The position numbers and the translations under genes are program-made. From Sporosarcina sp. Marseille-Q4063 (lineage in GTDB: Bacteria > Bacillota > Bacilli > Bacillales_A > Planococcaceae), in contig NZ_CP070502.1 in the NCBI RefSeq assembly GCF_018309085.1, positions 2,785,001-2,849,000 of the forward strand: DNA of 64,000 bases, in the 5' to 3' direction. Of this stretch, positions 1 through 64,000 are shown one piece after another (within the stretch, counting starts at the first letter, position 1; each line of letters opens with the position of its first letter). The notes under the pieces are model-generated. The model saw only the letters and a program-made list of their open reading frames with translations. It was not told where the DNA came from and did no database searches.

Positions 1-1080
1 GGAGCCGCGTGTGACAAGTCCTACGATTTTGCGATTACTATCGACAACAGGAATCATTCCATGTGGCGCATCGTCAATCATAATAATGGCATCTTTCGCT
101 GTGTCCGAGTCAAGTAAAACGGGATCCGCAGGGAGCATGATTTCATCAACTGTTTTGATGTTATTGAAATCTTTGATTAAATCATAAGCAGATACAATTC
201 CGAGTATCTTCTTATCATCATCCGCGATGACGAGATGCGTGATTTTCCGTTGGCGGATAAGCGATATAGCTCTTTCCGGAGAACGATGTGGAAGAGAAGT
301 AACAATTGATTCTGACATAATTTCAGTAACCGGCATAAGTTCTGGATTTTGGATAATACGATGCTTCCCGATAAAATCCTCAACAAAGCCGTGAGCAGGT
401 TCTTGTAGTATTTTTTCTGGAGTGTCTAACTGAAGTAAACTGCCATCTTTCATAATCGCTATACGGTCGCCCATTTTTAGTGCTTCATCCATGTCATGCG
501 TAACAAACACAATCGTCTTTTTCAACTTTTTGTGTAAAGTAATCAATTCGGCTTGTAATTGTTCCCGTGTAAGTGGATCGAGCGCGCTAAAAGGTTCATC
601 CATCAGAATAATATCTGGATCAGCTGCAAGTGCTCTCGCAATCCCGACACGTTGCTGTTGCCCACCCGAAAGTTCCTTCGGATAACGGGTTGCATGAATT
701 TCAGGATCCAACCCGACCAATTCTAATAGTTCGGTAGTTCGTGATTTAATATCTTTTTCATTCCAGCCTTTAAGTTGGGGAACAACTGCGATGTTTTTCT
801 CAATCGTATAATGAGGAAAAAGCCCGACTTGCTGAATGACATAGCCGATATTTCGGCGGAGTTCGGCAGCGTCGTATGACTTGACGTCTTTGCCGTTAAT
901 GGAGATTGTGCCGCTTGTGTGGGGGATAATGCGGTTAATCATTTTCATTGTTGTTGATTTTCCTGAACCACTTGGACCGATAAGAACAAGTAATTCACCT
1001 TCATGGATTTCAAATTCGACAGATTTTACTGCTTGAAATCCACCGTCGTACGTTTTTGTGACATTTTCAAACTTAATCAT
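1..1080 (-). CDS. opuCA: Osmoprotectant (glycine betaine/carnitine/choline) ABC transporter ATPase, OpuC/OpuB type, partial
   Basis: The gene reads leftward and runs off the window; 360 codons are visible without a stop. The ATG at 1080 follows a strong AGGAGG site (complement of 1086-1091) at 5-nt spacing. The ATPase domain shows Walker A GPSGSGKST (about residues 35-43), the signature LSGGQQQR (137-144) and Walker B ILMDEP (158-163). From about residue 250 there are two CBS-domain segments, the arrangement of OpuCA/OpuBA, where CBS domains gate transport by ionic strength. The protein would couple ATP hydrolysis to uptake of compatible solutes at the membrane. Known family members are about 380 residues, so only about 20 are missing; the permease and binding-protein genes would be expected beyond the left edge. 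OpuC versus OpuB identity, and so substrate, cannot be decided here. Confidence 0.9.
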   Translation of the reverse strand, partial: MIKFENVTKTYDGGFQAVKSVEFEIHEGELLVLIGPSGSGKSTTMKMINRIIPHTSGTISINGKDVKSYDAAELRRNIGYVIQQVGLFPHYTIEKNIAVVPQLKGWNEKDIKSRTTELLELVGLDPEIHATRYPKELSGGQQQRVGIARALAADPDIILMDEPFSALDPLTREQLQAELITLHKKLKKTIVFVTHDMDEALKMGDRIAIMKDGSLLQLDTPEKILQEPAHGFVEDFIGKHRIIQNPELMPVTEIMSESIVTSLPHRSPERAISLIRQRKITHLVIADDDKKILGIVSAYDLIKDFNNIKTVDEIMLPADPVLLDSDTAKDAIIMIDDAPHGMIPVVDSNRKIVGLVTRGS

Positions 1081-1289
1081 AGGTACCTCCTGTATTTTTT
1101 AAAAAGCCCTGTATTTCCGAGATGAACCTAACCAAATCGAAGGGGGGCATGGTGACATATTCTATCCCAAAAGGCTATAGGAATCATGTCGCATTCATAT
1201 AGTGTAACACATTCAACTGGATTTTGCATGAGTCGGAATTGGAATAATTCGAAGATTGGGTGAGAAGTCAAGTGGAATTATGCATCTAA

Positions 1290-1319
1290 TTGCGTCTAGT
1301 ACACATTTTTCGTTATAGT
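1290..1319 (+). promoter_or_regulatory. Likely SigA promoter of the two-component operon
   Basis: A -35 like TTGCGT (1290-1295) lies 18 bp before a -10 TATAGT (1314-1319), just upstream of the response-regulator gene. The rest of the divergent gap 1081-1345 shows no further clear element; no convincing promoter was seen for the leftward ATPase gene. Confidence 0.5.
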
Positions 1320-1345
1320 GTAAATAAGTAAAGGAAGTGACGGCA

Positions 1346-2029
1346 TTGGATATGAATATTTTCATTGTAGAAGACGATTGCGCTATTTTTGAATCGTTAA
1401 AAACGAGACTTGAACAATGGTCATTTACTGTGACAGCTCCTGATGACTTCCAAGATGTGATGAAGTCTTTTTTTGCCAATGAACCGCATCTCGTCATACT
1501 CGACATTCAACTTCCCGCATATGACGGTTTTCATTGGTGTCGGGAAATTCGTGCAGTGTCAAAGGTTCCAATTATTTTTCTGTCGTCCCGAGACCATCCA
1601 ATGGATATGGTCATGGCGATGAATATAGGCGCGGATGATTATATTCAAAAACCGTTTGACACGGATGTTTTACTCGCGAAACTACAAGCTCTTCTCAGGC
1701 GAACATATTCCTACGGGGAGGAAACACCTGATGTTCTTGAATGGAACCGTGCCATGATTGATATGAAGCGCGGCATCATTCGCATGGATGGAATTGAAGT
1801 TGAGTTGACGAAAAACGAATTCTTTATACTGACGGTCCTCGTGGAATCAAACAACGAAATTGTATCCCGCGATGACCTTATTCGGAAATTATGGGATGAT
1901 GAACGATTTGTGAATGATAACACGCTAACAGTGAATGTGACGAGACTTCGCCAAAAACTCGCGGAAATCGGCCTTGGTGAAGCGGTTGTAACGAAAAAGG
2001 GGCTTGGCTATATGGCCATTACACTGTAG
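1346..2029 (+). CDS. BceR-like OmpR-family response regulator
   Basis: This is a receiver domain followed by an OmpR/PhoB winged-helix domain, 227 residues. Acidic residues EDD lie near the N terminus, the phospho-acceptor Asp is about D53 in VILDIQLP, and the conserved Lys lies in QKPF. The C-terminal half contains the winged-helix signature TVNVTRLRQKL. The start is taken as TTG at 1346 because AAGGAAG (1331-1337) is then well spaced; GTG 1337 overlaps the ribosome site and ATG 1352 is far from it. It is followed after 15 nt by a BceS-like kinase and then by a BceAB-like transporter, which places it in the family that senses antimicrobial peptides by transporter flux. It probably acts at the palindrome at 3064-3079. 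The inducing peptide is unknown. Confidence 0.88.
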   Translation: MDMNIFIVEDDCAIFESLKTRLEQWSFTVTAPDDFQDVMKSFFANEPHLVILDIQLPAYDGFHWCREIRAVSKVPIIFLSSRDHPMDMVMAMNIGADDYIQKPFDTDVLLAKLQALLRRTYSYGEETPDVLEWNRAMIDMKRGIIRMDGIEVELTKNEFFILTVLVESNNEIVSRDDLIRKLWDDERFVNDNTLTVNVTRLRQKLAEIGLGEAVVTKKGLGYMAITL

Positions 2030-2044
2030 AAATGGGGTATCCGC

Positions 2045-3067
2045 ATGTTTATTCGCTACATAAAAGATATGAAAAGTTGGATACTCTTTTTCATTGGCGC
2101 GATTGGATTTATTAACCTTATCATATGGCTTGATCAAGGAATCGCTGTGGAAATTACGTCGGCACTCTATTTCAATATGTTAATTTTGCTCTCGTTTATA
2201 GTATTTATTCTCTGGCGTTACCGAGTTGAGACGAAGTTCACCAAAGAGCTTGCTTCTCTAATAGAGGCGGGAATTGATGAGTGGCATATTGCATTGCCGG
2301 ACTCGACTTTTTCACATGATGAGGTAACCAAAAAAATGCTCCATCAAGCAGCTGAAAGTTTTTCGAATGAACTATCCGAAATGAAAAAAGTGAATATCCA
2401 TGAAGGGGATTACATCGCTTCTTGGGTGCATGAAGTGAAAACGCCACTCACGGCAATGAAACTGACGATAGATGAACATCGCGGCGATCCTGCTTTTCGA
2501 AAAATCGAGTCAGAGTGGCTGCGTCTTCATTTACTCGTTGACCAACAGTTGTCGATTTCGCGTTTGGCATCGATTGAAACGGATTATGTGATAGAGAAAA
2601 CGAACTTGCAAAAGCTTGCTTCCGCGGAAGTGCGAGAACTTGCTTCATGGTGCATGGATAAAAATGTCGCCGTCGAGTTTGAAGGGGACAATGTAGAGGT
2701 AGTGACGGACGTTAAATGGTGCCGTTTTATGATTCGACAGTTTCTAACGAATGCGGTGAAGTACAGTCCAGAAGGCGGAACAATCATTATCGAAACGAAA
2801 ATTAAATCATCGAGGAATGCAAGTATGTCTATTACAGACGAAGGCCCGGGGATCAAACCGCATGATCTCCCACGTATTTTTGATAAAGGATTCACAGGAG
2901 GCACGGGAAGAATACATAATGCAGCGACAGGACTGGGTCTTTATCTTGCTCAAACGGTCGCGGTAAAAATGGGGATTCTCCTTGAAGCTCGTTCTAATGA
3001 AGCGAAAGGAACGAAGATGGAAGTTGTATTTCCGACTGAAAATGAATTCGATAAAATGCTAACGTGA
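2045..3067 (+). CDS. BceS-like intramembrane-sensing histidine kinase
   Basis: This is a 340-residue membrane histidine kinase. Two membrane segments (about 12-30 and 38-57) are joined by a very short outer loop, the hallmark of intramembrane-sensing kinases that have no ligand domain and take their signal from the partner ABC transporter. The phosphorylated His is about H129 in SWVHEVKTPL. The ATP-binding domain has FLTNAVKYS (N box), DEGPGI (G1) and GLGLYLAQ (G2). It follows the regulator gene by 15 nt and precedes the transporter genes. Its stop codon lies inside the GTGACA palindrome proposed as the regulator's operator. Confidence 0.88.
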   Translation: MFIRYIKDMKSWILFFIGAIGFINLIIWLDQGIAVEITSALYFNMLILLSFIVFILWRYRVETKFTKELASLIEAGIDEWHIALPDSTFSHDEVTKKMLHQAAESFSNELSEMKKVNIHEGDYIASWVHEVKTPLTAMKLTIDEHRGDPAFRKIESEWLRLHLLVDQQLSISRLASIETDYVIEKTNLQKLASAEVRELASWCMDKNVAVEFEGDNVEVVTDVKWCRFMIRQFLTNAVKYSPEGGTIIIETKIKSSRNASMSITDEGPGIKPHDLPRIFDKGFTGGTGRIHNAATGLGLYLAQTVAVKMGILLEARSNEAKGTKMEVVFPTENEFDKMLT

Positions 3068-3079
3068 CAACAATGTCAC
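3064..3079. promoter_or_regulatory. Candidate BceR-type operator before the transporter genes
   Basis: GTGACA (3064-3069) and TGTCAC (3074-3079) form a perfect inverted repeat around ACAA. This fits the published BceR-type consensus TnACA-N4-TGTAA closely. It overlaps the kinase stop codon, and a possible -10 TATGAT lies at 3133-3138, so it probably drives regulated expression of the transporter. That it binds this regulator is inference. Confidence 0.6.
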
Positions 3080-3170
3080 ATTGGACAGCCTCTTTGTCAT
3101 CACAATCAAACGACCACAAGTCAAATGCGCGATATGATAAGAACAGGATTGAAACAGGGAGGAACCAAAA

Positions 3171-3959
3171 ATGAATAAAACACATACATCGCAAGAAACT
3201 GTTCTACACGCGCAAAACGTTCGCAAATCATTTGGAACAAGGGGAAATGTGCAGGAAGTATTGAAAGGAATCGATCTTCGCGTCAACAAGGGGGAATTCG
3301 TCGGCATAATGGGACCCTCAGGGGCTGGAAAAACTACGCTGTTGAATGTTCTAGCGACAATCGATCGTGCGACAGGCGGCGCGATTTTGATTGACGGAGA
3401 TGATATTTCGAAGATGAAAGATGCTGGGTTATCAGCGTTCCGTCGCGACAAACTCGGGTTCATTTTCCAAGACTATAATCTCCTCGACACATTAACTGCA
3501 AAAGAAAATATATTGTTGCCAATTTCACTTGGAAAAGTGAAGAAGAAGGTAGCGGAGGGACGATTCAACGACATCGCAACAATTTTGGGGATCACTGACA
3601 TTGCGCATAAATACCCGCATGAAATTTCCGGTGGACAGAAACAACGTACTTCGGCAGCGCGCGCACTCATTAATGAACCATCTATGGTATTCGCAGACGA
3701 GCCGACAGGGGCACTTGATTCGAAATCAGCATCATCGCTTTTAGGAACGATGGAAGATGTTAATAAAAAGCGCGGCGTCACAATCATGATGGTGACACAT
3801 GATGCGATCGCTTCAAGTTACGCGAGTCGCGTTGTTTTCTTGAAAGACGGGCAGATTTATTCGGAACTATATCGCGGCGACAAAACGAGACAAGCCTTTT
3901 TCCAGGACATCTTAAAAGTCCAAGGCGTTCTCGGGGGTGACAGCGTTGACACTATTTGA
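3171..3959 (+). CDS. BceA-like ABC transporter ATPase (peptide antibiotic resistance)
   Basis: This 262-residue ATPase is of the MacB/LolD/BceA group. It has Walker [10 protein letters not shown] (about 45-53), the Q-loop in [10 protein letters not shown], a signature ISGGQKQR and Walker [14 protein letters not shown]; the run after Walker B is typical of this group. The ATG at 3171 follows GGGAGGAA. The coding end overlaps the permease start. With the permease it would extract or free cell-wall targets from antimicrobial peptides and act as sensor with the upstream kinase. Confidence 0.9.
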
Positions 3960-5898
3960 TCTTGTCATTCGCAGCATGCGGAAAAACATTAAGCATTATT
4001 ATCTTTATTTCTTCGCGCTCATTTTTAGCGTCGTTCTATACTTCGTCTTTGCGACATTGCAATATGACTCCGCAATTCTAGAGCGGGCAGAGCAATCAAT
4101 GAAGTTTTCTTCCGCGTTTAAAGTTGCAGGTGCTTTGCTGATTTTTATCGCTGGGATTTTTATTGTTTATGCAAACGCCATTTTTCTAAAACGCAGAAGC
4201 CGCGAAATCGGTTTATATCAATTGATCGGATTGAATAAAGGGGCAGTTTCACGCCTGTTAATTATTGAAAATGCCATTCTAAGTGCCGGCGCACTCGTCA
4301 TTGGAATCGGCGTGGGGATACTCGTTTCCCGTGTGTTCTTATTATTACTGATGAAGTTGGTTGGTTATGAAGGATTTATTGCTTTGTCATTTTCAACTGC
4401 GGCAGTTGTTCAAACGGCTGTTGTCTTTATTGTAATTATTCTACTGACCACTATACAAATGATATACGCGGTTTATCGAAATACGTTAATTAGTTTATTT
4501 AATGCAGATAAAAAAGGTGAAAATCCAAAGAAGCCGAAAACATTCGTATCAGCAACACTGGCACTTTTGGGAATCGGTCTAATCGTTTTTGGTTATTGGT
4601 TATCCGGAAATATGATGAATGAAATGCTGTTTTTCAATATGATTGCTGTCCTTGTATCAACAATTTTAGGAACGTATCTAGTGTTTCGTGTCACGATTAG
4701 TTGGTTGTTTTATCAAATTCGTGCTAGAAAACAAGGGCATCTTGGATTGAATAATAGTTTATCAATTGCATCACTCATGCATCGCATGAAAGGAAATGCC
4801 AACTCGCTGACCATCATTACTGTATTGTCTGCAATGACACTTGCGATGCTGGCAGGTTCCTACTCGCTTTATTATTCGACTGAAAAAGAGTCGCGATATA
4901 TGATGCCGCATGATTTTATGTTTGAAAGTGATGAGGGATTGGCGGAACAATTTGGCGAGGAACTTAGAGAAAACGGCATTGATTTTACAAGCGAAAAAAT
5001 TGAGTTGCTAGGTGTATGGGGTTCATTTGAGAAGGATATTTTCCCAGAATGGGATGGACCGATGGATGGTACGTACGGATTTTCGATTGTGAGTGATCAA
5101 CAGCTTAAAAATGCCGGTTTGCAAGTTGAGGCTCCTGCGAAAGGAACAGCCATTATGCATGATATGAATTATTCGATGTCAATGAAAAATATGAAATTGC
5201 CGTTTGACGTCAACATAACTAGTGGTGAAAGCGACAGGCAATTTCGTATAACCGAGTTGGGAAGTGGAAACGTTGTGAATTTCGTTTCTGTAGGTTTTCA
5301 ACTAATCGTCAATGATGCGTATTTTGAAGAATTAAAAGAACAATTGCTCTTTGAAAATGAAGGGAATAGAGTTCTAGATGTATATGCAATTAATTTACTA
5401 GATAGAAATCAGCTCAAGGCTGCGTCTACAATATTTTCACAGTCAAAGTATAAAGATAATGCCGAAGGAGAGAATTACGCCTATCATACAGATTACTATT
5501 CGATGTATGAGAATGGAATCCAAACCAATGGGCTATTGATCTTTATTGCTGGATTCTTAGGCTTGGTATTCTTAATTTCAACAGGCAGCATCCTATACTT
5601 CAAACAAATGACAGAAGCCGAACAGGAAAAACAAAGTTACGCGACGCTTCGTCAGCTCGGATTTACGGTGAAGGACATTATGAAAGGGATTATTCGCAAG
5701 CAAATGTTTGTTTTCGGATTGCCGCTTGCGATCGGTTTATTGCATTCCGTGTTTGCGATAAAAGCGGCGTCATTCCTATTCATGTCTGATATCACAGTGC
5801 CAACGACCATTGTGATGGGAGTATATGCATTAATTTACATTGTATTTGCGTTCTTGACTGTAGGTTACTACCGGAAAACAGTAAAAGCAGCGCTTTAA
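3946..5898 (+). CDS. BceB-like ABC transporter permease with large extracellular domain
   Basis: This is a permease of about 650 residues with the BceB layout: one N-terminal helix, a block of helices to about residue 280, a large external domain of about 200 residues (about 310-525), then further C-terminal helices. The N-terminal part [17 protein letters not shown] is typical of the family. Start choice: TTG 3946 is well spaced from GGGGGTG (3933-3939); GTG 3937 lies inside that site. Translation overlaps the ATPase end by 14 nt, suggesting coupling. The external domain is the expected place of peptide recognition, so substrate cannot be read from homology. Confidence 0.88.
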
Positions 5899-5905
5899 AA
5901 AGCTG

Positions 5906-5954
5906 AAATCGTACCGATCTGGAATGAAATTATCCAATCAGTACGATTTTTTCA
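5906..5954 (+). terminator. Terminator after the BceRSAB-like operon
   Basis: AAATCGTAC (5906-5914) pairs with GTACGATTT (5941-5949), followed by T-rich sequence. The loop is long (26 nt) but contains a smaller TGGA/TCCA pairing. A weaker second hairpin with a T-run lies at about 5961-5990. Confidence 0.6.
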
Positions 5955-6056
5955 ACTAATAAAAAACATGTGAAATGAAGTGTTTTTTCTATCTTTTGAG
6001 GGAATGAGTGTATTAAGATGTTTAAGTGGAAATTTTGGTGAGAGGATTTGTTGCAT

Positions 6057-7481
6057 ATGGTAATGGACGCGCTTAACTGGTTGGTCGGTCCGGCAAATGA
6101 TTTTTTATGGACGTATGTACTGATTGGTTTTCTATTAATAATCGGTGTTTATTTCACGATTCGCACCAAATTCGTGCAAATTCGGTTGTTCAAAGAAATG
6201 TTCCGACTGATCTTTGAGAAAAAAGAAAGTAACGATGGGGTTTCTCCATTTCAAGCGTTTACCATTAGCGCTGCTTCACGAGTAGGCACGGGGAATGTGA
6301 CGGGCGTAGCGCTTGCAATTGGAATCGGTGGTCCGGGAGCGGTCTTTTGGATGTGGATGATCGCAATCATCGGAATGGCTACGGCTTTTATTGAAAGTAC
6401 GCTGGCGCAAGTGTATAAAGTGAAGGATGGCGATACGTTCCGTGGAGGGCCTGCCTATTACATGCAGAAAGCGCTCGGATACCGCAAACTAGGAATTGTC
6501 TTTGCTATTTTATTAACGCTTTGTTTTGGATTTATATTTAATGCGGTCCAATCGAATACAATTAGCCAATCATTTATGGATGTTTTCGGTCTGCCAGACT
6601 GGGTAGTCGGTCTGGCCTTGGTGTTATTGACGGCGGTCATTATTTTCGGCGGCGTGAAACGAATTGTTAAAGTGACGGAGTTAATTGTCCCGATAATGGC
6701 AATTTTTTATTTGCTGATTGCCTCCTATGTTGTCATTGTTAACATTACAGAAATTCCCGCTGTCTTTATGTTGATTATTGAACATGCTTTTGGCATTAAG
6801 GAAGTCGTCGGAGGCGGAATCGGCGTAGCTATGATGCAAGGAATACGTCGAGGCCTATTTTCAAACGAAGCTGGAATGGGTAGTGTGCCGAACGCGGCAG
6901 CTACGGCGAATGTTTCCCACCCGGCGAAACAAGGACTTGTCCAAAGTTTAGGCGTATTTTTTGATACGATCATGATTTGTTCAGCGACTGCATTCATCAT
7001 CATTTTGGCTGGCCTTTATACGACAGGCGAGCAAAGTGGCATTATATTAACGCAGGCTTCCATGGCCGTTCATGTTGGTTCATGGGCTCCTTATTTTGTT
7101 GCCATTGCGATCATGTTTTTTGCTTTCAGTTCGATCATCGGAAATTATTATTACGGCGAAACGAATATTGAATTCATAAAAGCAAGTAAATCATGGATGA
7201 CTGTTTACCGTGTCTTTGTCCTTGCTATGGTCATGTTCGGCGCGATGGCGAAAGTGAGCCTCGTTTGGAACATGGCGGATTTATTCATGGGGGTCATGGC
7301 GGTCTTGAACTTGATTGTAATTGCGGTACTAGGAAAAGTTGCGTTTAAAGTGTTGGACGACTTCTCTGCCCAACGACGTAAAGGCTTGAATCCGGTATTT
7401 AAAGCAAGCTCGATTCCAGGTTTGAAAAATGCCGAATGCTGGGAAGATGCCAAAGTGAAAGACAGAATTTCAAAACTATAA
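6057..7481 (+). CDS. Sodium/proton:alanine-glycine-type symporter (AGCS family, AlsT-like)
   Basis: This is an integral membrane protein of 474 residues with about 10-11 helices. It contains family blocks such as SAASRVGTGNVTGVALAI and GGPGAVFWMWMIAIIGMATAFIE split across helices, and NEAGMGSVPNAAA, all typical of the alanine/glycine:cation symporter family. It should import a small neutral amino acid (alanine, glycine or glutamine) with sodium or protons. ATG 6057 is preferred because GAGAGGA (6040-6046) is then about 10 nt upstream; TTG 6048 and 6051 are too close. It stands alone, bounded by terminator-like hairpins. Confidence 0.88.
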   Translation: MVMDALNWLVGPANDFLWTYVLIGFLLIIGVYFTIRTKFVQIRLFKEMFRLIFEKKESNDGVSPFQAFTISAASRVGTGNVTGVALAIGIGGPGAVFWMWMIAIIGMATAFIESTLAQVYKVKDGDTFRGGPAYYMQKALGYRKLGIVFAILLTLCFGFIFNAVQSNTISQSFMDVFGLPDWVVGLALVLLTAVIIFGGVKRIVKVTELIVPIMAIFYLLIASYVVIVNITEIPAVFMLIIEHAFGIKEVVGGGIGVAMMQGIRRGLFSNEAGMGSVPNAAATANVSHPAKQGLVQSLGVFFDTIMICSATAFIIILAGLYTTGEQSGIILTQASMAVHVGSWAPYFVAIAIMFFAFSSIIGNYYYGETNIEFIKASKSWMTVYRVFVLAMVMFGAMAKVSLVWNMADLFMGVMAVLNLIVIAVLGKVAFKVLDDFSAQRRKGLNPVFKASSIPGLKNAECWEDAKVKDRISKL

Positions 7482-7523
7482 TTACCTTTAGCGAAAAACA
7501 ATTTTTAATACATTTATTCGAAT

Positions 7524-7598
7524 AAAACACCTTCACTGGAAAAGTATATTTTTTGCATTCAAGCAAAACATATCAATAACTAGTGGAGGTGTTTTTTT
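7524..7598 (+). terminator. Hairpin with T-run that also holds the next gene's ribosome site
   Basis: AAAACACCTTCACT (7524-7537) pairs with AGTGGAGGTGTTTT (7582-7595) with only one G-T wobble, followed directly by T residues. It looks like an intrinsic terminator of the symporter gene. Its 3' arm contains GGAGGTG, the ribosome site of the hydrolase gene starting at 7597, so any read-through transcript would have that site paired. Confidence 0.6.
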
Positions 7599-8439
7599 GC
7601 AAAATCAATTATCGTACGGCGAGGATTTTAAATACATTCCGGCGACATCGCTTGAAAGCGGAGTAGGAACTGAGGTATTGCCAGATTTATATTGCCATAC
7701 CATTCAAATTGTAAATATATGTTTGGTGGGAAATGCCGATGCAACTAATTTTGTGTTAATAGATGCAGGCATGCCACATTCGGCTAAGGAGATTATTTCT
7801 GTTGCTGAAAAACGCTTTGGTGAAAATAGTCGACCCCAAGCCATCATTTTAACGCATGGGCATTTCGATCATGTCGGCTCGATTATCGAGTTGATCGAAC
7901 ATTGGAATGTTCCTGTTTATGCGCATGAATTAGAGATGCCTTTCTTAACGGGAAAAACAAGTTATCCAAAACCGGATACAACGGTCGAAGGCGGCATGGT
8001 GTCAAAAATGTCTGCTATGTTTCCAATTGAGCCCATCAACTTGGGAAATACGATTCTACCACTTCCTGCAGACGGAAGTGTTCCGCATTTGCCGAAATTT
8101 CGTTGGATTCATACGCCTGGGCACACTCCTGGACATGTTTCATTTTTTAGAGAAGAAGATAAAGCCTTAATCGCTGGCGATGCGTTTGTAACTGTAAAAC
8201 AGGAATACCTTTATAAAGTCTTTACACAAGAACAAGAAATTAGCGGGCCGCCTAGATATTTAACGACTGACTGGGAGGCGGCTTTTGAATCAGTAAAAAA
8301 ATTGGAAGCTTTACAACCAGCCGTCGCCATTACAGGTCATGGGATTACGATGACTGGCCAATTGTTAACGAATAGTTTACACCAACTTGTTGAAGAATTT
8401 GACAAAATTGCCGTTCCTGACCATGGAAAGTATGTTTAG
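7597..8439 (+). CDS. Metallo-beta-lactamase-fold hydrolase
   Basis: The protein has 280 residues. The HxHxDH metal motif is H87-x-H89-x-D91-H92 in LTHGHFDHVG; a later His lies in HTPGHTPGHVSFF, an Asp in IAGDAF and a final His in ITGHGI. This is the glyoxalase II/quorum-lactonase-like superfamily with two metals expected. The TTG start follows GGAGGTG at 5-nt spacing, which lies inside the upstream hairpin. It has no obvious partner gene. The substrate cannot be named from sequence; hydroxyacyl-thioester or lactone hydrolysis are possible. Confidence 0.85.
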   Translation: MQNQLSYGEDFKYIPATSLESGVGTEVLPDLYCHTIQIVNICLVGNADATNFVLIDAGMPHSAKEIISVAEKRFGENSRPQAIILTHGHFDHVGSIIELIEHWNVPVYAHELEMPFLTGKTSYPKPDTTVEGGMVSKMSAMFPIEPINLGNTILPLPADGSVPHLPKFRWIHTPGHTPGHVSFFREEDKALIAGDAFVTVKQEYLYKVFTQEQEISGPPRYLTTDWEAAFESVKKLEALQPAVAITGHGITMTGQLLTNSLHQLVEEFDKIAVPDHGKYV

Positions 8440-8554
8440 AAAGAAACGGTTAAACTTGGAAACTAAAAAAGAGGATTTTTTTTCAACTTGGGGACAAGAT
8501 ATAAATTGTAGGTGGGGCATTCACTTAACAAACTTTAAAGGGGTGAAACCAATC

Positions 8555-8767
8555 ATGGACAACAACAATCGTAATCGCCAGGACCAAAACGACCGCAATA
8601 ACCGAAATAACCGTAACAACCAGAACAACAATCAAGACAAAAACTTAGAGTTTGGTGATGATTTTCTTGATCTAAACCCAAACAACAACAATAACAATAA
8701 TAACAACAATGATAAAAACAATCGTAACAATAACCGAAATAATAACAACAACAATAACAACAGATAA
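8555..8767 (+). CDS. Asn-rich low-complexity small protein, function unknown
   Basis: This is a 70-residue protein made mostly of Asn with Arg, Asp and Gln. The ends are Asn/Arg repeats, and a short non-repetitive acidic core FGDDFLDL lies in the middle (about residues 33-40). ATG 8555 follows a good AAAGGGGTGA site, so it is likely translated. It contains no membrane segment or signal peptide. It is followed by a strong terminator. The family is not recognised; the hydrophilic, disordered character is all that can be stated. Confidence 0.65.
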   Translation: MDNNNRNRQDQNDRNNRNNRNNQNNNQDKNLEFGDDFLDLNPNNNNNNNNNNDKNNRNNNRNNNNNNNNR

Positions 8768-8779
8768 TTTGAAATCAAG

Positions 8780-8817
8780 CCTGTATCGCAACTTAAAAAA
8801 TTGCGATACAGGTTTTT
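8780..8817 (+). terminator. Intrinsic terminator
   Basis: CCTGTATCGCAA (8780-8791) and TTGCGATACAGG (8801-8812) form a perfect 12-bp stem followed by TTTTT. It ends the Asn-rich gene and lies between convergent genes; the minus-strand side lacks a clear T-run. Confidence 0.85.
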
Positions 8818-8826
8818 AGATTTTAT

Positions 8827-10491
8827 TTACATCTCTTCCGGTGCTTTCATTCCCAAAAGTCGAAGCGCTTCCTTTAAGATAATTGTCGTGCTTCTGATAA
8901 GTGCGATTCTATAAGGTTTGTTTTTCGAATCGGTAAGCACATGGATGTTTCCATAAAACGAGTTGAAAGCCTGTGCGAGATCGACGGCGTACTTCGCAAT
9001 GATTGAAGGATCTAATTCTTTAGCGGAATGTTGGATGATTTGAGGGAACTGTTCTAGAGATTTAACGATTTCCCACTCGAAATCATTTACTTTGTTCACG
9101 GTATAAGAGCTTGTTTCCCCGGACTTTCTTAACACTGAATTAGCACGGGCGAAAGTATATTGCACGTAGGGCCCAGTTTCGCCTTCAGTTTGAAGCATTG
9201 TCTCAAGGTCAAACTCGATATCATGTTTTCGATGCTGTTTCAAATCGCTGAAAATAATAGCGCCAACACCAATAGTTTCAGCAATTTCCATTTTATTTTC
9301 CAAATTGGGATTTTTTGCTTCAATCGTTGATTGTGCCAGCGAGATTGCATCTTTTAAAACTTCTTCCAACAAGACGATTTTCCCTTTACGTGTCGACATC
9401 TTTTTTCCGTCTTTCAAAATGAGCCCGAAAGGTACATGTTGAATATCTTTCGACCATTCATAATCCATCTTTTCGAGTACCTTTTTGAATTGTGTAAAGT
9501 GCAGACTTTGTTCATTTCCGACGACATAGATGGATTTTACGAAATCGTAATTCTTTTTTCTGTCGATTGCTGCAGTCAAATCGCGGGTGGCATACAGCGT
9601 CGCCCCGTCTGATTTTTTAATCAGACAAGGTGGCATATCATCTCCCAATTCCACGACCAAAGCGCCATCTGATTCTTTCAACAAGCCCTTTTCATTCAAC
9701 ATATCAACAATCGGTTCCATTTTATCGTTATAATAAGCTTCGCCGTTATAGGAATCGAATTTCACGCCGAGTAAATCATAAATGCGTTGAAACTCCTTCA
9801 ATGATTCCGATTTGAACCAATCCCATAAGGCAAGCGCTTCGGGATTGCCGTCCTCCAATGCTTTAAAAGCCGCTCTTCCCTGGTCATTCAACGAATCATC
9901 TTGCTCTGCTTTTTCGTGGAATTGAATGTATAGCTTTAACAGCGTTTGAATCGGGGCTTGTCGTACTTCTAGTTCATTCCCACATTGTTGATAAGCTGTT
10001 AGCAGCTTGCCAAACTGTGTTCCCCAATCACCGATGTAATTTATTTTCACGGTTTTGTAGCCATTCTTTTCAAGCAATAAAGAAATCGAATTCCCAATGA
10101 CCGTGGAGCGTAAATGTCCCATAGAGAACGGTTTCGCAATGTTTGGGGAAGACATATCAATTGTCACGACCCCGTTTTTTCCAATGTTGGATGACCCGTA
10201 GGATCTAGATTGCTCTTGGATTGTTTGGAGTAGGGAACTAGTGATTTGTGAACGGTTCAGAAAGATATTCACATAACCGTTCACAGCTTCAGCTTTGTGG
10301 ATAAGTGGATGCTTGATCGACTTTGCAATTTCATCCGCAATACTAACAGGTGATTTTCTTAAATTCTTTGCAAATGGGAAGCAGGGCAATGCTAAATCGC
10401 CCATATGTGCATGCACGGGTCGTTCTAACATATTTTCATTCAAAGGAATCGGACTAAATTGTTGCAACGCATGCAAAACCTCTGTTTTCAT
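8827..10491 (-). CDS. argS: Arginyl-tRNA synthetase, FSMGH-type
   Basis: The protein has 554 residues, the usual length. It charges tRNA-Arg with arginine in the cytoplasm. An N-terminal Arg-tRNA synthetase domain (about 1-90) precedes the class I catalytic core. The HIGH element is SPNIAKPFSMGH (the first His replaced, last GH kept), and the KMSKS element reads KKMSTRKG. The C-terminal anticodon-binding domain ends GMKAPEEM. The FSMGH form is the type found in lactic acid bacteria and as a second copy in some Bacillales, and differs from the HLGH-type of Bacillus subtilis as I recall it. The gene is preceded by an Arg T-box leader, and ATG 10491 follows AAGGAGGAA. Confidence 0.95.
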   Translation of the reverse strand: MKTEVLHALQQFSPIPLNENMLERPVHAHMGDLALPCFPFAKNLRKSPVSIADEIAKSIKHPLIHKAEAVNGYVNIFLNRSQITSSLLQTIQEQSRSYGSSNIGKNGVVTIDMSSPNIAKPFSMGHLRSTVIGNSISLLLEKNGYKTVKINYIGDWGTQFGKLLTAYQQCGNELEVRQAPIQTLLKLYIQFHEKAEQDDSLNDQGRAAFKALEDGNPEALALWDWFKSESLKEFQRIYDLLGVKFDSYNGEAYYNDKMEPIVDMLNEKGLLKESDGALVVELGDDMPPCLIKKSDGATLYATRDLTAAIDRKKNYDFVKSIYVVGNEQSLHFTQFKKVLEKMDYEWSKDIQHVPFGLILKDGKKMSTRKGKIVLLEEVLKDAISLAQSTIEAKNPNLENKMEIAETIGVGAIIFSDLKQHRKHDIEFDLETMLQTEGETGPYVQYTFARANSVLRKSGETSSYTVNKVNDFEWEIVKSLEQFPQIIQHSAKELDPSIIAKYAVDLAQAFNSFYGNIHVLTDSKNKPYRIALIRSTTIILKEALRLLGMKAPEEM

Positions 10492-10514
10492 CTCAAATTC
10501 CTCCTTTTTGTCAA

Positions 10515-10742
10515 TAAAAAAAGCCCCGCCTCAAATAAATGAGGCGAAAGCATAACTTCCGCGGTACCACTCAACTTGCCCGTGATGGGCCACTTTCTCA
10601 TAACGGCGAGACACCGACTTTTCTTAAATGAATTCAGAAAAGCATCTCCGAAGTGCGGTTCACAAACTTCCTTTGCCAGGCTTTCACCGTCCCTAGCTCG
10701 CTTAAAAAGAAAAATTTGCTACTCTCTTCATCCAAGATGTTG
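10515..10742 (-). ncRNA. T-box riboswitch, arginine type, controlling argS
   Basis: Read on the minus strand, the leader contains the T-box core TGGTACCGCGG (complement of 10559-10569), which pairs with the tRNA acceptor end. Stem I includes a specifier loop with the Arg codon CGC (complement of 10655-10657), five nt before GGAG. The terminator stem CGCCTCA/TGAGGCG (10527-10546) is followed by a T-run reaching 10515. Uncharged tRNA-Arg should stabilise the antiterminator and raise argS expression. Confidence 0.9.
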
Positions 10743-10748
10743 TAGTTG

Positions 10749-10777
10749 ACTATAGCAAGCATTTGCATGGGTGTCAA
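10749..10777 (-). promoter_or_regulatory. Consensus SigA promoter of the argS leader
   Basis: On the minus strand TTGACA (complement of 10772-10777) stands exactly 17 nt from TATAGT (complement of 10749-10754). Transcription would begin near 10742, just at the start of the T-box leader. Confidence 0.85.
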
Positions 10778-10834
10778 TATAGTTATTAGTCTTTTCTATA
10801 AACTCACTTGTTCAAAAAAATATACTATGAGAAT

Positions 10835-11539
10835 TTAGTTTGAATGCGATTTAGCACCTTCACGGTAGTAAATTATATACATGATAAACCAAAGTATACC
10901 GACAACCAAGAGTGCTACGTACTGTGGACTGGAAGCGATGGAGACAAAAAATAGAATGAGAAGTGTAACGGGAAAGATTAAATTCATGGCATAAAAGGAT
11001 TTATACGCAACGCGATAGTGCTCAAACTTTTCTCCTTCATCCAGATTTTCGAAAATTTCTTTGTAACCGTCTAGTCGTTTCAAGTTCACGAATGCTGCGG
11101 GGCTATATTTATTATGGTAACTAACCGCTTTAAATTGGGCATAGGTCGCAAAAATGAAGATAGATAAGAATGAAGTGACAATTACACTCGCAAGTAGGTT
11201 ATCGCCTAAGTTCCATGCTAGTCCAGCGATAAAAGAACAGGTAGCTCCAACGATTAACAATAAAGAAGTAGAGCCTACAAACTTATGAGCAATTTTTTCT
11301 TTTCTTGCATCGAGTTCATCAATGTTGAATCCTGGACTTTCCTTTGCGTCTGCTTTGTTCCAGATCAAGCCAATACGAATGGACATGACAAATAATATAG
11401 CGAGCATTATAAAAGCCATCAACTCTTTTTCGAATGGTACAATTGGGCCAAGCGCATCCCATAATATAACAATCAAGCCAAAAATAAACGCAATCCCAAT
11501 AGCCGTAAAAAGGGTTAGTGAACCTTTCCTTTTCCTCAT
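10835..11539 (-). CDS. DUF3169-like six-helix membrane protein
   Basis: The protein has 234 residues with about six predicted membrane segments (roughly 9-30, 38-56, 88-110, 118-138, 185-205 and 207-225). Its layout and its pairing with a small XRE regulator match DUF3169-family proteins, whose function is unknown. Its start overlaps the regulator stop by ATGA, so the two are co-translated. It lies downstream of an autoregulatory-looking promoter. A role in membrane stress or immunity is only a guess from similar regulator/membrane-protein pairs. Confidence 0.75.
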   Translation of the reverse strand: MRKRKGSLTLFTAIGIAFIFGLIVILWDALGPIVPFEKELMAFIMLAILFVMSIRIGLIWNKADAKESPGFNIDELDARKEKIAHKFVGSTSLLLIVGATCSFIAGLAWNLGDNLLASVIVTSFLSIFIFATYAQFKAVSYHNKYSPAAFVNLKRLDGYKEIFENLDEGEKFEHYRVAYKSFYAMNLIFPVTLLILFFVSIASSPQYVALLVVGILWFIMYIIYYREGAKSHSN

Positions 11540-11748
11540 TTCTCTTCCTCCTCTATTGAAAATACTTCATCCACAGGTAGTTGGAATACTTTCGCGATTT
11601 TCATCGCAATTAAAATTGACGGTAAATAATCGCCTCTTTCGATTAAACTGATTGTTTGTCTTGAGGAATCGGTTAATGTAGCTAACTCGGTTTGACTTAA
11701 TCCATCTCTAGCACGTAATTCTTTCAAGCGATTAAGCAATATTGCCAT
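11536..11748 (-). CDS. XRE/Cro-CI family transcriptional regulator, YozG-like short form
   Basis: This is a 70-residue single helix-turn-helix protein. The HTH spans about residues 8-60 with LSQTELATLTDSSRQTIS and a typical IERGDYLPS ending; a short acidic tail follows. ATG 11748 follows a GGAGGAAAT-type site. The small size means DNA binding as a dimer without a ligand domain. The large inverted repeat at 11786-11821 over its own promoter is the natural operator. Confidence 0.88.
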   Translation of the reverse strand: MAILLNRLKELRARDGLSQTELATLTDSSRQTISLIERGDYLPSILIAMKIAKVFQLPVDEVFSIEEEEK

Positions 11749-11771
11749 TGTATTTCCTCCTTATACTTCCA

Positions 11772-11821
11772 ATTGTATGCTTTAATAGTCAAATTGACAA
11801 CTATAATTGTCAAAGTGACTA
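11772..11821 (-). promoter_or_regulatory. Promoter and palindromic operator of the XRE/DUF3169 operon
   Basis: On the minus strand TTGTCA (complement of 11795-11800) is 17 nt from TACAAT (complement of 11772-11777). A 15-bp arm inverted repeat, TAGTCAAATTGACAA (11786-11800) and TTGTCAAAGTGACTA (11807-11821), has two mismatches and covers the -35. This suggests autorepression by the XRE protein. Confidence 0.7.
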
Positions 11822-11945
11822 TTTTTATTGTCGGGAAGGCGAAATGTAGAAGGACTTTCTGCATAAAAAATAATATGAACAATTTTTTATGTGTTAATAA
11901 CTATTATTTCTATGGCATCAAAGAGTATGTTGACAATTAACCGAT

Positions 11946-11977
11946 TGTGGATAAACAACCTGTGGATATGTTGATAA
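11946..11977 (+). promoter_or_regulatory. Cluster of three DnaA-box-like sites upstream of the reductase operon
   Basis: TGTGGATAA (11946-11954) is a perfect DnaA box (TTATCCACA on the other strand). TGTGGATAT (11961-11969) and TGTTGATAA (11969-11977) each differ by one base and have the same orientation. DnaA control of ribonucleotide reductase genes is known in other bacteria; here it is inferred. Confidence 0.55.
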
Positions 11978-12023
11978 GTGATTGATTTGCACACGAAAAA
12001 CTTTTTACCTCTTTACGATTAAA

Positions 12024-12072
12024 ACACCATATGTTAGGGTATGTGTAGTGAATAGAACACAACATATAGTAC
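12024..12072 (+). promoter_or_regulatory. Pair of NrdR-box-like sites
   Basis: Two sites resembling the NrdR consensus acaCwAtATaTwGtgt lie at 12024-12039 and 12057-12072. The second, ACACAACATATAGTAC, is the better match. Their 33-bp spacing is close to three helical turns, as in known NrdR-controlled genes. The promoter itself is not clear; TTTACG/TAGGGT overlapping the first box is possible. Confidence 0.6.
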
Positions 12073-12091
12073 TTAACGATGGAATGGTACC

Positions 12092-12149
12092 GTAGGAAGA
12101 ATGAAGTTCAATTCTTCTCAGTAGGAAGAATAAAGTTCAATTCTTCTTT
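12092..12149 (+). repeat. Two tandem 29-bp repeats, each a small hairpin
   Basis: Units 12092-12120 and 12121-12149 differ at three or four bases. Each holds GAAGAAT...ATTCTTC arms around an 8-nt loop. They sit in the leader between the NrdR boxes and the riboswitch aptamer. Confidence 0.7.
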
Positions 12150-12459
12150 AATCGGTTTAAAAGGGAATCCGGATAATCCGGAGCTGTCCCCGCAACTGTA
12201 AACGCGGACGACCGCCGAAAAGAGCCACTGTGGAGAAATCCGTGGGAAGGCTTTGGCGGAAGAATGATGCGTAAGCCAGGAGACCTGCCTTTCATCGTCA
12301 AGCGACACTTTCTTCGGGGGTTGAGAGGTGGAAGCGAGCGGGTTTCCTTCCGTCTATCTTCTAACTCTAGAAGAATATACATAAGGTCCCATTCTGTTTC
12401 CAACTTAAAAAATCCATGAGCGATAGCTCTGCCGAAGAGGCGGACCTATCGCTTTTTTT
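12150..12459 (+). ncRNA. Cobalamin (B12) riboswitch with terminator
   Basis: The aptamer (about 12150-12296) holds the conserved core AGCTGTCCCCGCAACTGTAA (about 12181-12200) and the closing AAGCCAGGAGACCTGCC block near 12275-12291, both diagnostic. The expression platform ends in AGCGATAG (12419-12426) paired with CTATCGCT (12446-12453) and a T-run to 12459. B12 binding is expected to favour termination, so the reductase operon would be lowered when B12 is present. The next gene downstream is a B12-independent class I reductase. Confidence 0.92.
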
Positions 12460-12464
12460 GTCGA

Positions 12465-12578
12465 AAAGCGGAAGTGGCCTGCTTAGACGTGACAAGCGCT
12501 GGAAGGCCTGAAGTTAAAGGCGCTTTGTGCCTTTAACTGCAGGACTGAAAGCGACTCGAACGTCTGGCCACTGTAGCT
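12465..12578 (+). repeat. Structured ~110-nt element between riboswitch terminator and reductase gene
   Basis: AGTGGCC (12473-12479) and AGACGT (12485-12490) pair with ACGTCT and GGCCACT (12560-12572), enclosing a perfect 10-bp hairpin AGTTAAAGGC/GCCTTTAACT (12512-12521, 12529-12538). It resembles, from memory, dispersed structured repeats of Bacillales genomes, but only one copy is in this window. It lies after the terminator and before the ribosome site GGGAGGAG. Confidence 0.5.
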
Positions 12579-12614
12579 AGACATATTTATATAACTGGGA
12601 GGAGACGGAATAAC

Positions 12615-14837
12615 ATGACAACACAAATTAAAACACCACAAATCGATCAACTGCTACATGAATTGCAAAACGAGTTTGGCGAACAGAAAATAGCGCCATT
12701 ACTTAAAGTGAGTGAACGTTGGAAAGAAAGACATCCAGAGGGAAGGTATGCTGATTGGTCAAAAGCGATGGTGCTTGAAGCAATCAGTTTTGTTGCAGAA
12801 GACGAAACGTATTGGACGTTTGTCGCTGCAAGAATTTACCTCCAAGAAGTCTATGCTTACGAAGAAGGTCGGCGTGGTCAATCGGTCTATGTTGATTTTG
12901 CTGGCCATGTGAAAAGTTTAGTAGAAAAAGGTTTATACACGCCAGTTTTAACTGAAAAATATTCAGAAGAAGACTTAAATCATCTTGGCCATGTTATCGA
13001 TCCTGAGCGAGACAAGCTATTTACCTATATCGGATTGAAAACGTTAATGGATCGTTACGTTGCGGTTGATTTCACTAAAAAACCGGTGGAACTTCCACAA
13101 GAACGCTGGCTTATCATCGCTATGACGCTCATGCAGGATGAAACCGAAAACCGTAATGAAAAAGTATCGGAATCCTACTGGGCGATGAGTAACTTATATA
13201 TGACCGTTGCAACGCCGACATTGTCGAATGCTGGAAAGCCGCATGGTCAGTTGTCGAGTTGCTTTATCGACACGGTCGACGATTCTTTGCAAGGTATTTA
13301 CGACAGCAATACAGATATCGCCAATTTGTCGAAATACGGCGGAGGCATCGGTGTTTATATGGGGAAAGTGAGAAGTCGCGGCTCCTCGATTCGCGGATTT
13401 AAAGGTGCATCAAGCGGTGTGCTGCCATGGATTAAACAATTGAATAACACTGCGGTGAGTGTCGATCAGCTGGGTCAAAGACAAGGTGCGATTGCTGTTT
13501 ACCTAGACGTTTTCCACAAAGATATTTTCACGTTCCTCGATTTGAAACTCAACAACGGGGACGAGCGCATGCGTGCGCATGATATTTTCACAGGCGTTTG
13601 TTTGCCAGATTTATATATGGAACAAGTCGAAGCGCGCGGGGATTGGCATCTGTTTGATCCGCATGAAGTGCGAGAAGTCATGGGCTATTCACTGGAAGAT
13701 TCGTACGATGAAAAACGCGGTGAAGGTTCATTCCGTGAAAAGTATGCTGAATGCATAAATCATCCGGAACTCAGTCGGGAAACGGTACCTGCGATTGACT
13801 TAATGAAGCGTATTTTACGCAGTCAACTGGAAACTGGCGTGCCGTTCATGTTTTACCGTGATGAAGTGAATCGTGCGAATGCGAATAAACACGAAGGTAT
13901 GATTTATTCATCGAATTTATGTTCAGAAATCGCCCAAAATCAGAGCGCGACAGAATTCGAATCCGTCACACTCGAAGATGATATCGTCGTCACCCGTTCA
14001 AAACCAGGCGATTTTGTCGTTTGTAACCTGTCTTCCATTAACCTTGGGCGTGCAGTTCCAGCGAATGTAATAGAACGGTTAATCAAAATTCAAGTACGCA
14101 TGCTCGATAACGTCATTGATCTGAATAAAATCCCTGTCGTACAAGCAGCACGAACAAATTCCAGATACCGTGGAATCGGACTAGGTACATTCGGTTGGCA
14201 TCATTTACTTGCGCTGAAAAATATTCAGTGGGAATCAAATGAAGCTGTAGATTACGCTGATGAATTATATGAAAGGATTGCTTACCTGACCATTTCAGCT
14301 TCAATGGAATTATCAAAAGAAAAAGGGGCTTATCCTTTATTCGAAGGATCGGACTGGCAGACAGGGGACTACTTTACTAACAAAGGATATGACTCAAAAA
14401 AATGGCGTGAACTGCGTTTCGAAGTTGCGATGAATGGCATGCGAAATGGTTATTTGATGGCCGTCGCACCAAATTCTTCCACATCATTACTCGCGGGCTC
14501 GACAGCATCGATCGATCCGATTTTTAAACCGTTTTTCCATGAGGAGAAAAAGGATTATAAGTTGCCGACAGTGGCGCCGGATTTGGATCATAATACGTAT
14601 GACATTTATCGCCGTTCTGCATATATTGTCGACCAGCGTTGGTCCGTTAAACAAAACGCAGCAAGGCAGCGCCATATCGACCAAGCGATTTCCTTCAATA
14701 TTTACGTTCCGAATACAATTCGTGCTTCCGTTTTACTAGACCTGCATATTCAAGCATGGAAATCAGGGATGAAGACAACTTATTACACGCGTTCAAGCGC
14801 CACTGATATTGCGGAGTGTGAATGGTGTCATTCTTAA
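12615..14837 (+). CDS. Class I ribonucleoside-diphosphate reductase, alpha (catalytic) subunit
   Basis: The protein has 740 residues and reduces ribonucleoside diphosphates to deoxy forms. All catalytic residues are visible: C216 (QLSSC) and C470 (VVC) as the redox pair, N434-C436-E438 in SNLCSE with the radical Cys, Y723-Y724 for radical transfer, and a C-terminal C735-x-x-C738 tail. A canonical ATP-cone cannot be recognised at the N terminus, although the protein is longer than typical NrdE (about 700). ATG 12615 follows GGGAGGAG. It overlaps the flavodoxin gene by 16 nt. It is controlled by the upstream NrdR boxes and B12 riboswitch. Class Ia versus Ib assignment is uncertain. Confidence 0.93.
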   Translation: MTTQIKTPQIDQLLHELQNEFGEQKIAPLLKVSERWKERHPEGRYADWSKAMVLEAISFVAEDETYWTFVAARIYLQEVYAYEEGRRGQSVYVDFAGHVKSLVEKGLYTPVLTEKYSEEDLNHLGHVIDPERDKLFTYIGLKTLMDRYVAVDFTKKPVELPQERWLIIAMTLMQDETENRNEKVSESYWAMSNLYMTVATPTLSNAGKPHGQLSSCFIDTVDDSLQGIYDSNTDIANLSKYGGGIGVYMGKVRSRGSSIRGFKGASSGVLPWIKQLNNTAVSVDQLGQRQGAIAVYLDVFHKDIFTFLDLKLNNGDERMRAHDIFTGVCLPDLYMEQVEARGDWHLFDPHEVREVMGYSLEDSYDEKRGEGSFREKYAECINHPELSRETVPAIDLMKRILRSQLETGVPFMFYRDEVNRANANKHEGMIYSSNLCSEIAQNQSATEFESVTLEDDIVVTRSKPGDFVVCNLSSINLGRAVPANVIERLIKIQVRMLDNVIDLNKIPVVQAARTNSRYRGIGLGTFGWHHLLALKNIQWESNEAVDYADELYERIAYLTISASMELSKEKGAYPLFEGSDWQTGDYFTNKGYDSKKWRELRFEVAMNGMRNGYLMAVAPNSSTSLLAGSTASIDPIFKPFFHEEKKDYKLPTVAPDLDHNTYDIYRRSAYIVDQRWSVKQNAARQRHIDQAISFNIYVPNTIRASVLLDLHIQAWKSGMKTTYYTRSSATDIAECEWCHS

Positions 14838-15253
14838 TCGCCTATGCAACTTGGAGCGGAAACACAGAGGAAGTTGCGGAACTTATTGAAGAGAATTTAT
14901 TGAAATCAAATATGGACGTAACTCGATACAGAATCGGGACGGGCCCACTTCCCAACGTAAATGATTATGATGCGCTCATAATTGGATCATTCACATGGGA
15001 CAAGGGCGCGACTCCCGATGAAGTAAAAGATTTCGTGGCGGAAGTTGGCTATAAACCACCGAATGTTTACGTTTTTGGAACAGGCGATACGCAATTCGGC
15101 GGAGATGCATTATTTTGCAGCGCTGCAGTAAAGCTAGCACGATTTTACGAGTCAAACTATGCACCGCTAAAAATCGAACAAAGTCCAAGAGGAACGCAAG
15201 AAACCGATGTAATCAATTGGACGGAAGGGGTAATCAAACAATGGTCACACTAA
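14822..15253 (+). CDS. Flavodoxin inside the reductase operon
   Basis: The protein has 143 residues with a short-chain flavodoxin fold. The FMN phosphate loop is TWSGNTEEVA (about residues 9-18) and aromatic FMN-contact loops lie in SFTWDKG and GTGDTQFGG. It resembles electron-carrier flavodoxins (YkuN/YkuP type) more than NrdI, the flavoprotein that usually sits with class Ib reductases. It is translationally embedded: its start overlaps the alpha gene by 16 nt and its end overlaps the beta gene by 13 nt. It likely supplies electrons for assembling or re-reducing the metal-radical cofactor of the beta subunit; that is inference from position. Confidence 0.88.
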   Translation: MVSFLIAYATWSGNTEEVAELIEENLLKSNMDVTRYRIGTGPLPNVNDYDALIIGSFTWDKGATPDEVKDFVAEVGYKPPNVYVFGTGDTQFGGDALFCSAAVKLARFYESNYAPLKIEQSPRGTQETDVINWTEGVIKQWSH

Positions 15254-16278
15254 CACGAGTAAAAGTATTAAATCCAGCAAACCCAAACAAATCAACAGCT
15301 ATTTTCGGCGGGAAAGCAAGTGGAATTCTAAATTGGAATGACCTTGCTCATCCCCACTTTTATAAATTAAGACAACAAATACGTTCATTATTTTGGACGG
15401 CCAATGAAGTCGATATGACGCAAGACGTCAAGCAGTTTCCAACGTTGACCCGACCTGAACAAGATGCTTTCTTGAAAATCATTGGCTTATTAGCAACGCT
15501 AGATGGACCGCAAACGGATATCGCATTGAAGCTTTCACATTTCACAACCGACCCCTCCGTCAAATCATTAATGGCGACAATTGCAGATCAGGAAAGTGAA
15601 CATAATCACAGTTATGCCTATGTGCTTTCATCTGTAACGACATTAGATAAGCAAATCGCTTCATTTGAAATGGGGCGAACTGATGAAGTTTTGATGCGCA
15701 GAAATGAACGCATCGTCAACGTATACAATGAATTCGCAGAAAGGCCAACGATTGAATCGGCTTTAAAAGCGATGGTATACACGACTTTGCTTGAAGGATT
15801 ATTTTTCTATAGCGGCTTCGCATTCTTTTACAATTTAGCACGCAATCAGAAAATGGTCGGAACATCGACAATGGTGTCGTATATTAACCGCGATGAGTTA
15901 GAGCATGGAAAAGCAATTAGCGACATATTCCGTGCAGCCTTAGCAGAAAACCCAGAATACAATACGGACGAGTTCACGGAATGGATTTATGATCAGTTCC
16001 GACACTCCGTCGAGCAAGAAGTCGCGTGGAGTCGGTATGTGTTAGCTGATATTGACGGAATCGACCTCGAAGAAATGGAAGGTTACATCAAATACCGAGC
16101 CAATAAAATGCTGCGCATGCTCGGGCTCGACGAAATCTATCCCGAGTTTACTGACAACCCCATGAGATGGATCAAAGCCTACGTGGATAGTTTCGATGAC
16201 ACAAAAACAGATTTCTTTGAACAAGCCTCAAGGCAGTATGTGAAAACTAGTGATTTGAATGGGTTTGATGATTTGTAG
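15241..16278 (+). CDS. Class I ribonucleotide reductase, beta (radical-cofactor) subunit
   Basis: The protein has 345 residues. Metal ligands align as D88 (LATLD), E118 and H121 (ESEH), E185 (LLEGLFF), E219 and H222 (RDELEH). The radical Tyr is present as Y125, four residues after H121, so a standard tyrosyl-radical enzyme is expected. ATG 15241 is chosen as it follows GGAAGGGG and gives the normal length; the frame is open further upstream but only inside the flavodoxin gene. The long C-terminal tail would dock on the alpha subunit. Confidence 0.92.
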   Translation: MVTLTRVKVLNPANPNKSTAIFGGKASGILNWNDLAHPHFYKLRQQIRSLFWTANEVDMTQDVKQFPTLTRPEQDAFLKIIGLLATLDGPQTDIALKLSHFTTDPSVKSLMATIADQESEHNHSYAYVLSSVTTLDKQIASFEMGRTDEVLMRRNERIVNVYNEFAERPTIESALKAMVYTTLLEGLFFYSGFAFFYNLARNQKMVGTSTMVSYINRDELEHGKAISDIFRAALAENPEYNTDEFTEWIYDQFRHSVEQEVAWSRYVLADIDGIDLEEMEGYIKYRANKMLRMLGLDEIYPEFTDNPMRWIKAYVDSFDDTKTDFFEQASRQYVKTSDLNGFDDL

Positions 16279-16296
16279 GTTTTTATTTTTTCGTGT

Positions 16297-16500
16297 AGGA
16301 GGATTTCGAAGGGGATTGCGCGGAGTTCAAGCGGTGAAGGACTGATTTCGTGAATTGCGCGGATTTCGCCGGAGAAGGGGAGGACTTCGAAAGTGATTGC
16401 GCGCACTTCAAGCGGTGAAGAGCTGACTTTGTCAAATGCGCGGACTTCGCCGGGCCAAGAGAGGACTTCGAACCCGATTACGCGGAACTCGATCGCAGAC
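16297..16500. repeat. Array A: ten degenerate 21/18-bp units in an 81-bp higher-order repeat
   Basis: From 16297 the sequence divides without gaps into ten units of 21, 21, 18, 21, 21, 21, 18, 21, 21 and 21 bp. Most carry a core like GGAyTTCG. The pattern 21+21+18+21 = 81 bp repeats: GAGGAyTTCGAA occurs at 16299, 16380 and 16461, exactly 81 bp apart. All units are multiples of three, and the minus strand stays open with a repeated 27-residue pattern, but no ribosome site supports translation. It lies directly after the reductase operon. Confidence 0.8.
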
Positions 16501-16520
16501 AATACAACAATTTCAACACA

Positions 16521-16574
16521 GATAAAAAAACAGCACATCGCTTAGACTAACCCGTTCAGTTCACTGGTACAAAA
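16521..16574 (+). repeat. Left copy of a ~54-bp imperfect inverted repeat
   Basis: The complement of this segment matches 17505-17557 over the whole length, including TTTTGTACCA, AACTGAACGGGTTA and GCTGTTTTTT, with a few substitutions. The two copies face each other around about 0.93 kb that holds two small membrane-protein genes. The sequence between this copy and 16767 shows no clear gene. Confidence 0.7.
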
Positions 16575-16767
16575 GTTGAAATAACAAGCGAAATAACATC
16601 GAACTAGAACAACAATTAGCATCGCAATCAATTAGCGGTGCTTTTTTTCATCTTTAAAAAGGTTTTTTGTGGTAAATATGGTACGATAACAGTAGGACGT
16701 ATATATATTCAATATTCAACAAACGGGCCATTTAATTGAACAATACTTTAAAACGAGTATAGATACA

Positions 16768-16986
16768 GTGGATGAAAATAAGAGGTATAAATGGTTTAAG
16801 CTAGTATTTCCTTTAATTATACTTGTTTTTGCCATATGTTTAATTATTGCAGGTATTGCAGCGTGGAATGATACTGGCAAAGTACCGATTTACTTAATAT
16901 TAGGGATCGTTTTTATTGCTGAAAGTATATTTGGATTATATGAGACTTGCAAGCATAAATCGGGAAGTGAAAAAACTCCAGAATAA
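16768..16986 (+). CDS. Small two-helix membrane protein, unknown
   Basis: The product is 72 residues: a charged N terminus (DENKRYKW), two membrane segments (about 10-30 and 38-56), and a charged tail. Only GTG 16768 can start it without cutting into the first helix; the ribosome site is weak, which lowers confidence. It lies within the inverted-repeat pair, 74 nt before another small membrane protein. The family is not recognised. Confidence 0.55.
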   Translation: MDENKRYKWFKLVFPLIILVFAICLIIAGIAAWNDTGKVPIYLILGIVFIAESIFGLYETCKHKSGSEKTPE

Positions 16987-17060
16987 GGCGCGATAATAGA
17001 GCAATCACCGTGCCTACTATACATATTTGGGCTAGATTGTTGGAAAGGGGGAACGACGAT

Positions 17061-17192
17061 ATGAAAACTATACTTGGAAAAGTTAATGAACAGAGTGAAT
17101 TTATCAGAGCAAGTATTTATGTCATAAGTGGCTTTACGATAATTTTAGTTGGATATGGTATTGGTTATTTTGCTGGATCAATGATGTTTTAA
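17061..17192 (+). CDS. 43-residue single-helix membrane protein, unknown
   Basis: ATG 17061 follows an excellent GAAAGGGGG site. The product has a soluble N-terminal 17 residues and one strongly hydrophobic segment (about 18-41) rich in Gly. No homologue is recognised; size and layout suit a small membrane regulator or accessory peptide, but this is a guess. Confidence 0.5.
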   Translation: MKTILGKVNEQSEFIRASIYVISGFTIILVGYGIGYFAGSMMF

Positions 17193-17255
17193 GCGTTTTG
17201 CCCCAGTTCTAGTGATTTATTCAAGAAAAGGGCGCGATTGTGGAATAGTAAAAGT

Positions 17256-17283
17256 AAAAAAGGGCCTTATGGTCCTTTTTTTA
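17256..17283 (+). terminator. Intrinsic terminator
   Basis: AAAAAAGGGCC (17256-17266) pairs with GGTCCTTTTTT (17271-17281) around TTAT, followed by T residues. Confidence 0.75.
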
Positions 17284-17304
17284 TTGGGATAACGAAATGT
17301 AATA

Positions 17305-17322
17305 TTGTGTTTTAACACACAA
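17305..17322. promoter_or_regulatory. Palindrome TTGTGT-N6-ACACAA, Rex/FNR-like candidate
   Basis: Perfect hexamer half-sites separated by 6 bp resemble Rex (TTGTGA-N6-TCACAA) or FNR/CRP-type operators. It lies about 430 bp before ric at the edge of the nitrate-respiration island. The rest of the gap 17193-17501 contains a short hairpin GAGTCC/GGACTC (17455-17483) and nothing else clear. Confidence 0.4.
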
Positions 17323-17501
17323 ATTAACAGTGGTATTAACACTTACATTAGCAGATCTACAATAGAAATTGTAACCCTGCTAATAGGCTTGTCAGTAAGG
17401 TGTCTAAAATAGGTGTGTTTCATTCACAAACGTTGATACATAGGTAAAAGGAAAGAGTCCAATTCATATGCGAATTTGGACTCTAATAGTGTGTTTAATT
17501 G

Positions 17502-17732
17502 ATGTTTTGTACCACTCAACTGAACGGGTTACGCTTAGACGATGCGCTGTTTTTTATTCAACAAACCCACCAAACTGTGATTTATATCATAGCCGACCAT
17601 TATAATCTCTTCTATTATATAGACAACGGGTTAATCCTAAAGGGTGACTTCCCAATAACCGATATCTTCTGTAAATTAGGTATATTCCCTGATGGGGTAC
17701 CGCCCGACAATAAGTTTAACCAATTGACTTGA
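17502..17732 (+). CDS. Uncertain 76-residue open frame before ric
   Basis: The frame encodes a plausible, non-repetitive peptide rich in Ile, Leu, Phe and Tyr, but there is no ribosome site at ATG 17502 (or TTG 17499). Its first 55 nt coincide with the right inverted-repeat copy, so it may be a gene remnant or chance frame. It ends 23 nt before the ric start. No family is recognised. Confidence 0.25.
   Translation: MFCTTQLNGLRLDDALFFIQQTHQTVIYIIADHYNLFYYIDNGLILKGDFPITDIFCKLGIFPDGVPPDNKFNQLT
17505..17557 (-). repeat. Right copy of the ~54-bp inverted repeat
   Basis: Reverse-complement partner of 16521-16574; see that entry. Both copies begin with TTTTGTACCA on their outer-facing orientation and share AACTGAACGGGTTA. 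Confidence 0.7.
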
Positions 17733-17755
17733 ATAAAATAGAGGAGGAATTATTA

Positions 17756-18454
17756 ATGGCAACAATTTCGATGGATATGAATGTGGCTGATATTGTGACT
17801 GCGGTTCCATGGTCAGCTGATATATTTAGGAAACACCGGATCGACTTTTGCTGTGGTGGGAAAGTATCGTTACTAGAAGCGGCTGAAGAAAAAGGAATTC
17901 AACCAGATATCGTCTACGAAGAGATTACTTCGATGCAAAAGACACATGATAATCGTGGGGGCACGCATCCATCTACTTTTGGAAATAAAACGCTGATCGC
18001 CTACATCCAAGAAAATTATCATCAAAGTTTACGTGAAGAATTGCCTTCATTGGAGCCGTATGTAACAAGAGTTATGGGCGTGCACGGAGGAAATCATCCG
18101 CATCTGCTTCGGTTAGCGGATCTATTTAATGAGCTAAGAATTGAACTTCTTGAACATACGGAAGATGAAGATAGAAATGTGTTCCCGCTAATTATGGAAT
18201 TTCTCGACAATCCGACAGATGAGTTAAAAGAAAAGTTGAAACCTTATGTTTTCGAACTTGAAGAGGAACATGAAAATGCTGGTAAGTTACTACACGAACT
18301 GAGAGAAATCACGAATGACTTTACACCTCCGGAAGGTGCTTGCGGAACATACCGGCTCGTGTATGCACGTTTGGAGAAATTAGAAAAAGAGACTTTCAAT
18401 CATGTACACCTCGAAAACAATATCCTGTTCGACCGAGTCCGGGCTGAAATCTAA
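17756..18454 (+). CDS. ric: Iron-sulfur cluster repair di-iron protein Ric (ScdA)
   Basis: The protein has 232 residues. It repairs Fe-S clusters damaged by nitric oxide or oxidants. The N-terminal DUF542 domain (about 1-60) carries the CCGGK motif; the C-terminal hemerythrin-like domain has repeated His and Glu ligands (for example HGGNHPHL, HTEDEDRNVFP, EEEHENAG). ATG 17756 follows GAGGAGG. Its place directly before narGHJI fits protection against NO produced during nitrate respiration. It ends in its own strong terminator, so it is separate from nar. Confidence 0.93.
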   Translation: MATISMDMNVADIVTAVPWSADIFRKHRIDFCCGGKVSLLEAAEEKGIQPDIVYEEITSMQKTHDNRGGTHPSTFGNKTLIAYIQENYHQSLREELPSLEPYVTRVMGVHGGNHPHLLRLADLFNELRIELLEHTEDEDRNVFPLIMEFLDNPTDELKEKLKPYVFELEEEHENAGKLLHELREITNDFTPPEGACGTYRLVYARLEKLEKETFNHVHLENNILFDRVRAEI

Positions 18455-18461
18455 GCATATA

Positions 18462-18500
18462 AAAATTGCCTATCCACTATAGTAGTGGGTAGGCAATTTT
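18462..18500 (+). terminator. Intrinsic terminator of ric
   Basis: AAAATTGCCTATCCACTA and its near-perfect complement (18462-18500) form an 18-bp stem with a 3-nt loop, ending in TTTT. Confidence 0.85.
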
Positions 18501-18537
18501 CAGTTATCTTATCGAAAACTGCATACTTTGTCGAATT

Positions 18538-18603
18538 GAGGGTATTCCCTATAAGAAATAGGACAAACCCTAATAGGAAGATAGCCCCTCACCTCTTTAT
18601 AAT
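18538..18603 (+). promoter_or_regulatory. narG promoter with two NreC-like sites
   Basis: GAGGGTATTCCCTA (18538-18551) and TAGGACAAACCCTA (18559-18572) match the staphylococcal NreC palindrome TAGGG-N4-CCCTA with one mismatch each. Their centres (18544.5 and 18565.5) are 21 bp apart. A perfect -10 TATAAT lies at 18598-18603 and the expected -35 (TAGGAA, 18575-18580) is poor, as in activator-dependent promoters. The same geometry recurs before the narK-like gene. Confidence 0.75.
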
Positions 18604-18674
18604 AAAAGGTAGATGAATGAGCTTATTGTTTCTTGTCATTAGAGTAGTCATTCAAAAAGGAGTTGTTTGTTTCG

Positions 18675-21600
18675 ATGCAAAAACAGAAAAAGAAAAATTT
18701 TGGATTGAATTTTTTTAAACCGATCGAACGTTTCTCTGGAAACTGGACTATCTTAGAAGAAAAAAGTCGTGATTGGGAAAACATGTACCGTCAACGTTGG
18801 TCTCATGACAAGGTAGTACGAACAACACACGGCGTTAACTGTACAGGATCATGCAGTTGGAAAGTTTTCGTGAAAAACGGCATTATCACATGGGAAAATC
18901 AGCAAATCGACTATCCTTCATGCGGACCTGATATGCCGGAATTCGAACCGCGCGGATGTCCTCGTGGTGCATCATTTTCATGGTACGAATACAGTCCGCT
19001 ACGAGTGAAGTATCCATACATACGAGGGAAATTATGGCGTATGTGGGGCCAAGCTTTATCAGAATTTAAAGATCCTGTAAAAGCATGGGCAAGCATCGTC
19101 GATGATCCTGAAAAAGCAGTTGAATATAAAAAAGCCCGTGGAAAAGGCGGACACGTTCGCGTTAATTGGCGTGATGCAACAATGCTCATTTCCGCACAAC
19201 TAATCCACACAATTCAAAAGTATGGACCTGACCGAATTGCCGGTTTCACACCGATTCCAGCGATGTCGATGGTCAGTTACGCGTCTGGAGCTAGATTTCT
19301 ATCTTTAATTGGTGGAGAAATGCTCAGCTTCTATGACTGGTATGCGGATTTACCACCGTCTTCCCCGCAGATTTGGGGCGAACAGACGGATGTTCCGGAA
19401 TCCAGTGACTGGTACAACTCCGGTTATATCATTATGTGGGGTTCAAACGTACCGCTGACAAGAACGCCGGACGCTCATTTCTTAACTGAAGTTCGCTACA
19501 AAGGAACGAAAGTTGTTTCGGTCGCGCCGGATTATGCGGAAAGTGTTGTCCACGCAGATGACTGGATTGCAGCGGATCCGGGTTCAGATGCTGCAGTGGC
19601 ACAAGCAATGACGCATGTTATTCTCGATGAGTTTTATCAAAAACGACAAGAGCCGATGTTCCTTAATTACGCGAAGCAATATACGGATATGCCATTCTTA
19701 ATTACATTAGATAGATTTGAAGATTCATATAAAGCCGGTCGTTTTCTTCGCGCAAGCGATCTCGGAAGTGATTCGGAACACGCAGAATGGAAACCGGTCA
19801 TTTACGACGAAGCGACCAATGAAATCATTGTGCCGAACGGAACGATGGGGCAGCGTTGGGAAGAAGACGCGAAATGGAATCTCATTCTCGATAATGAAGA
19901 TGGAACACGCGTAGAACCAGCACTATCGATTGCTGAACACGGGGCGGATTGGGAAGAAATTGTATTCCCGTACTTTGATAATGTTGCAAATGGAACATTC
20001 AAACGTCCAATCCCAGCGAAAAAAGTATTGATGGCTGATGGTACAGAACGTCTTGTGACGACTGTTCACGATTTAATGCTAAGTCAATACGGTATTAATC
20101 GAATCGGTAGCGAACTTGAAGCATCCGGTTACGATGATGCAGAATCATTTTATACACCTGCTTGGCAAGAGAAAATCACGAATGTGAAACCTGAACTTGT
20201 CACGCAAATCGCCCGTGAATTCGCGCAAAATGCGCTGGATACAGGCGGCCGTTCCATGATTATCATGGGCGCAGGGATTAACCACTGGTTTAATAGTGAT
20301 ACCATTTACCGCGCTATTTTAAACTTAGTGACTCTGACAGCTTCGCAAGGCGTGAACGGCGGCGGATGGGCGCATTATGTCGGCCAAGAAAAATGTCGTC
20401 CGATTGAAGGATGGAGCACAATTGCATTCGCACGAGATTGGCAAGCGCCGCCTCGACTTCAAAACGCGACTTCTTATTTCTATTTCGCAACTGACCAATG
20501 GAAATACGAAGAAATGGGCGCTGACCTATTAATGTCGCCGACAGAAGGCAAGCCGCGTTATGAGCATCCAGCAGATTATAATGTTCTAGCTGCACGACTT
20601 GGATGGTTGCCATCTTATCCTCAATTTAATAAAAACAGTCTTGTCTTTGCAGAAGAAGCAGCAAAAGAAGGAAAAACGTCAACTGAAGAAATTGTCGCCC
20701 ATACATTGGAGCAAATAAAATCTGGTGAAATTCAATTTGCAGCTGAAGACCCAGGCGCACCTGAAAACTTCCCGCGCTCATTGTTCGTCTGGCGTTCAAA
20801 CTTAGTATCCAGTTCCGCAAAAGGTCAAGAATATTTCATGAAACACTTATTCGGAGCTTCTGACGGCCTGCTTGCAACGGTGAATGATGAATTGAAACCT
20901 GAGGAAATGGCATGGCGAGACGAAGTGGAAGGGAAACTGGATTTACTCGTTGCGCTTGATTTCCGAATGACAGCAACACCGATGTATGCGGATGTGGTTC
21001 TGCCAGCAGCAACTTGGTATGAAAAACACGACCTGTCATCAACGGATATGCACCCATTCGTCCATCCATTCAATCCGGCTGTAGACCCATTATGGGAATC
21101 AAGATCTGACTGGGATATTTATAGATCGTTGGCAGAAACTTTCTCTGAGATGGCGAAGGTTCACCTACCAGGTGTTTACAAAGACTTGGTCACAACGCCG
21201 CTCGCGCATGATTCAGTTCAGGAAATTGCACAACCGTACGGCGAAGTGAAAGATTGGAAAAAAGGCGAAGTTGAAGCAATTCCAGGGAAAACGATGCCAG
21301 GAATGACGATTGTCGAACGTGATTACACGAAAGTATACGATAAATACGTCACACTCGGGCCTTTACTTTCAACCGGAAAAGTCGGCGCGCATGGGGTGAA
21401 TTTCTCCGTTGCGGACGAATATGAACAAATGAAAGGCATTAACGGCACTTATTTCGACGAAACGATTAAAAACGGCTTGCCGAAACTTCACACTGCAAAA
21501 CATGCGGCTGAAGCGATGCTGACACTATCTTCGGCAACAAATGGCCGGGTTTCCCAAAAAGCATTTGCTGCTGCTGAAGAAGATACAGGCGTGGAGTTAA

Positions 21601-22361
21601 AAGACATCTCAGCTGACCGAGCTGCTGAACGATTTACATTCGCGAGCATCACCGCGCAACCGCGCGAAGTAATTCCGACGCCAGTATTCTCTGGATCGAA
21701 TAAACTAGGGCGTCGTTATTCACCATTTACGACGAACATCGAACGACTTGTCCCGTTCAGAACGCTGACAGGTCGACAACATTTCTATATCGACCACGAG
21801 TTATTCCTAGATTTCGGAGAAGCGTTACCTGTTTACAAGCCGACGCTACCGCCAATGGTATTCGGACCGCGGGATAAACAAATTATCGGAGGACAAGATT
21901 CGCTCGTATTACGATATTTAACACCGCACGGCAAGTGGAATATCCACTCAACGTATCAAGATAACCAGCATATGCTCACACTATTCCGCGGGGGACCAAC
22001 CGTTTGGATTTCGGATGTGGACGCAGCTGAACATGATATCGATGACAACCAATGGCTTGAAGTATACAACCGAAATGGTGTTGTCACAGCACGTGCCGTT
22101 GTCAGTCACAGAATGCCGAAAGGAACAATGTTTATGTACCATGCTCAAGATAAACATATCCAAGTTCCAGGGTCAGAAATTACGGACGAACGAGGCGGAA
22201 GCCATAACGCACCAACACGTATTCACATGAAACCGACGCAAATGGTCGGCGGATATGCGCAACTCAGTTATGGATTCAACTATTATGGACCAATTGGAAA
22301 TCAGCGAGATGTTTACGTCGCAGTTCGCAAGATGAAGGAGGTAAACTGGCTTGAAAATTAA
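18675..22361 (+). CDS. narG: Respiratory nitrate reductase alpha subunit NarG
   Basis: The protein has 1228 residues, standard for NarG. It reduces nitrate to nitrite on the cytoplasmic side using bis-MGD molybdenum. The N-terminal FS0 cluster ligands H52, C56, C60 and C95 are present in THGVNCTGSC and GCPRG. D225 in WYADLPP is the Mo ligand. ATG 18675 follows AAGGAG with 12-nt spacing; the TTG at 18663 abuts that site and is less likely. It overlaps narH by 11 nt and depends on the mo-cofactor genes further along the island. Confidence 0.97.
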   Translation: MQKQKKKNFGLNFFKPIERFSGNWTILEEKSRDWENMYRQRWSHDKVVRTTHGVNCTGSCSWKVFVKNGIITWENQQIDYPSCGPDMPEFEPRGCPRGASFSWYEYSPLRVKYPYIRGKLWRMWGQALSEFKDPVKAWASIVDDPEKAVEYKKARGKGGHVRVNWRDATMLISAQLIHTIQKYGPDRIAGFTPIPAMSMVSYASGARFLSLIGGEMLSFYDWYADLPPSSPQIWGEQTDVPESSDWYNSGYIIMWGSNVPLTRTPDAHFLTEVRYKGTKVVSVAPDYAESVVHADDWIAADPGSDAAVAQAMTHVILDEFYQKRQEPMFLNYAKQYTDMPFLITLDRFEDSYKAGRFLRASDLGSDSEHAEWKPVIYDEATNEIIVPNGTMGQRWEEDAKWNLILDNEDGTRVEPALSIAEHGADWEEIVFPYFDNVANGTFKRPIPAKKVLMADGTERLVTTVHDLMLSQYGINRIGSELEASGYDDAESFYTPAWQEKITNVKPELVTQIAREFAQNALDTGGRSMIIMGAGINHWFNSDTIYRAILNLVTLTASQGVNGGGWAHYVGQEKCRPIEGWSTIAFARDWQAPPRLQNATSYFYFATDQWKYEEMGADLLMSPTEGKPRYEHPADYNVLAARLGWLPSYPQFNKNSLVFAEEAAKEGKTSTEEIVAHTLEQIKSGEIQFAAEDPGAPENFPRSLFVWRSNLVSSSAKGQEYFMKHLFGASDGLLATVNDELKPEEMAWRDEVEGKLDLLVALDFRMTATPMYADVVLPAATWYEKHDLSSTDMHPFVHPFNPAVDPLWESRSDWDIYRSLAETFSEMAKVHLPGVYKDLVTTPLAHDSVQEIAQPYGEVKDWKKGEVEAIPGKTMPGMTIVERDYTKVYDKYVTLGPLLSTGKVGAHGVNFSVADEYEQMKGINGTYFDETIKNGLPKLHTAKHAAEAMLTLSSATNGRVSQKAFAAAEEDTGVELKDISADRAAERFTFASITAQPREVIPTPVFSGSNKLGRRYSPFTTNIERLVPFRTLTGRQHFYIDHELFLDFGEALPVYKPTLPPMVFGPRDKQIIGGQDSLVLRYLTPHGKWNIHSTYQDNQHMLTLFRGGPTVWISDVDAAEHDIDDNQWLEVYNRNGVVTARAVVSHRMPKGTMFMYHAQDKHIQVPGSEITDERGGSHNAPTRIHMKPTQMVGGYAQLSYGFNYYGPIGNQRDVYVAVRKMKEVNWLEN

Positions 22362-23958
22362 AGCGCAAGTAGCAATGGTTATGAATCTAGACAAATGTAT
22401 CGGATGCCACACATGCAGCGTCACATGTAAAACGACATGGACAAACCGTGAAGGCGCGGAATATATGTGGTTCAACAACGTCGAAACAAAGCCGGGCATT
22501 GGTTATCCAAAGAGATGGGAAGACCAAGAACTTTACAAAGGCGGCTGGCAGGTCAATAAAAAAGGGAAACTCGAATTGAAATCGGGCTCCAAATTATCAA
22601 AGATTGCCCTAGGGAAGATTTTTTACAACCCTGATATGCCAGAAATGAAAGATTACTATGAACCTTGGACATACGATTATGAGAAACTCACGATGGCAGG
22701 CGATAGCGAACATACACCTGTAGCGCGTGCGAAATCCGTTGTCACGGGGGAATATATGGATTTAGAATGGGGCCCTAACTGGGAAGACCAATTAGCGGGT
22801 GCACATATCACAGGTCCGAAAGACCCGAATATCGAAAAAATTGAAGAAGAAATTAAATTCAACTTCGAACAAGCATTTATGATGTATTTACCAAGACTAT
22901 GCGAACACTGCCTAAATCCGAGCTGTGTCGCATCATGCCCATCAGGTGCGATGTACAAACGCGAGGAAGACGGGATTGTTCTTGTCGACCAAGAGGCATG
23001 TCGCGGCTGGCGTTATTGCATGACTGGTTGCCCGTACAAAAAAGTTTACTTCAACTGGAAAACAAATAAAGCGGAGAAATGCACATTCTGTTTCCCGCGT
23101 ATTGAATCTGGTTTACCGACAGTTTGTTCTGAAACATGTACAGGTCGAATTCGTTATCTGGGCGTCCTTTTATATGATGCAGACCGTGTACTTGAAGCGG
23201 CTTCAACACCAGATCCAAAAGATCTATACAAAGCGCAATGTGATTTATTCCTTGATCCAAGTGATCCTGAAGTAATTGAACAAGCGAGAAAAGATGGGAT
23301 ATCGGAAGAATGGATTGAAGCGGCTCAAAACTCGCCTGTTTATAAACTGGCAATCGAGTATAAGCTTGCGTTTCCGTTACACCCGGAATACCGTACGCTT
23401 CCGATGGTTTGGTATGTTCCGCCGCTTAGCCCGATCATGAATTATTTTGAGGGAAGAGATTCAATAAAAAATCCGGACATGATTTTTCCAGCAATTGAGG
23501 AAATGCGGATACCGATTCAATACTTGGCCAATATGCTGACAGCCGGGGATACAGAAACGGTGAAAAAAGCATTGCAACGCATGGCGATGATGAGGTCCTA
23601 TATGCGTGCAGTTTCATCCGGAAAAGATTTTGATGAAGCACGTCTCGAACGCGTGGGTTTATCAGCGCATCAGACGAAACAAATGTATCGACTGCTCGCA
23701 ATTGCAAAATACGAAGATCGTTTTGTCATCCCGACATCCCATAAAGAAGGCCATATGAACGCTTACCGTTCACAAGGTTCAACAGGATATGAAGAAATGG
23801 GCGATTACAGTATGGGTAAAACGCAAAGTCCATACAGTTATGCAGCGCCAATTAGTATCGAAGACGGCAGTTGTGATGGATGCGGGCCAGTAGAACCAGC
23901 AAAAACAGGCAAACAAATTTATGAAGAAAACTTCTACGGGGGGATTTGGCGTGATTGA
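22351..23958 (+). CDS. narH: Respiratory nitrate reductase beta subunit NarH
   Basis: The protein has 535 residues and carries electrons from NarI to NarG through four Fe-S clusters. Cys groups are visible in CIGCHTCSVTC, CEHCLNPSCVASC, CRGWRYCMTGC (with Trp in the slot that makes a [3Fe-4S] cluster) and CTFCFPR with a later CSETC. The TTG start follows AAGGAGGT, which itself lies within the narG end. Its 3' end overlaps narJ. Confidence 0.97.
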   Translation: MKIKAQVAMVMNLDKCIGCHTCSVTCKTTWTNREGAEYMWFNNVETKPGIGYPKRWEDQELYKGGWQVNKKGKLELKSGSKLSKIALGKIFYNPDMPEMKDYYEPWTYDYEKLTMAGDSEHTPVARAKSVVTGEYMDLEWGPNWEDQLAGAHITGPKDPNIEKIEEEIKFNFEQAFMMYLPRLCEHCLNPSCVASCPSGAMYKREEDGIVLVDQEACRGWRYCMTGCPYKKVYFNWKTNKAEKCTFCFPRIESGLPTVCSETCTGRIRYLGVLLYDADRVLEAASTPDPKDLYKAQCDLFLDPSDPEVIEQARKDGISEEWIEAAQNSPVYKLAIEYKLAFPLHPEYRTLPMVWYVPPLSPIMNYFEGRDSIKNPDMIFPAIEEMRIPIQYLANMLTAGDTETVKKALQRMAMMRSYMRAVSSGKDFDEARLERVGLSAHQTKQMYRLLAIAKYEDRFVIPTSHKEGHMNAYRSQGSTGYEEMGDYSMGKTQSPYSYAAPISIEDGSCDGCGPVEPAKTGKQIYEENFYGGIWRD

Positions 23959-24520
23959 TTTAGAGAGGCTGTATGAAGAAAAACAAGCATTCGGCTTCTT
24001 TGCAAATCAACTTACGTACCCCGATAAATCAACTTATCATCCGTCGGTTTTGGAAGAGTCAATTGACTCTTCCCATCCGGCATATGCGGATATTAAGAAG
24101 TATTGGGATTTAATGCATGAGTTCAGTTTCGATGAGATTCAGGAAATGTATACATACACATTTGATTTCCAGAAGGAAACGACACTGTTCATGACCTATG
24201 TAAAATATGAAGATGCAAAAGACCGAGGACAAATGCTTGCAAAGTTGAAGGTTCTTTATGAAATGTTCGGACTCAATATGCCCGCAGGAGAATTATCCGA
24301 CTTTTTGCCGCTTATGTGTGAATTTATCTATGCAGCGGAGTGGATTGGTGATGACCGAGCACCACAAAGTTTCGGAATGCTTCTAGCTGTGATGGAAGAT
24401 GGTTCGTATCATTTATTAAAAGCGCTTGAGAAACATAATAGTCCCTACTTTTATTTAATAAGAGGAATGAGGGAAACTTTCAAGTCTTGTATTCGTCAGG
24501 AGGCACAAGCCAATGAGTGA
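23951..24520 (+). CDS. narJ: Nitrate reductase assembly chaperone NarJ
   Basis: The protein has 189 residues and an all-helical TorD/NarJ-type fold. It helps insert the molybdenum cofactor into NarG and holds it until membrane docking; it is not part of the mature enzyme. GTG 23951 is chosen because GGGGGGA (about 23939-23944) is well spaced; the ATG at 23921 has no ribosome site. It overlaps narH by 8 nt and narI by 8 nt. Confidence 0.92.
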   Translation: MIDLERLYEEKQAFGFFANQLTYPDKSTYHPSVLEESIDSSHPAYADIKKYWDLMHEFSFDEIQEMYTYTFDFQKETTLFMTYVKYEDAKDRGQMLAKLKVLYEMFGLNMPAGELSDFLPLMCEFIYAAEWIGDDRAPQSFGMLLAVMEDGSYHLLKALEKHNSPYFYLIRGMRETFKSCIRQEAQANE

Positions 24521-25193
24521 TCAATTTTTATGGGTTATTTTCCCCTATATTTGCATGGCGGTATTTATTGTCGGCCATATATTTAGGTGGCGAAACGATC
24601 AGTTTGGATGGACAGCAAAATCAAGTGAATTTATTGAAAAGAAGCAGTTGATGATTGGTAGTTTATTATTCCACATCGGGATAATCCCGGTTATTGCCGG
24701 ACATGTCGCTGGTCTGGGGATCCCGAAAGAATGGACGCGCGCTCTCGGGATAAGTGATCATATGTATCATATGGGCGCGATTTGGGGCGGCGGTTTTTTC
24801 GGAGTCGTCACTTTCCTCGGCATGCTTATTTTAACATGGAGACGCTTTGCGATTAGCAATGTCCGCAAATTATCATCGGCATCCGATTTAATTGTTAACT
24901 CGTTACTTCTCTTTATTGTTTTTATTGGCATGTACAGTGTAATCGGGACAAGTGTCACGCAACCTGATTTCGATTATCGTGATTCGATTTCGATTTGGTT
25001 CAGGTCGCTACTCATCTTCCGGCCCGAAGCAAGCTTTATGTCAGGTGTCCCGGTGGCATTTCAGTTGCACATCTTATCAGGCTTTCTCATCTTCGCGATG
25101 TGGCCCTTTACAAGACTCGTTCACGTATGGAGCGTACCTTTGAATTACGTTGGAAGAAGCTATATTATATATAGAAGAGACACCAAGAAGTAA
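24513..25193 (+). CDS. narI: Respiratory nitrate reductase gamma subunit NarI (cytochrome b)
   Basis: The protein has 226 residues and five membrane helices. It oxidises menaquinol and passes electrons through two b-type hemes to NarH. Candidate heme His residues are in FHIGIIPVIAGH and in the C-terminal FQLHILSG and TRLVHVW. ATG 24513 follows CAGGAGG inside narJ. It is the last gene of narGHJI before a hairpin. Confidence 0.95.
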   Translation: MSDQFLWVIFPYICMAVFIVGHIFRWRNDQFGWTAKSSEFIEKKQLMIGSLLFHIGIIPVIAGHVAGLGIPKEWTRALGISDHMYHMGAIWGGGFFGVVTFLGMLILTWRRFAISNVRKLSSASDLIVNSLLLFIVFIGMYSVIGTSVTQPDFDYRDSISIWFRSLLIFRPEASFMSGVPVAFQLHILSGFLIFAMWPFTRLVHVWSVPLNYVGRSYIIYRRDTKK

Positions 25194-25201
25194 TTACAAC
25201 G

Positions 25202-25226
25202 GAAAAAAGGCGTAACTGCCTTTTTC
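25202..25226 (+). terminator. Hairpin with T-run between narI and nreA
   Basis: GAAAAAAGGC (25202-25211) and GCCTTTTTC (25218-25226) form an intrinsic-terminator-like hairpin in the 52-nt gap. Because no promoter is seen after it, it may attenuate rather than end transcription, lowering nre relative to nar. Confidence 0.65.
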
Positions 25227-25245
25227 TTATAGGGAGTAAGACACG

Positions 25246-25707
25246 ATGAACGAACAACAAACATTCAACTTTCAACTGGAAATAGAACAGATCAGAAAGG
25301 CATTCGATTTTGACCTCGTTGCTTTGGCACTTGTTCATCCAGCAGAAAGACGTTTTACGAGCAAATGGGAATATGTAACAGGTAATAAAAGCAATCGCTA
25401 TAAACGGCTCACTTTACAAACGGGCAAAGGCGTCGCGGGCGCTGTGCTGAAAACAGGCAAGCCGCTGCTTATGAGCGATGTTAAAAGTTTGATTGATGAA
25501 GGGGAATTGTTTAATTATCCAATTATTGTTGCCGAAAAGCTAACAAGTTTCGGGGCAATTCCACTTTATAAATATAACCGCGTCAAAGGTGTGCTTTTGG
25601 TGGCTTTTCGTGATGATAAAGTACTGACAGAAGAAGTTTTTAAAAAATTCAAAGAAACAATAGGCTCAAGATTCGGTCCCTACTACAATAAGGAGATGGT
25701 GAAGTGA
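25246..25707 (+). CDS. nreA: GAF-domain nitrate receptor NreA
   Basis: The protein has 153 residues and is one GAF domain, the length and position of staphylococcal NreA, which binds nitrate and restrains NreB until nitrate is present. Features include LQTGKGVAGAVLKTG and PLYKYNRVKGVL, typical of GAF core strands. ATG 25246 follows a GGGAG site, and the end overlaps nreB by GTGA. Confidence 0.85.
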   Translation: MNEQQTFNFQLEIEQIRKAFDFDLVALALVHPAERRFTSKWEYVTGNKSNRYKRLTLQTGKGVAGAVLKTGKPLLMSDVKSLIDEGELFNYPIIVAEKLTSFGAIPLYKYNRVKGVLLVAFRDDKVLTEEVFKKFKETIGSRFGPYYNKEMVK

Positions 25708-26780
25708 AACTCGGGAGTTTTCAATTAACGGATTTGTTGATGAAAATGTACGATAATTCTGCTGAAGCCATCTTCTTTTTTAATCCAAAAGGACATGTCA
25801 TAGCGATGAATGAATCCGCAAAACTGATCCTGGATTCGGATGTATTAAGTCGAATGGCAGAAGGTGAACAAAATGCTTTTTGTATGTCTTGTAAAGGTTA
25901 TACAAATGAGCAAGATTTAATAACTTGCCAGTCTTGTTATTTAGTAAGCCCGCAGGATGATTTTAGTTCATTCCAAGTTTATTTAGATACAAGAGGCAAG
26001 GGAATTACACCGTATACGGCAAGTTTTCAAACAATTGATGAAGAAAATGGAATTCGTGTATTTATGCTTCGCGATTTGACAAAGCAGTTCAAGACGCAAG
26101 CCGAACTAAATGAAAAGACGATGACGAAAAGCGTTATTAAAGCACAAGAAGATGAGCGAAAGCGTATTTCACGGGAACTGCATGACAGCGTAGCGCAGGA
26201 AATGCTAAGTTCGCTGGTCGACTTGAGAGTTCTCAAATATATGGACATTAATCAAGATGTGCTCAAGAAGGTTCAACAAACAGAAGGTTCACTCATGCGA
26301 TTACTCGAAGATATTCGATTTTTGTCTGTCGAATTACGACCCGCTACATTAGATGATCTTGGGCTTGAGGCCGCCTTTAGAACACATTTTAAATGGATTG
26401 AAAAAAACTATGGGATTGTCATTGAATTTACAGCTGAATTGCAGGCGAAAAGGTATGAAGGTGAAATTGAAACTGTCGTTTATCGCATCTGCCAAGAATC
26501 TGTATTTAACGCAGTGAAATATGCCGGTGTGGACGTAATTACAGTGCGACTATTTGAAGAGTCGGATCATCTTAATTTGGCTGTTACGGATAATGGAATT
26601 GGCTTCGATTTAAACTCACGAACCTCAATCGGAACGGGTCTTGGGCTTTACGGCATGCGAGAACGCGCCGAATTAGTAGAAGGCCAGTTATCCATTCAAG
26701 CAGAAATTGGAAAGGGAACAGCTGTATATTTGAAAATACCACTTGAAACTACAGTGGTGAAAGAAGGAGAGAAAGCGTGA
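25704..26780 (+). CDS. nreB: Oxygen-sensing histidine kinase NreB
   Basis: The protein has 358 residues. An N-terminal PAS domain holds C60, C63, C75 and C78 in a CX2CX11CX2C pattern, the ligands of the oxygen-labile [4Fe-4S] cluster of NreB. The HisKA_3 phospho-acceptor is H160 in [11 protein letters not shown]; the ATP domain has NAVKYA, DNGIGFD and [15 protein letters not shown]. No membrane segment is seen, so it is cytoplasmic. Without oxygen the intact cluster allows autophosphorylation and transfer to NreC. GTG 25704 follows AAGGAGA; it overlaps both neighbours by 4 nt. Confidence 0.95.
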
Positions 26781-27424
26781 AAATAATTATCGCGGATGAC
26801 CATGCAGTTGTTCGTAGCGGTTTTATGCATATTTTAAATTTCCAGCATGATATGGAAGTTGTCGCGACTGCCGCTGATGGGCTTGAAGCCTATGCAAAAG
26901 TAGCAAAACATCGTCCAGACGTTTTGTTGATGGATCTAAGTATGCCACCCGGTGAAAGCGGGCTCATTGCGACTGGGAAAATTCATGAGGATTTCCCTGA
27001 TACTAAAATTCTGATTCTGACCATGCATGACGATGAGGAGTATTTATTTCACGTACTGAAAAATGGCGCTGCGGGATACATTTTAAAAAATGCACCAGAT
27101 GAAGAGTTATTATCCGCAGTGCGCACGGTTTACAATGGGGATACGTATATTCACCCTTCAATGGCAACATCGCTCGTTCGTGAATTTATTAAACATGACA
27201 CGATTGGTCCGGAAGACGACCCGTTTAAAATATTGACGAAACGAGAACTTGAAGTTCTTCCTTTGGCGGCAAAAGGTTATGGGAATAAAGATATTGCCGA
27301 AAAATTGTTTATTTCCGTTAAAACGGTAGAAGCGCATAAGTCTCGTATTATGGAAAAACTTAATTTGAAAAGTCGACCTGAACTTATTGAATATGCGCTA
27401 CGAAAAAAGCTGTTGGACTTTTAA
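26777..27424 (+). CDS. nreC: Response regulator NreC (NarL/LuxR-type)
   Basis: The protein has 215 residues: a receiver domain with phospho-acceptor D53 in LLMDLSMP and a C-terminal LuxR-type HTH (about 150-210) containing [21 protein letters not shown]. Phosphorylated by NreB, it would activate nitrate respiration genes; matching palindromes occur before narG and the narK-like gene. GTG 26777 follows GAAGGAGAG. Confidence 0.95.
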
Positions 27425-27442
27425 AGGAGAGGTGCGTTTTTC

Positions 27443-27970
27443 ATGGCTGAAACAAAGAGATTTAAATTTGACCTTCCCGCACTGCGTGTGTTGGAAAATG
27501 AACATCAATACTTATCGTATGTGATGGATGGTTGGCACACGATTGTGCTTGCATTCCAGCGGGATATCTACACTGTTGAAGAAGGTCATGAAGCATTACA
27601 GTCACTAAGAAAACTTATTATTGATTTTATTGAACCGTTGAAAAATCATACAGATAAAGAAGAAGAGTATCTATTTCCAATGCTAGAAAAATACGTCGGA
27701 AGTGAGCAGGGACCTGTAACTGCGACAGAAGAAGAGCATGAAGAAATTGACGCATACATTGGACATTTTCTCCACCATACACTCGGAGATGTCAGTCATT
27801 TAACAATGGAAGAAATGAAAAAAGTAGTGAATGATGCAGCGGAAGCTTTTGAAGTGATTACTGTTCATTTTGTAAAGGAAGAGTCGATTTTATTTCCGAT
27901 GGTCGATAATATTTTGCGGATTGAAGAGCAAGACAAATTATATGAACAATTGTACACGCCGATTATATAA
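27443..27970 (+). CDS. Hemerythrin (HHE) domain protein
   Basis: The protein has 175 residues, helical, with hemerythrin-type metal motifs: ENEHQYL, HTDKEEEYLFP, EEHEEIDAYIGHFLHH and HFVKEESILFP. Family members bind a di-iron centre and can sense or handle oxygen or NO. It follows nreC by 18 nt, so it likely shares the operon; together with Ric upstream it suggests defence against reactive nitrogen species. The exact substrate is unknown. Confidence 0.82.
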   Translation: MAETKRFKFDLPALRVLENEHQYLSYVMDGWHTIVLAFQRDIYTVEEGHEALQSLRKLIIDFIEPLKNHTDKEEEYLFPMLEKYVGSEQGPVTATEEEHEEIDAYIGHFLHHTLGDVSHLTMEEMKKVVNDAAEAFEVITVHFVKEESILFPMVDNILRIEEQDKLYEQLYTPII

Positions 27971-27974
27971 AGTA

Positions 27975-28045
27975 AGGCATTTCCCTTATAGGTTTAGGGA
28001 TTTCCCCTATTAATAAAAACATGGTTACCCCTTTATACTTATAAT
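27975..28045 (+). promoter_or_regulatory. narK-like promoter with two NreC-like sites
   Basis: AGGC-ATTT-CCCT (27975-27986) and AGGG-ATTT-CCCC (27996-28007, within TAGGGATTTCCCCTA) resemble NreC sites; centres 27980.5 and 28001.5 are 21 bp apart as at narG. TATACT (28034-28039) stands 32.5 bp from the proximal centre, the same distance as the narG -10; TATAAT (28040-28045) is an alternative. Confidence 0.65.
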
Positions 28046-28100
28046 AGGCAATCAGTCAATACGGATCGCTCAATACTGACAGATAGAGTAGGTGGTTTGG

Positions 28101-29591
28101 TTGATAAAAAAAGTACAGGTACCATTACAAACATTGAACTGCATGGTTGGATTTATGGTTTGGGTTCTCATCTCTTCATTAATGCCGTTTATTGTGGAAG
28201 ACATAACGATTCCGGCAGAAAAATTAGCATTGGTGACTGCGGTTCCAATCATACTTGGATCGGTTCTCAGAATTCCGTTTGGTTATTATGCGAATCTTAT
28301 CGGTGCTAGATTAATATTTTTAATTAGTTTCATTCTTTTATTATTCCCCGTCTTTTACATAAGTGCAGCATCTTCAATGCTCGATCTTATTATTGGAGGA
28401 ACATTCCTCGGAATCGGGGGAGCGGTGTTTTCGGTCGGCGTTACTTCGTTGCCGAAATATTTTCCGAAAGAAAAACACGGGCTTGTCAACGGGATTTACG
28501 GAATTGGTAACTTAGGAACCGCTGTATCAACATTTGCGGCCCCGGTGATTGCAACACAAGTCGGTTGGTCGATGACGGTTAAACTTTACATGATTTTACT
28601 ACTGATCTTCGCAGCTTTGAACTTCTTCTTTGGCGATAAACAAGAAGTCAAAGTAGTAACTCCAATTGGCGAGCAAATTAAAAGCGTTTATAAAAATGAA
28701 AAGCTTTGGTTTTTCTCATTGTTTTACTTCATCACATTTGGTGCGTTCGTTGCATTTACGGTTTTCTTGCCAAACTTCCTAGTAACCTACTTTGGAATCG
28801 AAAAAGTAGATGCGGGTATGCGTACGGCAGGTTTCATAGCAGTTGCAACATTTTGCCGTCCAATTGGCGGGTGGCTCGGGGATAAGTTCCCGCCGCTTAA
28901 CTTGCTCATGGTCGCTTTCGCGGGTTTGACGGGTGCTGCGGTTGTTCTCGCATTTTCACCGTCAATCGGTTTGTATACAGTGGGAAGCATGATTATCGCA
29001 GTTTGTGCGGGTGCAGGAAACGGGCTTATTTTTAAATTAGTGCCGATGTATTTTAATAAGCAAGCGGGTATTGTTAACGGAATTGTATCGATGATGGGTG
29101 GTTTGGGTGGATTTTTCCCGCCGCTTCTCTTATCTATTGTTTATTCAATGACGGGATCTTACTCGATCGGCTTTATGGCGTTTTCACAAGTTGCGCTTGT
29201 CAGCCTTGTGCTGGTTATCTGGTTGTATTATATGGATAGATTGCATGTCGCAGCGGATGTATTCGATTCGACTGGTCAAGGAATCGTCGTAACGGATCCA
29301 ACTGGGACGATTGAAAAGGTTAACCCAGCATTTACAAGATTGACTGGATTTACAGAAGAAGAAGTTATCGGTAGAAATCCGAACTTTCGAAGTACTGGCA
29401 GGCAGTCCCCAGAATTTTACACGACGATGTGGGGGCAAATTGGACGGGAAGGTTTGTGGCAAGGCAAGCTATGGAATAAACGAAAAAGCGGCGAGGAATA
29501 TTTGGAGCTGTTGTCGATTAGCGCAGTGAAGGATGATTCTGGGGACGTCATACGTTATGTAGGGACGTTTACTGATGTAACGCCGGAGTGA
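28101..29591 (+). CDS. NarK-type nitrate/nitrite transporter fused to a C-terminal PAS domain
   Basis: The protein has 496 residues. Residues about 1-378 form a 12-helix major-facilitator domain of the NarK/NasA group, with the nitrate signature G-rich segments (GIGGAVFSVGVTSLPKYFP and GVCAGAG-like AVCAGAGNGLIFKLVP). After a short linker, residues about 385-496 are a clear PAS domain: DSTGQGIVVTDPTG, NPAFTRLTGF, EEVIGRNPNFRS, and a closing RYVGTFTDVT. The TTG start follows AGGTGG. It sits next to nreABC and the mo-cofactor genes. No catalytic output domain follows; a dispersed repeat begins 26 nt after the stop. The PAS could tune transport or sense nitrate, or be what remains of a longer sensor. 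Confidence 0.88.
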   Translation: MIKKVQVPLQTLNCMVGFMVWVLISSLMPFIVEDITIPAEKLALVTAVPIILGSVLRIPFGYYANLIGARLIFLISFILLLFPVFYISAASSMLDLIIGGTFLGIGGAVFSVGVTSLPKYFPKEKHGLVNGIYGIGNLGTAVSTFAAPVIATQVGWSMTVKLYMILLLIFAALNFFFGDKQEVKVVTPIGEQIKSVYKNEKLWFFSLFYFITFGAFVAFTVFLPNFLVTYFGIEKVDAGMRTAGFIAVATFCRPIGGWLGDKFPPLNLLMVAFAGLTGAAVVLAFSPSIGLYTVGSMIIAVCAGAGNGLIFKLVPMYFNKQAGIVNGIVSMMGGLGGFFPPLLLSIVYSMTGSYSIGFMAFSQVALVSLVLVIWLYYMDRLHVAADVFDSTGQGIVVTDPTGTIEKVNPAFTRLTGFTEEEVIGRNPNFRSTGRQSPEFYTTMWGQIGREGLWQGKLWNKRKSGEEYLELLSISAVKDDSGDVIRYVGTFTDVTPE

Positions 29592-29617
29592 GTATCGGTT
29601 GATAAATGTGGTAGACC

Positions 29618-29774
29618 GTTGATTTCCGTTGCGGGCAATGAAAGAGCGGTCTTCTCTTTCGCACTTATGCTTTCCTGCGGGCGAGCGCCGAGCCGCTTCC
29701 TTCGCTGTGCTCAGTCCAGGGTCTCGGCTGTCTCGCTGATTCCGCGGGAGTCTTCGCCCTCCACTCCAATCAAC
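29618..29774. repeat. Dispersed GC-rich repeat element with 7-bp terminal inverted repeats
   Basis: The element begins GTTGATT (29618-29624) and ends AATCAAC (29768-29774). It is much richer in GC than its surroundings and contains the hairpin GAAAGAG/CTCTTTC and the GCGGGCGAGCGCCGAGCCGC segment. From memory, this resembles a repeat common between genes in Bacillaceae and Planococcaceae. A 27-nt block (29640-29666) is shared at 24 positions with 60902-60928. It fills most of the 308-nt gap before the moeB-like gene; 29775-29899 shows only the ribosome site. Confidence 0.7.
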
Positions 29775-29899
29775 TGGAAATCTCATTAAATTAAGGAAGT
29801 TATTCAAATAGCCTATAAAAAAGCAAGTAAGGAAGTACCCATCAATTTTATTCGTCTTATTTAATAACATTTGATTACTTAGAAAGGGGTGAGCAAAGG

Positions 29900-30919
29900 A
29901 TGCAAAACCGTTATTCAAGACAGACGCTATTTAGTCCGATTGGTGAAGAGGGACAAACTAAAATTAAACAATCGACTGCTTTGCTGATCGGATGCGGGGC
30001 GCTTGGGACGGCGATTGCGGAAACGCTCACTCGTGCTGGTATTGGAAAACTCATTATCGCGGATCGGGACTATGTGGAGCCTTCAAATTTGCAAAGGCAA
30101 CAACTGTTTACGGAACAAGATGCGATTGACGGAACACCGAAAGTGGTAGCGGCGAAGCGCCAGTTAAAAACGATACGGGATGATGTGGAAATTGAAACGA
30201 TCCTGAATCATATCGATGGACCGTTATTGGAAGAACTTGCAGGAAAAGCCGATATCATTCTCGATGCGACGGACAACTTTGAAACACGATTAGTCATTAA
30301 TGATATTGCTTGGAAATTGAATATCCCTTGGGTGTATGGTGCTTGTGTAGGCAGTTCAAGTACAATATATCCTTTTATTCCAAGTGAAACCGCATGTTTC
30401 CGTTGTCTCTTACCTGTTATGCCAGCGGTGAATGAAACTTGCGATACAACTGGAATTATTGCACCGGCTGTTCAAATTACGGCTGCGCATCAAAGTGCAG
30501 AGGCATTGAAATGGCTTTCGGGCAATAAAGATGCGATGCGTAAAAAAATGCTTACATATGACGTTTGGAACAATACAAACGTCGAGGCGGGTTTCGGGCG
30601 AATGAAAAATGAAAACTGCGAAACATGCGGACCTAATTCGACATTCCCGTCATTAACGCCAGAAAGCGGAACGAACTTCGCAGTGCTTTGCGGACGTGAT
30701 ACAGTTCAAGTTATACCAGAGAAAGACCGTGTGTTGTCATTGGGAGATGCCGAAAGAGTAGCCGAAAAGCTGGGTAATCCCTATAAGAAGACACCCTATT
30801 TCATTGAAATGAATTCTGACGGATATAGATGCATTTTATTCGCAAATGGAAGGCTATTAATACATGGATTGAAAGATATTCAGACCGGGCGAAAAATGTA
30901 TCATCAATTTTTTGGTTGA
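29900..30919 (+). CDS. moeB: MoeB/ThiF-family adenylyltransferase (molybdopterin synthase activation)
   Basis: The protein has 339 residues, an E1-like enzyme that adenylates the C-terminal Gly-Gly of MoaD (or ThiS). The nucleotide loop is GCGALG (31-36), the Asp-rich loop contains ADRDYVEPSNLQRQ, and zinc Cys pairs occur in CFRCLLP and CETCG. Lacking a full rhodanese domain, it resembles MoeB more than MoeBR. ATG 29900 follows GAAAGGGGTG. Placement at the head of the mo-cofactor genes favours MoeB over ThiF. Confidence 0.85.
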   Translation: MQNRYSRQTLFSPIGEEGQTKIKQSTALLIGCGALGTAIAETLTRAGIGKLIIADRDYVEPSNLQRQQLFTEQDAIDGTPKVVAAKRQLKTIRDDVEIETILNHIDGPLLEELAGKADIILDATDNFETRLVINDIAWKLNIPWVYGACVGSSSTIYPFIPSETACFRCLLPVMPAVNETCDTTGIIAPAVQITAAHQSAEALKWLSGNKDAMRKKMLTYDVWNNTNVEAGFGRMKNENCETCGPNSTFPSLTPESGTNFAVLCGRDTVQVIPEKDRVLSLGDAERVAEKLGNPYKKTPYFIEMNSDGYRCILFANGRLLIHGLKDIQTGRKMYHQFFG

Positions 30920-30934
30920 AGAGGAGCGGTAATT

Positions 30935-31450
30935 TTGTCAAAAGAACATGAGTATGATCAAGAGAAACAGCTCGTATTTTGCGTGCTGACGACGAGTGAC
31001 ACGAGAAACGTTTCGAACGACCGGGGTGGTTGGACGATTCGACAAAAACTTGAAGATGCAGGCCATAAGATTTTTGAAACATGGATTTGCCAAGATGACA
31101 AAATGGAAATTGAATCGATTATTGAAGAGTGGTTGCGAAATCCGAATGTCAATGGAATTATTACGACGGGCGGGACCGGTTTAGGGTTTCGAGATGTTAC
31201 GCCGGAAACCATCGAACCGTATTTCACGAAGAAAATTGACGGATTCGGAGAACTTTTTCGCATGATTAGTTACACGGAAGATGTTGGAACGAAAGCGTTA
31301 TTGAGCCGTGCAGAAGCCGGAATTATCAAAGATAAAGTCGTCTATATGCTTCCGGGTTCAGTGAAAGCGGTAGAGCTCGCAATGGATAAATTAGTCATTC
31401 CTGAATTGCATCATGTTGTCCATGAAATTACGAAACACTTAGAAGAATAA
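30935..31450 (+). CDS. moaB: Molybdenum cofactor biosynthesis protein MoaB
   Basis: The protein has 171 residues of the MogA/MoaB family, which adenylates molybdopterin before metal insertion. The conserved TTGGTGLGFRDVTPE (residues about 75-90) and LPGS near the C terminus are present. The TTG start follows GAGGAGCGG. It ends at a hairpin between it and the convergent moaC. Confidence 0.92.
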   Translation: MSKEHEYDQEKQLVFCVLTTSDTRNVSNDRGGWTIRQKLEDAGHKIFETWICQDDKMEIESIIEEWLRNPNVNGIITTGGTGLGFRDVTPETIEPYFTKKIDGFGELFRMISYTEDVGTKALLSRAEAGIIKDKVVYMLPGSVKAVELAMDKLVIPELHHVVHEITKHLEE

Positions 31451-31453
31451 TAA

Positions 31454-31482
31454 AACGTGCAAACATCAGCTGTTTGCACGTT
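31454..31482. terminator. Hairpin between convergent moaB and moaC
   Basis: AACGTGCAAACA (31454-31465) and TGTTTGCACGTT (31471-31482) form a perfect 12-bp stem with a 5-nt loop. T-runs are weak on both sides, so termination strength is uncertain. Confidence 0.55.
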
Positions 31483-31501
31483 AACGCAGTTTAGTTCGGA
31501 G

Positions 31502-31996
31502 TCAATCATCCAAACGCTTATAATCCCCGTTTTTTCCACCGGTTTTTTCGATTAACATCGTCGGCCCGATAACCATTTCTTTACCAGCAGCTTTACACAT
31601 ATCGTAAATTGTAAGCGCAGCGGCTGAAGCGGCGGTCAATGCTTCCATTTCGACGCCGGTAACCCCTTTAGTTTTCACTTCCGCGTAGATGATTACCTCA
31701 TAATGAGAAGCAAGCTCATCGATGATCCATTCAAACTGAACATCAATCCCGGTAAGTGGAAGTGGATGGCACATTGGAATGATGGTGGGCGTGTTTTTTG
31801 CGGCCATAACAGCAGCAATTTGCGCAACACCCAATACATCGCCTTTTTTATTCGTGCCTTCTGTAATTTGACTGTGAATGGTTTCATTTAACATAATAGA
31901 TGACTTTGCAATTGCGGTTCTAACAGTGATTGCCTTATCCGAAACATCAACCATTTTAGCGCGACCTTGTTCGTTGAAATGTGTTAGTTTAGACAA
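31502..31996 (-). CDS. moaC: Cyclic pyranopterin monophosphate synthase MoaC
   Basis: The protein has 164 residues and, with MoaA, makes cyclic pyranopterin monophosphate from GTP. It has [18 protein letters not shown] near the N terminus, the active-site segment [10 protein letters not shown] and the C-terminal [12 protein letters not shown]. The TTG at 31996 is chosen because the protein then starts exactly as other MoaC, with AAAGGAATG upstream. It is the only mo-cofactor gene on the minus strand. Confidence 0.93.
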
Positions 31997-32016
31997 AATG
32001 ATCATTCCTTTCAGCA

Positions 32017-32030
32017 TTAACTTAAGTTAA
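32017..32030. promoter_or_regulatory. Perfect 14-bp palindrome between divergent moaC and moeA
   Basis: TTAACTTAAGTTAA lies in the 67-nt gap between the two divergent genes, just upstream of both ribosome sites. It could be an operator or part of overlapping promoters; the binding protein is unknown. Confidence 0.4.
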
Positions 32031-32063
32031 GTATACCAGATGATAAATGGGGAGGACTTTATA

Positions 32064-33311
32064 ATGAGAAAACCAATTCCAGTAGCGAAAGCAGTCAAAC
32101 TCGTCATGGAACACGCACAACCAATCGGGGTAGAAAAAATTGCCCTTGAACATACATATGGCCGGATTTTGGCCGAACCAATTATTGCGAAGCATGATGT
32201 GCCGCCTTTTGATCGATCGCCATACGACGGTTTTGCATTGAGATCCGAAGATACAAACGGAGCCTCTGGGGATAATCGAATTGCCTTCAACGTCATCGGT
32301 GAAATCGGGGCAGGGCATGTAGCAACCAAGGAAATCGGGGAAGGCGAAGCGTATCGAATCATGACAGGCGCTCCGATTCCGCAAAACGCGGATGCGGTCG
32401 TGATGCTAGAACAAACAGTGGAACAACCAGATAGTTTCACGCTACGTAAACCATTTACTGCGGGCGAAAATATTTCAGTTCAAGGCGAAGACGCAAAAGA
32501 TGGGGAAACCCTTATTGAAAGCGGCGCATTTATCCATCCCGGAACGACTGCGCTTCTCGCGACCTTTGGTTATGCGGAAGTACAAGTTGCCAAGCGACCT
32601 GTCGCGAGTATTTTATCGACTGGAACCGAGCTCCTTCGTGTTGATGAAGAGCTTGCACCCGGTAAAATCCGAAATTCCAACGGACCGATGATCGCAGCCC
32701 AATTGACAAGAATGGGAATCGATTACAAATCATACGGCATGCTCGAGGATAACTTGGACGCTTGCACAGAAATGGTAGAAAAAGCGCTTGCCGAAACGGA
32801 TGTGTTAATCACGACAGGCGGCGTTTCTGTCGGAGATTATGATTATTTACCGGCGATTTATGAGCGGCTCGGCGCTAAGGTTTTATTCAACAAAGTGGCG
32901 ATGCGTCCGGGTAGTGTGACGACAGTGGCCGTCCTTGGGGATAAGCTTCTGTTCGGACTTTCTGGGAACCCATCCGCATGTTTCACCGGCTTTGAATTAT
33001 TCACTCGACCGGCAATCCTTCGAATGATGGGTGCGGAAAAACCATATATGCCACGCATGAAAGCCGTGCTCGGGGAAGATTTCACAAAGCCGAACCCGTT
33101 TACACGTTTTGTGCGTGCAGTTTGGGAGATGACTGAAGAAGGACCGGTTGCAGTGCCGGCAGGGTTTAATAAATCCAGCGCAGTGTCATCGATCGCACGC
33201 GGAAACTGCATCATTGTCCTGCCCAGCGGAACTCGCGGATTTTCAACTGGCATGGAAGTAGATGTCTTATTATTAGGTGCTGAACAAGGCGTTAGCGATT
33301 GGGTGCTATGA
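32064..33311 (+). CDS. moeA: Molybdopterin molybdenumtransferase MoeA
   Basis: The protein has 415 residues and inserts molybdate into adenylated molybdopterin. Visible motifs include PPFDRSPYDGFA, the MTGAPIP loop, TTGGVSVGDYDYLP and SGNPSA. ATG 32064 follows GGGGAGGA at 7-nt spacing. Its stop overlaps mobB by ATGA, beginning a tight run of overlapping genes to mobA. Confidence 0.95.
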   Translation: MRKPIPVAKAVKLVMEHAQPIGVEKIALEHTYGRILAEPIIAKHDVPPFDRSPYDGFALRSEDTNGASGDNRIAFNVIGEIGAGHVATKEIGEGEAYRIMTGAPIPQNADAVVMLEQTVEQPDSFTLRKPFTAGENISVQGEDAKDGETLIESGAFIHPGTTALLATFGYAEVQVAKRPVASILSTGTELLRVDEELAPGKIRNSNGPMIAAQLTRMGIDYKSYGMLEDNLDACTEMVEKALAETDVLITTGGVSVGDYDYLPAIYERLGAKVLFNKVAMRPGSVTTVAVLGDKLLFGLSGNPSACFTGFELFTRPAILRMMGAEKPYMPRMKAVLGEDFTKPNPFTRFVRAVWEMTEEGPVAVPAGFNKSSAVSSIARGNCIIVLPSGTRGFSTGMEVDVLLLGAEQGVSDWVL

Positions 33312-33820
33312 AAACATTACACATTGTAGGATTCAAAAATAGCGGAAAAACAACGTTGATTACACGCTGGATTCGATTAGTGAAAAAGCAAGGGCTTTCG
33401 GTTGCGGTGTTAAAACACCACGGACATGCGAGCCGACTCGACATGCCGGACTCGAATACTGATTCCGTGCAATTCCTAAACAGCGGCGCTGACGTTTCAG
33501 CTGTATCGGGCGGCGGCTCATTTCAGTTGCTTATGAATGAAGAACTCGATTTTATAAGAATGAAAGAAATCGCCTCGATCGGAAATCCAGACGTTTTACT
33601 GATAGAAGGGTATAAAGAAGAACGAGGAGATAAAGTCGTTTTACTGAGAAATCAAGCTGATTGGGAAGAACTGAAGAGCTTGCACAATATCCAACTAGTT
33701 GTCGAACAAAGTGATAATCGTACGGATTTCGGGCCAAGTATTTCTCGATCACATGAAGCAGAACTCGACAGCTGGTTTTTGAACTGGTTGGAGGAGGGAG
33801 TACAAAATGAAATCATTTGA
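33308..33820 (+). CDS. mobB: Molybdopterin-guanine dinucleotide biosynthesis adaptor MobB
   Basis: The protein has 170 residues with a P-loop GFKNSGKTT near residues 7-15 and further GTPase-like features (VLLIEGYK). It assists MobA in making or delivering the guanine dinucleotide form. ATG 33308 overlaps the moeA stop; its own ribosome site is weak, so translational coupling is likely. Its end overlaps moaE by 14 nt. Confidence 0.9.
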   Translation: MKTLHIVGFKNSGKTTLITRWIRLVKKQGLSVAVLKHHGHASRLDMPDSNTDSVQFLNSGADVSAVSGGGSFQLLMNEELDFIRMKEIASIGNPDVLLIEGYKEERGDKVVLLRNQADWEELKSLHNIQLVVEQSDNRTDFGPSISRSHEAELDSWFLNWLEEGVQNEII

Positions 33821-34253
33821 AATTGTTGAAACACCAATAGATACACAAAAATATGCAGATTACGTCCTTCACGCAGGCGCAGGTGCAGTGACCATTTTCA
33901 CTGGAAACGTTCGTGAATGGACGCACGGGGTTCGGACTTTGTATTTATCCTATGAAGCATATATTCCAATGGCTGAGAAAAAGCTTGCGGAAATCGGCGC
34001 GGAGATGGAAGAAAAGTGGCCGGGCGTCAAAGTAGCCATCGTCCACCGCATCGGAGAACTACAAATTTCGGATATCGCGGTTCTAATCGCGGTTTCATCC
34101 CCGCATCGAAAAGCGGCTTATGAGGCGAATGAATACGCCATCGAGCGAATAAAAGAAGTCGTCCCGATTTGGAAGAAAGAGATTTGGGAAGACGGCGAAG
34201 AGTGGATTGGCGCTCAAAAAAGATATCCAGGGGAAGGGAAGCTATCAAATTGA
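33807..34253 (+). CDS. moaE: Molybdopterin synthase catalytic subunit MoaE
   Basis: The protein has 148 residues and transfers sulfur from MoaD to precursor Z. It has FTGNVREWTHG, LSYEAYIPMAEK, HRIGELQISD and the C-terminal VPIWKKE with the catalytic Lys region. ATG 33807 follows GGAGGAGGG and overlaps mobB. The stop overlaps the moaD TTG start. Confidence 0.95.
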   Translation: MKSFEIVETPIDTQKYADYVLHAGAGAVTIFTGNVREWTHGVRTLYLSYEAYIPMAEKKLAEIGAEMEEKWPGVKVAIVHRIGELQISDIAVLIAVSSPHRKAAYEANEYAIERIKEVVPIWKKEIWEDGEEWIGAQKRYPGEGKLSN

Positions 34254-34483
34254 TTAAAGTACATTATTTTGCACGTCTTCGAGAACTAACAGGAAAATCT
34301 GAGGAAACAATCGATAAAGAAACGTTGACTGTTCAACAATTACTTGATTGGGCGGAAGATACGTATCCTGGCTTTGGAAAAGACATGATTCACGTTGCGG
34401 TCAATGAAGAATATGCCTTAAAAGATGATGTCATTCAATCCGGCGATGTTTGCGCATTTATTCCGCCAGTGAGCGGGGGATGA
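34250..34483 (+). CDS. moaD: Molybdopterin synthase sulfur carrier subunit MoaD
   Basis: This is a 77-residue ubiquitin-like protein ending in Gly-Gly (PPVSGG), the site that becomes a thiocarboxylate. TTG 34250 overlaps the moaE stop (TTGA) and follows GGGGAAGGG; starts further upstream would add non-homologous residues. It works with MoaE and is activated by the MoeB-like protein at 29900. Confidence 0.92.
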   Translation: MIKVHYFARLRELTGKSEETIDKETLTVQQLLDWAEDTYPGFGKDMIHVAVNEEYALKDDVIQSGDVCAFIPPVSGG

Positions 34484-35049
34484 AAACTGCGGGCATCGTA
34501 CTAGCAGGCGGATTATCAAGACGTTTCGGTTCCCCTAAAGCATTTGCCCGGTTTGATTCCGAGTACTTTTATGAACGATCAATCGAAGCCCTAGAACCTT
34601 TTTGTGAAGAAGTCGTTGTCGTGACAAGGGAAGAACTGATTGAACATTTTCCGCAAAGTATAAATACGATAACCGACATGCCAGAAGTAGCTGGATTAGG
34701 CCCGCTTGCCGGAATTTATTCAGCGATGGAAGCAATCGATGCAGATGCCTACGCAGTACTTCCGTGTGACATGCCCTACGTGGATTATAGTATAATGAAT
34801 AGAGTTAGGAAGTTTCATCAGGGAGGCGTGACTGCCGTAATGGCGGCGGGAAAACATCATCCGCTCGTGTCGGTTTGGAATAAAGAAACGAAGGAATCGA
34901 TACTGGATGCGCTCCTAAACGAACGGCTCAGTGTCATGAATTTGTTGCAAGAACTTGATGTCACTTGGATTAATGGAGATTCACTTACACAAAATGAAAA
35001 ACGTATATTTACAAATATAAATATGCCTAACGACTTGGAAAGGAGCTGA
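34480..35049 (+). CDS. mobA: Molybdenum cofactor guanylyltransferase MobA
   Basis: The protein has 189 residues and joins GMP to molybdopterin to give the MGD cofactor used by NarG. N-terminal [14 protein letters not shown] is the nucleotide-binding motif, and LPCDMPYVD carries the metal Asp. ATG 34480 overlaps the moaD stop (ATGA), with GCGGGGG upstream. Confidence 0.93.
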
Positions 35050-35053
35050 GGAG

Positions 35054-36064
35054 ATGGAAGCGATTCTTGACAAGCTCGGTCGACCGATTCGAGATCTTCG
35101 AATTTCAGTCACAGACCGTTGCAATTTCAGATGCACGTATTGCATGCCGAAGGAAGTCTTCGGTGATGATTATGTTTTTTTACCGAAAGATGAACTATTG
35201 TCTTTCGAGGAGATTGAACGATTCGCGAAACTATTTGCGTCACTCGGCGTGGAGAAACTGCGTTTAACGGGCGGCGAGCCTTTAATGCGCAGGGATTTGC
35301 CGGTTTTAGTTGAAAAGCTATTGAAAATTGACGGCATTGAAGATATTGGCTTGACGACAAACGGGGTACTGCTCCGTCAGTACGCACAGCCGCTTTACGA
35401 CGCGGGACTCCGTAGATTGAATATGAGCCTGGACGCGTTGGATCCTGAAATTTTCGGTAAAATGAATGGCCGCGGCATTAAACCGGACTTCATTTTAGCG
35501 AATATTGAACACGCGCAAAAAATCGGGTTCGAAATCAAAGTGAATATGGTCGTGCAAAAAGGCGTCAATGAAAGCGAAATTCTTCCAATGGCGGCTTATT
35601 TCAAAGAACGCGGGATCATGCTCAGGTACATCGAATTTATGGATGTTGGAAATGACAACGGATGGAGTTTCGAACAAGTCGTCACCAAAAAGGAAATTTA
35701 TGAAATGCTGAAAGAAGTTTATGAAATCGAACCTACTGACCAACATTACTTCGGCGAAGTTGCCAAACGGTACCGTTATAAAGATAATGATGCAGAAGTC
35801 GGTTTTATCACGTCCGTTTCGGAATCTTTTTGTTCATCATGCACGCGCGCACGTCTTTCTTCAGACGGCAAGTTCTTTACTTGTTTATTTGCTTCTGAAG
35901 GATTCGATCTTCGCGAATTAATAAGAAGCGGCCTGTCAGATGATGAATTGCTTGAGAAGATTACAAATGTGTGGGAACGTAGAGTTGACCGTTATTCCGA
36001 TGAACGGACCGAACAAACGGCAAAAATCCGCAAAAAAATCGGAATGAGCTATATAGGCGGATAA
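35054..36064 (+). CDS. moaA: GTP 3',8-cyclase MoaA (radical SAM)
   Basis: The protein has 336 residues. The radical-SAM cluster Cys are C23, C27 and C30 (CxxxCxxC), followed by LTGGEPLMR. The second cluster uses Cys in SSCTRAR and FTCLF. The C-terminal Gly-Gly (SYIGG) needed for activity is intact. It converts GTP to the cyclic dehydro-GTP used by MoaC. ATG 35054 follows GGAGCTGAGGAG, 4 nt after mobA. Confidence 0.96.
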
Positions 36065-36090
36065 GCACTATTTTTTTAGGGGGAACTTTT

Positions 36091-37053
36091 TTGAAACCAG
36101 TTATTTACATCACGCGAAAATTACCAGAAGAAGCAATTGCGCCGTTACTTGAGAAGTATACGGTTCGTATGTGGGAATCGGCGAGCGAATCGGTACCACG
36201 GGATGTTTTATTGAAAGAAGTTGCAGAGGCCGATGCGCTTTGGTCTGTGTTAGCAGATAGTATCGATAAAGAAGTATTCGATGCGGCGACCAAATTAAAA
36301 GTCGTTTCCAACTTGGCTGTCGGATTTAATAATATCGATATTGACGTTGCGAAGGAAAAAGGAATTATCGTCACGAATACGCCGGATGTGCTGACGGAAA
36401 CGACAGCGGATCTAGCGTTTGCGCTGATTTTAGCGACTGCACGTCGAATTACCGAAGCGGAAAATGAACTGCGAAAAGGCAATTGGAAGTCATGGTCGGT
36501 CATGGACTTCACAGGCATGGACGTCGGAGGTTCGACTTTAGGTATCATTGGCATGGGAAGAATCGGCGAAGCTGCTGCGCGCCGTGCAAAAGGTTTTAAT
36601 ATGCGCGTGCTCTATCAAAACCGTACGCGTAAAGAAGAAGCGGAAGAAGAACATGGTTTTGAGTATGCAGACTTGGATACGCTCCTGCAAGAATCAGATA
36701 TCGTACTCATTTTTGCACCGCTTACGCCGGAAACTGAAAATATGATCGGTGAAAGTGAACTTACGAAAATGAAGAAAACAGCCATACTCGTCAATGTCGC
36801 ACGCGGCGGCATCGTGAATGAAGAAGCGCTTTATCATGCGTTAAAAGACGGAACGATTTGGGGAGCGGGACTCGATGTGTTCGAAGTCGAGCCGGTTCCG
36901 ATGGACAATCCATTACTCACGCTACCAAATGTCACAGTCTTACCGCATATCGGAAGCGCAAGCATCCGCACCCGTCATGCAATGATGAAAATGAACTTAC
37001 AAGCGATTACGGATGTATTAGAAGGACGAGATCCTGAAAATAGAGTTGTTTGA
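36091..37053 (+). CDS. D-2-hydroxyacid dehydrogenase (glyoxylate/hydroxypyruvate reductase-like)
   Basis: The protein has 320 residues of the NAD(P)-dependent D-isomer dehydrogenase family. The dinucleotide loop is GIIGMGRIG (about 149-157); catalytic Arg lies in NVARGGIV, Glu in DVFEVEP and His in LPHIGSAS. It likely reduces glyoxylate or hydroxypyruvate; a 2-ketogluconate reductase role is also possible. TTG 36091 follows TAGGGGGAA, 26 nt after moaA; a terminator ends the run. Confidence 0.88.
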   Translation: MKPVIYITRKLPEEAIAPLLEKYTVRMWESASESVPRDVLLKEVAEADALWSVLADSIDKEVFDAATKLKVVSNLAVGFNNIDIDVAKEKGIIVTNTPDVLTETTADLAFALILATARRITEAENELRKGNWKSWSVMDFTGMDVGGSTLGIIGMGRIGEAAARRAKGFNMRVLYQNRTRKEEAEEEHGFEYADLDTLLQESDIVLIFAPLTPETENMIGESELTKMKKTAILVNVARGGIVNEEALYHALKDGTIWGAGLDVFEVEPVPMDNPLLTLPNVTVLPHIGSASIRTRHAMMKMNLQAITDVLEGRDPENRVV

Positions 37054-37073
37054 TTGGAAAAATGAATTTTAAT

Positions 37074-37113
37074 AACCGAGTACCTAAGAATTATCTTGGT
37101 ACTCGGTTTTTTT
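37074..37113 (+). terminator. Intrinsic terminator
   Basis: AACCGAGTACC (37074-37084) and GGTACTCGGTT (37098-37108) form a perfect 11-bp stem followed by a T-run. It ends the moeA-to-dehydrogenase transcript. Confidence 0.88.
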
Positions 37114-37236
37114 ATTTACACATGCTTGTTTGCATTTCGTACTGTTTGATGGATTTCTGCGAAAATTGTCACTTCCATTGTTGGAGGTGAATTTTTTTAA
37201 TCTTTGACCTCAATTGTGGGGGGCTAAAGTCATGTT

Positions 37237-37362
37237 TTGCGGATATAATCATTTGAGTGACGGATATAAGTAATTATGTGACGGATATGCGAGGCAAAGT
37301 GTCTGATATCTATGTTAATATGACGGATAAATCAAGTTATCTGTCGGATATCTGCAAAAATG
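37237..37362. repeat. Array B: six 21-bp units with a TGACGGATAT core
   Basis: Units start at 37237, 37258, 37279, 37300, 37321 and 37342, exactly 21 bp each. The first ten or so bases (TGaCGGATAT) are conserved; the remaining 11 vary freely. The frame is open and would give a heptapeptide repeat, but no ribosome site supports translation. It lies in the long gap between the dehydrogenase terminator and the ilv promoter. Confidence 0.85.
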
Positions 37363-37596
37363 GGTCACTCACTCACTATTCAAGTGTTACTTTCCCTCGA
37401 CGCGGTATTCCTCGGTCACAAATAATTCACAAAGTACCCTGACAATTCATAATGGACAATTTTCAAAGGCTATATCCGACAAAAATACGAAAAAGTTATA
37501 AAAAAGTTGAAAATTTTTAATGTTGTAGCACCAACAATGTAAGCGGATACACATGGTTCCACTATTTTAAATTCACACGCAATTATAAAGAATCTG

Positions 37597-37625
37597 TTGA
37601 CGTAATGAAAAATACGCGGTAAGAT
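37597..37625 (+). promoter_or_regulatory. Promoter of the ilv-leu leader
   Basis: TTGACG (37597-37602) is 17 bp from TAAGAT (37620-37625). Transcription would start near 37632, upstream of the T-box leader. The remaining gap 37363-37596 shows nothing clear beyond AT-rich sequence. Confidence 0.65.
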
Positions 37626-37639
37626 GACATCAATCCAAT

Positions 37640-37985
37640 CGAGTTCGTGATTGAATTCACAAACAAATTGGCGGTCACATAATTGAATAGAGAACCCAAA
37701 TCGTTGATGAGGTAAAAGGAAATAGGCCAATGTATTACTAGAGAGTCGGTACTGGTGGAAGCCGGCAATACATCTATTTGCGACATCCCCTCGGAGAGAA
37801 CTGCTGAAAAGGAAACTGACTAGGTCGTTCCGGGCGCCAGACTTGCGCTCGTTATGAATGAATAGCTTCGGCTATTCGAGAGGTAGCGTTATCGCTACGA
37901 ACCAGGGTGGTACCATGAAAAGCTTTTTCATCCCTCGTAAAGAACATAGTTTCTTTGCGCGGGATGAGAAAGCTTTTTTATATTT
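37640..37985 (+). ncRNA. T-box riboswitch, isoleucine type, of the ilv-leu operon
   Basis: The T-box core AGGGTGGTACC lies at about 37904-37913. The specifier loop reads ATC (Ile) at 37785-37787, five nt before GGAG, the same spacing as the Arg specifier of the argS leader. The terminator pairs AAAAGCTTTTTCATCCC near 37918-37934 with CGGGATGAGAAAGCTTTT near 37960-37977, then T residues. Uncharged tRNA-Ile should allow read-through. The 5' limit is approximate. Confidence 0.9.
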
Positions 37986-38015
37986 AATAAATTTAGGTCA
38001 GGAGGAGTTTGGTAA

Positions 38016-39770
38016 ATGAATACTGGAGGTCAAGCAACACAAGAGCTCACTGAAATGTCGGCATTAACAGAAGTACAGCCAAAACAATTGAATGATGGGT
38101 CTGCAGTACTCATTCAAGCTTTGAAGGATCAAGGTGTCGAAGTGATTTTTGGTTATCCGGGTGGAGCCGTTTTACCAATATACGATGCCTTATACAAAAA
38201 TCCGATTTCGCATATTCTCGCAAGACATGAACAAGGCGCAATCCACGCGGCGGAAGGCTATGCACGCGTATCAGGTAAAACAGGAGTCGTCATTGCAACA
38301 TCCGGACCAGGAGCGACCAACTTAGTGACAGGTATTACAGATGCAATGATGGATTCGTTGCCGTTAGTCGTTTTCACTGGGCAGGTCGGGCAAGAAGTTA
38401 TCGGAACTGATGCATTTCAAGAAGCGGACATAATCGGAATCACACAACCAATTACAAAACATAATTATCAAGTAAACGACATAAAAGAATTACCAAGAAT
38501 CATAAAAGAGGCTTTTCATATCGCATCAACTGGACGAAGAGGACCGGTGCTCGTCGACATTCCGAAGAACATCGCCGTGGGATTATTCGACGAAGAAAAG
38601 CATGTAGATGAAGAAGTGAACTTGCCGGGTTATCAACCGACGACAAGACCGAACTTTTTACAAATACAAAAAGCGGCGCAAGCCATCTCGAGTGCCAAGA
38701 AACCACTTATCCTTGCAGGAGCAGGAATCCTTCACGCCGGGGCGATGGACGAATTAAAAGAACTTGTTGAAAGATATCGCATACCTGTCACGAATACATT
38801 GCTCGGTCTGGGAAGCATTCACGGAGAACATGAATTGTTTCTTGGAATGGCAGGCATGCACGGAACGTACACGGCGAACACGGCAATAAGTGAGTGTGAT
38901 TTACTCGTTAACATTGGTGCACGATTTGATGACCGGCTTACCGGAAACCTGAATTTATTTGCACCAAATGCAAAAGTCGTCCATATCGACATTGATCCAG
39001 CTGAAATCGGGAAAAACGTTCCGACTGACATTCCGATTGTCGCAGATGCAAAAGAAGCGTTAAAAGAATTGCTGAAACAAGAAATTGCATCACCGGTAAC
39101 AAATGATTGGATATCTCACTTAAAAGCAGCGCATAAAGAGTATCCGCTTTGGTATGTAGAAGACAAAGAACATCTTCTGCCGCAGCAAGCGATTCAAATC
39201 ATTCACCGAGTGACAGGCGGCGATGCCATTGTCACGACAGATGTCGGTCAACACCAAATGTGGGCGGCGCAGTATTATTCGCTCAACAACCCGGATCATT
39301 GGGTAACGTCAGGCGGATTAGGAACGATGGGCTTCGGATTTCCGGCAGCGATTGGCGCCCAACTCGCAAAACCGAAAGAGAGAGTCGTAGCGATTGTCGG
39401 GGATGCGGGTTTCCAAATGACTGCACAAGAACTATCTTTGCTGCAAGAACTCAGAATACCCGTTAAAGTCGTAATATTAAATAATGAAGGTTTAGGCATG
39501 GTGCGCCAATGGCAAGAAACGTTTTATGAAGAACGGTATTCCCAATCATTAATCCCGGTGCAACCGGATTTCGTTAAACTGGCGGAGGCATACGATCTGA
39601 AGGGGTACCGCATCAACACATTAGAAGAAGCAGAGGCAGTTTTCCAAGAGGCGCTATTATCCGACGAACCGGTTCTCATCGATTGTCGAGTGAAGCAATT
39701 GGAAAATGTATACCCGATGGTTGTTCCAGGAACGGGATTGAATGAAATGATTGGAGTGAGCGGTAAATGA
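38016..39770 (+). CDS. ilvB: Acetolactate synthase large subunit
   Basis: The protein has 584 residues, thiamine-diphosphate dependent. It condenses pyruvate (or pyruvate and 2-oxobutyrate) in the first common step to Val, Leu and Ile. It shows [13 protein letters not shown], the catalytic Glu in [13 protein letters not shown], and the ThDP-binding GDAGFQM...NNEGLG block. ATG 38016 follows CAGGAGGAG. It overlaps ilvN by ATGA. Confidence 0.96.
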
Positions 39771-40282
39771 AAAGAGTCATTACAGTAACGGTCATCAACC
39801 AAAGCGGCGTATTGAACCGGGTGACTGGACTGCTCATGAAACGACAATTCAATATTGAAAGCATTACAGTCGGTCATACGGAACAAGCGGGAATGTCGAA
39901 AATGACGTTTATCGTACATGTTGAAGACGAACGAAAAATCGAACAGCTCGTTAAACAACTTCAAAAACAAATCGATGTCATTAAAGTGGATGATATAACG
40001 GACAAATCGATCGTTATGCGAGAACTCGCACTCGTCAAAGTTATATCGCCGCCACATATTCGAAGCGAAATGAACAGCATCATCGAACCGTTTCGAGCGA
40101 CTGCCATCGACATCGGGAAAAACGTAGTGACTTATCAAGTGACTGGAAATCCCGAAAAGATTGAAGCGTTTATCGATTTGATCAAACCATATGGCATTAA
40201 AGAACTAACGCGAACGGGTGCTACCGCATTTGTCCGTGAAACACAAAAGGTTCATTCACCACAGTTATCAATTTTAAAATAA
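39767..40282 (+). CDS. ilvN: Acetolactate synthase small (regulatory) subunit
   Basis: The protein has 171 residues with an N-terminal ACT domain (about 3-77, [19 protein letters not shown]) that mediates valine feedback and a C-terminal domain that activates IlvB. ATG 39767 overlaps the ilvB stop. The length is typical of the bacterial IlvH/IlvN form. Confidence 0.94.
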
Positions 40283-40288
40283 AAATAA

Positions 40289-42881
<2,593 letters not shown>

Positions 42882-42916
42882 TGATGAACAGAAAAATATA
42901 AGGAGGAGAGCTTGAT

Positions 42917-44017
42917 ATGAAAAAGAGAGTAGCAGTTCTACCAGGTGATGGAATCGGTCCGGAAGTAACAGAAGCAGCAGTGAAGGTATTGCAAGTAATT
43001 GGAAGACGATTCAATCATACATTCGAAATTGGTTACGGCTTAATCGGCGGCGCTGCGGTAGATGAGCACAACACGCCATTTCCAAATGAGACAATCGAAC
43101 TTTGTCAGGCAAGTGATGCGGTTCTTCTTGGTGCAGTAGGCGGTCCGAAATGGGATCAGCACCCGACAGATTTAAGACCAGAAAAGGGTTTGCTCGCGAT
43201 TCGTAAGCACTTTGATTTATACGCGAATCTACGACCTGTAATGGCTGTTCCGTCTTTGCTTCATGCTTCTCCTCTTAAAGAAGAAGTAGCTAAAGATGTC
43301 GATATGTTAATCGTGCGCGAATTAACTGGAGGCTTATATTTCGGCGAACCGAGCAGGCGAACCGAAAAATCTGCATTCGACACGCTCGTTTATACACGGG
43401 AAGAAATTGAACGCATTGTCGAGAAGTCATTTGAATTGGCTCGACTGCGACGCGGCAAAGTAACGTCTGTCGATAAAGAAAATGTATTGGAATCGAGCAA
43501 ACTTTGGCGTGAAGTTGTTGAGGAAAAGAAAAAGCTTTATCCCGATATCGAAGTCGAGCATATGTTAGTCGATTCAGCGGCCATGCAACTTGTCACAAAT
43601 CCAAGTGCATTCGATGTAATCGTCACGGAGAATATGTTTGGCGATATTTTAAGCGATGAGGCCTCTGTCATCACAGGTTCATTGGGCGTTCTTCCGTCGG
43701 CGAGTCTTGGCCGCGATGGTTTCGGTCTTTATGAACCAGTACACGGAACCGCGCCGTCCATTGCCGGACAAGGAAAAGCAAATCCTGCAGCGACAATCTT
43801 GTCAGTTGCCATGATGTTGAAGTATTCATTTGGTATGGAAACAGAAGCCGCGGCGGTTGAAGAAGCGGTGAATACCGTGTTTGAAGACGGATTCTTTACA
43901 GCTGATTTAGCGTCTCCGAGCGATCGTGTTTTATCGACAGAGGATTGGGCGAATAAAGTCGTAGATGAACTCGACTTACAATCCGTTTGTAACAGTATCA
44001 TGTTTACGTACAATTAA
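42917..44017 (+). CDS. leuB: 3-isopropylmalate dehydrogenase
   Basis: The protein has 366 residues. It oxidises and decarboxylates 3-isopropylmalate with NAD. Visible are LPGDGIGPEV at the N terminus, RELTGGLYFGEP, the metal Asp residues in ENMFGDILSDEAS and the NAD site HGTAPSIAGQGKANP. ATG 42917 follows AAGGAGGAG. Confidence 0.97.
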   Translation: MKKRVAVLPGDGIGPEVTEAAVKVLQVIGRRFNHTFEIGYGLIGGAAVDEHNTPFPNETIELCQASDAVLLGAVGGPKWDQHPTDLRPEKGLLAIRKHFDLYANLRPVMAVPSLLHASPLKEEVAKDVDMLIVRELTGGLYFGEPSRRTEKSAFDTLVYTREEIERIVEKSFELARLRRGKVTSVDKENVLESSKLWREVVEEKKKLYPDIEVEHMLVDSAAMQLVTNPSAFDVIVTENMFGDILSDEASVITGSLGVLPSASLGRDGFGLYEPVHGTAPSIAGQGKANPAATILSVAMMLKYSFGMETEAAAVEEAVNTVFEDGFFTADLASPSDRVLSTEDWANKVVDELDLQSVCNSIMFTYN

Positions 44018-44034
44018 TATAGAGGGGGAGCAAG

Positions 44035-45444
44035 ATGGCTAAAACAATTATCGAAAAAGTTTGGGATCAGCACGTCGTTTACGAAGAAAGTGGTAAGCCG
44101 GATTTGCTCTATATCGATCTTCATCTATTGCATGAAGTTACGTCTCCCCAGGCTTTTGAAGGATTGCGTATTGCAAATCGAAAAGTGCGTCGTCCAGATC
44201 TTTGTTTTGCGACAATGGATCATAATATTCCCACAAGAAACTTGCCGACGATTAAAGACCCGATTGCTAGAAAGCAAGTCAACACGCTTCAAGAAAACTG
44301 CGACGAGTTCGGCGTTCCGCTTGCGAATATGGACCATCCAGATCAAGGGATCGTTCATATTATCGGACCGGAACTCGGCCTTACGCAACCTGGAAAAACG
44401 ATTGTTTGCGGGGATAGCCATACATCGACACACGGTGCTTTTGGAGCGATTGCGTTCGGAATTGGCACCAGTGAAGTTGAACATGTGTTATCAACACAGA
44501 CATTGTGGCAAGCGCGTCCTCAAACAATGGAAGTGCGAATTTCCGGGGAACTTGGTTTTGGCGTAACGGCTAAAGATATTATATTAGCGATTATTGCGAA
44601 ATTCGGGATTGATATGGGGAATGGCCATATTATCGAATTCACAGGCGAGGCCATTCGTAACTTAACGATGGAAGAGCGGATGACGGTTTGCAATATGTCC
44701 ATCGAAGCGGGTGCGAAAGCAGGTTTAATCAGCCCTGACGAGAAGACGGTTTCTTATTTAAAAGGTCGTAAATACGTTCCGACCGGTGAAGAGTTTGACA
44801 AGGCGGCGGCACAGTGGCTTTCATACGCAACAGATGAAGGTGCGCAGTACGATAAAGTCGTTGAGATTGATGCAAATGAAATCGAGCCATTCGTTACATG
44901 GGGAACAAACCCGTCAATGGGGTCGGGTATTTCAAGCAGTGTTCCTTACGCTTCTGATTTTAGTTCAGAATCCGATAAAGAGTCATTGAAAAATGCACTC
45001 GAGTATATGGGGTTAGAGGAAGGAATGCCGCTAACTTCAATCGAAATTCAAAATGTATTTATCGGGTCTTGCACGAATGCACGGTTAAGTGATTTACGCG
45101 CCGCGGCAAAAGTGATTGAAGGTCAAAAAGTTCATGAATCAGTGACCGCGATTGTCGTACCAGGTTCGCGAACGGTGAAAAAACAAGCTGAAGATGAAGG
45201 GCTAGACAAAATATTCCTAGAGGCAGGCTTTGAATGGCGCGAATCGGGTTGCAGCATGTGTTTGGCAATGAACGATGATGTTGTTCCAGCCGGTGAACGA
45301 TGTGCTTCAACATCCAACCGTAACTTTGAAGGACGACAAGGCGCGGGTTCACGGACGCACTTGATGAGTCCGCCAATGGCCGCGGCAGCTGCAGTTAAAG
45401 GCCGTTTCGTAGATGTGCGTGAAATGAATGCAGTTCTTGCGTAA
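44035..45444 (+). CDS. leuC: 3-isopropylmalate dehydratase large subunit
   Basis: The protein has 469 residues of the aconitase superfamily. [4Fe-4S] ligands are in IGSCTNAR and [20 protein letters not shown] is the substrate/cluster loop. It works with LeuD to isomerise 2- to 3-isopropylmalate. ATG 44035 follows AGGGGGAGC. Confidence 0.97.
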
Positions 45445-45458
45445 AGGAGGTTAATCAA

Positions 45459-46052
45459 ATGGAGCCAATCAATAAAGTAGAAAGTGTCATTACGCCGCTT
45501 GATCGAACGAACGTCGATACGGACCAAATCATTTCTAAAGAATTCTTGAGACGCATCGAGCGAACAGGATTCGGACAATATTTATTTTATCACTGGCGTT
45601 TCGATGCAGAAGGCAATGAAAGAAAAGATTTTGTATTGAACGATAAACGGTTTAAAGATTCAAAAGTGTTAGTAGCCCATGAAAACTTCGGTTGCGGATC
45701 TTCAAGAGAACATGCACCGTGGTCCCTATTGGATTATGGATTTAACGTTGTCATCGCACCAAGTTTTGCGGATATTTTTTATAATAACTGCATGAAAAAT
45801 GGATTGCTTCCGATTCGATTGGCGGTAGCCGAAGTTGAACAAATCCTTGAAAAAGGCCAACGGGCACCTTATTCCGTTCAAGTGAATTTGGAGGAACAAA
45901 AGGTGACTACCGAAGACGGTGAAACTTATTCGTTCGAGGTTGATCCCTACTATAAACAAATGTTGTTGAATGGTTGGGACGAAATTGAATTAACTTTCCA
46001 ATATGAAGATAAAATTAAAGCTTATGAAGATAAACAGAAACAATTGGTTTAA
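45459..46052 (+). CDS. leuD: 3-isopropylmalate dehydratase small subunit
   Basis: The protein has 197 residues, the swivel domain partner of LeuC. The conserved DRTNVDTDQIISKEFL and FGCGSSREHAPW are present. ATG 45459 follows AAAGGAGG, 14 nt after leuC. Confidence 0.96.
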   Translation: MEPINKVESVITPLDRTNVDTDQIISKEFLRRIERTGFGQYLFYHWRFDAEGNERKDFVLNDKRFKDSKVLVAHENFGCGSSREHAPWSLLDYGFNVVIAPSFADIFYNNCMKNGLLPIRLAVAEVEQILEKGQRAPYSVQVNLEEQKVTTEDGETYSFEVDPYYKQMLLNGWDEIELTFQYEDKIKAYEDKQKQLV

Positions 46053-46151
46053 TTTGTAACCAATATCCCTACTAATAGAGGAGATGGTGTCGTTGGGGAT
46101 TTATATAGCACAGCAGGTTTATTCGAAGCGTTTGAAAGGTTAACAGATGTC

Positions 46152-47078
46152 GTGCATAGAACGCCTTGCAAGGAGTCTCAAACAATTAATGAGTGGACGG
46201 ATTCAACCGTTTATTTAAAACTGGAAAATCTCCAAAGAACCGGTTCATTTAAAATTCGAGGCGCTTTCAATAAAGTTTCACAACTTACGGGTGAAGAATG
46301 TGCGCGCGGGTTAATCGCGGCGTCGGCCGGCAACCATGCCCAAGGCGTCGCGCTTGCGGGTCGTGAAAGAGGCATTCCGGTAACGATTTACATGCCTAAA
46401 ACAACGCCGGATACGAAGATTAACGCAACCCGAAAATACGGCGCAACTGTAAAATTGGTCGGTCAAAACTTTGACGAAGCCTACATTGCGGCGCGCGAAG
46501 AACAATTTGTTTCAGGAGCGAGTTTCATCCACCCATTCGATGATCTTGCAATCATAGAAGGGCAAGCGACTGTTGCCATGGAGATGTTGCAACAGCAACC
46601 TGAAATGGATACGATCGTCGTTCCGGCGGGCGGCGGGGGCTTGCTAGCGGGAACTGCGCTTGCAGTCAAAACCATTCGTCCAAGTGTGAAAGTGATTGGT
46701 GTTCAAGCATCGAATTCACCGGCAATTGCTTCTGCGTTTAAAGGCGTTCGAAACAAGAATATTCCTTTCTTACCGACGATTGCAGAAGGGATTTGTGTGA
46801 AGCAACCTGGTAAATTACCCGTAGATATTATCCGCAATTACGTAGATGATGTTATTACGGTTACGGAGCAGGAAATCTCATCAACAATCCTCTTTATGCT
46901 CGAAAGAGAAAAGTTGCTTGTTGAAGGAGCTGCAGCGGCAGCGATTGCAGCTGTCGTGAATAAGAGATTACCGGTTTCATCTAAAAAAACGGGTGTTATC
47001 GTGAGCGGCGGCAATTTTGATCTAAGTAAATTAAGCGCGTGCATGGGACAAAGTGCAAATAATGTTCAAAACTTTTAA
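46152..47078 (+). CDS. ilvA: Threonine dehydratase, short form, with apparent 5' frameshift
   Basis: The readable frame gives 308 residues from GTG 46152. PLP binds Lys in TGSFKIRGA and the phosphate loop is GGGGLLAG. It makes 2-oxobutyrate for isoleucine and stands last in the ilv-leu operon. It lacks the C-terminal regulatory ACT-like domain of biosynthetic IlvA, so resembles catabolic TdcB in layout. The homologous N terminus (DLYSTAGLFEAFERLTDVV) is encoded in the same frame from 46098 but has no start codon there. A good ribosome site (GAGGAG, about 46078-46083) and TTG 46093 are one frame off, as if one G were missing from the run 46095-46098. See findings. Confidence 0.85.
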   Translation: MHRTPCKESQTINEWTDSTVYLKLENLQRTGSFKIRGAFNKVSQLTGEECARGLIAASAGNHAQGVALAGRERGIPVTIYMPKTTPDTKINATRKYGATVKLVGQNFDEAYIAAREEQFVSGASFIHPFDDLAIIEGQATVAMEMLQQQPEMDTIVVPAGGGGLLAGTALAVKTIRPSVKVIGVQASNSPAIASAFKGVRNKNIPFLPTIAEGICVKQPGKLPVDIIRNYVDDVITVTEQEISSTILFMLEREKLLVEGAAAAAIAAVVNKRLPVSSKKTGVIVSGGNFDLSKLSACMGQSANNVQNF

Positions 47079-47083
47079 CAACT

Positions 47084-47119
47084 AACTACCTGACCTGGAA
47101 TATGGTTGGGTAGTTTTTT
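47084..47119 (+). terminator. Terminator of the ilv-leu operon
   Basis: AACTACC (47084-47090) pairs with GGTAGTT (47109-47115), with extra ACC/GGT pairing inside, followed by a T-run. Confidence 0.7.
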
Positions 47120-47207
47120 ATATATTTACTTGAAAACTTTACGCTTAAATAATGTGATATAATAGATACAGAATATTGTTAATTAGTGGGATTCAGAGGT
47201 GAGTAAA

Positions 47208-47996
47208 TTGAAAATCGGGTTAATCGGTTGTGGATCAATCGGGAAGTTTTTATTGGAAAAACTAAACAAGGAAAAACTGCTGCCGAATTATCAAATTTGT
47301 TCAGTTTTTGATGGACGGGATAGTCGTAGGAAGAAATTACAGGATCTTTCGGAAACATACGAAATTACCATTTTTCAGGATTTAAATCAGTTCCTGCAAT
47401 CGGGTGTTGACTTGGTAGTAGAATGCGCCAATATTCAAACTGTTAATGATTACGCTGTTCGAATTGTTGAGCAAAAAGATTTACTGCTTATCAGCATCGG
47501 CGCTTTGGCGAATTCCTCCTTATATAATGAACTGCAATCCGTGTCTAAGTTAAATGGCACGAAACTTTATCTGCCTTCAGGCGCAATCGGCGGATTAGAC
47601 GTGATAAAAACTGCGAATATTATGGGCGGTTTGAATGCTGTTTCATTGGTATCGCGAAAGCCATTAACCGCTTTCTCCAATGAACAATACAATGAAGAAA
47701 CAGTTTTGTTTGAAGGATCAGCTAAAGACGCGATACAAAAATATCCACAAAATGCGAATGTAGCCATTGTGCTCTCTTTGGCGGGGATTGGAATTGAAAA
47801 AACATCCGTAAAGATTATTGCTGATCCAGGGGTAAATAAAAATATTCATGAAATCCATGCAGAAGGTGTTTTCGGGGAAGTTGATATAACAGTTCAAAAC
47901 AATCCTTCCGAAGGCAATGCGAAAACAAGTTATTTAACGGCATTAAGTATTTTATCAGCGCTCAAGTCAATAAACGAACAAGTCACAATAGGTTAA
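47208..47996 (+). CDS. Aspartate dehydrogenase-like oxidoreductase (DUF108 family)
   Basis: The protein has 262 residues. The N-terminal Rossmann loop is IGLIGCGSIGKF; the later LPSGAIGGLDVIKTANIMGG region and the C-terminal AEGVFGEVDI strand match L-aspartate dehydrogenase/NadX-type proteins, which use NAD(P) to deaminate aspartate to iminoaspartate. TTG 47208 is preferred over GTG 47199 because AGAGGTGA then serves as ribosome site. No nad genes are nearby, so the role (NAD synthesis or another amino acid) is unsure. It precedes the kinase-like gene by 40 nt. Confidence 0.78.
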   Translation: MKIGLIGCGSIGKFLLEKLNKEKLLPNYQICSVFDGRDSRRKKLQDLSETYEITIFQDLNQFLQSGVDLVVECANIQTVNDYAVRIVEQKDLLLISIGALANSSLYNELQSVSKLNGTKLYLPSGAIGGLDVIKTANIMGGLNAVSLVSRKPLTAFSNEQYNEETVLFEGSAKDAIQKYPQNANVAIVLSLAGIGIEKTSVKIIADPGVNKNIHEIHAEGVFGEVDITVQNNPSEGNAKTSYLTALSILSALKSINEQVTIG

Positions 47997-48036
47997 TTCA
48001 TAGACGAGGCAAGAATTACTGGGGGGCATATGCGAT

Positions 48037-48915
48037 ATGGAGAAACTGATTGATCTCATCAGAGAAGCGCTTCAATTACCGGATGCAAAAATAGAAAACA
48101 TAGAAACAACTGGCGGGATGACAAATTTAAATTATTTGGTCACAATCGATTCAGCGGATTTCATCGTCCGAATACCTGGGAATGGGACAGAGGAATTCAT
48201 CGATAGAAGAATCGAAAAAGAAAACCTGGAATTCGCATCTTCGCTTGGCATAAATCCAGAATTGCGTTACTTCAATTTGGAGACTGGCTTGAAAGTCACG
48301 AAGAAAATTGTAAACGCTACCACGCTGACGCCTACTATTGCCAGTGAGGAAAAAACGATGGTAAAAATAGCGGAGATTTTCAGAACGGTGCATAATTCAA
48401 ATCGCTCAATGAGCAATCGGTTTGAGCTGTTCGAGATGATGGCGAATTTCGAAGAGCTTGCGCTCGAAGCGGGCGCGGAATTTTTTGATGGATTTGACGA
48501 AGTGAAGAAGGATATAAATACGCTGCAGCAGTACTTTGATGATTTGAAAATAAAGGAAGTTCCTTGCCATATAGATCCGGCTTGTTCAAATTTCATCATT
48601 AGCGATGAGGATAAAGTGTATTTGATTGATTGGGAATATAGTGGGATGTTTGACCCGATGTGGGATATCGCCGCACACGCATTAGAAGCTAAACTTACGG
48701 AAACAGAGGAAGCATTTTTTGTCCGACAGTATTTTGGAAGAGAAGCGACTGTAGCGGAAGAGAAAAGGATGCTTTTACATAAAATATTCCAAGACTATCT
48801 TTGGAGCCTATGGACGCTTTTCAAAGAAGAAAAAGGTGACGACTTCGGCGCCTATGGAAAAAATCGTTTTGAACGGGCAAGAAAGAATATTGAGATTTTT
48901 AATCAGGCTGAATAA
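48037..48915 (+). CDS. Choline/ethanolamine kinase-like phosphotransferase (APH fold)
   Basis: The protein has 292 residues. It carries the Brenner motif HIDPACSNF (about residue 186) and the magnesium Asp motif LIDWEYSG; the N-terminal GGMTNLNYLV strand resembles LicA-type choline kinases. It would phosphorylate a small hydroxyl or amino-alcohol substrate with ATP. Its pairing with an aspartate-dehydrogenase-like gene gives no clear substrate. ATG 48037 follows GGGGGGCA. Confidence 0.8.
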   Translation: MEKLIDLIREALQLPDAKIENIETTGGMTNLNYLVTIDSADFIVRIPGNGTEEFIDRRIEKENLEFASSLGINPELRYFNLETGLKVTKKIVNATTLTPTIASEEKTMVKIAEIFRTVHNSNRSMSNRFELFEMMANFEELALEAGAEFFDGFDEVKKDINTLQQYFDDLKIKEVPCHIDPACSNFIISDEDKVYLIDWEYSGMFDPMWDIAAHALEAKLTETEEAFFVRQYFGREATVAEEKRMLLHKIFQDYLWSLWTLFKEEKGDDFGAYGKNRFERARKNIEIFNQAE

Positions 48916-48921
48916 ACGTTT

Positions 48922-48952
48922 ATACACCTTACATTGTAGGGTGTATTTTTTA
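48922..48952 (+). terminator. Intrinsic terminator
   Basis: TACACCTTA and TAGGGTGTA (about 48922-48945) form a 9-bp stem with one G-T pair, followed by a T-run to about 48951. Confidence 0.75.
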
Positions 48953-48960
48953 TTTGGCTG

Positions 48961-49002
48961 AAACGACCAAAGTATGCACTCAAACGACTAAAGCACAGTT
49001 TC
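48961..49002. repeat. Array C: two 21-bp units with an AAACGACyAAAG core
   Basis: Units 48961-48981 and 48982-49002 share AAACGAC(C/T)AAAG in the first half and differ in the second half. It is the shortest of the four 21-bp arrays in this window and sits right after a terminator. Confidence 0.6.
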
Positions 49003-49116
49003 CGTGAGTGCTAGTCCTTCTATTTCTATAAAACTAACTATAATACTTCCAACTTAACCGGTTCTTAACCTTCATTGAATAGAGTAGTGAAGAATAGAAT
49101 TTTGGGGGTGCGCGTA

Positions 49117-49809
49117 TTGAAGAAAATCAGTATATTATTGTCTGTTTTATTTTTAAGTATATTATTAGCGGGTTGTATATCGATTCCGCTTGGTGACGGA
49201 GGGCAATTAGAGGTATCGAAGGACGGCGTCAATATTGACACGGGTGAAGAAGATGGAGCAGATAACGGTGAAGTGGAAGAAGCAGAAGAGGGCGTAGAAG
49301 GTACGGAAGAAGAAACAAACAAAGAAGAAACAGACAAAGAAGATACAGCCGATGATGAGGGAACTGATGAAAGTGAGCCTGAAGAAGTGGCAACAGACAC
49401 AAATAGTTGCGTTGAACCAATAGAAGATACAAGAGGGAATGAAAGAGCTTTAAAACAACTAGCGGAATTGGCGCCACCGAATTTTCCATTGCCTAATTGT
49501 ACGAAAATGGAGTCCACGAAAGACGGTTATTATGAAGCTTATAAAGCAGCAACATTAGAATCCTATTTTATAGTTGAAGGATACTGGGCAGACATACTTG
49601 ACCTATACAAAGATTATTTGGAGGAGTCTGGATTTGGTCCCCTTAAAAAGAATGAGAACGCAAAAGATATGTCAGCATGGCTGGAAGGGAAAACGCCGGA
49701 TTATGACGCGACAATATATGTCACTCAACTTGCAAGAAATGATGACGACCAAGAGGTAGTGCGGGTAAGGTTGGTTCTTTATCATTACGACAATCCGCGG
49801 GATGAATAA
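49117..49809 (+). CDS. Lipoprotein with acidic linker and one two-Cys domain
   Basis: The protein has 230 residues. A signal peptide ends in lipobox LAGC with lipidated C20, followed by SIPLGDGG, a Glu/Asp/Thr-rich linker (about 45-95), then a domain beginning with Cys and containing PPNFPLPNC. TTG 49117 is preferred because GGGGGTG (49104-49110) lies 6 nt upstream. The neighbouring lipoprotein at 49832 has the same plan with two copies of the domain. No family name is recognised; a surface sensor or ligand-binding role linked to the downstream kinase is inference. Confidence 0.8.
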   Translation: MKKISILLSVLFLSILLAGCISIPLGDGGQLEVSKDGVNIDTGEEDGADNGEVEEAEEGVEGTEEETNKEETDKEDTADDEGTDESEPEEVATDTNSCVEPIEDTRGNERALKQLAELAPPNFPLPNCTKMESTKDGYYEAYKAATLESYFIVEGYWADILDLYKDYLEESGFGPLKKNENAKDMSAWLEGKTPDYDATIYVTQLARNDDDQEVVRVRLVLYHYDNPRDE

Positions 49810-49831
49810 AGATGGAACGGAGACGAAGTAA

Positions 49832-50854
49832 ATGAAAAGAATGATGACGATAATGTCGACATTTCTAACAATTCTGTTGATATCAGGTTGTGTATCAATT
49901 CCGCTGACGGACGGGGGGAGCATCGAAATTTCGGCTGATGGACTTACGATCATTCCAACTGAAGATGATGGTGGCGATGTCGACATTGAAGAAGAAAGTG
50001 TTGGAAAAGTGAAAGGATCAACTACTGAAATAGATGAGGATGAGTCCGTCAATGAAGAAAATGAAAGTGAAAATCCCGTCACCATTACCGATGACGAAGA
50101 GAATGAAAGTACAGACCTTGCCGGTCAAGACGGCCTGGGCGGTTGCGCGCATGAATTCTATCTACTGAAAAACAGGCTTCCAGATGGATTTCCGATACCG
50201 GAATGTACTTATATTACAGTCTTTGAAATCGTAGAAGATCAAGAAGATCATGTACGCATGATGACCGCTCAATATCACAATTTTGGTTCCACTCAAGAAG
50301 CGCATGATGACGCTAAAAACTTTTTTTCCGATTTAGGCTATGCAATCACAAATGATGAAGTGGGCGTCCTCTCTGTTAAGAAAAATGGCATACAGATTAC
50401 CCTAACCAAAGAGGATCTAGGTTCTGATTCACTTTTGACGGGTATACAATATCGTGAAACACCTATTATTCAGTATAAAGTGATTGACTCCTTTATTAAT
50501 TTGACTGAAAATGGTCATGGTAAATGTTCAGATGAATATTATACATCCTTAAGTTTGTTGCCGGAAGATTTCCCGTTAGCCGAATGTGCTAAAACAACAT
50601 TCATAGTAATGGAAAATTTCGATGCTGCAAGTAATAGTGCTGCATTTTATAAAGTCGATGGAATCTGGGCGGATCATTACAATGCATTTGTAGCGTATGC
50701 AGAAGCTAATAATTTTACAATTACTCAAGATGAAGGCCTTGCTACTCAAGGTGAATTGAGTTATATGGACGGAGATACAATCGTATACATTGCTGTGGAG
50801 AAAATTGATAAAACGAAAACAGACATTCATATAAACGTATCAAAAAAGTTTTAG
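49832..50854 (+). CDS. Lipoprotein with acidic linker and tandem two-Cys domains
   Basis: The protein has 340 residues, paralogous to the preceding gene: lipobox ISGC with C20, SIPLTDGGSIEIS, an acidic linker (about 45-92), then two related domains starting near residues 105 and 228. Each begins with a Cys about 20 residues before LPxxFPxxxC (LPDGFPIPEC and LPEDFPLAEC), suggesting a disulfide per domain. ATG 49832 follows GGAACGGAG, 22 nt after the first lipoprotein. It ends at a terminator before the sensor gene. Confidence 0.8.
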   Translation: MKRMMTIMSTFLTILLISGCVSIPLTDGGSIEISADGLTIIPTEDDGGDVDIEEESVGKVKGSTTEIDEDESVNEENESENPVTITDDEENESTDLAGQDGLGGCAHEFYLLKNRLPDGFPIPECTYITVFEIVEDQEDHVRMMTAQYHNFGSTQEAHDDAKNFFSDLGYAITNDEVGVLSVKKNGIQITLTKEDLGSDSLLTGIQYRETPIIQYKVIDSFINLTENGHGKCSDEYYTSLSLLPEDFPLAECAKTTFIVMENFDAASNSAAFYKVDGIWADHYNAFVAYAEANNFTITQDEGLATQGELSYMDGDTIVYIAVEKIDKTKTDIHINVSKKF

Positions 50855-50871
50855 TATAGAAGAATAAACAG

Positions 50872-50897
50872 CCCTTTCTGATACTAGAAAGGGTTTT
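50872..50897 (+). terminator. Intrinsic terminator
   Basis: CCCTTTCT (50872-50879) and AGAAAGGG (50886-50893) form a perfect stem followed by TTTT. Confidence 0.75.
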
Positions 50898-51018
50898 AAG
50901 TATGAGTAAAATCATGTCTGGGTAATATCTCCGGTAACACCTTTCATAATAGTATATATGATGTATAATTAATATAACTTTTCGAATATTCAAATCAGGA
51001 TATGTGGGGGGTGACTAA

Positions 51019-54000
51019 ATGATAATAAAAGGAATTAAGAACAGTGTAATCCTTTTTCTTATATTAATCTTCTTTACATTTAGTCACCACGCCCATTCAT
51101 CCAATGAAGACGCCGGCTTAATTACGATTACTTCTGCAAGTAAAGAGATAAAAGTTTACGAGAAAATGATGATTTTGCAGGATAAAGAAAAAACACTAAC
51201 AATTGATGATGTCACTAAGGAAGAAAATTTACGTCGATTCACGCAAACAAAAAAGGGGATTCCGAATTTCGGATATATAGATTCTGTCTATTGGACGGTT
51301 TTTACACTAGAAAATACATCTGATATTGAAGATTGGTATCTAGAAATCAGTTATCCTCCTCTTGAAAGAGTTACCAGTTTTAGCGAGACAACCATTGGCG
51401 ACTTTGAAGAAATCAAACTCGGTCAAACTTATCCCTTTCAACACCGCAAAGTTTCCCATCGAAATCATGTATTCGATTTGAAAATCCAACCGGGCGATTC
51501 AAAACGAATATTCCTTCGTGTTGAAACAGGGGGTTCCATGCAGCTCCCAATCATTTTATGGGAAAAAGAAGAATTCATTAAGAAAACGCAAATGGAGTTT
51601 ATTTATTTAGGGATTTTCTACGGCGCGCTTATTGCGATGACGCTTTATAACCTATTTCTTTACTTCAGTTTGCATCATCGTAGTTATTTATATTATGTAT
51701 TGGTCATCTCTGGTTCTATTTTTTCAAACGCAGCAATGAACGGACTTGGTTTTCAATACATTTGGCCGGATCTACCTTGGTTCAATCATCGCTCTGCAAT
51801 TGTCTTTATTCATTTCGGAATCATTGCATGTATTTTATTCACCGAAAGTTTTCTCGATACAAATCGGTATTTTCCTCGATTCAAAAAAATTGGTCAACTG
51901 ATTATGGCCTTAAATGCATTGAACCTTTTCATCGTTTTTTTCATATCCTATAAAGTTGCACTAAATATCATCATTCCCCTCATGCTTATATCCATTTTCA
52001 CGATTATTACGGTAGGCTTCATCTGTTTGCAAAAAGGGGCGCGACAGGCGCGTTTTTTTCTAATCGCCTGGATTATTTTTATTTTAGGCATTGCGATTTC
52101 GGCATTAGCAGATGGCGCCTATATTCCCCTTAATTTCTGGTCGAAATACGCTGTTCAAATATCAGCAACACTGGAAGTGATTCTCTTATCGCTAGCGCTT
52201 GCTGATCGTATAAATATATTGCGACTTGAAAAAGAATCCGCTGAACTTCAGGCGAGAAAGAGCCAAGCTGAAGCCGTTGAAAGTCTAAAACGAGCCGATG
52301 CAATAAAAGATGAATTTCTTGCCATTACATCGCATGAATTACGAACACCGCTCTATGGAATAATTGGCATCGCGGAATCTCTACGTGACGGAGTAGAAGG
52401 GGAGATTACAAATTCGATGGATCGGCAACTGTCCATGATTAGTAGCAGCGGGAAGCGGTTGACGAATCTAGTAAACGATATTCTCGATTTTTCGAAGTTG
52501 AAACATAACGCCATCGAAGTCAACATGCAGCAAGTTAAGCTGTACGAAATCATAAATATCGTGCTTGCAATTTGCAATCCGCTTGTCGCAGGAAAACCAA
52601 TAAACATTACAAATAAGATTCAAAAATCAATACCATCCGTGCGAGCCGATCAAGATCGTCTAATTCAAATTTTGTACAACTTAATCGGGAATGCCATTAA
52701 ATATACGGACCATGGGGATATATCGGTTTCGGCGGAACGGCTTGAAAACCAATTGAAAATTTCGATTGCAGATACCGGTAAAGGAATTCCAGAAAGCGAT
52801 TTGGAATCAATCTTTAATTCATTTCACCAAGTTGATGACACGGACTTGAGGGAAGTCGGAGGAACGGGAATTGGACTGAGCATTACTAAAAAACTTGTTG
52901 AACTTTTAGATGGGAAAATTGAAGTGATTTCAACATTCGGCGTCGGATCGACATTCAGTTTCACGCTTCCGATATATGAAGAAAGCGTCATGGAAGATGA
53001 AGTTGCAAGTAGTGTAGCTGCGGATGGATTTATTGATACGTTTGTGCCCAGCGCACCCATAGAAAAATTGCCAACCCATTCAAATAAGGGAACATCAGCA
53101 AAAATTCTAATCGCGGACGATGAACCGGTGAATTTGCAAGTCCTCATCAATAATCTCTCGTTAGAAGGCTATAAAGTCGTCGCTGCATCGAACGGTGAAG
53201 AAGTGCTATCTATTGTTGAAAATGAAGATTTTGATCTCCTTATATTAGACGTAATGATGCCTAAGCTTTCGGGTTTTGAAGTGACAAAAGAGTTAAGAAC
53301 GCGTCACAGCTTAACCGAACTGCCCATTTTAATGTTAACTGCAAAAACCCAATTATACGACAGAGTGATGGCATTTGAAATGGGGGCAAATGATTATTTG
53401 GCAAAACCTTGTGATAAAGAGGAGCTTATTGCGCGCGTTGAAACGCTTATTAACTTAAGCAAATTAAACAAAGAACTAACCGAGATAAACCGTTCGCTCG
53501 GAGAAATCGTAAAAGAGAGAACTTCGGCGCTAGAAGAGACGAATACAAATCTTCTGAGTGTGAATGAAGAATTGAAGAATATGGAAGAGTCTAGAACATT
53601 ATTATTATCGAGTATCTCGCACGAGCTTGCGACACCGATCACGTTGATTCAAAACTATATTCAAGCTGTTCAAGAAGGATTAATTCAAGAGAATAATCCG
53701 CGTTATTTAGAAATGGTTCAACAAAAATTAAACATGCTCAATCGATTAACAAAAGACTTATTTGAGCTTTCGAAATTAAAGTCGGCGCATATCAGCATTA
53801 ATTTCAAAGAGATTTCATTTAATAAATGGTTTGAACAGCTCACTGACGGCTTGTCATTCGATTTACAAAGGAGCGGCAGAAAGTTCATATCGGCTAACCT
53901 TTCAGGTAGCAGAGCGGTCATAACGGGCGATGTTGAGCGATTGAGTCAAGCATTTTCGAATGTCATTTGGAATGCCGTGAAACACACCTTGCCAACTACA

Positions 54001-54339
54001 GGAGAAATTAATCTGACTGCGGAAATTGTCAAGGATACGAAAACCGACTGGGATTGGAAAGTACGCATCCATATTTCAGATAATGGTTTCGGAATTCCAA
54101 AAGAAAGTTTGCCTTTCATTTTTGAACGTTTTTATCAAGGCGCGGATAATTCAATGAAAACCGGGGCTAATGGCACAGGACTGGGACTTGCGATTACGAA
54201 GGAAATTATTATTCTTCATAACGGGACGATTGAAGTCGTTAGCGAAATGGGGGAGGGGACAACATTTACAATTGAATTGCCTTTACGAACAAGGAACGGA
54301 GGAATGGAGGGCTCGATATGGCGGGGGAACGAATTTTAG
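51019..54339 (+). CDS. 7TMR-DISM hybrid sensor with two histidine-kinase cores and a central receiver
   Basis: The protein has 1106 residues. Order: signal segment (about 10-27), an extracellular 7TMR-DISMED2-like sensor domain (about 37-185), seven membrane helices (about 195-395), a coiled coil, HisKA with H439 (TSHELRTP), ATPase domain (ADTGKGIPE, GGTGIGLSI), a receiver with D744 (LILDVMMP), then a second HisKA with H868 (ISHELATP) and second ATPase domain (DNGFGIP, GTGLGLAI). ATG 51019 follows GGGGGGTG. It overlaps the OmpR-type regulator gene by 22 nt, so that regulator is the likely output. Carbohydrate-like ligands are known for DISMED2 domains; the signal here is unknown. Confidence 0.9.
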   Translation: MIIKGIKNSVILFLILIFFTFSHHAHSSNEDAGLITITSASKEIKVYEKMMILQDKEKTLTIDDVTKEENLRRFTQTKKGIPNFGYIDSVYWTVFTLENTSDIEDWYLEISYPPLERVTSFSETTIGDFEEIKLGQTYPFQHRKVSHRNHVFDLKIQPGDSKRIFLRVETGGSMQLPIILWEKEEFIKKTQMEFIYLGIFYGALIAMTLYNLFLYFSLHHRSYLYYVLVISGSIFSNAAMNGLGFQYIWPDLPWFNHRSAIVFIHFGIIACILFTESFLDTNRYFPRFKKIGQLIMALNALNLFIVFFISYKVALNIIIPLMLISIFTIITVGFICLQKGARQARFFLIAWIIFILGIAISALADGAYIPLNFWSKYAVQISATLEVILLSLALADRINILRLEKESAELQARKSQAEAVESLKRADAIKDEFLAITSHELRTPLYGIIGIAESLRDGVEGEITNSMDRQLSMISSSGKRLTNLVNDILDFSKLKHNAIEVNMQQVKLYEIINIVLAICNPLVAGKPINITNKIQKSIPSVRADQDRLIQILYNLIGNAIKYTDHGDISVSAERLENQLKISIADTGKGIPESDLESIFNSFHQVDDTDLREVGGTGIGLSITKKLVELLDGKIEVISTFGVGSTFSFTLPIYEESVMEDEVASSVAADGFIDTFVPSAPIEKLPTHSNKGTSAKILIADDEPVNLQVLINNLSLEGYKVVAASNGEEVLSIVENEDFDLLILDVMMPKLSGFEVTKELRTRHSLTELPILMLTAKTQLYDRVMAFEMGANDYLAKPCDKEELIARVETLINLSKLNKELTEINRSLGEIVKERTSALEETNTNLLSVNEELKNMEESRTLLLSSISHELATPITLIQNYIQAVQEGLIQENNPRYLEMVQQKLNMLNRLTKDLFELSKLKSAHISINFKEISFNKWFEQLTDGLSFDLQRSGRKFISANLSGSRAVITGDVERLSQAFSNVIWNAVKHTLPTTGEINLTAEIVKDTKTDWDWKVRIHISDNGFGIPKESLPFIFERFYQGADNSMKTGANGTGLGLAITKEIIILHNGTIEVVSEMGEGTTFTIELPLRTRNGGMEGSIWRGNEF

Positions 54340-55022
54340 TCGTGGATGATGAAGCTGGAATACGTGAACTCATTCAACTCTATTTAATGAAGAAAGAGTA
54401 TAGCGTACAAGGTGCGGGGAATGGCTTGGAAGCAATCAAAGCTGTTCGAAAAGGCGATATCGATTTAGTTTTACTCGATATTGAAATGCCTGGTATGGAT
54501 GGTTTTGAAGCTTGCAAAGAAATCCGACTGTTTTCCAATGTTCCGATTTTATTCGTAAGTTGCAAAAAGGAATTATCGGACCGTATTGAAGGAATTGAAA
54601 TCGGGGCGGATGACTTTATCACAAAACCATTTGACTTTCACGAGTTGGAAGCCCGAATTGAAGCTGTTTTCAGGAGGAAAAAATGGGTAAAAATGGACGC
54701 GGAAAGTATGGTGGGATCGGTTCTTCAATTCGATGATATTTTAATCGACTTGCTGAAATGCGAGCTTACTGTACGCGGCAAGAAAGTGCGCCTTTCCAAT
54801 AAAGAATTCAAGCTGCTTTCCTTGATGGCGAAAGAACCGAATCGGATTTGGCCGGCCGAACAATTGTATGACCATATTTGGGGGTATTATTCCGAGGGCA
54901 GTCCGCAAACGGTAAAGGTGCATATTAGCAATTTGCGGAGAAAGTTGGAGATTGATCCGGCGACTCCGAAATATATTCAGACGGCTAGAGGTTTCGGATA
55001 CAAATTCGCTTCATCGAATTAA
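54318..55022 (+). CDS. OmpR/PhoB-family response regulator
   Basis: The protein has 234 residues: a receiver domain with D54 in LVLLDIEMPG, Lys in TKPFDFHE, and a C-terminal winged helix with VKVHISNLRRKLE. ATG 54318 lies inside the sensor gene, indicating co-translation and partnership. Direct targets might be its own locus; the gap 55023-55103 contains TTAACCTT-like direct repeats (CTTAACCTTAACTTAACCTT near 55041-55060) that could be its binding site, as OmpR-type regulators bind direct repeats. Confidence 0.9.
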   Translation: MAGERILVVDDEAGIRELIQLYLMKKEYSVQGAGNGLEAIKAVRKGDIDLVLLDIEMPGMDGFEACKEIRLFSNVPILFVSCKKELSDRIEGIEIGADDFITKPFDFHELEARIEAVFRRKKWVKMDAESMVGSVLQFDDILIDLLKCELTVRGKKVRLSNKEFKLLSLMAKEPNRIWPAEQLYDHIWGYYSEGSPQTVKVHISNLRRKLEIDPATPKYIQTARGFGYKFASSN

Positions 55023-55040
55023 TTTAAAAATAGTTGAAAC

Positions 55041-55062
55041 CTTAACCTTAACTTAACCTTCA
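55041..55062 (+). promoter_or_regulatory. Direct TTAACCTT-type repeats upstream of the DUF4870 gene
   Basis: Three head-to-tail copies of TTAAC with about 6-bp then 5-bp steps lie between the regulator stop and the next gene. A similar TTAACC-TTAACCTT pair (AACTTAACCGGTTCTTAACC, near 49051-49070) lies before the first lipoprotein gene. OmpR-family proteins often bind such repeats; assignment is inference. Confidence 0.45.
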
Positions 55063-55103
55063 AATTATATAATTTGAATAATTGAATAGAAGGAGGAACG
55101 AAA

Positions 55104-55565
55104 ATGACTAATAACGAGCATATTGGTTCGGAAGATCAAGTGCCAGTTATCAAAGAAGAATCAGCTGAAGCGGCTGCAACAATGGAAGCGGCGGAAAAGA
55201 AGCCGACTTCAGTTGGACTTGAGGAAAATATTGCGGCCGCACTTTGCCATTTTCCGCTTATCGGACTAATATTTTTCTTTATTGAAAAAGAAAATAAGGT
55301 TGTTCGTTTTCATGCATTGCAAGTGATTATGTTATCCGTCGTTTTAATTGTAGCTAGTATAGCGGTCGGAATTTTGACGGGACTGTTATCTTTCATGAAA
55401 CTCGGAATGCTGGGCTTGCTAATTAGTGGCCCTTATTACTTCTTAATTATGCCGGCGTCAACCGTACTATTAATTTTCATGGCGATTTGGGCTTACAAAG
55501 GAAAGGTTTTAAATCTCCCGGTCATCGGCAAATTTGCAGAAGAACATTCGACTCCGAAACAATAA
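55104..55565 (+). CDS. DUF4870-like membrane protein
   Basis: The protein has 153 residues: an acidic cytosolic N terminus (about 1-45), then three to four membrane segments with the DUF4870-type start ENIAAALCHFPLIGLIFFFIEKENKVVRFHALQ. Family function is unknown. ATG 55104 follows AAGGAGGAA. It lies downstream of the TTAAC repeats and may be a target of the adjoining regulator. Confidence 0.75.
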   Translation: MTNNEHIGSEDQVPVIKEESAEAAATMEAAEKKPTSVGLEENIAAALCHFPLIGLIFFFIEKENKVVRFHALQVIMLSVVLIVASIAVGILTGLLSFMKLGMLGLLISGPYYFLIMPASTVLLIFMAIWAYKGKVLNLPVIGKFAEEHSTPKQ

Positions 55566-55613
55566 AGAATATGAATTATCGTGGAATGGAAATAGAGTGA
55601 AGGAGGTTTTGGG

Positions 55614-56615
55614 GTGTCTGTGATGAAGTTGGTGAACCGGACATTGCCATTTTTAGTTGCCCGCGTGGCGATTTATGGAATATTTGTCATTGCAGCATTG
55701 ATATTTTTAGCGATCATGATTGGGATCGGGTTTTTGCTGTTGAAAATCTTCGGTGAAAGTTCCGCAGCGTTCCTCATCGTGATGTTATTGGCATTCAGTG
55801 TCATCTACGGTGGTCTCAGATTTCTGGAGCGCTACGTGTTATACATGGTAAAAGTAGCCCATATATCCATCGTTGTCGAGTTATTGAAGACAGGAACAAT
55901 TCCAGAAGGCAAAGGACAAATCGCATATGGAAAAGAGCAGGTAAAACAAAACTTCGGGTCCGCGAACGTGGCTTTTGTTGTCGATAAAGCGATTCACGGA
56001 GCTGTCAAACAAATTCAACGATGGACACTGCGCGTGGGAGAGGCTTTTAGTTTCGTTCCCGGGGCAAAAAATATTTTCGGCATACTAAACGCGATCATGT
56101 CGGTAAGTTTAAATTACATTGATGAAGCCGTCGTCAGCTATATCATTTTACGGAAAAATGAAAAGCGAGAAGACACGGTTTGGAAGTCCGCATCAGATGG
56201 CGTTGTTTTATATGCACAGAGCTGGAAAAGCATACTTAAAACAGCAACAGGCGCCGTCGTTTGCATTTACGGCTTTAGCATCATTACTTTTCTTGTTTTC
56301 GCGCTTCCACTTATGGGTATTTCCAAACTTATCTCCTCAAACACCCCGGGTTTGGGAACGTTCCTTGGTTTTATTGCGCTTGTAGGGGCCTATGTGTTTA
56401 CGGTAGCGATAAAAAGAGCCCTCGTCGACCCGATTGTGACGATTGCGATGGTGCGTTCATATCAAATCAGTATAAATGGATTGGAACCTGCGATGGATTT
56501 ACAACAAAAGCTATTGGGTGTTTCCCCACGATTTAGGAAGCTATTTGAAAAAGGGAAAGAAGCCGAGGCTGAGGTTGCGCTTGTGGAAGCAAAACCAGTC
56601 GAAGTCCCGATGTAA
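55614..56615 (+). CDS. Multi-helix membrane protein, unknown
   Basis: The protein has 333 residues with about five to six membrane segments: two near the N terminus (about 12-45 and 50-65), others around 205-230, 245-270; the middle part (about 85-160) is soluble and amphipathic. GTG 55614 follows AAGGAGG at 7-nt spacing. It is 48 nt after the DUF4870 gene and ends in a strong terminator, so the two probably form one operon. I do not recognise a named family. Confidence 0.7.
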   Translation: MSVMKLVNRTLPFLVARVAIYGIFVIAALIFLAIMIGIGFLLLKIFGESSAAFLIVMLLAFSVIYGGLRFLERYVLYMVKVAHISIVVELLKTGTIPEGKGQIAYGKEQVKQNFGSANVAFVVDKAIHGAVKQIQRWTLRVGEAFSFVPGAKNIFGILNAIMSVSLNYIDEAVVSYIILRKNEKREDTVWKSASDGVVLYAQSWKSILKTATGAVVCIYGFSIITFLVFALPLMGISKLISSNTPGLGTFLGFIALVGAYVFTVAIKRALVDPIVTIAMVRSYQISINGLEPAMDLQQKLLGVSPRFRKLFEKGKEAEAEVALVEAKPVEVPM

Positions 56616-56640
56616 CGTCCCCCCTTATTTGACATATATA

Positions 56641-56683
56641 AGTAGCGACTTGGAATCTAGTAACCAAGTCGCTACTATTTTTT
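56641..56683 (+). terminator. Intrinsic terminator
   Basis: AGTAGCGACTTGG (56641-56653) and CCAAGTCGCTACT (56664-56676) form a perfect 13-bp stem followed by ATTTTTTT. Confidence 0.9.
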
Positions 56684-56728
56684 TGTATTGTAAGGTGAAT
56701 TAGAAGATAATAATAGTAAGGCTTTTAA

Positions 56729-58246
<1,518 letters not shown>

Positions 58247-58269
58247 AAACGAATTGAAGGAGGGGGCGT

Positions 58270-58914
58270 ATGATTTATTTTTTCGGCATTCGAAATTACA
58301 TGGTCAGGATGAAAAGGCAAGCAGCTCAACTAGAACTTTATTATCCCAAAAATACATACGACCGACTTGCAAGGCGTGAGATAAAACCGATTCTGACGAA
58401 TTTCAACAACCTATTTTACGAGGCGTATCCTGAAGCCTTGACGAATAAAGCAGAGGTCGTTCATGATTATCATCCGACGAGGCATTCGAGGAAATATGAT
58501 GTTCAACGCGCCATTAAACTTTGCAAATCACAAAAAGTTCGAAGAAAAGACATCGTGGAAATCGAGGAATATTTGAACTTGCAATATATAATCGAAGAAC
58601 AAATATCCTATTATAATCAAGCGATTAAGAAGGCGGAAAACACCGAACGGTTGCTGTCGAACGAGCAATTTTCTTCTTTCTTTCCGGAATTGTATGAAGA
58701 GAGAATGCAAATGCTTGATGAAATAAAAGACTACAGCTTAACGACTATCGATAAATTGCATCATGACAAGCAACTTTGCGAAAGGGCTATCAATGACCTG
58801 ATCCGCAGAGGCCCTGGTTTCTGGGGCGAAGCAAGTCGACTCATAGGAAGCTTGGTCGCTGAATCCGTCAAGCAAGTCGTGGATGTCGCAGGTCAGTCGA
58901 TTAGGCGGAAGTAG
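58270..58914 (+). CDS. Helical protein of unknown family
   Basis: The protein has 214 residues, highly charged and mostly helical, with coiled-coil-like stretches around 85-170. There is no signal peptide or membrane segment. ATG 58270 follows a strong AAGGAGGGGG site. It lies 23 nt after glpK and 32 nt before the SEC-C gene, so transcription with them is likely. No family is recognised. Confidence 0.7.
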   Translation: MIYFFGIRNYMVRMKRQAAQLELYYPKNTYDRLARREIKPILTNFNNLFYEAYPEALTNKAEVVHDYHPTRHSRKYDVQRAIKLCKSQKVRRKDIVEIEEYLNLQYIIEEQISYYNQAIKKAENTERLLSNEQFSSFFPELYEERMQMLDEIKDYSLTTIDKLHHDKQLCERAINDLIRRGPGFWGEASRLIGSLVAESVKQVVDVAGQSIRRK

Positions 58915-58946
58915 AACCAGCTTCATAGTGAAGGGGGAAGTTTTTA

Positions 58947-60776
58947 ATGATTGGACGTAATGATCCTTGCCATTGCGGCAGTGGGAAAAAATATAAAAAA
59001 TGTTGCGGGTCAACACAAACAGATTTGGTTGGCATGATTGTCAATGAAGAATTAGACCGCGTTTTGACAGGTTTTTTCGATAACTACCCGATTGCGTTAG
59101 AGCAAGAAGAAATGAACATTCTCATGCGTGAATGGTCAAACCGTTTGACGGATAGTTGGGAAAAAGAGCATGTTGAAGAAGCTTCGAGTGAATTTTATTT
59201 ATTCATCAAAAATAACAAAGGCTGGCATTCCTATATTGGGCAGCAACTCGCTCAAACAAAGAGAGAAGTTGTTCGGAATGTGTTGATCGAGTGGGACGAG
59301 CCTTTAATGTTATTGGCTGAAATAACGGAAGCGGACAAAGACTTTATTCATGTGAAAACATTATTCGACGATTCGACCTTTAAAATGACGCGTAACGAAG
59401 GGATGCCTGCTGATATCGGGACATTGCTATTCGGTGTTGTCCTTCGCGATTCAAGAAAAGGTGAAAATGCTATCGCGCCTGTTTCGTCTATGTTATTTTT
59501 AGCGAAGTGGAGCAAGCAAACGAAAAAGTCATTGATCGAGTTAAGAGAATCGGTTTCAAAGAAGACGATGGACGAATTTATTATTGATCATGCACTCGAC
59601 ATTTACGAACTCTTCATTAAAAGAAGTATGGCGTCGATGAACGAACTTGTCGAGGAGGTCCTTGCCGAGGAGCAATTGGGTGCATTGACCATGCTAGATA
59701 CTGCGTTACGTAATTTAGAACAAACTGCAGATTCAAGAGAGATCATGCACAAACTCGGCGTCGCCTATTTCTTGAATGAAAACCCGGGTGTCACTGTTGA
59801 AGAGGACTTTGTCGCTGCGGCGGTAAAGACGGGTGTTGATATAGGGGTCGTGCAAGGAACGGGTTTGGATGAAGCGTCAATCATAGAAAAATTCGCGGCA
59901 TCTGAAGAGGGAGTTGCTGTTTATTCAAACGAGTTGGCTTCGCTTTACGCGAATATGATGGATAGCGGCGATGAACCGGTTGTTGCGCGCATTTACGATA
60001 TCGGAACAGATCCGCGACCGACTGAAAAATCGCTTTGGGAAACGTCGATGACAACAGGCGGCGTGGTTCTACCTGAAAGAAAACCAGCAGTGGCAGGCGG
60101 TCGAGCCCAACTTTTGGCGTATGAAGCGTATAAAGCGGAAACAGAAGAAGAGCGTCGAAAGCTTGCGGGGAGCGCTTTTGAGTTGGACAACAATAATGCG
60201 GACGCGCTTTTATTGCAAGCGGAAATCGAGCAGAATCATGAACGTGCAATTGAATTATACGAATTGGCGATAAAAAATGCGAGTCGCACTTTCGAGCCTG
60301 GCGAAAATCCATGGCAAAACATACCGAATCGTCCATTTATGCGGGCTGCTTTTAGTTATGGTGTCTATTTGTTTACATATGGCGATTACGACGGAGCGGC
60401 GTCGTTGTTCTTGGATTTGCTGAAGATGAATAGAGTGGATAATCAAGGAGCGCGTTATGAGGCGGTCGCGTCTTTAATTCATGCGAAACGATTTGAAGAA
60501 GCTGCTGAAATATTGATTCGTTATGAAAAAGGTTCCCAGCATGACGCGGCTTATTTATATTTGGATTGGAAGTTGGAATATGACGGGTCGGAAGGCGAGT
60601 CGGAAAATGCGGAAGAAATGCTTCAAGCCGCATTGAAGGCGAATAGTCATGTGATGCATTTGCAAACATTTAAAACAAAGCCGATTCCATATCCGAAACT
60701 TCAAGAAATTGTGCCTGGGAGCGAGGAAGAGGCGCGTTATATTTGGTTGTTGTTGAGTGGTGGGAGTCAGGGATAG
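58947..60776 (+). CDS. SEC-C motif protein with helical repeat region
   Basis: The protein has 609 residues. The N terminus is a SEC-C zinc motif (CxCx8CC in [15 protein letters not shown]), as at the C terminus of SecA, where it binds zinc and partners. The rest is a large helical region; the last 250 residues hold TPR-like repeats (for example LLQAEIEQNHERAIELYELAIKN split over two helices). ATG 58947 follows AAGGGGGAAG. A paralogue begins at 63800. A role in protein handling is a guess from the SEC-C motif. Confidence 0.8.
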   Translation: MIGRNDPCHCGSGKKYKKCCGSTQTDLVGMIVNEELDRVLTGFFDNYPIALEQEEMNILMREWSNRLTDSWEKEHVEEASSEFYLFIKNNKGWHSYIGQQLAQTKREVVRNVLIEWDEPLMLLAEITEADKDFIHVKTLFDDSTFKMTRNEGMPADIGTLLFGVVLRDSRKGENAIAPVSSMLFLAKWSKQTKKSLIELRESVSKKTMDEFIIDHALDIYELFIKRSMASMNELVEEVLAEEQLGALTMLDTALRNLEQTADSREIMHKLGVAYFLNENPGVTVEEDFVAAAVKTGVDIGVVQGTGLDEASIIEKFAASEEGVAVYSNELASLYANMMDSGDEPVVARIYDIGTDPRPTEKSLWETSMTTGGVVLPERKPAVAGGRAQLLAYEAYKAETEEERRKLAGSAFELDNNNADALLLQAEIEQNHERAIELYELAIKNASRTFEPGENPWQNIPNRPFMRAAFSYGVYLFTYGDYDGAASLFLDLLKMNRVDNQGARYEAVASLIHAKRFEEAAEILIRYEKGSQHDAAYLYLDWKLEYDGSEGESENAEEMLQAALKANSHVMHLQTFKTKPIPYPKLQEIVPGSEEEARYIWLLLSGGSQG

Positions 60777-60830
60777 CAGAAATTGTACCACCAGTACACG
60801 CTGAGACTTAAAGATCTAATTTAATTATAG

Positions 60831-60870
60831 CGATTACCTGAACAGTTCTTTATTCAGGTAATCGTTTTTT
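60831..60870 (+). terminator. Intrinsic terminator
   Basis: CGATTACCTGAA (60831-60842) and TTCAGGTAATCG (60853-60864) form a perfect 12-bp stem followed by TTTTTT. Confidence 0.9.
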
Positions 60871-60871
60871 A

Positions 60872-60938
60872 GTTGATTCGCTGATTTACGTTCCGGGCCA
60901 GGAAAGAGTGACCTTCTCTTTCGCACTTCTCGCTTTTT
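60872..60938. repeat. Partial second copy of the dispersed repeat element
   Basis: It begins GTTGATT and carries GAAAGAGTGACCTTCTCTTT (from 60902) plus CGCACTT, matching 29640-29666 at 24 of 27 positions. The GC-rich right half of the element at 29618-29774 is missing here. Confidence 0.6.
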
Positions 60939-60957
60939 TGTAGGAGTAAGGTCCCGA

Positions 60958-61041
60958 CTTGCAAGCAAAATCATTTGAGTGCAAGCAAACTGCTACCAAG
61001 TGCAAGCAAACCACCTATGAGTGCAAGCAAAACTTTTAACG
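60958..61041. repeat. Array D: four 21-bp units with a GTGCAAGCAAA core
   Basis: Units begin at 60958, 60979, 61000 and 61021, exactly 21 bp each. The first eleven bases (sTGCAAGCAAA) are conserved and the last ten vary. It follows directly on the partial dispersed repeat, in the gap between the SEC-C and TetR genes. Confidence 0.85.
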
Positions 61042-61130
61042 ATAATGGTAAGTGAAAAAACCGCCTATTTCAGACGGCTTTGTCTTCATTTTAACCAAAA
61101 AACCAGTTTAATGGAAAATTAACAATCGAA

Positions 61131-61172
61131 AAAAGTGTAGGAGTGAATTATTGAAATTCCACCTACACTTTT
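61131..61172. terminator. Terminator of the tetR gene (works in both directions)
   Basis: AAAAGTGTAGG (61131-61141) pairs with CCTACACTTTT (61162-61172), with inner GTGAATT/AATTCCAC pairing. T-runs lie on both strands; for the minus-strand tetR gene ending at 61180 it is the natural terminator. Confidence 0.75.
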
Positions 61173-61179
61173 TAATTTT

Positions 61180-62052
61180 TTATTTCAAAGTATCCAAATA
61201 CCCCCAAATACTTGCCGCAAGTTCCCTAGTTTCAAGTTCATGTGGCGTCTTACTAAACGTTTGTCGGAAAGAACGTGTTATCGTCTCCAACAAGATGATA
61301 CGTGGCTGCTCCCTTGCGATTTCGTCGATAATAAATTCAACATACTGTTTCGCGTCTTGATCATCATGTTGGATTTTCTGATTGAATTTCTTCAAATTAC
61401 TAATCAACAGGTCGCTGTCAATTGCACTTAATTCATCAGCATTCGTAAATTTATTGCCGAAAAGTAGATTGTCATTGTTTTCAATCATATGAGGAATAAT
61501 CGAGTCAATTCGCCTTAATGTGAATAAAGCAATCGCATTGGTGTCGATCGATTTATTCAAATTGGCGGTCTGTATATGAATCATATGTTGCATAATTCCT
61601 AACATGATAACAGCGCAATCTGCAGCGTATGGAGCAGTGGACTGACCATAGACATCTACCAATCGTTTAGACAGCCAAGACAACTCGGCAAGATGTTGTT
61701 TTTTTGCAAACGCACGCAACTCGGCATCCCCCGAATAAAATATCGCCTCTAAAATGGGCATGAGGTTTAAATCGAGATTGACTTGTTGCCTAACGGAAAT
61801 TTGTTCAGCAAGGATATCTTTGTCTGCTGGGTCTTTTCCAACTAGTAATTCACGGCGACGCATATTCGTTTCTTCTCTTCCATTTTCTAAAATGGCGATT
61901 AAACATTCATTTTTTGATGAAAAATAATTATAGAACGTTCCTTTTGAAATTTTAGCGACATCTAAAATGTCCTGCACAGATGCAGATGAAAATCCTTTTT
62001 CTATAAATAATTGTTTTGCAGCTTCAATAACATTACGTTTTCGCTCGTTCAC
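61180..62052 (-). CDS. TetR-family transcriptional regulator
   Basis: The protein has about 290 residues, longer than the usual 190-220. The N-terminal HTH is typical: AAKQLFIEKGFSSASVQDIL and AKISKGTFYNYFSSKNE. The long C-terminal domain (ligand/dimer) is helical and unrecognised. The start is taken as GTG 62052, with AAAGGTGA upstream; GTG 62061 is the alternative. It is divergent from an MFS pump and is the likely repressor of it. Confidence 0.9.
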   Translation of the reverse strand: MNERKRNVIEAAKQLFIEKGFSSASVQDILDVAKISKGTFYNYFSSKNECLIAILENGREETNMRRRELLVGKDPADKDILAEQISVRQQVNLDLNLMPILEAIFYSGDAELRAFAKKQHLAELSWLSKRLVDVYGQSTAPYAADCAVIMLGIMQHMIHIQTANLNKSIDTNAIALFTLRRIDSIIPHMIENNDNLLFGNKFTNADELSAIDSDLLISNLKKFNQKIQHDDQDAKQYVEFIIDEIAREQPRIILLETITRSFRQTFSKTPHELETRELAASIWGYLDTLK

Positions 62053-62206
62053 ATTTATCACCTTTGGACTCGTAGTATAGTTTTATTTATGATTGTAAGT
62101 GCAATAGAAACAACATCTAGTAAATTTGTAAATAAATTAGTTGATTTTATTGTACAGCAAGTATAACATAGGAGAAGTGATTATAAAAGAAGTGGGGAAA
62201 AAATAG

Positions 62207-63700
62207 ATGGATTTGGATATTAAAAAAATGCATGAGAAACCTCCATACGGAATGCTTGCAATTCTTTTCGTTGGCGCGTTCATCGCATTTCTAAATAATA
62301 CGTTATTGAATATAGCATTACCTACGATTATGGATGAGTTTCAGATTAAGCCATCTGCCGTCCAGTGGTTGACGACAGGATATATGTTAGTAAATGGTAT
62401 CTTGATTCCGGCGAGTGCCTTTTTCATACAGAAGTTTACAAATAGACGTTTATTCATTACGGCGATGTCCCTATTTTCATTAGGTACATTGATAGCTGTT
62501 ATCGCACCGTCATTCGGTTTATTGGTAGCAGCCAGAATGATTCAAGCATCCGGTTCAGCAATGATGATGCCGTTACTGATGAATATTATGCTTGTGGCTT
62601 TCCCGGTTGAAAAAAGAGGATCTGCGATGGGACTTTTCGGTCTTGTCATGTTTACGGCACCTGCTATCGGGCCGACACTGTCAGGTTATATTATTGAGCA
62701 TTATTCATGGAGAACATTATTTGGTATCGTTCTTCCGTTTGCAGTGTTTACGCTGGTTTATGCGATTTTTAAATTACGGAATATCACGCCAAATCGTGAT
62801 GTGAAAATCGACTTATTCTCACTTGTATTATCAAGTGTTGGATTTGGAGGCCTGTTATACGGATTTAGTTCCGCTGGAGATAAAGGTTGGTCATCAACTA
62901 TCGTTTATGGAACAATCACTATTGGAGCCATTGCGCTTATCGTATTCATCGTTCGTCAAATCCGAATGGATGAACCGATGCTCGATTTTAAAATTTATAA
63001 ACATCCGATGTTTGCTTTGTCATCAGCAATCTCAGTTGTCCTTTCGATTGCGATGTTTTCAGCGATGATTCTCACGCCTTTATATGTTCAAAGCGTACGA
63101 GGAATTTCACCTTTTGATGCTGGAATACTAATGCTGCCAGGTGCAGTATTAATGGGAATCATGTCGCCGATAACAGGTCGACTGTTTGACAAATACGGTG
63201 CACGCGCGATGGCGATAATTGGTTTAACCATCACAATCGTGACAACCTATTACTTAAGTGAACTTGGAATGGAGTCGGGCTATTACTATATCATGATGCT
63301 TTACACGGTCCGAATGCTTGGAATTTCTATGGTAATGATGCCGGTTATGACTAACGGGTTGAACCAATTGCCGATGATTTCAAACCCGCATGGAACAGCG
63401 ATGAATAGTACATTGCAACAAGTTTCCGGAGCGATTGGTTCCGCGGTCTTGTTGACAATCATGACAAAACGCATGGAGTCAGCTGGTGCCAAACTCTTTA
63501 TAGAGGCAAAAGCGTCCGGCAATGTACCATCTACGGCAGAAGGTCTTAAAGCTTTAAAAGACCAACTTGAAACGCAAGCCATGCTCGATGGGATAAACTT
63601 CGCGTTTTTCATTTCAACCATCGTTGCGGCAGGGGCTTTAGTATTAACGTTTTTCATTAAACGTGTTGCACCGCCTAAAAATGAAGCGCAAACCAAATAA
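62207..63700 (+). CDS. MFS multidrug efflux transporter, DHA2 (EmrB/QacA) family
   Basis: The protein has 497 residues and about 14 membrane helices. Motifs include NNTLLNIALPTIMDEF in helix 1, the WLTTGYMLV segment, and the antiporter motif GLVMFTAPAIGPTLSGYI. It would export drugs or toxic compounds using the proton gradient. ATG 62207 follows GTGGGGA. It is divergent from tetR; the 154-nt gap is AT-rich with no clear palindrome. Confidence 0.92.
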   Translation: MDLDIKKMHEKPPYGMLAILFVGAFIAFLNNTLLNIALPTIMDEFQIKPSAVQWLTTGYMLVNGILIPASAFFIQKFTNRRLFITAMSLFSLGTLIAVIAPSFGLLVAARMIQASGSAMMMPLLMNIMLVAFPVEKRGSAMGLFGLVMFTAPAIGPTLSGYIIEHYSWRTLFGIVLPFAVFTLVYAIFKLRNITPNRDVKIDLFSLVLSSVGFGGLLYGFSSAGDKGWSSTIVYGTITIGAIALIVFIVRQIRMDEPMLDFKIYKHPMFALSSAISVVLSIAMFSAMILTPLYVQSVRGISPFDAGILMLPGAVLMGIMSPITGRLFDKYGARAMAIIGLTITIVTTYYLSELGMESGYYYIMMLYTVRMLGISMVMMPVMTNGLNQLPMISNPHGTAMNSTLQQVSGAIGSAVLLTIMTKRMESAGAKLFIEAKASGNVPSTAEGLKALKDQLETQAMLDGINFAFFISTIVAAGALVLTFFIKRVAPPKNEAQTK

Positions 63701-63712
63701 TTTTTTGAATAG

Positions 63713-63752
63713 AAGCTCCGTGCAGGTTTAGTAAACCGATGCGGAGCTTTTT
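63713..63752 (+). terminator. Intrinsic terminator of the MFS gene
   Basis: AAGCTCCG (63713-63720) pairs with CGGAGCTT (63742-63749), with an inner GGTTTA/TAAACC hairpin, followed by a T-run. Confidence 0.85.
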
Positions 63753-63799
63753 GTTTTCTGTTATAGTGGAAAAGCACAAGAGTTAAAGGAGCGGTATGT

Positions 63800-64000
63800 A
63801 TGATACAAAGAAATGATCCATGTCCTTGTGGAAGTGGAAAGAAATATAAAAGATGTTGTATAGGTAAAAACGAAGTGTCGATTGATACACTCGTTGAGGA
63901 AGAGTTACAACGCATTTTAGCTGGAATGTATGAACAGCCAATTACGCCTGCAATCCATGCGGAATATGAAATTTTTCATAGAGAGTGGACGACTAAACTC
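63800..64000 (+). CDS. SEC-C motif protein, partial (runs off right edge)
   Basis: Sixty-seven codons are visible from ATG 63800, which follows AAAGGAG. The N terminus [15 protein letters not shown] is a SEC-C zinc motif, and the following helical part ([23 protein letters not shown]) aligns with the gene at 58947, so the two are paralogues. Confidence 0.85.

Follow-up and report, generated by a model that had tools for sequence, protein, structure and literature searches.

A NarK-type nitrate transporter fused to a NifL-type PAS domain in Sporosarcina and other Bacilli, a candidate for redox gating of nitrate uptake

The DNA analysed here, referred to as the window, is a stretch of 64,000 nucleotides from Sporosarcina sp. 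Marseille-Q4063. On its forward strand, narG, narH, narJ and narI are followed by nreABC, a hemerythrin-type gene, a gene designated here narK-PAS, and molybdenum-cofactor genes (Table 1). We found no family match for narJ at 1e-40, and the gene was named from its position. NreA matched its model at 1.7e-39, below the cut-off, and NreB and NreC were named via their domains and the gene order. The narK-PAS gene starts with TTG; a database copy (P0002) has the same length, consistent with this start. Positions 29669-29790, 3' of the gene, belong to an intergenic repeat of about 110 bp that is dispersed in the genome; counted with itself, the stretch 29640-29790 has at least 45 genomic matches at 1e-5 (40 of 64 first-look candidates scored).

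Table 1. Features of the narK-PAS locus (positions in the window)
Feature	Position	Strand	Remarks
narG, narH, narJ, narI	18663..25193	+	respiratory nitrate reductase; narG, narH and narI above cut-offs
nreA, nreB, nreC	25246..27424	+	O2/nitrate transcriptional control; nreB with CX2CX11CX2C
palindrome TAGGGATTTCCCCTA	27995..28009	+	resembles an NreC site; about 100 bp 5' of the narK-PAS start
ribosome binding site AGGTGG	28090..28095	+	5 nt 5' of the TTG start; from sequence
narK-PAS	28101..29591	+	496 aa; NarK-type MFS transporter with C-terminal PAS domain
MFS (NarK-like) part	28101..29240	+	residues 1-380
TM12 into PAS N-cap, single predicted helix	29163..29270	+	residues 355-390; AlphaFold model
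PAS domain, putative NifL/FAD type	29271..29588	+	residues 391-496; last part of the protein
Trp444 codon	29430..29432	+	aligns with NifL Trp87 (gapless structural alignment); invariant in 99/99 fusions
Asn459 codon	29475..29477	+	at the NifL Asn102 position (structural alignment); invariant in 99/99 fusions

A reading made from the sequence alone had described this gene as a NarK-type transporter fused to a full PAS domain without an output domain, and Pfam, AlphaFold, Foldseek and the position of the stop codon all confirmed this architecture. Pfam, applied to a 499-residue reading of the gene, returned MFS_1 (2.2e-44) followed by PAS_9 at 396-497 (1e-17). The AlphaFold model has an overall pLDDT of 86.3 and a pTM of 0.77, with PAS residues 391-490 at pLDDT 92-95 by blocks. 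The stop codon lies immediately 3' of the PAS domain, and there is no output domain. Conservation was counted on 99 non-redundant fusions (134 reduced at 95 percent); the PAS domain is the end of the protein in every one of them, and only 0-23 residues (median 7) lie beyond residue 494.

The transporter half resembles NarK. A Foldseek search with the predicted structure gave the NarK/NarU-type entries 4u4w, 4jre and 4iu8 as best matches, and sequence comparison of this half also pointed to NarK-like proteins (4iu8, 4jr9, 4u4t). NarK and NarU of E. coli (NNP family; 4u4w, 4jr9, 4iu8) thus share the 12-helix fold, but they have no PAS domain and are only 20-23 percent identical to NarK-PAS in the structural match. 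The substrate residues of NarK (two Arg, Asn, Tyr and Phe) were taken from the available text of PMC4432589. Judging from the alignment, Arg57 and Arg253 of NarK-PAS are the probable equivalents of NarK R89 and R305; both are invariant in the 99 fusions, as are the other putative substrate residues N137, Y209 and F110, and F213 is present in 98. NarK-PAS scored 200.5 bits against TIGR00886, below the curated cut-off of 311.7, and we therefore use the term NarK-type rather than certified TIGR00886 member; the cut-off is strict, as 9 of 14 control genomes have a match and only 2 of those 9 pass it. NarK-PAS is the sole match to this model in its genome at 1e-10. In our best explanation the protein is a putative respiratory nitrate (nitrate/nitrite) transporter.

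In structural comparisons of the predicted PAS structure, a NifL-like fold with an N-cap ranked first, with 3lyx_A within 1 Z unit. The first PAS domain of Azotobacter vinelandii NifL (2gj3) has the same fold and N-cap helix, and its Trp87 and Asn102 occupy the places of Trp444 and Asn459. In FAD-binding PAS domains, the available descriptions name the Trp on F-alpha as the determinant of FAD binding and the Asn as a second FAD-binding residue (clusters 4 and 14) (PMC10468136, PMC10874727). These pocket residues, which the sequence-only reading had proposed to examine for conservation, are invariant in the 99 fusions. On alignment and model, we assign the PAS domain to the NifL FAD type, and infer that it binds FAD and senses redox state. 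With a domain of this type, the signal is likely to be redox perceived via flavin rather than nitrate. There are also differences, in that NifL, a soluble regulator, additionally has another PAS domain and a GHKL domain, whereas the PAS domain of NarK-PAS sits on a transporter helix and has no output, and in that Glu70 of NifL is replaced by Pro.

Two other kinds of PAS sensor were considered and rejected. At the place of the photoactive Cys of LOV photoreceptors, which we located by alignment with the C85A variant 6y7r, 98 of the 99 fusions have Pro and one has Thr. The Fe-S PAS of the NreB type presumably requires four Cys in the arrangement CX2CX11CX2C, a pattern present in the NreB of the window; the PAS domain of NarK-PAS at this locus has no Cys, and only 7 of the 99 fusions have any. 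The PAS domain has a low dN/dS. In the sole pair with unsaturated dS (L002), the ratio was 0.041 for the PAS domain, and the transporter half had 0.031; three more PAS values of 0.046, 0.046 and 0.099 were obtained at dS 1.5-1.7, the first two evidently representing the same sequence.

In the AlphaFold model, TM12 continues into the N-cap as one helix. Substitutions in the N-cap helix of NifL are described as spoiling its oxygen response (available text of PMC3466315), and with this predicted connection a change in the PAS domain could therefore reach the transporter directly. The spacing between W374 and T398 is fixed in 99/99 fusions, but as a sign of rigid coupling this carries little weight, because 5 of 6 other transporter segments are equally constant in length.

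The fusion is not confined to this genome, and many soil-dwelling relatives of Sporosarcina and Paenibacillus carry it. Of the 25 genomes of the genus, 20 contain a full-length match, the window's own among them. One of the remaining five (G022) contains a fragment (C1:183008-183400) matching residues 368-498 in the 499-residue numbering and interrupted by a stop, probably a decayed copy. In a sample of the class, NarK-PAS occurs in 66 of 398 genomes and 11 family codes (64 genomes contribute 65 full-length matches, and in 2 others the match is N-terminally incomplete), and 123 of the 398 have some match at 1e-60. The best 80 of 522 confirmed loci in named genomes all span both domains, a ranking by score that favours full length; they represent Sporosarcina, Planococcus, Paenibacillus, Shouchella, Psychrobacillus, Cytobacillus, Peribacillus, Metabacillus, Mesobacillus, Thalassobacillus and Salimicrobium, and Brevibacillus copies are among the best 120 of 4692 matches. 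Conservation in several genera, which the sequence-only reading had named as support for a function, is thus observed. Two records carry names that look off: 'Bacillus subtilis DE0224' (L104), with a narGHJI-nreABC cluster and NarK-PAS, falls beside Bacillus niameyensis, while Cytobacillus is the group of 'Sporosarcina globispora' (L138).

Relatives without a PAS domain also exist. One group, which we presume to be Staphylococcus-type NarT (f9 loci L064-L066, L073, L074), is 53-59 percent identical to NarK-PAS and has nreABC adjoining in the five loci examined, but stops after TM12 with frames of 387-423 residues. Three further PAS-less copies (L171-L173) are 78-80 percent identical to the Cytobacillus fusion, and PAS-less L057 is 72 percent identical. 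A tree was built on transporter halves, with 147 aligned sequences reduced to 106 by removing those more than 96 percent alike (L055, L056, L070, L072, L075 and L076, repeats or a near relative, and L005, L031, L062 and L063 had been left out before alignment). PAS-less L058 and L060/L061 join fusions on starred branches and L057 does so on an unstarred one, while the Staphylococcus-type clade and L059 have no firm placement in the tree; Staphylococcus-type NarT may have lost the PAS domain or may predate it. The simplest reading is that the PAS domain was lost repeatedly, as the shared junction and the same PAS type disfavour repeated gain; transport therefore very probably works without it.

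The fusion genes are linked to nitrate reduction. Among 102 of them, 69 have narG nearby (61 of these also nreB), 25 have a NasC-type gene and 8 have neither, so that 94/102 are nitrate-reductase linked. Much the same neighbourhoods are seen for the 13 PAS-less relatives (narG 7, NasC-type 5, neither 1). This tally covers loci L037 onward on stretches of at least 12 kb, without the six repeats or near relative named above. The palindrome 5' of narK-PAS is exact and resembles the NreC site. With at most one mismatch, such a palindrome occurs in 80 of 156 NarK upstream regions (9 exact), a set that includes redundant loci and PAS-less genes; 20 base shuffles averaged 3.7 and never exceeded 7. 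This suggests that NreC may control narK-PAS transcription in the nreABC-bearing group, and says nothing for signalling by the PAS domain.

It had also been proposed that NarK-PAS informs the adjacent NreABC system. As a general role this was not supported. Of 28 fusion genomes (15 with the locus examined and lacking nreABC there, and 13 others sharing their genus codes), 18 gave no NreA match at 1e-10, compared with 0 of 14 control genomes; this is a far more lenient threshold than the family cut-off, and even the window's own NreA misses the latter. Moreover, PAS-less relatives adjoin nreABC in L057, L064, L065, L066, L073 and L074.

A different potential partner was found in Cytobacillus and relatives, where the next gene in 14 loci, 2-193 bp after NarK-PAS, encodes a kinase of 215-233 residues without a sensor domain, followed by nreC and nreA relatives. 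Such kinases are of about 214-240 residues, and the one at L140:10539-11189 is a histidine kinase with HisKA_3 and HATPase_c. A search of 121 genomes of one family found them in 62 (1e-40); by comparison of positions by eye, the kinase adjoins NarK-PAS in 13 of these, a PAS-less NarK in 3 and no NarK match in 46. Among 27 kinase loci examined, NarK-PAS is present in 14, a PAS-less NarK in 3, another MFS protein in 4 and none of these in 6, a split biased by the fact that most of the 14 were located through NarK-PAS; L049 also has such a kinase, under the score limit of this tally. A split transceptor kinase is thus not supported by the 121-genome control, and from its 13, 3 and 46 split we regard the kinase module as an independent unit, located in a NasC-FeS-Rieske cluster with a variable transporter slot. 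This cluster (L140:4959-14341, L163-L176; Bacillaceae and relatives) encodes a NasC-like molybdoenzyme under the NasC cut-off, a DmsB-like FeS protein and a Rieske protein with, by eye, a twin-arginine-like leader, together with the variable nitrate transporter slot; after this come the sensor-less kinase and nreC, in most cases nreA, and a PAS kinase. It is possibly an uncharacterised nitrate reductase system. In L049 (G161), two NarK-PAS genes flank the kinase module in one 19-kb stretch, and a PAS-less NarK is found elsewhere in the genome.

Full-text searches of open-access PMC papers gave no description of NarK-PAS among the results examined, in agreement with the sequence-only reading, although the gene itself had been annotated before as a nitrate transporter; many copies are named 'nitrate/nitrite transporter' at NCBI. 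The Bacillus azotoformans gene BAZO_10682, 1500 bp long and linked to narGHJI, likely carries the same fusion, judging from its length; it was published as the NarK2 transporter, and the available part of the paper does not mention a PAS domain (PMC3475470). NarK and PAS modules are each of known kinds, and it is their combination and the proposed mode of action that are new.

Taking these results together, we propose that NarK-PAS transports nitrate for respiration and is switched by its own flavin-type PAS domain, a reading to which we give an even chance. That the PAS domain is instead a functionless remnant of what was once a longer protein, a PAS-kinase or a PAS-GGDEF, is very improbable. 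PAS-less homologues exist and the domain has seemingly been lost several times, but a common end point and an invariant pocket in 99/99 fusions, together with the low dN/dS, argue against a passenger. No kinase or GGDEF form is among the best 120 of 4835, of 4692 and of 1660 matches, the longest of which has at most 525 residues, and we reject the truncation that the sequence-only reading had raised. It is also improbable, if less so, that NarK-PAS is a transceptor in which transport or nitrate occupancy alters the PAS domain and, via NreB or the adjoining sensor-less kinase of Cytobacillus and relatives, tunes nar expression. The many fusion genes with nreB in the same stretch and the kinases directly after NarK-PAS would fit such a role, and CbrA, an SLC5-STAC-PAS-kinase transceptor, is a precedent for a solute transporter and a PAS domain in one chain (available text of PMC7096432). 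CbrA, however, belongs to another transporter family, and has a STAC domain and its kinase in the chain, whereas no NarK-PAS-kinase polypeptide is among the best 120 of 1660 matches to a joined query. The distribution of the sensor-less kinases, the fusion genomes without NreA and the PAS-less relatives beside nreABC point in the same direction. Of the earlier transceptor proposal, a regulatory PAS domain adjusting uptake is retained in our own explanation, and nitrate as the signal is not.

A more serious competitor, which we still regard as unlikely, is that the PAS domain has no FAD redox role. It might bind some other small ligand, such as nitrate, nitrite or a metabolite, or might mediate dimerisation or docking, with nitrate reductase as one conceivable partner. 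In PAS domains of the NifL type, dimerisation runs through the N-cap, which is here joined to TM12, the genes are linked to nitrate reductase, and PAS2 of PA0285 indicates that a PAS domain with both Trp and Asn does not necessarily use FAD (available text of PMC10874727). On the other hand, it is precisely the flavin residues that are invariant, and NifL is the first-ranked fold.

In the redox-gating reading, the cytoplasmic PAS domain would hold FAD, whose oxidation state would track oxygen or the respiratory redox state. The redox change would travel through the helix formed by the N-cap and TM12 and shift the transporter, the reduced form being active and the oxidised form inactive. This would provide fast post-translational control atop transcriptional control by NreABC or other regulators. 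That NarK-PAS is a fully self-contained redox-gated ion transporter, in which the flavin state of a NifL-type PAS domain opens or closes nitrate uptake without phosphorelay, transcription or a partner, we judge slightly less probable than an even chance.

In diverse bacteria, oxygen shuts off respiratory nitrate uptake by acting on the activity of the transporter, through a sensor yet to be found, according to the available text of PMC3445494, which cites work since 1980. The transporters concerned, including NarK2 of M. tuberculosis, are respiratory, as NarK-PAS presumably is, and their redox inhibition could be explained by such a PAS domain; that text, however, mentions no PAS domain and leaves the mechanism unexplained (PMC3445494). 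A flavin redox PAS domain on a respiratory NarK would be a natural device for this shut-off. Since transporters without a PAS domain also display the oxygen effect, it would be one solution, perhaps differently tuned. If the proposal is correct, many genera of Bacilli have a one-protein answer to the oxygen shut-off of nitrate respiration, and direct redox gating of a transporter would join the known outputs of PAS domains. With a widespread nitrate transporter that carries a fused candidate flavin redox sensor, and with natural PAS-less controls, the oxygen question becomes directly testable.
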